Source of the DNA: a virus
Direction: 5' to 3' (one strand)
Length of the DNA: 23,727 nt
Virus record (IMG/VR): IMGVR_UViG_3300007541_000219
Location: 1 to 23,727 of that record
The notes under the pieces are model-generated. The model was not told where the DNA came from. It searched no databases and was given only the letters and a program-made list of their open reading frames with translations. The position numbers and the translations under genes were made by a program. This document shows positions 1 to 23,727 of this stretch, one piece after another (position 1 is the stretch's first letter; the number at the start of each line of letters is the position of its first letter).

Positions 1-1725
1 AGCAGAACTAAACTGTATAAAGGTAATATTAGTTGTACCAAAAGTAATTGTACCTATTGTATTACATACATAAGCCTCACCTGCACCTGTATCACCTTCT
101 TGAACATAGAAATAAGAACCTTCGTCAAGACTACTATTAGTTCCCGGTGCGTAGCTATCTGCATCTGTTGCACGAGTAAGTACCCAATTAGTAGAACCAG
201 AACCTACATCAGTAACTGTATAAACACCATTTTGTGTTTGGTCTGTTTGTTCATATACAAGCACACGGTCAGATGTGTTAAGAGTTACACCATCAATTAC
301 CAAAGCTGCTTGAGTACCTGCATTGGTAAGTGTTGCACCTACACCTGCAGTACCATTATTATAAGTAGCATTAAGATTAATAGGTGATTCTACACGAACT
401 GCATCATGGAAGTGAATAGCTGCTGCAGTAAGGTTATCTACATATTGCTTTGTTGCGGCTTCAAGGTTTGCAGAAGGATTACCCGGCAGTGTAATTGCAC
501 CAGTCATAGTTCCACCAGCAAGTGGCAGATGATTGCCAATAGATGTTGCTAGTGCGGCTGAAACTGTTTCTAATTGAGATACTGTAGCATATCCTGTACC
601 GTCACCTATAACTGCATTAATAGAAGTAATGGCTGCTTTATTAACTGATGTTAATGCACTAACTGCTGCAATAACTGTATTGCTATTATCAATAGAAGTT
701 GCCATAGTTGCAGACAATGCAGTAATGACACTATTGATTGACGTAATGGCATTTGTATTTGTTGTAATGTTTGTATTAGAGTTGTCAATGCTGGTAGCCA
801 TTGTTGCAGACAGTGTAGCTACAGTTGCAGACATTGCAACATTGTCACCACCAATAACAAAGGAAGTAGCTGACACAGTATCAAAAGATTGATTAGCATT
901 TACAACAATTGTACCAGAACCAGTAATGCCTGTTACAGTTGTAGCATTTTCAAGAATGTGAATACCTGTACCTGCAGTTAAGGCAGTCATTGTACCTGCA
1001 CCTGCAAGACCTGTAATGTTAGAACCATCACCATACAAATATGTAGCACTAACTACACTTGTTGAAATATTACCTGCAGTAAGTTTACCACCTACAGACG
1101 TAGCACCTGCAACTGTAAGAGTACCAGTACTATTAATATCGTTTGATACAGACAACTTACCATCAATATTAGCAGCACCTACAACATCAAGTGTACCACT
1201 TACTGATACGTTGTTTTCTATTGTAAGTGAAGAACCACTAAATGTACCACCTACAAATGAATTAGCTGATACAGTATTGGCAACTGTTACATCTGTAATA
1301 CGACCATAGGCATCTACTGTAAACTGACTTAACCCATAAGTACCTGCAGATACACTTGTCTGTGTCAGAGCAAATGTAGGATTACCTGCAGTACCATTAG
1401 CATTGGTAATAGTAACACCTGCAGTACCTGTTAGTGTACGACCATATTTACTGTCACCTGATTCAACTACAATACCTGTAACAGATGTTGCACCTGCTGC
1501 GGCAGTATTAAGTTGCTCTGCAGTTGCTACAAGTTGTGTTCCATTAATTTGAATAGTGCCAGTAAGATTAATACCTGACTGTGAAATTTGCAGTGTAGAG
1601 TTACGTCCTGCACCATCTTGAATGTAAACAAACTGACCTGACCCTAAACCATTACTGTTTGTATCAGATGTTTGTAAAAGATTCTTGTACGAATCTGCTA
1701 TGAGTTTTCCAGTTAAATCTGCCAT
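1..1725 (-). CDS. Tail fibre / collar protein, 3' end beyond window
   Basis: This frame is open for 575 codons from an ATG at 1725 to the left edge, so the C-terminus is missing. The protein begins MADLTGKLIADSYKNLLQ and is rich in Thr, Ala, Ser, Gly and Asn with almost no Cys, typical of beta-structured fibre shafts. Around residues 300-350 a heptad-like unit (ALSATMATSIDNSNT) occurs twice. Near residue 398 comes the classical fibre signature LPLAGGTMTGAI, then AATKQYVD, then a domain starting FHDAVRV with DRVLVYEQTDQTQNGVY and TRATDADSY, a module common in phage tail fibres. The start overlaps the stop of the upstream gene by one base (TAATG). Role, from the family: host recognition at the tail tip. 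Only the fibre class is certain, not the receptor. Confidence 0.85.
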   Translation of the reverse strand, partial: MADLTGKLIADSYKNLLQTSDTNSNGLGSGQFVYIQDGAGRNSTLQISQSGINLTGTIQINGTQLVATAEQLNTAAAGATSVTGIVVESGDSKYGRTLTGTAGVTITNANGTAGNPTFALTQTSVSAGTYGLSQFTVDAYGRITDVTVANTVSANSFVGGTFSGSSLTIENNVSVSGTLDVVGAANIDGKLSVSNDINSTGTLTVAGATSVGGKLTAGNISTSVVSATYLYGDGSNITGLAGAGTMTALTAGTGIHILENATTVTGITGSGTIVVNANQSFDTVSATSFVIGGDNVAMSATVATLSATMATSIDNSNTNITTNTNAITSINSVITALSATMATSIDNSNTVIAAVSALTSVNKAAITSINAVIGDGTGYATVSQLETVSAALATSIGNHLPLAGGTMTGAITLPGNPSANLEAATKQYVDNLTAAAIHFHDAVRVESPINLNATYNNGTAGVGATLTNAGTQAALVIDGVTLNTSDRVLVYEQTDQTQNGVYTVTDVGSGSTNWVLTRATDADSYAPGTNSSLDEGSYFYVQEGDTGAGEAYVCNTIGTITFGTTNITFIQFSSA

Positions 1726-2003
1726 TATATCAAATTCCAATACTTGAGGTTATTATTAAATGTAATGGTTACTGCAGTCCATGCACCGTTACGGTCTGTA
1801 TTAGGGTCAGGACGTATATCACGAATAAATTCTTTTTCATCTATTCTTGGTGATTTGTTTTGTGGATGATTTTTTAAATCGTAACTATAATCATAATCGG
1901 TAGGACATACCATTAAACCATAACTATTTTTCTTTAGCTGGTTTAATTTATATCTGAATCCACAAGTATCACAAAGACCATATACATCTCTTCGTGTAGC
2001 CAT
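1725..2003 (-). CDS. Small zinc-ribbon-like structural-region protein (92 aa)
   Basis: The N-terminal half has C11-x2-C14 and C33-P-x-D (CDTCGFRYK then VCPTDYD), a treble-clef or zinc-ribbon-like arrangement in which D36 or a nearby residue may replace a fourth Cys. The rest is Asp/Asn/Arg-rich and ends ITFNNNLKYWNLI. Similar short CxxC proteins sit next to fibre and adaptor genes in many marine phages (recalled, not searched). Start and stop both overlap neighbours by one base (TAATG at 2003 and at 1725), so translation is probably coupled to the adaptor and the fibre. A structural or assembly role is inferred from position only. Confidence 0.75.
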   Translation of the reverse strand: MATRRDVYGLCDTCGFRYKLNQLKKNSYGLMVCPTDYDYSYDLKNHPQNKSPRIDEKEFIRDIRPDPNTDRNGAWTAVTITFNNNLKYWNLI

Positions 2004-2674
2004 TAAACAGTTACCTTTGGTTTAAAGAATATACTTACACGTTCTCTGTCTTCTTCCATTGCACGTCCAAGTCTTTCTTCATACTCTGTCTTAATCATTT
2101 GAATTCTATTCATATCAACATTAGGACGTTTAATAGACATTTGATATGCAAGACCTGCAGTTAAACACGGAAGAAACCTACGAGAAATATCTGCATTTTG
2201 AATAGCAGATTTATTTACATCTTCCATATAACGAACTAATTCTAATTTTATTTGATCAGTATTATTTTCTGGAATAGGCCACAAATGGACCACAGGGTTG
2301 CCACGTTCATGCCGTACTGCATATTGTGTTGTACGTCCTGTCTGTCCCTTATTAGGTATCTTTAAATATTCCTGCATAGAAATACGTTCAAGCTGAACAT
2401 CTGTATCATTACGATTATGTACAGCTTCAAGCACATCAATAGTAGAAGAAGCAAGTGCAAAGGTAGTTACACTAGTTGCCAATGTAACAGCAGAAGTATT
2501 GGCAGTCCATAGCATAACGCCACGGTTCTGCCAGTCTTGAAGGATAAGGTTAATAGAACGCCGTGCAGACTTAGGCTCGTGACCAAGAGTTTCTTCGCCA
2601 CCAATCATCTCCATTGCTTCTTGAATAACTTCATCTATATCCATATTGAAGTTAAATGTACCTGAAGTAGCCAT
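2003..2674 (-). CDS. P22 gp4-like tail accessory / head-tail adaptor (223 aa)
   Basis: The N-terminal region (residues about 12-58) reads DEVIQEAMEMIGGEE then ARRSINLILQDWQNRGVMLWT, matching the helical pattern of P22 tail accessory factor gp4-type proteins: two helices and a conserved LxxWxxxGxxLW motif. The middle is beta-rich and the C-terminus is a charged helix (TEYEERLGRAMEEDRERV). In that family the protein docks under the portal and closes or extends the neck. Its length is above P22 gp4 (about 166 aa) but usual for marine relatives. It starts on a TAATG overlap with the 53-aa gene upstream, preceded by GTAGG. The family assignment is from motif recognition, not a search. Confidence 0.7.
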   Translation of the reverse strand: MATSGTFNFNMDIDEVIQEAMEMIGGEETLGHEPKSARRSINLILQDWQNRGVMLWTANTSAVTLATSVTTFALASSTIDVLEAVHNRNDTDVQLERISMQEYLKIPNKGQTGRTTQYAVRHERGNPVVHLWPIPENNTDQIKLELVRYMEDVNKSAIQNADISRRFLPCLTAGLAYQMSIKRPNVDMNRIQMIKTEYEERLGRAMEEDRERVSIFFKPKVTV

Positions 2675-2835
2675 TAATACAACCTACTCTTTTTACTTTT
2701 TTTTAATCTTAGTTTAAGGTCTTTTAATCGGATCATAGGCTTTGCGCCATTCCTGTTGCCAGAAGTCCTCTTCAATCGTCTTTTCGATGGGGCTTTTATG
2801 ATTTGCTGTCCAACACTTGCACGATTGATAGACAT
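2674..2835 (-). CDS. Small basic protein, 53 aa
   Basis: An ATG at 2835, two bases after the stop of the 182-aa gene, opens a 53-codon frame beginning MSINRASVGQQIIKAPSKRR and ending KKSKKSRLY. About one third of residues are Lys or Arg. The stop TAA overlaps the ATG of the gp4-like gene (TAATG), so the gene fits exactly between its neighbours. Short proteins that start MxINRA and continue with a basic tail are frequent at this place in marine phages (recalled). The terminal Arg-Leu-Tyr is shared with the 182-aa protein next to it. Function unknown; a DNA-binding or virion-filling role is only a guess from charge. It was chosen over a different frame at 2714-2899 that overlaps the neighbour by 62 nt. 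Confidence 0.7.
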   Translation of the reverse strand: MSINRASVGQQIIKAPSKRRLKRTSGNRNGAKPMIRLKDLKLRLKKSKKSRLY

Positions 2836-2837
2836 TC

Positions 2838-3386
2838 TTAATATAACCTATTATGTGAGCAACCAATTTTCCCACCCTTTTTATAACTAACCTTACCACC
2901 TTTTTTCATAACACTTGGTGGAGTACTGGGATTGTTATTTCTAAATTGTTTATACTTACGTTTCTTTTCTTCATCTGTAGTTTTTTTAATTTGTTTAACT
3001 GCTTTAGTAGAAGATAAACCTACTTGTTGTCCTGCTTTTTTATTCACTGACCTTTTTATATTTTCACCGAACTTTGTTTTTTTAGGTTTAGGACTTACTG
3101 ATTCATCAGGCATTGATCTGCCTTTATCACGTTTAAGTCTTTCTTTTTGAACCATAGGTACAAGTTGTTTAGCAATATCAGCTTGTTTAAAATAAGCAGT
3201 AGGATCAATATCACCTTGACTAAAAGCTTTAAATAAAGCAGCAACCTTTATAGGACCTGCAGATGTCCCCATAGCATTTACTTTTTTTTCAAATTGTTTA
3301 AACTGCTTATCATCCATATTAGCCATCATTCTTACTGGTGACTTAGCTGGCATTTTGTTTTTTGGTGGTGTTAATTTGATACCCAT
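2838..3386 (-). CDS. Basic protein with KGGK C-terminal tail (182 aa)
   Basis: The N-terminal part (residues 1-90) is mixed and helical (MANMDDKQFKQFEKKVNAMG, then KVAALFKAFSQGDIDPTAYF); the rest is strongly Lys-rich. The C-terminus carries two copies of a KKGGK(V/I) unit and ends GCSHNRLY. It starts 3 nt after the 121-aa gene with GGGGAAG about 8 nt upstream of ATG. KGGK tails recur in other proteins of this cluster. No enzymatic motif is visible. It is likely a minor virion or assembly protein by context, function unknown. Confidence 0.75.
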   Translation of the reverse strand: MGIKLTPPKNKMPAKSPVRMMANMDDKQFKQFEKKVNAMGTSAGPIKVAALFKAFSQGDIDPTAYFKQADIAKQLVPMVQKERLKRDKGRSMPDESVSPKPKKTKFGENIKRSVNKKAGQQVGLSSTKAVKQIKKTTDEEKKRKYKQFRNNNPSTPPSVMKKGGKVSYKKGGKIGCSHNRLY

Positions 3387-3389
3387 TAT

Positions 3390-3755
3390 TTACTTCCCCT
3401 TACCATACTTCTTATGTTGCTGAGTTTTTGGTGGACTTTTTTTCGATTTACCGGGGCCAGCCCATAATACTTTATCGGCCCAATAAGCAGCACTAAGCTT
3501 GCCCTTACTAATATTTTGTGCGTGGCGGCTTTTAAAAGATTTACGAGCCGTTGGTGAATAGTTATGTCCATATCCTTTTGCTCCAAAGTGAATAAGCTTA
3601 ATTGTGTCTCCGTCCTTTGCGAGAACCATTCCCTTTTTTTCTGGACGATTAGATCTTTTAGGTTTATTAAACCCTGCAAATTTAGTACCACGATATTCTA
3701 TGCCTCCTGATGGCAGACGTTTTACGCCGGGATATTTAGAAGATTTACCTGCCAT
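3390..3755 (-). CDS. Conserved basic phage protein, SxaYWaxkVxW type (121 aa)
   Basis: The central part (residues about 50-97) reads IKLIHFGAKGYGHN, then ARKSFKSRHAQN, then KLSAAYWADKVLWAG. This order of an I(K/R)(L/F)xFG box, an SFxxRH box and a (S/T)xxYWxxKxxW box is a recurring arrangement in small proteins of many phages (recalled). The N-terminus has PGVKRLPSGGIEYRG and the C-terminus is a Lys/Gly tail. The His/Arg/Trp conservation suggests a compact fold, possibly nucleic-acid associated, but no reaction is known to me. It starts on a TAATG overlap with the 87-aa gene and has GGAAGG upstream. A 101-codon frame at 3386-3691 is its shadow. Confidence 0.75.
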   Translation of the reverse strand: MAGKSSKYPGVKRLPSGGIEYRGTKFAGFNKPKRSNRPEKKGMVLAKDGDTIKLIHFGAKGYGHNYSPTARKSFKSRHAQNISKGKLSAAYWADKVLWAGPGKSKKSPPKTQQHKKYGKGK

Positions 3756-4018
3756 TACTTGACCTTCCTATATTTTCTAACTTTCTTTGCGATAGTTTTA
3801 GGCTGCTTAACAAATTGTTTTCCTTGTTTAGATCCTTTTCTTTTAGCTGCCGAAGTCTTTGCGTATTCTTTTGCGGATAATGCTTTAATCGCTTTCGCTG
3901 GTAAGTAACGTTCTCCTGTAGCTTTTGGACCCTGCGTGGATGGCTTACCACTTTTGGTTCTCCACTTTTGTTTTGTCCAAGCTTTTAAACTCCTTTGAGG
4001 TTTTTTTAAGTTTGCCAT
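3755..4018 (-). CDS. Conserved basic phage protein, KQKWRTKSGKPS type (87 aa)
   Basis: The protein reads SLKAWTKQKWRTKSGKPS near residues 10-27, then GERYLPAKAIKALS, and KQGKQFVKQPKTIAKKV near the end. This W..QKWRTKSGK / RYLP.KAIKAL / GKQFVKQP series is a recognisable small family of unknown function in phages and large DNA viruses; I believe Pfam lists it as a DUF (possibly DUF5872), which I cannot confirm here. It is extremely basic and lacks Cys. It starts 18 nt after the 150-aa gene with AAGGA upstream. A structural or DNA-compacting role is inferred from charge and from its place among other basic virion-cluster proteins. Confidence 0.75.
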   Translation of the reverse strand: MANLKKPQRSLKAWTKQKWRTKSGKPSTQGPKATGERYLPAKAIKALSAKEYAKTSAAKRKGSKQGKQFVKQPKTIAKKVRKYRKVK

Positions 4019-4036
4019 TCAACATTCCTTATTATA

Positions 4037-4489
4037 TCACTGTAATCCTTCATATACAAACCAAATAAATGGTATAAGAAAAGATAAAAAGAATAAAATT
4101 AAACCTATAATAGTAGCGTTATATATTAACTGCTCACGTTCTTGTGCTATTCTAGCAGCTTCTGCCCTTTGTCTTTTTCTAATCTCACCTTGAATACGTA
4201 TAATTTCTTGCCACGCATTCATACCATATTGGCCTATAATAAAGTTACGTAATTCGTTTTCCATTTGCTCTGCTTTTTTCTTAGCAGCAAATGTTTCTAA
4301 TGCTTCCTCTTCTACGCTACCAAACCTACGACCCTTTGCAACATTGTGTTCTTTCTTAACATGGTGAATGGCATTCATCCAACGACCTAAATCACCAGCC
4401 ATTGATTCAACTTCCTTACCTACTTCAAAGCCTTTCTTGATTGCATTGTAGGCAGTCGTTGCTGCGGCTATTGCTGTAATTGGGTCCAT
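4037..4489 (-). CDS. Helical protein with C-terminal membrane anchor (150 aa)
   Basis: It starts MDPITAIAAATTAYNAIKKG, followed by FEVGKEVESMAGDLGRWMNA. A long charged helix follows (residues about 60-120, with SVEEEALETFAAKKKAEQ and GEIRKRQRAEAARIAQE), and a single hydrophobic segment near residues 124-147 (ATIIGLILFFLSFLIPFIWF) ends in a short tail. The layout is a coiled coil with a tail anchor. The same architecture occurs in marine phages next to the fibre cluster (recalled). It could act at the inner membrane during DNA entry or lysis; nothing shows which. It starts 2 nt after the 61-aa gene with AAGGAAAG upstream. Confidence 0.75.
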   Translation of the reverse strand: MDPITAIAAATTAYNAIKKGFEVGKEVESMAGDLGRWMNAIHHVKKEHNVAKGRRFGSVEEEALETFAAKKKAEQMENELRNFIIGQYGMNAWQEIIRIQGEIRKRQRAEAARIAQEREQLIYNATIIGLILFFLSFLIPFIWFVYEGLQ

Positions 4490-4491
4490 AA

Positions 4492-4677
4492 CTACTTTCC
4501 TTGTACATTACTTACTTCTACACAAAAACATTTATCGTTTGGATTTTTAAAATTATGTTCAGTTAATGCCATATGACATTTAGAAATCCATTCATGTGTA
4601 TCATGGACCTTTGTTTTTACCTCTATATTGTTAGCAGTAATAATGCAAAACATTACTACACTAAGATTTGTAACCAC
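4492..4677 (-). CDS. Small Cys-containing protein with hydrophobic N-terminus (53-61 aa)
   Basis: Two starts are possible. GTG at 4677 overlaps the upstream stop by 17 nt and gives 61 aa; ATG at 4653 lies 7 nt after that stop and gives 53 aa. Neither has a clear Shine-Dalgarno site. The product has a short hydrophobic start (VVMFCIITANNIEV), then DTHEWISKCHMALTEHNF and NPNDKCFCVEVSN. The spacing of an early Cys, a mid-protein Cys before a helix and a late Cys resembles the 66-aa protein upstream of TerL, so both may be small exported disulphide proteins. Function unknown. Confidence 0.55.
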   Translation of the reverse strand: MVTNLSVVMFCIITANNIEVKTKVHDTHEWISKCHMALTEHNFKNPNDKCFCVEVSNVQGK

Positions 4678-5071
4678 CGCCAGCTTTCTTATATTCAGTT
4701 GCTAGTAGTTGAGCCTTACGAGCAGACCATTGACCCGGTGCGCCACCTTTATTACCAGCTTTTATCTTTTCAAATAGACGCTTACGCATAGTTGGCTTGG
4801 TATAATTACCTGCCTTATTGACAGTAGATTTAGGTTTACCACCTGTAGAAAGAGATCTTACATTCTTTCTTGTGTAAGATCCCTTTCCTTTTTTAGGCTT
4901 AACAATTTTGGGTTTAAACTTACCATCCTTTAAACCTTTAGCTACAGGATTAGATTTACCTGCAGAGGATAGTGCAATCGCTACCGCTTGCTTTTGAGGT
5001 CTGCCTTCTTTCTTTAGCTTTTTAATATTTTTGCTAATTACTTTGGCAGACCTACCTTTTGTCAATGGCAT
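4661..5071 (-). CDS. Two-module basic protein (136 aa)
   Basis: Residues 1-40 (MPLTKGRSAKVISKNIKKLK, then GRPQKQAVAIALSSAGKS) form the short helical module common in small phage proteins: K(V)ISKNI.KL...GRPQ.QAVAIAL..AGKS. After a Lys/Pro linker, residues about 84-136 carry a second module: NYTKPTMRKRLFEKIKAG, then GGAPGQWSARKAQLLATEY ending KKAGGGYKS. I have seen each module alone in phage genomes. Both are basic and of unknown function. The start has GGAG 11 nt after the previous stop, with ATG 7 nt further. A DNA-associated virion role is inferred. Confidence 0.75.
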   Translation of the reverse strand: MPLTKGRSAKVISKNIKKLKKEGRPQKQAVAIALSSAGKSNPVAKGLKDGKFKPKIVKPKKGKGSYTRKNVRSLSTGGKPKSTVNKAGNYTKPTMRKRLFEKIKAGNKGGAPGQWSARKAQLLATEYKKAGGGYKS

Positions 5072-5082
5072 TGTAGATCTCC

Positions 5083-6123
5083 TTACCGCTTTGGTTTACG
5101 AGCCTTACCCCAACCACGCATTTGACGAGCAACTACTTCTGGTTTTTTCTTCATGCCAATCTTACCACCTTTACTGTAAGATTTCATTTTACCACCAGTC
5201 TTATTATTTTTAGTTTTTGCAGCATCACGTTTAAAACGAATTGCTTTAGCAGCAGCTAATTCTTTTTTAAGTGCATCCATGCCAAGTTCTTTTAATTTAC
5301 CTTGAGTACCTGCCATAGCTGCCTTTGCTGCTTCTTTACCTGTACCACCATAATACTTCATCATAACGGCACGTTCTTCTGGACCGCCAACAAAAGTGCT
5401 TGCATTAATACCAAAGCCAGTATTAGCACCTTTATTAAAAGATGTTGGAACAGGAACTTTTGGTCTACCTGCTTCTGTATCAGAACCAGATACACGTGGT
5501 GGTCCCATAGGTGGACCTTGTACTTTTGGTTTTGGTTTAGGCAAAGGCATTGCTTTAGATTTACCTTTATCATCTTTACCAAGTGTACTAACACCTAACA
5601 TTGTTCCTGCTACACCTGCAGCACCTAATAAAGGCTTGACTACACTTTTTGGTCCACCAGTTGCAGGACGTGGTGGTGGAGTAGTTGGTCTTGTTTTTGG
5701 TTTAGCTGTAGTACTAGGTTTAGTTGTTGGTTTAGGTTTAGCCATAGTAGGTTTACCTGCACCAGTAGCAGTTTTTGGTTTAGCTGTAGTACTAGGTTTT
5801 GGTTTAGCAGTAGCACTAGGTTTAGGTGTTGTTGTACTACTTGGTTTAGGTGGTTTAATTTTATTACCACGACCGATAGTACGTGTTACACCTGCTGCTA
5901 AGTCATCTACTTTATCTGCTACTTTAGTACCGGGACGTGCAAGAGTTCTTACTACACCAAGATTAGAATTATTAATAAGTTTAGCTGTACCCTTTTTAGC
6001 TGCTTCAGTAGCAGCTTTACCAGCTAATTTTTTTGCTCCTAACTTAGCTAATTCTCTAGCAATTGTTGGACCTGCTGCTCTAACTAGTGTACCACCAATC
6101 ATAAATAAAAGAGGAAGTGCCAT
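5083..6123 (-). CDS. Ala/Lys/Pro-rich virion-cluster protein (346 aa)
   Basis: The N-terminus is hydrophobic and Ala-rich (MALPLLFMIGGTLVRAAGP, then an AKKLAGKAATEAAKKG helix). Residues about 92-155 are a low-complexity linker built from KPxPSTTAKPK units, with an exact 29-bp DNA repeat inside it. A second short hydrophobic stretch follows (LLGAAGVAGTMLGVSTLG). Residues 225-275 look folded (NTGFGINASTFVGGPEERAV). The C-terminus is KGGK-rich and ends RGWGKARKPKR. The start lies 2 nt after the 430-aa gene with AAGG upstream. The two hydrophobic segments and strong positive charge would suit an internal or ejected virion protein, but that is inference. The reverse-strand hydrophobic ORF here is its shadow. 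Confidence 0.75.
   Translation of the reverse strand: MALPLLFMIGGTLVRAAGPTIARELAKLGAKKLAGKAATEAAKKGTAKLINNSNLGVVRTLARPGTKVADKVDDLAAGVTRTIGRGNKIKPPKPSSTTTPKPSATAKPKPSTTAKPKTATGAGKPTMAKPKPTTKPSTTAKPKTRPTTPPPRPATGGPKSVVKPLLGAAGVAGTMLGVSTLGKDDKGKSKAMPLPKPKPKVQGPPMGPPRVSGSDTEAGRPKVPVPTSFNKGANTGFGINASTFVGGPEERAVMMKYYGGTGKEAAKAAMAGTQGKLKELGMDALKKELAAAKAIRFKRDAAKTKNNKTGGKMKSYSKGGKIGMKKKPEVVARQMRGWGKARKPKR
5693..5799. repeat. 29-bp exact direct repeat in the KP-rich linker
   Basis: The 29 bases at 5693-5721 recur without mismatch at 5771-5799, a period of 78 bp (26 codons, frame kept). They encode the KPSTTAKPKT part of the 346-aa protein linker. In-frame periodicity points to slippage or unequal recombination lengthening a flexible linker rather than a regulatory site. 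Confidence 0.85.
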
Positions 6124-6125
6124 GA

Positions 6126-7418
6126 TTATTTACCTTTCATTGCTTTGCCATAACCACGTAAAGCTTTACCGCATCCTCGTGGAGAAGACTTTTTCATTTG
6201 TTTATTTGATTTAATTCTACCGCCTTTATTAAACAATTTACCTGTGCTTGGTGTAAATCTAGCAGAAGGTGATGTGTATCTTTGCATAGATGTAGGAGAT
6301 TTTTCAAATCCACCTTTACCTCTACCTTGTTTCTGTTCAATAATTTCTGTAGCAGACTTTTTAATTTGTCTAATTTTTTGTTTAGCCTGAGTCTTGGTAA
6401 TTTTTTTATCTTGTAATTGTTTTTGAACCATATCAATTCGTTGACGAATTTCTTTACCAGCTTCTTTTGTTGCTTGTTTAGCATCTACAAAGAAAGCTTT
6501 ATCCAAAGACTCAGAAGCTTTTTTACGTTTACGAACTTCTTCAAGTGTAGTAGGTTCACCAGAACGCATAGCTTGTTTTAAACGTTGACCAAAGCTAGGC
6601 TTTCTAATACGCATTGGTCTAGGATCTGCAACTTTTGTTAAATCAACTTCTTTTGTAACTTTATTTCTCATTGCATTAGTAGCTTTTCCTGTTCCCATTT
6701 TTTCAGAGATCATAGAAGCAGGTGGTGAAAATCGTCCAGTTGTTTGAACTTTAGAACCTTTTTTCGTTTTAACAATACGAGCCTGTCCACTTTTAATAAG
6801 TCTTCTAAGTTCTTTACGTGAATAGTCTTTAAGTTTTTCAGGAAGTTCAATAATAGAAGGAAGTACAGTATTGGGTCCTTCTTGATATGCTCCTTCTGCA
6901 ACTTGCGGTTGTTGCATTCTTCCAGTATAATCATCTCTTGCACCACGTCTACGTCCTTCAGCAGCTAACTCCTCTTTAGTCATTTGCTTTGGTTGTGGTG
7001 GAGTTTTTGTAGGAATACGACTTTCAATTATTTCTTTTGGCTTACGTCTTGCATCAATATCTTTAAGTTCTTTTAAAGTCATATTTTTTAGATCTGCCAT
7101 TTTTTTAATTCCGTATGCTTGACGGAATTTAGTAAGCAGATTATTACGTTCTTGCTTTTGTTTATCAGTCATTCCTGCAAGTGTTCCACGTGGAGTAGAC
7201 TTTGCACGAGTTGCTGATGCACTTGTTTTACTTGGTGCAGGTTTTTTAGCAACAGGTGCTTTCTTCTTAGCACGTGTCTGTGCAGCCTTTTGTTGTTTGG
7301 TTAAACGTCCACGCTTTGGTGCAGCAGCTTTCTTTGCAACTTTAGGGGCAGCTTTTTTTGCAGCCTCACTAGCACCTTTCTTTAAAATTTTACCACCTAC
7401 AATTGTAAAAAGTCCCAT
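6126..7418 (-). CDS. Lys/Ala-rich histone-tail-like virion protein (430 aa)
   Basis: Residues 1-85 resemble a histone H1 tail: EAAKKAAPKVAKKAAAPKR, then QTRAKKKAPVAKKPAPSKT. Residues 85-330 are charged and mostly helical (TDKQKQERNNLLTKFRQAYG; KQLQDKKITKTQAKQKI) with little hydrophobic core. The C-terminus (from about 400) has NKGGRIKSNKQMKKSSP followed by RGCGKALRGYGKAMKGK, i.e. two RGxGKA units, a tail shared with the 346-aa protein. It starts on a TAATG overlap with the adaptor, preceded by GGGAG. It probably accompanies DNA in the head or is ejected; no enzymatic motif is seen. Confidence 0.75.
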   Translation of the reverse strand: MGLFTIVGGKILKKGASEAAKKAAPKVAKKAAAPKRGRLTKQQKAAQTRAKKKAPVAKKPAPSKTSASATRAKSTPRGTLAGMTDKQKQERNNLLTKFRQAYGIKKMADLKNMTLKELKDIDARRKPKEIIESRIPTKTPPQPKQMTKEELAAEGRRRGARDDYTGRMQQPQVAEGAYQEGPNTVLPSIIELPEKLKDYSRKELRRLIKSGQARIVKTKKGSKVQTTGRFSPPASMISEKMGTGKATNAMRNKVTKEVDLTKVADPRPMRIRKPSFGQRLKQAMRSGEPTTLEEVRKRKKASESLDKAFFVDAKQATKEAGKEIRQRIDMVQKQLQDKKITKTQAKQKIRQIKKSATEIIEQKQGRGKGGFEKSPTSMQRYTSPSARFTPSTGKLFNKGGRIKSNKQMKKSSPRGCGKALRGYGKAMKGK

Positions 7419-8092
7419 TAGTTTGCTCCCGGTATAACTGGATTATCTGCACCACCGGGACTTGTAGCAGCTTCCATATCGTCCCTTCTAGTGCGTCTTG
7501 CTTGGTTACGTAATGATTCAACTGCTGCTTGATAGCGTTGTTCAAACAGTTGACTTGCTTGGTAGTCTTTCATAAATACCATTGCTTCTACCATAGATGC
7601 ATTAAACAAAGCATCATAACAATAGTCAGAAAAATAATTATTAGGTGTTGCTGATGTAAGAGCAACTGGTTTAGCTACATATGCAATTTCACCATTCAAT
7701 GTAGATACAGGTGTAGGAGCAATAATAACTGTAGTATTATCACGCCTACCATAATATACTGGTGTACCTGTGCTTGCACTTACAGGCCAATAATCTTTAA
7801 TGTACTCATCAGTACGTTGTAATAGGTGAATACGTGTTGGATCAGTTGTACTTGTTGCAGAAGTAGTAATATTAAAATTCTTTACTATACGTGTACCTGA
7901 TACTAAAGTAATACGATTGTTATCTGCAGATACAGCGACTGACGTATAAGTTACAAGACCATAGTCGTCTAGTACCCTTGTCAGACGTTCTTCTGCTCGA
8001 TTTACAATTTTTGGAATATATGCTAAGAACTCTGCGCCATCATTTTCAGTAGCACCAATTAAGTCCTCAACCAGATAAGTATAATTAGCCAT
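7418..8092 (-). CDS. Head-tail adaptor / connector protein (224 aa)
   Basis: The N-terminus MANYTYLVEDLIGATENDG, followed by AEFLAYIPKIVNRAEERLTR and LDDYGLV, matches the helical start of phage neck adaptors of the SU10/phiEco32 type (short helices around I..AE.RL.R.LD). A beta-rich middle contains RIVKNFNITT and YWPVSASTGTPVYYG, and the C-terminus is a helix with a Gln/Arg-rich stretch (ASQLFEQRYQAAVESLRNQA). Adaptors of this class attach below the portal ring. It overlaps the 101-aa gene by 8 nt at its start and the 430-aa gene by 1 nt at its end. The assignment rests on pattern and position. Confidence 0.65.
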   Translation of the reverse strand: MANYTYLVEDLIGATENDGAEFLAYIPKIVNRAEERLTRVLDDYGLVTYTSVAVSADNNRITLVSGTRIVKNFNITTSATSTTDPTRIHLLQRTDEYIKDYWPVSASTGTPVYYGRRDNTTVIIAPTPVSTLNGEIAYVAKPVALTSATPNNYFSDYCYDALFNASMVEAMVFMKDYQASQLFEQRYQAAVESLRNQARRTRRDDMEAATSPGGADNPVIPGAN

Positions 8093-8390
8093 AATAAATT
8101 GTCACAGTAGCTGCTGATGTAGGAGCAGAAACTTTTACAGAACCGACCATGCGAACACCAAAGTCTGGGATCATTACGTCACCTGCATCGTTTGCAGTTG
8201 TTCCTACAAATTTAATATTGCTTCCACGTGCATTACCATACTCATCGGTTTCAGAACCTGTAATGGTAAATGTACCAACGCCTGAAAATGTTAGACCTTT
8301 AATACGAGTATTTGAAATTGTTGTGCTTGTGATTGAATCTACAAATGCACCACTGCCTACTTGATGAGCAGTTCTAATATTACTTGCCAT
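8085..8390 (-). CDS. Small beta-rich structural protein (101 aa)
   Basis: First gene after the internal terminator/promoter. It begins MASNIRTAHQVGSGAFVDS and is composed mainly of Thr, Ser, Gly and Val with predicted strands (RIKGLTFSGVGTFTITG; GSVKVSAPTSAATVTIYYG) and no Cys. GGTGA lies about 8 nt upstream of ATG. Such proteins after the capsid gene are often minor head or tail components; no specific family is recognised. Its own promoter suggests expression partly independent of the capsid gene. Confidence 0.75.
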   Translation of the reverse strand: MASNIRTAHQVGSGAFVDSITSTTISNTRIKGLTFSGVGTFTITGSETDEYGNARGSNIKFVGTTANDAGDVMIPDFGVRMVGSVKVSAPTSAATVTIYYG

Positions 8391-8434
8391 ATCACGTCAC
8401 CTATATTTGTTAATTAGTTAGTTGTGGTTCGTTA

Positions 8435-8467
8435 CCTATATTATACACAAAAAAGGAGAAGGATCAA
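8435..8467 (-). promoter_or_regulatory. Candidate sigma70-type promoter after the capsid gene
   Basis: On the minus strand TTGATC (8462-8467, 4/6 match to the -35 consensus) is followed after 16 nt by a perfect TATAAT (8440-8445). The -35 lies inside the terminator hairpin and the -10 just beyond its T-run. The 11-mer TATAATATAGG (8435-8445) is identical at the candidate promoter before the portal gene. It would drive the 101-aa gene and the neck/tail genes beyond. No tool was run. Confidence 0.55.
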
Positions 8468-8479
8468 AGACCCTTCCCC
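8449..8479 (-). terminator. Intrinsic terminator after the major capsid gene
   Basis: On the minus strand an 11-bp stem with two G-U pairs (arms 8469-8479 and 8455-8465) and a TTT loop is followed by six T residues (8454-8449), 30 nt after the capsid stop. This is a standard rho-independent form. The opposite strand also has a T-rich trailer, so it may work both ways. It would lower transcription of neck and tail genes relative to the capsid gene. Confidence 0.8.
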
Positions 8480-8508
8480 TACTTTTTTCAGATTAATTTA
8501 AATTAACC

Positions 8509-9441
8509 TTATGCACCGTCTGAGCCGTAGAACCCACGCCAGTCTGACCAACCGAAGCTGTAACGTTCACGAGCCTTAAACCGCAGGTTGCCAGTATCGA
8601 AATCTGGTTCCATTTTGGTTTGAAGCGGCGCACGTACAAACATCTTTGTACCGTTTGGACAATCAGTTTTGATAAACCAAGCGTCAGTGTCTGTGAAGCG
8701 GCGGTTTACGTAGAAGCCACCGGGAACCAGACCCTGATTACGGATTGAGTTGATGTCATTAGTCTGCGTGATACCATCTGTACCGAAGGTAGCAGTAGAA
8801 GTTGACAGTGTGCTGTTCAGAATCTGGTCAGCAGTAAATGCGAGGTCTGATGGAATGTGCAAAGACTTAGCTTGCAGACCAATCAGAATACCACGGTCAT
8901 CTTTTGCTTTTGAGATCTGAATCAGTGCAGCTTCCAAAGATGATTCTGCAAGATCAGAAGCACCAATGTAGTTTGACTGATTACCAGCAGAAGCTGTTGG
9001 GTGAGAAGCAGAGAACAGTGCTACGCCATCGCCACCAACGTAAGCTGCGCTGAAGCCGTTGTTAAATACGTCAGCAGCTTTAACTTGCTTGGTGTTCGCC
9101 ATAGCACGTGCCAAACCTCTTGCACGAAGTTTTGCAAATGTGTCATAGAGGTTATCTTCCATAGCCTCTTCTGTCACTGCAAATGCAAGTGCAATGGTTT
9201 CATGTGTATAGCGTGAAGTGTAGCTTTCCTGTGCATCGTCATAAGTAACGGCTGAACCTTCACCTTTAACAGGTGCAGTACCGAAACCTGTGAACAATAC
9301 TTCTTCTTCAAACGCACGATCTGAATTTTCAGTTTCAAAAAGCGGTGCGTGTTCGTCAGCAACTTCCCCATATTCCATACCGAATACGGCATTAAGACCG
9401 GGGAGAAGCTCTTTTGCAATACTTGCTCTATTAATAGCCAT
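8509..9441 (-). CDS. Major capsid protein, Mu gpT-like (310 aa)
   Basis: It begins MAINRASIAKELLPGLNAVF. The pattern of an N-terminal LxPGLNAVFGMEY segment, RYTHETIALAFAVTEEAMED (about residues 77-96), ALARGLARAMANTKQ-type helix, LFSASHPTASAGNQSN (about 142-157) and a C-terminal RYSFGWSDWRGFYGSDGA matches capsid proteins of the Mu gpT-like HK97-fold group. The length (310 aa) suits an unprocessed shell subunit. The upstream region has GGGAG 8-12 nt before ATG. It is followed by a strong terminator, as expected for a highly expressed gene, and lies next to decoration and scaffold candidates in the usual order. Confidence 0.9.
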   Translation of the reverse strand: MAINRASIAKELLPGLNAVFGMEYGEVADEHAPLFETENSDRAFEEEVLFTGFGTAPVKGEGSAVTYDDAQESYTSRYTHETIALAFAVTEEAMEDNLYDTFAKLRARGLARAMANTKQVKAADVFNNGFSAAYVGGDGVALFSASHPTASAGNQSNYIGASDLAESSLEAALIQISKAKDDRGILIGLQAKSLHIPSDLAFTADQILNSTLSTSTATFGTDGITQTNDINSIRNQGLVPGGFYVNRRFTDTDAWFIKTDCPNGTKMFVRAPLQTKMEPDFDTGNLRFKARERYSFGWSDWRGFYGSDGA

Positions 9442-9457
9442 TCTTTAATCTCCCTTA

Positions 9458-10072
9458 TTAACCTAATAGGTATGCAGTAATGGTTGCAGGGGCAGTAACA
9501 GCAGCAGTCAAGAAGTTATCTGTATGCTGAATGAGTTGTACATTCAACTTCAAATAAGCGTTCTCAGCAGCTACAGCCACATCGTTGCCCGGTTCATCAA
9601 CTGAATCCAATGTGCGACACATTGCAATACCAGTTGTACGAGTTGCAGCCTCTACACCGTGACCAGACATACCAGTAAAGGTTGAGCCTGTTCCAAGTGT
9701 TACAGCAAAGTTTTGTGAGCCGTGTAGGTCACCAGCAGTTACAGATGCATCTGCTTGTACTTCAAACACGGTACGTGAATCGTCAGCAACGATAGCTACA
9801 GCATTAGTAGCTGATGTTCCAGAAGGCCAGTACTTGCTGAACTTCTGCTCACCGTTAGCTTCGTAACGGCAACCCATAAATACGCCCTGAACAATTTCAG
9901 TTACTGTCGTAATAACTTCCAAATTCCCTGCATTTATACGGACAAGATCGCCTGTAAAAATATTAGCAGCGTAGGCTGAAGCAATTGGATACTCATTAGT
10001 ACCAGTGCTGTTTGAGCCACTACCACGTTTACGAGAAGGTCGGAAGCCTGACAATGCTTTAGTTGCAGTCAT
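9458..10072 (-). CDS. Capsid decoration / head-stabilising protein candidate (204 aa)
   Basis: It sits 16 nt upstream of the capsid gene in the same transcript. The protein starts MTATKALSGFRPSRKRGSGS, then YPIASAYAANIFTGDLVRIN, and is beta-rich through residues 40-130 (VVQGVFMGCRYEANG-like and FEVQADASVTAGDLHG segments). The AxxIFxGDxVxI box and length fit marine phage proteins annotated as structural or decoration proteins. A GGGAG site lies before ATG. The exact position in the virion cannot be read from sequence. Confidence 0.65.
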   Translation of the reverse strand: MTATKALSGFRPSRKRGSGSNSTGTNEYPIASAYAANIFTGDLVRINAGNLEVITTVTEIVQGVFMGCRYEANGEQKFSKYWPSGTSATNAVAIVADDSRTVFEVQADASVTAGDLHGSQNFAVTLGTGSTFTGMSGHGVEAATRTTGIAMCRTLDSVDEPGNDVAVAAENAYLKLNVQLIQHTDNFLTAAVTAPATITAYLLG

Positions 10073-10131
10073 TTTATTTCTCCCTTTTTAAAATTGCACA
10101 CCAAGAAAAAAGTTCCGACCATTAGTTTCAA

Positions 10132-10626
10132 TTAATCTTGAAATCTAGGTGATCGACCCCTTGTAACTTGGGTCTTACTATTATTACGAATTGGCATTCT
10201 TGAATCACTTGAGTTCATAAGTTGAGCATTAACAGCTTCAACCATTTCACGACTTTGATTCTCAAAATACCTTTGTCGGCTTTTAGCTTTTGCTAAAGGT
10301 ATTTTAGCCAAGGCCAAATCTCCACGACAGATTGTACCTTCATACCGACCACTGTCCTTCACGATGGACGAATGCATTAGTTCGGGAACTTCATCTACAG
10401 AAACAAACTGCCAACCTTCTTGGAGTTTCTTTCCGATATTTTTGTAATCGTCTTGACCACGGCTAGTAATGCGGATCCAACGTAACTTTAAACCTTGATC
10501 AGCAAAACGATTTTCTACATCCTCTGGAATATCTAATAGATTTGGTTCTCTATATTCGTATTCCATTTCCCTAGAATTAAGTTCACGAGACTCTGCACTA
10601 CGTGATGTTGTTGTATTACGTGCCAT
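10132..10626 (-). CDS. Conserved structural-region protein (164 aa)
   Basis: It starts MARNTTTSRSAESRELNSRE and is rich in Arg, Ser and Glu. The middle (residues about 45-105) looks folded: LKLRWIRITSRGQDDYKNIG, then LQEGWQFVSVDEVPEL and GDLALAKIPLAKAKSRQRYF. The LKLRWIR...D..NI...L..GWxFV pattern is familiar from proteins encoded between scaffold and capsid genes in marine phages (recalled). It has GGAGG about 9-13 nt before ATG and lies 20 nt downstream of the scaffold candidate. A 59-nt gap to the next gene shows no convincing promoter or terminator. Role unknown; capsid assembly is likely by position. Confidence 0.75.
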   Translation of the reverse strand: MARNTTTSRSAESRELNSREMEYEYREPNLLDIPEDVENRFADQGLKLRWIRITSRGQDDYKNIGKKLQEGWQFVSVDEVPELMHSSIVKDSGRYEGTICRGDLALAKIPLAKAKSRQRYFENQSREMVEAVNAQLMNSSDSRMPIRNNSKTQVTRGRSPRFQD

Positions 10627-10646
10627 TTTAGTTTACCTCCACGCTA

Positions 10647-11612
10647 TTAATTACCATAAACAGAAGTGTACTCACCATCGGATCGTTCCACTTTTAGTTT
10701 TTCTGCGGCGTATTGTTCAAGTGGTATACCCCATTTTTCAGCAAGACGAATATCTTCTTTTGAAAGTTTTACTTTCTTGCTATTAGATGAAGAGGTTGAA
10801 GTGCGTGATGCTCCACCAACCACTTGAGCAGGTGATGACGTTTCCTGCGTCCGTTGTGTTACAGGTGCTTCACCAAAACGTTCTGGAAATCGTTGCCGAA
10901 GTCTAGAATCAATTTCTTGGTAAAAATCTGTATCTGAAGGATCAAAGCCTTCTCCTTTTAGTTCATTGTCAATTTCCAATGCTAGTGTAGTCATTACGGA
11001 ATCTTGACCAAACCAAGGATTTCTACCTGCCCATTCAACTGCCAAACGATCATATTGTGCGGCTTCTTGTTGAACAGATCTTTCAGTTTGTTGAACAGCT
11101 TGCTGCTGAGACATTGTAAACTGCTGTTTATTCATCTGAAGCATTGATGCATCGTTTTGCGCCCGACTTAAATGTTCCTGCGCTTCTACAATGCGATCCG
11201 TATCACCTGATTCCAAAGCTTGACGATAAGCTTGTTTAGCAATGTCAATACGGTTATTAATGCTTGCTTCTGATGTTTCAAAATTCTTTTCAACAGAAGT
11301 TTCAATTTCTTTTTGCTTATTCTTTAATTGATCTTCAAGTTCTTTTTGACGAGCAATTAATTCAGCAATTTGTTCTTCACGTTCTTTTTTCTGACGTACT
11401 AATTGACGAATACGCTTTTGTGCGCCAGATTGTTGTTGTTCTTCCTGATCAGGCTTCTGATCTTCTATAGCTTCTGCTCGTGCTTCAGCTACCTTTTCCT
11501 GTTGAGTTTCAACTTCTGGTTGTTCTTCTTCACCTTCAATTTCAAACTCTACACGTTCTTCCTCTTTTTCGGCTTTGGAAGTATTTACCGTTGTCCAGTC
11601 ATTATCTGACAT
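10647..11612 (-). CDS. Scaffolding protein candidate (321 aa)
   Basis: The protein is highly charged and almost entirely helical. Residues 1-60 are Glu/Gln-rich (EKEEERVEFEIEGEEEQPEV), residues 60-190 form a long coiled coil (QLVRQKKEREEQIAELIARQ; EAQEHLSRAQNDASMLQMNK), and the C-terminus ends with a compact basic/helical piece (KKVKLSKEDIRLAEKWGIPL, then EQYAAEKL). This layout and the position upstream of the capsid gene fit an internal scaffold removed during maturation. A strong AAAGGAG lies before ATG, and a promoter candidate lies 55-85 nt upstream. No protease gene is visible. Confidence 0.75.
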   Translation of the reverse strand: MSDNDWTTVNTSKAEKEEERVEFEIEGEEEQPEVETQQEKVAEARAEAIEDQKPDQEEQQQSGAQKRIRQLVRQKKEREEQIAELIARQKELEDQLKNKQKEIETSVEKNFETSEASINNRIDIAKQAYRQALESGDTDRIVEAQEHLSRAQNDASMLQMNKQQFTMSQQQAVQQTERSVQQEAAQYDRLAVEWAGRNPWFGQDSVMTTLALEIDNELKGEGFDPSDTDFYQEIDSRLRQRFPERFGEAPVTQRTQETSSPAQVVGGASRTSTSSSNSKKVKLSKEDIRLAEKWGIPLEQYAAEKLKVERSDGEYTSVYGN

Positions 11613-11667
11613 TTATATTTCTCCTTTAACGTCATTTGCGAAGCTGACGAGTTACGCAATTGTTTTT

Positions 11668-11696
11668 ATAATACAAGATAAGTTAGATATATACAA
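11668..11696 (-). promoter_or_regulatory. Candidate promoter before the scaffold/capsid genes
   Basis: TTGTAT (11691-11696) and TATTAT (11668-11673, 5/6 to consensus) are separated by exactly 17 nt on the minus strand, in the only non-coding gap of this part (11613-11699). It would raise scaffold and capsid expression over TerL and portal. The -35 match is only 3/6, so confidence is moderate. Confidence 0.4.
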
Positions 11697-11699
11697 TAG

Positions 11700-11816
11700 C
11701 TATCCAAAGAAAATCTTAGGTTTATTGCGTTTATTTAACCTTTTCTTGTGTCTTCCCGGCCTACGCTTCTTAGGTTTGCCATAAGAAGCTACCGCCAATG
11801 TATATGTTTTTGCCAT
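11700..11816 (-). CDS. Small basic peptide, KKRRPGRHKKR type (38 aa)
   Basis: A 38-codon frame opens at ATG 11816, overlapping the GroES-like stop by one base (TAATG), and ends at TAG 11702-11700. It begins MAKTYTLAVASYGKPKKRRP and continues GRHKKRLNKRNKP. The motif MAKTYT...YGKPKK(R/K)RPGRHKK is a well-recurring tiny protein of marine phages (recalled), often near the structural genes. It is too short for common ORF cut-offs. The highly basic composition suggests nucleic-acid or capsid-interior binding, but no function is established to my knowledge. Confidence 0.75.
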   Translation of the reverse strand: MAKTYTLAVASYGKPKKRRPGRHKKRLNKRNKPKIFFG

Positions 11817-12232
11817 TAGTGTGACAAATTATAGGTTGGGTCTAGTTCTTTTGGATCTTCAACAACCATAGAAATCTGGTCATCAAACAAAAGAATAAGA
11901 CGAATACCTTTATAAAAGAACTTATGACCAGTATGTTTACCATAACACACATAATCTCCTTCGGAACACCATGCCCCATTGGGAAACTTGCTTGTATCTT
12001 GATAAGCACAGTCACCAACTTTAAGAACCTTACCTACCGTTGTAAGATAAGCAATGTCATTCTTTGTTGAATCAGGTAGAATAATACCACCTTTAGTTTG
12101 TTCTTTTACAGAAACAGGACGTACCAAAATGTGGTATCCCGGAATGTGTGGCAACACGGATGGATCTGGTGCATCACCTGCTGTAATCCATTCGTCATTC
12201 TTAATTGAATTGCCCATTGATACTGCTTGCAT
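11816..12232 (-). CDS. Phage GroES-like co-chaperonin (138 aa)
   Basis: From residue 33 the protein follows the Cpn10 fold: YHILVRPVSVKEQTKGGIIL, then PDS, with the mobile-loop signature T-K-G-G-I-I-L-P at about 46-53. Further on come VGKVLKVGD and EGDYVCYGKHTGHKF, then an IRLILLFDDQISMVVED C-terminus. The roof-loop region holds extra residues with C75, C89 and C96. Length exceeds GroES (about 95 aa) because of a 30-residue N-terminal extension. In phages such proteins (T4 gp31, RB49 CocO) replace host GroES on GroEL to fold the capsid protein. Here it lies four genes before the capsid gene, consistent with that. It starts 2 nt after the 63-aa gene with GAGGAG upstream. Confidence 0.88.
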   Translation of the reverse strand: MQAVSMGNSIKNDEWITAGDAPDPSVLPHIPGYHILVRPVSVKEQTKGGIILPDSTKNDIAYLTTVGKVLKVGDCAYQDTSKFPNGAWCSEGDYVCYGKHTGHKFFYKGIRLILLFDDQISMVVEDPKELDPTYNLSH

Positions 12233-12234
12233 TT

Positions 12235-12426
12235 TTACTCCTCATCGTCTTCATATATCATTGTGTTTACTATATGCTTGATTTCTTCTCTGGCCCATTC
12301 TATGCCAGCGATTCTACCAACTGCATTTGTATACGAATGATAATCTGAAGCTGATCCAGATGCAAGCGAATTTTTTAAAGACTGCATTTCTTTTTGCAGT
12401 ACACGATCTATTTCTTCCCAAAGCAT
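12235..12426 (-). CDS. Small helical protein (63 aa)
   Basis: It starts MLWEEIDRVLQKEMQSLKNS, continues LASGSASDYHSYTNAVGRIA, and ends with an acidic tail (YEDDEE). The pattern LxxxxxxLASGxAxDYxxYxxxxGxIxGIxxA recurs in small proteins encoded between portal and capsid genes of many podoviruses and marine phages (recalled; function unknown). Its ATG follows the upstream stop directly (TAAATG), with AAAGG upstream. It may be an assembly helper. Confidence 0.75.
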   Translation of the reverse strand: MLWEEIDRVLQKEMQSLKNSLASGSASDYHSYTNAVGRIAGIEWAREEIKHIVNTMIYEDDEE

Positions 12427-13398
12427 TTAAATAGCCTTTGGCTCATAGTTATATGGATTACGTTCTATACTACCACCTGATTTAAATTTTTCAATTTGGC
12501 CTACACCTTTAGAAAAAGCAGGAATAGCATCTACTTCAATGTAATCATATAAAGGATGCATATTATTTCCTATTTTTATTTCTCCTACTTGATTTCCTAA
12601 TCTAATATCACCTACAGTTGCAGGACGTAGATTAGGCTGCGGTACTTCTTCTTTAATTTCACCAGACTTCATTTTTCTATTTATTTTGTCTGTCATACGT
12701 TTCATATTAACAGGACCAACAAACTGTGTGTCTAATGTATAATAATGTTTTCCACTTTTAGGTTGTACTGCTACAATAGGATGATCTAGTCTTCTTCCTT
12801 TTCCATCAACCATAATTGTAAATTTTTCTGGTTGTAAAAGATTTGTATTTATTTCTTTACCAGCTTTTCCTGTATTTTGTTTATAGTTTTTTTGCATATC
12901 TTCAATGCTTAAATTTTCAGAAAGTGTGTTAGCCCTAGCCACAGCTTTATTCTGTGTTGGAGTATTAGGCAATCTTTCACTACTTTTTTTAAATGAAGTG
13001 CGAGGACTAATAAAAAGATTTTCAAAAGTTTGATTAGATACATCAGTAGGCTTACCTTTACCCATCATAATGTAATTACCAAAATCTAAATCAAGTTCAA
13101 TACCTGCTTTAGATAATCCTTCTGCTATTTCTTTTTTATAGTCACGACTTGCAGGATTGAAAAATCTTCCGGGTGCTGGTAAAATAGAAGCAGCTTCAGG
13201 AAACTTTTCTGTATCCATTGCTCGTTTCATGCGTGGAGAAAGTGATTCTTCTACACTTTCTTCCATACGCATAATAGGTTCATCTTCAGGAATAAACTTT
13301 TTTGCTGAACCACGTCCAGTAGTTTTAATTGGTGTGGCAAACTCTTTTAGTCCAGACCTTGCCGCAAGCTTTAATACTTGTTGTAAACCGCCAGCCAT
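12427..13398 (-). CDS. Unknown 323-aa protein between portal and co-chaperonin
   Basis: No family is recognised. Residues 1-60 are basic then acidic (MAGGLQQVLKLAARSGLKEF; EPIMRMEESVEESLSPRMKR). Residues 85-250 look like a folded domain: KEIAEGLSKAGIELDLDFGN, NLFISPRTSFKKSSERLP, LLQPEKFTIMVDGKGRRLDH, and HYYTLDTQFVGPVNMKRMTD. The C-terminus KFKSGGSIERNPYNYEPKAI is a tail common in marine phage proteins (recalled) and similar to the KGGK tails downstream. It follows the portal by 3 nt, with AAAGGAAAGG upstream. Its Asn/Lys/Ile-rich composition differs from the portal. It could be virion cargo or an accessory insertion; a nuclease-like fold was considered but no catalytic set is clear. Confidence 0.75.
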   Translation of the reverse strand: MAGGLQQVLKLAARSGLKEFATPIKTTGRGSAKKFIPEDEPIMRMEESVEESLSPRMKRAMDTEKFPEAASILPAPGRFFNPASRDYKKEIAEGLSKAGIELDLDFGNYIMMGKGKPTDVSNQTFENLFISPRTSFKKSSERLPNTPTQNKAVARANTLSENLSIEDMQKNYKQNTGKAGKEINTNLLQPEKFTIMVDGKGRRLDHPIVAVQPKSGKHYYTLDTQFVGPVNMKRMTDKINRKMKSGEIKEEVPQPNLRPATVGDIRLGNQVGEIKIGNNMHPLYDYIEVDAIPAFSKGVGQIEKFKSGGSIERNPYNYEPKAI

Positions 13399-13401
13399 AA
13401 T

Positions 13402-15891
13402 TTATGCCTTTCCTTTTTTAGCATCTGCTAATAGTTTGGTAATCATGTCTGCCGCTTTAAGCGTTTCGGAGTTTTTGATGTTATCTTCTTGTTTGATAAG
13501 GTCTGCGAGGATTTCGACAGCCTTGATAGCCGTTTTTGTATTTCGATCTTTCTCTTTTTCATCAGACTTCAGAGTATTCTCTGCTCCCACTTTGTAAGCA
13601 TCAAGCGCAATCTTCTGTTCTTTTAGATCAAGGTCACGGTTCTTCAACGCACCTTCAGAAGCTTCTTTTGCAAGTTGCGCCTGAATCTTTTGTTTTTCAA
13701 TTTCAAGACGTTGTGCTTCAATAGCAACCATTTGTTGTTCTGGACCACCTCCTTGTTGTGCTGCAGCCATGTTAGCTTGCATGACTTGTTGTGCAGCAGC
13801 AGCCATTACTTGTTCGATTACTTGTGGATTCTGTGCATTAGGATCACCCGGAGGTGCTTCTGCCATCATTTGACGTGTTAGACCATTAACTTGCTCCTCA
13901 TACTTCATTACAATATGTTCTTGAATATTTGCTTGCAATACAGGTGCAATACGTTGCATCATAGGATTACCACCATTAGCAGGATCTTGTAAGAACATTG
14001 TCTTAACTTGAATATGTGCATCATGGTTTTGTCCAGCAAATGCTTTAATAGGCAAGCCTTTAGTTGCAGCTTCAATATCCGTAACAGGATCAAGAGGCTG
14101 TGGTTCAGGCTTCTTAGGTAGAATGCGATCTAGATTAGGAATATTAGCCGCATTCAATAAAGTACGGTTTAGTTCTTCCATATTAAACATTCCCGGTGGG
14201 GCTGTCTGTGCCATTTGTACAGCCATCTGCGTCATCATAAGTCGGTGTGCAGAAGAAGGAATGTTTGGATCTGATACAGGCAAGACATCTACACGACCAT
14301 CAAAGTCGTATTTGAAAATCTTTTCTGTAACACCGGGGACATCGTAGGGGTATTCATCTGGCAAACTTTCGTAATCAATACGTGCCAAAATTTTAAATTC
14401 ATCTTTTTGTGACTTGTGCAAACGCTTATGGATAGCACTAAAGAACTTACTAGAAGCTTCAAGCAGTGCCATGGTTGTACCTACAGGCCCATAGTTAGAA
14501 CCTTCACTGATTACTTGCTCAGTGGTATCTGCAAACTTTTGTCCTGCTGCTGCTACAAACTGTAGCATCTGGAACAAAGTTCCTGATGGTTCTTTATATG
14601 GTAAAGGCACAATAGATTTAGTAAGGTCCATACCAGTTGCTTCAACTTCTTTAAACTCACCGGGAGCAACAGGATCATTATCACCTACAATACGTACACC
14701 TTTTGCCTTAAAGCCACCGGGCAAGTTAGCAAACTGACCAGCATCAATAAGGTTACGCATAGCTGCCGTAGCAGACATAGTAAGATTACCAAGGAAGTGA
14801 ATAAGACCAAGACCATAGAACCCAAAGCCCGGTACAAAACGATAATGAGTAAAGAACATTTTCTTTTGTTTTGTTTCGTCTTCTGGGTCCCAGTTGCGGC
14901 GAATAGAAAGAACTTGACGTGAACTTTCTTCAATAGTTACAATGTAAGGACAAGCCACACCTTCTTCTTCAATGTCCAGATAGCAGTGTTGTTCTAGTAG
15001 AACATACTGCATATCACTATCTGAAGAAGGTGACAGTCCTAAAACTGTATCCATTTTTTCTGTAAGAGCAGATTGTTCTGGTAAATAAGGATCGGGAAGA
15101 TCATTATCCAGATACATACCTGCATTAATTTGACGTGACAGTTCTACAGGGCTGCGATACAACACATGGGTATATCGATCAGCACGGCGTAGATCTGTAG
15201 CATAATAAGACACATAGAACTGGTCAATGGGTACAAACTCACTGACAGGACGATCTACAGATGCATCAAAGTAAATCTTTTTAAAAGCTGAACCAATCAA
15301 GGGCAGGTGAAATAGCATACGTTCAAACTCGTCAAAGTATTCAGGCATCTGTTCAGTCAACTGGTAATTCATAAAGTTGCGAACACGGTTAGCCTGACGC
15401 TGACGGTCTTCCGTAATATCACCGAGAACTTGGGTCTTTACAGGCCCGGAAGCAGGGAATAGTTCTTGACTTGCCCTTGATTGGAACTTGACTGCTGATT
15501 CGATCAGCAATGGGTGTACAGCAGTTGCTGCGCCTTCAAACGGTTCTGTGGTTTCCTGTAGTTTGAGGCCAAGCAAATCAAAGCCACGTTCAAACATGGA
15601 TTCCCATTCAGAACGTGAACTTCTATCTGCTTCATAATTATCATAGATTTCTTGACCGATAGAAGAAAGGATATCTTCATCTAGTTCTTCAGCTAGGTTA
15701 GCATAGAAGTCTGAATCATCTAAACTAAAATCTACTTCAACAACATTATCGTCTGAAGTAAATTCAACTTCTATTTCACCTGTATCTGGATCGACTTCAA
15801 AATTAACATTTGAGTCCATATTTGTTTCAAAGTCCACATTGATAATATTATCTGTTGGAATTTGATCGTTTGGATTTTTTTCTGTAGCCAT
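13402..15891 (-). CDS. Portal protein, P22-like, long form (829 aa)
   Basis: An acidic N-terminus (residues 1-75, Asp/Glu-rich) is followed by the portal core: SIGQEIYDNYEADRSSRSEW, FEGAATAVHPLLIESAVKFQ, then SAFKKIYFDASVDRPVSEFV, PIDQFYVSYYATDLRRADRY and a THVLYRSPVELSRQIN clip/stem region. The MRNLIDAGQFANLPGGFKAK and VRIVGDND region leads to the wing. From about residue 680 a Gln/Glu/Lys-rich helix (IEAQRLEIEKQKIQAQLAKE) forms a barrel-like C-terminus as in P22 gp1. Twelve copies should form the vertex for DNA entry. It lies next to TerL as usual. An AGGGA site precedes ATG; a promoter candidate lies in the 50-nt gap. Confidence 0.88.
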   Translation of the reverse strand: MATEKNPNDQIPTDNIINVDFETNMDSNVNFEVDPDTGEIEVEFTSDDNVVEVDFSLDDSDFYANLAEELDEDILSSIGQEIYDNYEADRSSRSEWESMFERGFDLLGLKLQETTEPFEGAATAVHPLLIESAVKFQSRASQELFPASGPVKTQVLGDITEDRQRQANRVRNFMNYQLTEQMPEYFDEFERMLFHLPLIGSAFKKIYFDASVDRPVSEFVPIDQFYVSYYATDLRRADRYTHVLYRSPVELSRQINAGMYLDNDLPDPYLPEQSALTEKMDTVLGLSPSSDSDMQYVLLEQHCYLDIEEEGVACPYIVTIEESSRQVLSIRRNWDPEDETKQKKMFFTHYRFVPGFGFYGLGLIHFLGNLTMSATAAMRNLIDAGQFANLPGGFKAKGVRIVGDNDPVAPGEFKEVEATGMDLTKSIVPLPYKEPSGTLFQMLQFVAAAGQKFADTTEQVISEGSNYGPVGTTMALLEASSKFFSAIHKRLHKSQKDEFKILARIDYESLPDEYPYDVPGVTEKIFKYDFDGRVDVLPVSDPNIPSSAHRLMMTQMAVQMAQTAPPGMFNMEELNRTLLNAANIPNLDRILPKKPEPQPLDPVTDIEAATKGLPIKAFAGQNHDAHIQVKTMFLQDPANGGNPMMQRIAPVLQANIQEHIVMKYEEQVNGLTRQMMAEAPPGDPNAQNPQVIEQVMAAAAQQVMQANMAAAQQGGGPEQQMVAIEAQRLEIEKQKIQAQLAKEASEGALKNRDLDLKEQKIALDAYKVGAENTLKSDEKEKDRNTKTAIKAVEILADLIKQEDNIKNSETLKAADMITKLLADAKKGKA

Positions 15892-15927
15892 AGTTTTCCC
15901 TGCTTATAAAGTTAATATTCAACTATC

Positions 15928-15961
15928 CCTATATTATATACTCAAGTTCTCCAATATGCAA
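15928..15961 (-). promoter_or_regulatory. Candidate promoter before the portal gene
   Basis: On the minus strand TTGCAT (15956-15961) is followed after 17 nt by a perfect TATAAT (15933-15938) that continues as TATAATATAGG, the same 11-mer as after the capsid gene. It overlaps the TerL 3' end and would start RNA about 35 nt before the portal ATG. The -35 is weak (3/6), so an activator or a phage-specific element may be involved. Confidence 0.5.
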
Positions 15962-17507
15962 CACGCTTTTGTCTTCTATAATTAACATCGTCTTCCCAAT
16001 CAGGATCTTCTGGATGTCTAAGGTTCCAGCTATCTTTCATATAATGAATAGCCATAGTCATACAGTCAACTTGGTCATCATGTGCGCCATTCGGAAATGA
16101 CATACATTCTGAAAACAAATCGTCTGCCCATACTCTGTCATTAGGTAACCATACACGTCCTGCTTCCATCATTGGTGTAGATGCGTATACACGTGCCACC
16201 TTGTCCCTGTCTGGAAGATAGTCAAGCACAGGAAGCCCTGCCCTACGCATATCCTGCAGCAAAGACTGACCCGAAGCTTTCTTTTCTATAATACAAATAT
16301 CCGGTCTGTACTGTGCGTATAGTTCCTGTGCCAGCCTACGAAGTTCAGGATATTCAAATCTTCCTCTTACATTTCCTAATAGAATAAGATTAGAAGTAAC
16401 ATATTCACCACCATATCCATCTTCTTCATAATTATTAAAGATACCCCAAGTCTGAATTACACTATAGTCAGCCGTTCTACTTGTACTAAATGCTGTATCA
16501 TATGTCTGAATAATAAAGTCACAGCTTGGTGGATCTTCATAATCCCACCACTTAAACCATTTCTTTTTAATAATACCACCATCATCAGGACTTGGATCTT
16601 GCATATACAAAGCATTCCAGTATCTACTACCATTAGATGCACGTATTTCCTGCTCATCCAGTTTTAGTATTTCATCTGATTTCCATTCTGGAAAGTATGA
16701 AGTTCCTACTGGTAAACCAAGTAACTCTGCTGCTGGCTCATCTAGCCATGCAGGTATAGATATAACTTCCCAAGGATACTTGGATTCTTCTACTGCTGAT
16801 TCCTGCTTTAACAACCATCCACACAGGTCATCATAATGATACCGTGTGTTGATAATAATGATGGCTCCATTGGGCATGATACGTGTACGTAAACCTGCAG
16901 GATACCATTCCTTAATATATCTACGTCCTGCTTCACTGAAGCTGTCTTCTTCAGACATCACGTCATCAAGTAATGCTACGTGTGCGCCACGACCTGCAAC
17001 CTGACTACGTACACCTGCTGCATAGTAAGAACCATTCTTATTCGTCTTCCACTTACCTGCTGCCTTAACGTCACTGCGAAGGGACACACCACGAAAGATC
17101 CTTTGAAACTTTTCTGTGTTTACTATGTCTCTTACCGATCTACCAAAGTCACTGGCAAGCTGATCACTGTGTGATACCGACATAATCTCGTGATTAGCAT
17201 AGTTTCCTATGTACCATGCAGGAAATAGCTTGCTGCATATAAGTGATTTAGATGAACGTGGTGGCAGAAAGACCATAAGTCTTTTTACATTCCCTTCTAC
17301 CACACCTTGTAACTTTGAACACAATAGTTCAATATGCCTACCCATTTCAAAGTCAGACACAAGTGTAGGCGCAAATAACTTTACAAATGTCAAAAAGTCG
17401 TCACGTGCTGCTTTATGTATATACTTATTCATAGAATCTTTTAAATTAATATAAGACCCCATACCAGATAGTTCTGGTAATACTCCTGTATCATGTGTAT
17501 CTAACAT
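15942..17507 (-). CDS. terL: Terminase large subunit (521 aa)
   Basis: The N-terminal ATPase has a variant Walker A, PPRSSKS at 82-88, a Walker B HVALLDD at 176-182, and a coupling motif in IIIINTRYHYDDL at about 217-228. The C-terminal RuvC-like nuclease has D337 (TYDTAF), E408 (CIIEKKASG) and D478 (GAHDDQVD), the acidic triad expected for two-metal cleavage. Full length for the family, so probably active. It translocates DNA through the portal encoded next to it and cuts the concatemer. Its ATG directly follows the 66-aa stop (TAAATG), with AAAGG about 13 nt upstream. No small terminase subunit is recognisable in the window. Confidence 0.93.
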   Translation of the reverse strand: MLDTHDTGVLPELSGMGSYINLKDSMNKYIHKAARDDFLTFVKLFAPTLVSDFEMGRHIELLCSKLQGVVEGNVKRLMVFLPPRSSKSLICSKLFPAWYIGNYANHEIMSVSHSDQLASDFGRSVRDIVNTEKFQRIFRGVSLRSDVKAAGKWKTNKNGSYYAAGVRSQVAGRGAHVALLDDVMSEEDSFSEAGRRYIKEWYPAGLRTRIMPNGAIIIINTRYHYDDLCGWLLKQESAVEESKYPWEVISIPAWLDEPAAELLGLPVGTSYFPEWKSDEILKLDEQEIRASNGSRYWNALYMQDPSPDDGGIIKKKWFKWWDYEDPPSCDFIIQTYDTAFSTSRTADYSVIQTWGIFNNYEEDGYGGEYVTSNLILLGNVRGRFEYPELRRLAQELYAQYRPDICIIEKKASGQSLLQDMRRAGLPVLDYLPDRDKVARVYASTPMMEAGRVWLPNDRVWADDLFSECMSFPNGAHDDQVDCMTMAIHYMKDSWNLRHPEDPDWEDDVNYRRQKRVAYWRT

Positions 17508-17708
17508 TTATGCTGCTGTACCTTTTTCTATATTACACTGTACTTCTAAAGTTATTACTGGTGGTGTGCTTTCTTCAGACACAAAGTCCTGCATCATTTC
17601 TGCACTACGTGCCATACATTCTACCTGTGTTTTGTAAGGCCCACGTTTATCATGCAATTCTACACATTCTGTGTTGATCATGCAAACTATAATTATTGCT
17701 TTGTACAT
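17508..17708 (-). CDS. Small Cys-rich protein with hydrophobic start (66 aa)
   Basis: First gene of the leftward operon. It begins MYKAIIIVCMINTECVELHD, then KRGPYKTQVECMARSAEMMQ and ends near CNIEKGTAA. The order C-x-E-L-x-D...GPY.T..EC..R...M followed by a late Cys is a small-protein pattern I have seen in marine and cyanophages. The uncharged hydrophobic stretch after one Lys may be a short signal sequence, placing it in the periplasm with disulphides. The 61-aa protein near 4.6 kb has a related layout. An AAAGGAA site lies 8 nt before ATG. Function unknown; a small terminase role is unlikely given the size and Cys content. Confidence 0.65.
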   Translation of the reverse strand: MYKAIIIVCMINTECVELHDKRGPYKTQVECMARSAEMMQDFVSEESTPPVITLEVQCNIEKGTAA

Positions 17709-17733
17709 TTTTTATTCCTTTCTTGATTTTTTT

Positions 17734-17762
17734 ATTGTAACACACTTGCATAAGTTTTAAAA
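17734..17762 (-). promoter_or_regulatory. Candidate promoter of the leftward (virion) operon
   Basis: An extended -10 (TGT then TACAAT at 17734-17739, minus strand) stands 25 nt before the 66-aa ATG. The -35 position (17757-17762, TTTTAA) is poor, in keeping with an extended -10 type or with activation. It overlaps the -35 of a possible rightward promoter at 17746-17774. Confidence 0.4.
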
Positions 17763-17880
17763 ATATGTTATTTTACTACTAAGTTTCCAAAGGTAAATAC
17801 CTACCCGACACAGCAACACACATAGTTATATAGTTAAGTGAAGTTCGTATAAGTTAATTAAACTTGTACGAACTTTTTTT
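17746..17880 (+). ncRNA. Possible ~100-nt rightward RNA ending in an intrinsic terminator
   Basis: TTGCAT (17746-17751), a 17-nt spacer and TATTTT (17769-17774) form a possible rightward promoter; transcription from near 17781 would end at the terminator at 17880. No ORF with a ribosome site lies between. The stretch contains the near-palindrome AGGTA-AA-TACCT (17791-17802). This is an inference from an otherwise purposeless terminator; the promoter match is only fair. Confidence 0.3.
17841..17880 (+). terminator. Rightward intrinsic terminator in the divergent region
   Basis: Arms 17841-17855 and 17861-17875 form a 15-bp stem with one G-U pair and a 5-nt loop (AATTA), followed by T residues to 17880. 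The opposite strand lacks a T-run after the stem, so it acts rightward. No rightward gene lies before it in the window. Confidence 0.85.
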
Positions 17881-18015
17881 ATAATCTTTTCCTACCAACT
17901 AATTAGCCCCGATGAAAGTCCCTTTAATTTTTTTAAATATATGTCAGGGTCATATATATAATATAAATAAACCTGCATTTTTTTGGTGGGGGTTCTGAAC
18001 AAATCTTTATAGATT

Positions 18016-18031
18016 TGTCAGAAAATTGACA
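18016..18031. promoter_or_regulatory. Operator-like palindrome 1 (TGTCA-N6-TGACA)
   Basis: TGTCA-GAAAAT-TGACA; the arms extend to 7 bp (TTTGTCA / TGACAAA). One of four sites of identical 16-bp geometry in this region. Dyad half-sites of this size usually bind a dimeric helix-turn-helix regulator. Confidence 0.65.
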
Positions 18032-18044
18032 AAGAATCCTTTTC

Positions 18045-18060
18045 TGTCAAGGAATTGACA
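18045..18060. promoter_or_regulatory. Operator-like palindrome 2 (TGTCA-N6-TGACA)
   Basis: TGTCA-AGGAAT-TGACA, with outer C/G and inner A/T pairs giving arms CTGTCAA / TTGACAG. Centre-to-centre distance from palindrome 1 is 29 bp. Confidence 0.65.
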
Positions 18061-18118
18061 GCAGATTGGCAAAGATTAACTAGTTTTTGGTTAGTTTTCA
18101 TAGACAAAGTGTTGATAA

Positions 18119-18134
18119 TGTCAAAAACATGACA
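18119..18134. promoter_or_regulatory. Operator-like palindrome 3 (TGTCA-N6-TGACA)
   Basis: TGTCA-AAAACA-TGACA, arms extended by one A/T pair. Its right end is the first base of the small ATAGCC-AAA-GGCTAT hairpin (18134-18148). Confidence 0.65.
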
Positions 18135-18195
18135 TAGCCAAAGGCTATCCGGTCTATCCAAATCCCCATGGTATCCATCCCCAAATCACTGAAAA

Positions 18196-18248
18196 CAATA
18201 GATTATTTAATTCATAACAGAGTTATGAATAAATTAAATAATCTATTG
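18196..18248. repeat. Bulged hairpin A
   Basis: A perfect 15-bp outer stem (18196-18210 with 18234-18248), an 8-bp inner stem (18211-18218 with 18222-18229), a 3-nt loop AGA and a 4-nt bulge TAAA on the 3' arm only. The core matches hairpin B at 18386-18436, but the outer eight base pairs differ in sequence while remaining paired. Confidence 0.8.
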
Positions 18249-18273
18249 AATTGGCAAAACTCAATCATCATTC

Positions 18274-18289
18274 CGTCAAATCTTTGACA
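18274..18289. promoter_or_regulatory. Operator-like palindrome 4 (CGTCA-N6-TGACA)
   Basis: CGTCA-AATCTT-TGACA keeps the 16-bp geometry with one outer mismatch and two extra inner pairs (GTCAAA / TTTGAC). Its right half is a perfect TTGACA, and GATGAT lies 17 nt downstream (18307-18312), so it may cover a rightward promoter. Confidence 0.6.
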
Positions 18290-18370
18290 AGCTTTTGACG
18301 ATCCGTGATGATCGTTTTGATGATCGTTTTGTTGTGTTTTCACCCGGCAAATCATCATCGAAAAAATCGT

Positions 18371-18399
18371 TTGACAACCAAAAATAAAACCCCTATTTA
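18371..18399 (+). promoter_or_regulatory. Candidate early rightward promoter
   Basis: A consensus -35 TTGACA (18371-18376) is followed after 17 nt by TATTTA (18394-18399), which is a poor -10 and lies in the 5' arm of hairpin B. If used, RNA would start near 18406, about 85 nt before the first rightward gene. Confidence 0.35.
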
Positions 18400-18436
18400 A
18401 TTCATACGAAGTATGAATAAATTAAATAGGGGTTTT
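18386..18436. repeat. Bulged hairpin B
   Basis: A perfect 15-bp outer stem (18386-18400 with 18422-18436), a 7-bp inner stem (18401-18407 with 18411-18417), loop GAA and the same 4-nt TAAA bulge on the 3' arm as in hairpin A. The outer eight pairs are AAAACCCC/GGGGTTTT here against CAATAGAT/ATCTATTG in A. Short flanks after the stem (ATTG-C--AA, later TCAATCAT) also resemble those of A, so the two are diverged copies. Confidence 0.8.
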
Positions 18437-18490
18437 AAATTGCCGAAAAATTTATTCAATCAATCATGTTTGCGAAAGGAACACAACGAC

Positions 18491-18808
18491 ATGAAAAATT
18501 CAGGTTATCAATTGATCAAATACGCAATCAATCACATGGGTTTTGAAGTATCCGTTCAAGATCCTGAAGATTGCGACAATGTTTTCTATCGTGGCAAAAG
18601 CATTGCCAAGGCATGGGAAGAGGCACAATGCATGGATTGGATAGCGTTGGAATTTTACCATATCGATCCGATATCCGGTGAAGAAACCTATGCTGGCTGG
18701 GCAAGCCTGATACATGGCAATCAGCCGAATGAAACTGTATCGGATTATTCCGGTAGCGACTATGCCAATTGGATTGATACATTCTGGAATGATCCTGAAT
18801 ATTGGTAA
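18491..18808 (+). CDS. First rightward gene: very acidic protein (105 aa)
   Basis: The start at 18491 (MKNSGYQLIKYAINHMGFEV) is preferred because AAAGGA lies about 10 nt upstream; an earlier in-frame ATG at 18413 lies inside hairpin B. The protein has 18 Asp/Glu against 5 Lys/Arg, and residues 41-105 contain no Lys or Arg at all while rich in Trp and Tyr (YAGWASLIHGNQPNETVSDY). The GWAxxI...P.ETVxDY part resembles small phage proteins of unknown function (recalled). Being first in the presumed early operon and strongly acidic, it could be a DNA mimic or host inhibitor, as T7 Ocr is; that is inference, since no sequence similarity to Ocr is seen. Confidence 0.8.
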   Translation: MKNSGYQLIKYAINHMGFEVSVQDPEDCDNVFYRGKSIAKAWEEAQCMDWIALEFYHIDPISGEETYAGWASLIHGNQPNETVSDYSGSDYANWIDTFWNDPEYW

Positions 18809-18821
18809 AATCTGGTAACAA

Positions 18822-18875
18822 TTAGAACAGGGAATAATATACCCTTTAGGGTATATATATTATTCCCTGTTCTAA
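18822..18875 (+). repeat. Bulged hairpin C (possible terminator)
   Basis: A perfect 19-bp outer stem (18822-18840 with 18857-18875), a 4-bp inner stem ACCC/GGGT, a 4-nt loop TTTA and a 4-nt bulge ATAT again only on the 3' arm. It starts 14 nt after the acidic gene stop and is followed by a T-rich run (18881-18890), so it may end or protect that mRNA. Its sequence is unrelated to hairpins A and B but the architecture is the same. Confidence 0.75.
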
Positions 18876-18968
18876 ATATTCATTTTTTCATTTTCCGAAT
18901 AGCCTATCCTCATGGGGCTTTGTACCATGATCAGCCACGGTTGGTAGGCGTAGTGTACTGACGACACT

Positions 18969-19064
18969 TCCTGATCACGAAGTAAAACTGATCATCACAA
19001 GGCGAAGCAAGGCCTAACTTGCATGGACTACATCCTGATCACGATGTAAAACTGATCATCACAA
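18969..19064 (+). repeat. Pair of 32-nt TGATCA repeats with covarying stem
   Basis: Copies at 18969-19000 and 19033-19064 (period 64) differ at one base. That base is in a 5-bp stem around a CTGATCAC loop: ACTTC/GAAGT in copy 1 (18966-18970 with 18979-18983), ACATC/GATGT in copy 2 (19030-19034 with 19043-19047), so the change is compensated. Each copy holds a second TGATCA further on. Confidence 0.75.
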
Positions 19065-19074
19065 CAACGGCAAC

Positions 19075-19310
19075 GATTAGAAGGGATCATGCCATGATGT
19101 ATGTTTGTTCAAAAGAAAAAAGAAAGCTTTCTAATGCTTGCTATCAAAAGCTTGATACATTAGAACGGCTTGATAAATTCGCTGACAAATATGAATATCT
19201 TTTTGGATATGTTGTTAGTGGATTAGACGGCGAAAAATTTATCAATCACAATGGTAAATTCATTCGCCTTAACTCAACGGCTAATTGATTAGAAGGGATC
19301 ATTGCCATGA
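19075..19310 (+). repeat. Duplicated leader with ribosome site before two genes
   Basis: The 23 nt at 19075-19097 recur at 19287-19310 with one inserted T. Each ends in an ATG (19094 and 19307) and contains AAGGG about 10 nt before it. The duplication fixes the start codons of both genes and suggests the leader was copied together with a gene or under selection for translation control. Confidence 0.8.
19094..19288 (+). CDS. Small unknown protein (64 aa)
   Basis: Start chosen at 19094 because the copied leader with AAGGG places ATG there, as for the GP88-like gene; a longer frame from 19019 would run through the repeat region. It begins MMYVCSKEKRKLSNACYQKL, then DTLERLDKFADKYEYLFGYV and ends NGKFIRLNSTAN. 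A central charged helix is followed by a short beta part. No family is recognised. Its stop TGA lies within the start of the next leader. Confidence 0.65.
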   Translation: MMYVCSKEKRKLSNACYQKLDTLERLDKFADKYEYLFGYVVSGLDGEKFINHNGKFIRLNSTAN

Positions 19311-20011
19311 AACTAAAACTGCTAGGCGTTGGCAACAATGCAAAAACTGTCAAAGGTGACGGATCAGAATATTTAACCGCTATCCTTTACCTTGCCCCAG
19401 CCGATAGCGTTGATGGTATTAACCTATGCCCTATGGCTGTTATGGCTGGCTGTAAAGCTGGCTGTTTAAATACCGCCGGACGTGGTGCTATGAATTCGGT
19501 GCAACAAGCCAGAATGCGTAAAACCATTTATTGGCGTGATCATCCTGATTTGTTTCTGGCTGATCTTCATAACGATATCCGGCAGTTTAGAAAATACTGT
19601 CAGAAAAAGGGCATTCAGCCTGTAGTCAGGATTAATGGCACGTCAGATGTAAATTGGGAACGCCATGTAGATATGGCTGGCGAATTCTCAGACGTGCAGT
19701 TTTACGACTACACAAAGAATGTTAGCCGGATGAATAAACCACGTCCAGCTAACTATCATCTGACGCTATCCTATAGTCAGGCCAATGATCGTTATGCTCA
19801 GATGTGTTTGGATGCGGCGAAGCAAGGACATAATCTGGCTGTTGTGTTCAGGCACAAGGACAAGATACCGCCTGTGTTTCATGGTATGCCTGTCATCGAT
19901 GGTGACAAAGATGATTTGCGTTTCCTAGATCCACAAGGCGTGGTGGTTGCCCTATATGCCAAGGGCAAGGCGAAGCATGATGCTTCTGGTTTCGTAGTCG
20001 ATGTTGAGTAA
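19307..20011 (+). CDS. GP88-family protein (234 aa)
   Basis: The protein resembles the mycobacteriophage gene product 88 family (Pfam GP88): a Cys cluster C41-P-x6-C49-x3-C53 followed by LNTAGRG, then QQARMRKTIYWRDHPDLFLA, IQPVVRINGTSDVNWER (about 105-121), DVQFYDYTKN (about 131-140) and NYHLTLSYSQAN (about 151-162). The three Cys could hold a metal or Fe-S cluster, which is inference. The reaction is not known to me. It sits 18 nt after the 64-aa gene and 15 nt before an SH3-like small gene. The base composition is richer in GC than the leftward block, as in the rest of this operon. Confidence 0.75.
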   Translation: MKLKLLGVGNNAKTVKGDGSEYLTAILYLAPADSVDGINLCPMAVMAGCKAGCLNTAGRGAMNSVQQARMRKTIYWRDHPDLFLADLHNDIRQFRKYCQKKGIQPVVRINGTSDVNWERHVDMAGEFSDVQFYDYTKNVSRMNKPRPANYHLTLSYSQANDRYAQMCLDAAKQGHNLAVVFRHKDKIPPVFHGMPVIDGDKDDLRFLDPQGVVVALYAKGKAKHDASGFVVDVE

Positions 20012-20026
20012 GGAAAGGAAAAATCA

Positions 20027-20245
20027 ATGTCAGCTTTTCAAATTGGTGATCGTGTAAAATTCCGTGACGTTTCCGATGGTGACAACACACTAGCACCATT
20101 GGACGTGCGTGGTAAAATCGGAACGATCAAGGCCATAGAAGATCAAGAATTCCTGATCGGTAAACCAAGGGTTGCCGTGATCGAATTCAAAAAACTTGGC
20201 CTTGTCAAAACTTTATCAACTCAAATCAAAAGAGTAGGAAAATAA
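20027..20245 (+). CDS. Small SH3/KOW-like protein (72 aa)
   Basis: It starts MSAFQIGDRVKFRDVSDGDN with GGAAAGG upstream. The order GDRVKFRD...VRGKIGTIKAIED...VAVIEF is the alternating-strand pattern of small KOW/SH3-like barrels, which often bind RNA, DNA or proteins. The C-terminus is basic (LSTQIKRVGK). No closer family is recognised. Confidence 0.75.
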   Translation: MSAFQIGDRVKFRDVSDGDNTLAPLDVRGKIGTIKAIEDQEFLIGKPRVAVIEFKKLGLVKTLSTQIKRVGK

Positions 20246-20246
20246 A

Positions 20247-20390
20247 ATGACCAGACAAGAATTTTGGGAATGGATGGCAACCTGTCCAGCAAAAGAAAAT
20301 GCTGACGCATCAGGTTGGTTTGTTGCAAATGATGGCGGTACTGACGCTAGAATATTCTTTTACTTTGAAGAGGAAAACGATGATGTTTGA
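20247..20390 (+). CDS. Small acidic protein (47 aa)
   Basis: ATG at 20247 follows the previous stop by one base, with AGGA 8 nt upstream. It begins MTRQEFWEWMATCPAKENAD and ends IFFYFEEENDDV. The order helix, CPxxE and then strand-like FVANDGGTDARIFFYF is compact and plausible for a real fold. It overlaps the next start by 11 nt. Function unknown. Confidence 0.65.
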   Translation: MTRQEFWEWMATCPAKENADASGWFVANDGGTDARIFFYFEEENDDV

Positions 20391-20622
20391 TGCAGAAAAA
20401 GAACATCCAATGTCCGTGGCTGATTATGTTGAACGAGTCAAAGAAGCTGAAGAGATGATCGAATTCATAGCACAACAGTATCAAAACGAAGCGTATGCCA
20501 GTAGCGTTGAACGTTATGAAAAGGAACTCGATCTTATCTATACAAAAATATATGTTGTGAAGATGTTGAATTCCATGGCAAACGATGCCAGCCAAAAAGC
20601 GAAGGAGCAAAGCAATGGCTAA
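20380..20622 (+). CDS. Helical protein (80 aa)
   Basis: Start chosen at ATG 20380 (next ATG 20383) because GAGG lies just upstream; the frame is open further left but would run over the 47-aa gene. The protein is nearly all helix (SVADYVERVKEAEEMIEFIA; YEKELDLIYTKIYVVKMLNS). The last residues AKEQSNG are encoded by the ribosome site and start codon of the next gene. No family recognised. Confidence 0.65.
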   Translation: MMFDAEKEHPMSVADYVERVKEAEEMIEFIAQQYQNEAYASSVERYEKELDLIYTKIYVVKMLNSMANDASQKAKEQSNG

Positions 20623-20989
20623 ATATACCAGACCAAACACAATTGAAATCTGGCCTCAAGATAGTGAAGGACGTTTCAATATCGTTAAGATTTCTCAGAT
20701 GCCTGACAGTGGCATGGGCAGTATGAGCAGTCGTAAAAAAGGACTGGTTGAGATATCCGATGGCAATACCTGTAAAGGATATCTCAGCTTGATAGAATTG
20801 CGTGATGCGTTGAATGAAATCATTGACCATGGCGTGATGAAGCAGACCATCGAACAGTGGGAAGAGGACGAAAAGATGTATGCGGAATCGTACTATCAGG
20901 ATGCAGAACTATCAGACATATTGCATCAAGAAGAACTTGACGCTATACGTCAGGATGAAGATCAACAATCATTCGGAAAGGGATGGTAA
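20615..20989 (+). CDS. Unknown protein with acidic tail (124 aa)
   Basis: Start at 20615 is supported by AAGGAG 8 nt upstream and overlaps the previous stop by 8 nt. Residues 1-60 look folded (NTIEIWPQDSEGRFNIVKIS; KGLVEISDGNTCKGYLSLIE), residues 61-85 are helical, and the last 45 are acidic (EQWEEDEKMYAESYYQDAEL, then SDILHQEELDAIRQDED). Function unknown. Confidence 0.7.
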   Translation: MAKYTRPNTIEIWPQDSEGRFNIVKISQMPDSGMGSMSSRKKGLVEISDGNTCKGYLSLIELRDALNEIIDHGVMKQTIEQWEEDEKMYAESYYQDAELSDILHQEELDAIRQDEDQQSFGKGW

Positions 20990-20993
20990 GACC

Positions 20994-21119
20994 ATGAAGA
21001 TCAAACGCACAAAAATCAAAAAGCCGTGGAAGATTGAACGCAATCAAAAGCGGAAGGATAAATACAGTTTTGTTTGGGCAACCCATACTGCAAAGGAGCA
21101 ATCAAATGGGAAAAGATAA
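20994..21119 (+). CDS. Small basic peptide (41 aa)
   Basis: ATG at 20994 lies 4 nt after the previous stop; the ribosome site is weak (GGGATGG). The product is Lys/Arg-rich (MKIKRTKIKKPWKIERNQKR, then KDKYSFVWATHTAKEQSNG). Its end overlaps the next start by 14 nt and again encodes AKEQSNG, because the next ribosome site is inside it. It could be a leader that couples translation rather than a functional protein. Confidence 0.5.
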   Translation: MKIKRTKIKKPWKIERNQKRKDKYSFVWATHTAKEQSNGKR

Positions 21120-21564
21120 ACATCGTATGGTCACTGAATTCATAGAGGAAGAAATCTATCCTCATGCCAAACGACTAATACAAGATATGTTTGGCAGTAA
21201 CTTTATTCCAGAGGATGGATTTTGGATTGACAGATACTGCGAACTATCCAACTGGCTGGAAGATCCAGACAGTCAGGATCAGACTGGCGAAACAATCCAA
21301 CTTGATCTGACTGTGTTGACAAGGCACGGAACCAAATACAGTGAAAAGGATGTGTATGATTTCGTGAATGCAATCATCGATGATTTCTTCCGGCACTATC
21401 GGTGCGGATGTTCTTATGACTGTTGCGGTCACAAGTTTACCGCCAACGTGGACATCCGTCACAAGGTCATCAAGAACTGGTCTAGTCCATTAACCAGTGC
21501 CGATGGCATTGGGGCAGATGCCTACGATTTTCATATCAGAATTCACAACGGATATAATTACTAG
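21106..21564 (+). CDS. Unknown protein with a Cys cluster (152 aa)
   Basis: Start at 21106 (MGKDKHRMVTEFIEEEIYPH) has AAAGGAG upstream; longer starts overlap the previous gene. Residues about 98-110 read HYRCGCSYDCCGHKF, that is C-x-C-x3-C-C-x-H, which may bind zinc. The preceding part is helical (KDVYDFVNAIIDDFFRHY) and the end is beta-rich (YDFHIRIHNGYNY). No family recognised. Confidence 0.75.
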   Translation: MGKDKHRMVTEFIEEEIYPHAKRLIQDMFGSNFIPEDGFWIDRYCELSNWLEDPDSQDQTGETIQLDLTVLTRHGTKYSEKDVYDFVNAIIDDFFRHYRCGCSYDCCGHKFTANVDIRHKVIKNWSSPLTSADGIGADAYDFHIRIHNGYNY

Positions 21565-21571
21565 GAGAAAA

Positions 21572-21748
21572 ATGATGTCCATAATACCAAACTTTCTAGC
21601 ATATCTTTATGTGTCATGTACCAGCCTGATCGTTGGTACATTGGCACTGACTAGCACAAAAGAATTCGCAGGGCTTATCCTGTTTGGATGTGTTGCGTGT
21701 TTCATTGGATCAACATGGTTAATAATTGAAGAGGTGTTAAAGAGATGA
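21572..21748 (+). CDS. Small two-span membrane protein (58 aa)
   Basis: ATG at 21572 has TAGGAG 6-8 nt upstream. Two hydrophobic stretches, residues about 5-25 (IPNFLAYLYVSCTSLIVGTL) and 31-50 (FAGLILFGCVACFIGSTWLI), are joined by a short polar turn, with a basic C-terminus (EEVLKR). The size and topology fit small holins or inner-membrane modifiers, but its place in the early operon, with no endolysin nearby, argues against lysis. It overlaps the next gene by ATGA. Confidence 0.7.
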   Translation: MMSIIPNFLAYLYVSCTSLIVGTLALTSTKEFAGLILFGCVACFIGSTWLIIEEVLKR

Positions 21749-21960
21749 GAACAAAACATTATACGGATCAGGAATTCAGAGATCTGCCACGTTACGATAA
21801 TGGTGACGTGGACTACGATGTGTTATCTGAATCATTCATGTGGATGACACCGAAACAAAAAGATAAATTATCCGATGATGATTTCAGTCGGGTCATTGAC
21901 ATGGAAGAAGAAGTAAACTATTTACTGTATGAGTTTAAAGAGGAGATGGGATATGTCTAA
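21745..21960 (+). CDS. Small acidic protein (71 aa)
   Basis: It starts on an ATGA overlap with the membrane protein, inside AAAGAG. The sequence is acidic and helical: MRTKHYTDQEFRDLPRYDNG, then LSESFMWMTPKQKDKLSDDD and FSRVIDMEEEVNYLLYEFKE. No family recognised. Coupled translation suggests it may work with the membrane protein. Confidence 0.7.
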   Translation: MRTKHYTDQEFRDLPRYDNGDVDYDVLSESFMWMTPKQKDKLSDDDFSRVIDMEEEVNYLLYEFKEEMGYV

Positions 21961-22096
21961 TATTCACAATGAACAATTGCTTGAACAGCTATACGATCAG
22001 GCGTGGGAGATGTTGCATCCACAGATACACATCGAAAGCGAACTGCATGAAGCCTGTATCAGGCAAGCACAAGAATGGTTTGAGGAGATGTCATAA
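21953..22096 (+). CDS. Small helical protein (47 aa)
   Basis: ATG at 21953 overlaps the previous gene by 8 nt, with GAGGAG 8-13 nt upstream. It begins MSNIHNEQLLEQLYDQAWEM and ends EACIRQAQEWFEEMS; mostly one or two acidic helices. It ends on TAATG with the next gene. Too short for usual ORF cut-offs; the spacing and ribosome site support it. Confidence 0.65.
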   Translation: MSNIHNEQLLEQLYDQAWEMLHPQIHIESELHEACIRQAQEWFEEMS

Positions 22097-22257
22097 TGGA
22101 AGTGAAAAGATTTCAAATAGAAGAATACGATGACAACGACAACCTGATCAAGACTACCGATCACGTTGCATATGTACCATCAAGCACAACAGATCTCATA
22201 AAGTTCTTATGGGATCTGGAAGATCAAGCATCAGTATCAACAACAGAAAAGGAGTAA
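22096..22257 (+). CDS. Small acidic protein (53 aa)
   Basis: It starts on the TAATG overlap at 22096, with GAGGAG upstream inside the previous gene. It begins MEVKRFQIEEYDDNDNLIKT, then TDHVAYVPSSTTDLIKFLWD. A beta-hairpin-like start is followed by a helix. Its end encodes the ribosome site (AAAAGGAG) of the next gene. Function unknown. Confidence 0.65.
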   Translation: MEVKRFQIEEYDDNDNLIKTTDHVAYVPSSTTDLIKFLWDLEDQASVSTTEKE

Positions 22258-22262
22258 TTGAC

Positions 22263-22505
22263 ATGGCTAAATCTACAATCAAAGTGAGCATCCGTAAAAA
22301 CTATTATGGTAACAAGTATGGTTTGGGTTTCACCAAGCTGAAAACTGGCACACGTTTTGATGCACCATATGTATCCGTGTCAGTCTTTGATGGTGACACT
22401 ACAGGTTTAGGCTGGAAGTCTATTGTGAGAAGTGCTAAGTCTGGTGTAAAATTCATGTACGAGAACAATCGTACTGGTGTTACACGCATCTCACATTTCC
22501 TATAG
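22263..22505 (+). CDS. Small basic beta-rich protein (80 aa)
   Basis: Start at 22263 (MAKSTIKVSIRKNYYGNKYG) has AAAGGAG about 8 nt upstream. Most of the sequence alternates polar and hydrophobic residues as in a small barrel (VSVSVFDGDTTGLGWKSIV; VKFMYENNRTGVTRISHFL). It is basic, unlike its acidic neighbours. Possibly nucleic-acid binding; no family recognised. Confidence 0.7.
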   Translation: MAKSTIKVSIRKNYYGNKYGLGFTKLKTGTRFDAPYVSVSVFDGDTTGLGWKSIVRSAKSGVKFMYENNRTGVTRISHFL

Positions 22506-22514
22506 GATCGAACA

Positions 22515-22655
22515 TTGGATACTATCATTCGATCTGTTGCACCTATGGCACTATGGATAGTCATCGTACTATCCATAGTAATCTTTGGAAAAATAACTAC
22601 GAAGGAAGTTAAACACAATCATGCAAAACGTAATCGTATACAACGTAAAAGATGA
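22515..22655 (+). CDS. Possible small single-span membrane protein (46 aa, TTG start)
   Basis: A TTG at 22515 with AGGA about 8 nt upstream, 9 nt after the previous stop, opens a frame coding DTIIRSVAPMALWIVIVLSI, then VIFGKITTKEVKHNH and a basic tail (AKRNRIQRKR). One hydrophobic segment (about residues 9-24) then Lys/Arg/His is a typical N-out/C-in membrane peptide. An internal ATG at 22545 is an alternative start. It overlaps the next gene by 35 nt in another frame, which lowers confidence. Confidence 0.45.
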   Translation: MDTIIRSVAPMALWIVIVLSIVIFGKITTKEVKHNHAKRNRIQRKR

Positions 22656-22794
22656 ATCTGAAATCGAACCAGTCAAGCAGTGGTATTATAGACAGTATCC
22701 ACCTTTAGGATATGACACACGGCTTGACAGTGTAAGAAAACAGGATGACGGATCATTCGATCTGACATTCACACGTCTAACATCTTGTGATTGA
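22621..22794 (+). CDS. Small unknown protein (57 aa)
   Basis: ATG at 22621 has GAAGGAAG about 12 nt upstream. It begins MQNVIVYNVKDESEIEPVKQ, then WYYRQYPPLGYDTRLDSV and ends DLTFTRLTSCD, a plausible beta-alpha-beta fold. It overlaps the TTG-start membrane frame. Its stop is followed directly by the AAAGGAG of the next gene. Function unknown. Confidence 0.6.
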   Translation: MQNVIVYNVKDESEIEPVKQWYYRQYPPLGYDTRLDSVRKQDDGSFDLTFTRLTSCD

Positions 22795-22807
22795 AAGGAG
22801 AATATCA

Positions 22808-23089
22808 GTGGCTAATCCATTAGCAAAATCAAGAACGCCTGACAATGCATACGCAACATTCTATGTTGAGAATGGATCAATGTATTTCATGTGGAAAGTG
22901 TTAAAGACATACCAACTACCGCACAAGGAAGAACAAAATCCCTATGCACGTTGGATGTGTGCAGTCAAATCACCATACACTGACGACAGGTGGGAGTATG
23001 GTGACACATACATCAATGACATACTGGACACTGGTGCGGCTTTGATCGATTCCACTGATGAATGGAAAAAAGCTTATGCCAAAGACTAA
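22808..23089 (+). CDS. Unknown protein, GTG start (93 aa)
   Basis: AAAGGAG lies 8 nt before a GTG at 22808 giving MANPLAKSRTPDNAYATFYV; an upstream ATG at 22787 would overlap that ribosome site, so GTG is preferred. The protein contains YFMWKVLKTYQLPHKEEQNP, then ARWMCAVKSPYTDDRWEYGD, aromatic-rich and probably a compact alpha/beta fold. It overlaps the next gene by 14 nt. No family recognised. Confidence 0.7.
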   Translation: MANPLAKSRTPDNAYATFYVENGSMYFMWKVLKTYQLPHKEEQNPYARWMCAVKSPYTDDRWEYGDTYINDILDTGAALIDSTDEWKKAYAKD

Positions 23090-23258
23090 AAAGAAAACTT
23101 ATGAGGTGTTGGGCTATAAGGTGATGCTCAACACCTACATCATTGATGCTGATTCAAAAGAAGAAGCATTGGAAATCGCAATGGAAATGGAGCATCCTCT
23201 ATCATCTGAACTGGTAGAGGAAGCCTATCAGGATGCAGAGGAGATAGTATATGTCTAG
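23076..23258 (+). CDS. Small protein, weakly DpnD/PcfM-like (60 aa)
   Basis: ATG at 23076 (MPKTKKKTYEVLGYKVMLNT) is preferred over 23058, which would run 32 nt into the previous gene. The pattern YEV...V.LNTYIIDADSKEEALEIAMEM recalls the DpnD/PcfM-like family, in which a strand is followed by A(D/E)SxEEA(L/I) and a helix. The similarity is by eye and tentative. The C-terminus is acidic (EEAYQDAEEIVYV). It overlaps the next gene by 8 nt. Confidence 0.65.
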   Translation: MPKTKKKTYEVLGYKVMLNTYIIDADSKEEALEIAMEMEHPLSSELVEEAYQDAEEIVYV

Positions 23259-23493
23259 TCACAGTGTACCAAGACCACCAGAAGCAACGTGGGCTGATGC
23301 CAAGTTGTACAGGGCTGACCTGTATGACACACGCTGGCCTGTGTGCGGCACACGTTTGATATGGGCTGTTGTCGGATGGAAGTGGGTACGAATCTGCACA
23401 CCAATTCAGCATGACAAGTGGCGTATGAAGCGTAGTGAATGGGATAAGATATCACATCAACTATTTGAAAAGGAGAACAAAAATGACAACTGA
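23251..23493 (+). CDS. Unknown Trp-rich protein (80 aa)
   Basis: ATG at 23251 with AGGAG within the upstream gene (about 23236-23243). It is Trp- and Arg-rich: MSSHSVPRPPEATWADAKLY, then TRWPVCGTRLIWAVVGWKWV and HDKWRMKRSEWDKISHQLFE. The central strand-rich part could be a small barrel. It ends 11 nt into the next gene. No family recognised. Confidence 0.65.
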   Translation: MSSHSVPRPPEATWADAKLYRADLYDTRWPVCGTRLIWAVVGWKWVRICTPIQHDKWRMKRSEWDKISHQLFEKENKNDN

Positions 23494-23727
23494 TAGTGTT
23501 TCGAAAAGAACCATAACAGTTCGCTTTGTTTTTGAACGTGATTTTGAATTACACTGCAAAGAAGTAGATGAAAATGGTAAGGGTGAATATTATGGTGGTG
23601 GTGGTGATGACATGGTGATGTCTGGGCTTGACCCTTATGATCAACTAACACATGAATCTATATTTGATAACCCTATAAGTGGATTCAGGCCAGTCAATGG
23701 ATGGCATTGGGCTGATGCTAATCTGTA
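23483..23727 (+). CDS. Unknown protein, 3' end beyond window (81+ aa)
   Basis: ATG at 23483 has AAAGGAG about 7 nt upstream and overlaps the previous gene by 11 nt. The frame stays open to the right edge. It begins MTTDSVSKRTITVRFVFERD, continues FELHCKEVDENGKGEYYGGG, then GFRPVNGWHWADANL. The Gly/Asp-rich middle may be a loop. Too incomplete to classify. Confidence 0.65.
   Translation, partial: MTTDSVSKRTITVRFVFERDFELHCKEVDENGKGEYYGGGGDDMVMSGLDPYDQLTHESIFDNPISGFRPVNGWHWADANL

Follow-up and report, generated by a model that had tools for sequence, protein, structure and literature searches.

REP and BIME elements are imperfect palindromes found just after stop codons, with several per bacterial genome. 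In Mimivirus, a 'hairpin rule' applies to A-T-rich palindromes at gene ends, whose shape is conserved while the sequence is free; these hairpins end the mRNAs of this eukaryotic virus by polyadenylation. In bacteriophage T7, RNase III cleaves the early message at intergenic hairpins. The model substrate, the R1.1 hairpin, is 60 nt long and has an asymmetric 4/5 internal loop; cleavage 47 nt from the 5' end gives fragments of 47 and 13 nt (PMC6121014, PMC4858673). In T4-type phages, stem-loop modules termed PeSLs (promoter-early stem-loops) are linked to early-gene shuffling, and an inverted-repeat motif similar to PeSLs is present in the archaeal virus HGTV-1 (PMC4503421, PMC3950731).

The DNA analysed here (the window) is a virus fragment of 23,727 bases. 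Its structural genes (terminase at 15942-17507, portal, GroES and major head protein) are directed leftward, and small genes are directed rightward from about 18.4 kb. Two hairpins, A and B, lie in the divergent region between them. They were noticed in an original prediction made from the sequence, in which a third hairpin, C, is missing. The features of this region are as follows.

18114-18134, plus strand: putative early promoter found by sequence comparison, a -10 element (GATAAT) that leads into TGTCAAAAACATGACA, a palindromic site resembling an operator.
18196-18248, plus strand: hairpin A, with a 15-bp outer stem, an 8-bp inner stem, a TAAA bulge on the 3' arm and the loop AGA.
18249-18384, plus strand: A-B spacer of 136 nt, with no convincing gene; CAAGCTTTTGACGATCCGTG is common to the relative L138.
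18386-18436 (18385-18437 with one further T-A pair), plus strand: hairpin B, with 15 (or 16) outer pairs and a 7-pair inner stem.
18491-18808, plus strand: gene M, the first early gene, encoding 105 aa (MKNSGYQLIKYAINHMG...); its homologues in L138 (79% identity) and L009 begin at the same Met.
18822-18875, plus strand: hairpin C, of 23 bp, with the loop TTTA; its 3' arm has a 4-nt bulge.

The ribosome site of gene M is near 18476-18481. A longer open reading frame from 18413 was rejected as gene M, since its start would fall within hairpin B. An Rfam scan of the window gave no match at the gathering score, a tRNA scan of the window found none, and a nucleotide search of cultured phages using the hairpin region found no match. 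The best cultured relatives are about 39% identical by terminase (HTVC023P). The nearest cultured relatives are Pelagibacter and Puniceispirillum phages, with which the putative marine origin of the original prediction is consistent; a host search found no relative among GTDB genomes. Searches with the small proteins recovered few homologues; many of the small early genes probably act against the host. A 234-aa protein (19307-20011) belongs to phrog_1617, of unknown function; it shares 43-53% identity with proteins from phages of Puniceispirillum, Rhizobium and Pelagibacter, one homologue is annotated as Gp37/Gp68-like, and it adjoins the hairpin region in several relatives.

The geometry originally claimed for A and B, namely a 15-bp outer stem, a 4-nt TAAA bulge on the 3' arm and a 3-nt loop (GAA in B), proved exact, at 23 bp in all, and the bulge of either hairpin can shift by 1-2 nt. 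Their distal eight pairs, CAATAGAT/ATCTATTG in A and AAAACCCC/GGGGTTTT in B, are indeed wholly different and each perfectly paired. Hairpin C shares almost no sequence with A and B and is identical in design: all three are 53-54 nt long with a 4-nt bulge on the 3' side, the 5' arm being 23 nt and the 3' arm 27 nt in each. On RNA folding, A has a z-score of -7.0 and B of -7.8, and none of 200 shuffles folds as well. When the whole window was searched for perfect stems with at least 10 pairs, only A, B and C reached 15 or more. The scan for this class of hairpin gave none in 385 kb and none in 917 kb of Markov-shuffled sequence, and none in 20 shuffles of the right-hand 6 kb of the window.

Hairpin A starts 189 nt upstream of B. 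Hairpin B lies 53 nt 5' of the start codon of gene M, upstream of the ribosome site, and C lies 13 nt past the stop codon. The A-B spacer could be a released small RNA. Spacers of the window, L009, L015, L029, L036 and L138 have little sequence conservation, with repeated GATGA/TCATC and GTCA-N-TGAC motifs. Upstream of A, a -10-like element running into a TGTCA-N6-TGACA-like palindrome is found in the window, L138, L036 and L015. Given this arrangement, A and B would probably lie in the leader of the rightward early transcript. Among the candidates originally proposed, a structured leader RNA is the best match for A and B, although hairpins of the same class also occur between genes further downstream.

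Several other elements were noticed in the window and its relatives. Arrays of operator-like palindromes are present at 18000-18135 in the window and upstream of A in L015, L029, L036, L222, G007 and G008; they are of the TTGACA/TGTCAA type in the window and L138 and of the TGTTGCATAAATGTCACA type in other relatives, and the differences between types suggest a putative repressor with changing specificity. A stem, AAGTTCGTATAAGTT/AACTTGTACGAACTT, followed by a T-run at 17841-17882 reads as a plus-strand intrinsic terminator within the divergent region. L138 has a perfect 20-bp hairpin, AAAAAAGTCAATAAAAATC-TCTAAAGA-TTTTTATTGACTTTTTT, at its positions 1364-1407 upstream of hairpin A, a shorter relative of which is near 18001-18018 in the window (CAAATCTTTATAGATTTG). 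A 12-bp perfect palindrome with a 6-nt loop, ACTATGGATAGT-CATCGT-ACTATCCATAGT, is located in an early intergenic gap at 22550-22579 and is conserved in G001.

The relatives compared are 80 IMG/VR loci from a terminase search, 55 of which were testable, their early side being represented by 900 nt or more. One or more strong hairpins are present in 17 of the 55 and two or more in twelve, and the early sides of the 55 contain 42 hairpins against 2.0 expected from shuffles. Hairpins of other sequence occupy the A place in L138, L009, L029, L015, L036, G015, L222, G007, L074 and others. The first two hairpins are 689 and 878 nt from the terminase start in the window, 744 and 935 nt in L009, 876 and 1043 nt in L029, and 1001 and 1166 nt in L020/G007, with A-to-B spacings of 189, 191, 167 and 165 nt, respectively. 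Sequences at matching places are entirely different between relatives, as exemplified by CTCTCTCCCTTACCC-TTTA-GGGTAAGG in L009, ATATATCTACTAC-TACTTAT-GTAGTAGATATAT in L036, ACCTTTTAC-GAA-GTAAAAGGT in G008 and TCTTCAC-GAA-GTGAAAGA in L074. L138, the closest hairpin-bearing relative outside the window's own species, has hairpins at both the A and B places, and its B hairpin is copied identically after a small gene. The apex of C, ACCC-TTTA-GGGT, is common to L009, L138 and G008.

In two respects the original picture of the hairpins cannot be generalised. The bulge is on the 3' arm in the window, L009, L138, G007/G008, G016 and L074 groups and on the 5' arm in L029, L015 and L222-B, and is absent from L036_A; a 3'-arm bulge of exactly 4 nt is a trait of the window's own clade, outside which size and side vary. 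The hairpin element is dispensable, because 38 of the 55 testable relatives, some with 86-88% identical terminases, are without one at the cut-off used. Among cultured phages, HTVC023P and DSL-LC04 have only a few palindromes of 12-13 bp, and HMO-2011 has none in 21 kb.

Alignment of the window-type hairpins by MAFFT was not useful, and their arms were compared by swapping. Among 29 distinct hairpins, the best partner of each 5' arm is the 3' arm of the same hairpin (one tie), the mean pairing energy being -20.0 kcal/mol for own arms and -5.5 kcal/mol for swapped arms; this serves as an internal control, in that arms taken from different hairpins do not pair. From the L036/G015/L222 clade, eight hairpins were aligned over 13 pairs. 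In this alignment 98.1% of cells are paired, as compared with 72.9% in shuffles, changes have occurred on both sides in 10 of the 13 pairs, and the covariation score of 0.794 (0.284 when shuffled) was reached by none of 500 shuffles. Replacement is also seen at individual orthologous sites whose flanks are conserved: before the MRKCCCC gene, G015 has ATATATCTACTAC/GTAGTAGATATAT and L222 has ATATCTATCTCTC/GAGAGATAGATAT, both of which pair. In the G008 clade, one site is occupied by AAACCTTTTAC-GAA-GTAAAAGGT or AAACCCTTTAC-GAA-GTAAAGGGT and the next by AGATAAAT/ATTTATCT, AGTATAAT/ATTATACT or AGAATAAT/ATTATTCT, a 1-nt or 3-nt bulge on the 3' arm being kept each time. Double changes with retention of the 3'-arm bulge are found at orthologous sites with conserved flanks in L226-L234.

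The hairpins can therefore be regarded with high confidence as a selected RNA structure. Selection on structure had been proposed from A and B; the hairpin-bearing relatives keep the pairing with different letters, through double changes, which strongly supports the proposal. At orthologous sites in these uncultured phages, RNA structure thus persists through replacement of the sequence. A second, shorter structure-conserving repeat is present at 18966-19064 in the window, where the two copies of a 35-nt direct repeat are identical except at two positions; the differences compensate each other in a 5-bp hairpin (ACTTC-N8-GAAGT versus ACATC-N8-GATGT), which is followed by AAAACTGATCATCACAA.

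The hairpins occur in a regular order with genes. In G015, L036 and L222, a stop codon, a hairpin, a TTAAGATA tag, a GGAG ribosome site and ATG follow one another in this order at the head of almost all small early genes. The order of stop codon, hairpin and ribosome site between co-directional small genes is found in G015, L036, L222, G007, G008, G016 and L009, in L138 and at C of the window, and in L074 the ribosome site is just 3' of the hairpins. The tag is CTTATAACGCC in the G007/G008 clade and TTAAC-N-TTGA-GAGGAGTT in G016. A module is therefore repeated within each clade, while both stem and tag differ between clades. A pattern search with the L036 tag returned 52 stretches, most of them probably unrelated, and a strong-hairpin scan of these 52 found no new lineage; L181, recovered in this search, is the L222 contig, the third member of the L036 clade. 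No promoter common to the modules was seen by eye, and a sigma-70-type scan of 17300-19400 in the window gave 12 matches against 9.4 expected, near chance.

This recurrence bears on the proposal, also made originally, of replication-origin hairpins. The cumulative GC skew turns in the divergent region, with a minimum near 18.0-18.5 kb, and the location of A and B there would suit origin or packaging elements working as DNA cruciforms. Such a turn is, however, expected equally from divergent transcription. Hairpins are repeated throughout the early gene array of L036, G015 and L222, at one gene boundary after another and placed between a stop codon and the next ribosome site, so a replication origin is rejected as the main reading. 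G-U pairs, which favour one strand (see below), also speak against cruciforms, and this explanation is extremely improbable.

Gene content between the hairpins varies among close relatives. A shared gene is followed on its 3' side by MAVPHNH in L222 and MDEDFEI in G015, the MRKCCCC gene is inserted in G015 and L222 relative to L036, and between MAFRNAFH and the stretch common to G015 and L036, G015 carries additional genes bounded by hairpins. Stem-loops thus recur between genes where gene shuffling occurs, as with PeSLs. These observations could also be explained by mobile or recombinogenic palindromic modules, REP/MITE-like or PeSL-like, which would spread between intergenic sites and let genes recombine at the DNA level, the pairing being kept by copying of whole units. 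Identical copies at several sites per genome (L036, G015, L222 and L138), patchy occurrence among relatives and the C apex common across lineages fit this explanation as well. Copying alone, however, does not explain stems that change by compensating pairs at the same site within the same flanks. Also against it are the preference of G-U pairs for the sense strand and the invariably intergenic location of the hairpins, in step with stop codons and ribosome sites. The 16 records searched, of which some are fragments, yielded neither the REP-associated Y1 transposase (PF01797) nor a tyrosine recombinase/integrase (PF00589), the latter being expected of integron attC cassettes. Dedicated mobility is therefore not supported, and ordinary homologous recombination between copies would be enough. 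The explanation is unlikely as a whole, and the small mobile palindromic element of the original prediction survives only in the weak sense of dispersed modules. Whether the selected RNA hairpins also act as recombination seams is evenly balanced.

Action at the RNA level is indicated by the G-U pairs, of which 14 are on the early-sense strand and 2 on the antisense strand; this count includes copies related by descent and corresponds to roughly 8 independent events versus 2. One RNA-level function would be that of terminators or attenuators of the early operon, and B ends with GGGGTTTTA and a T-run follows hairpin A of L138. A T-run (five or more T in the next 8 nt) is present after only 1 of 24 hairpins, though, so they are not ordinary terminators; they lack the G-C-rich stem with a U-run of an intrinsic terminator, most stems being A-T rich at the base, and terminators in series would silence the operon. 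This function is very unlikely. Alternatively, the hairpins might be binding sites for a phage- or host-encoded RNA-binding regulator, such as a translational repressor or an antitermination factor, which would act both in the leader and in front of each ribosome site. The loop or apex is common within a genome (the inner core of A and B, C-GAA-G in 3 of 3 hairpins of L074, C-TTTA-G in L009/L138), the loop-closing pair is C-G in 11 of 11, and the leader has two hairpins, as is the case with nut or put sites. Against such a regulator, for which no candidate was identified, loops differ within one genome (AGA, GAA and TTTA in the window) and the stems are much longer than boxB-like sites; it is a quite unlikely explanation.

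The explanation that is narrowly favoured is that A, B and C are RNA punctuation hairpins, most likely cut by RNase III and doubling as recombination seams. That the hairpins punctuate the early cistrons and the leader is quite probable, and RNase III as the cutting agent is tentatively proposed by analogy with T7. The host polymerase would start upstream of A and transcribe the leader with A and B and then the series of small genes as a single early transcript. Long stems with a small asymmetric bulge would fold in the nascent RNA, in the leader and between each stop codon and the next ribosome site, and would most likely be cut by host RNase III. Cutting would yield separate cistrons, in each of which the 3' end carries a protected hairpin and the new 5' end lies beside the ribosome site. 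The phage records searched, 16 in all and some of them fragments, yielded no RNase III gene, so the enzyme would have to come from the host. Cistron separation does not directly explain A and B, since neither follows a recognised gene. The sequence of the hairpins is proposed to be free to change because only the fold is read, and the module of hairpin and tag, placed between many genes, is proposed to become also a seam for gene gain, loss and swap, so that recombination may drive the turnover. If the cutting model is true, early messages of these phages are processed as in T7, in unrelated sequence; if the seam model is true, it explains rapid exchange of small early genes without breaking their expression. 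A fuller cassette system of hairpin, tag, ribosome site and gene, in which the hairpins are both RNA cutting sites and recombination seams, stems diversify under pairing alone, each phage has its own set and gene exchange is ongoing, is rather doubtful.

Among known systems, T7 is close in that long irregular hairpins occur in the intergenic and leader RNA of a putative early transcript. A, B and C agree with R1.1 in size, place and asymmetry, which is towards the 3' side. Here, however, the bulge is one-sided, sequences are replaced wholesale, clade-specific tags are present and cleavage is predicted only; a strict RNase III signature is not shared, because bulge size and side vary across lineages. 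REP/BIME elements are similar in being palindromes directly 3' of stop codons with several copies per genome, but the present hairpins are in phages without a REP-associated transposase in the records searched, and their stems differ between copies with compensation. Unlike the Mimivirus hairpins, they are internal to a bacterial operon and precede ribosome sites. With PeSLs they share repeated stem-loop modules between small early genes and the accompanying gene shuffling, although here the modules have no evident promoter, the tag and ribosome site are downstream, and the stem-loops are not terminator-like and are conserved in structure, not in sequence. PeSLs and the RNase III sites of T7 are already known, and what is new is the combination, in a lineage of uncultured phages, of a structure kept while its sequence is freely replaced and of clade-specific tags, where neither a promoter is evident nor a terminator present.
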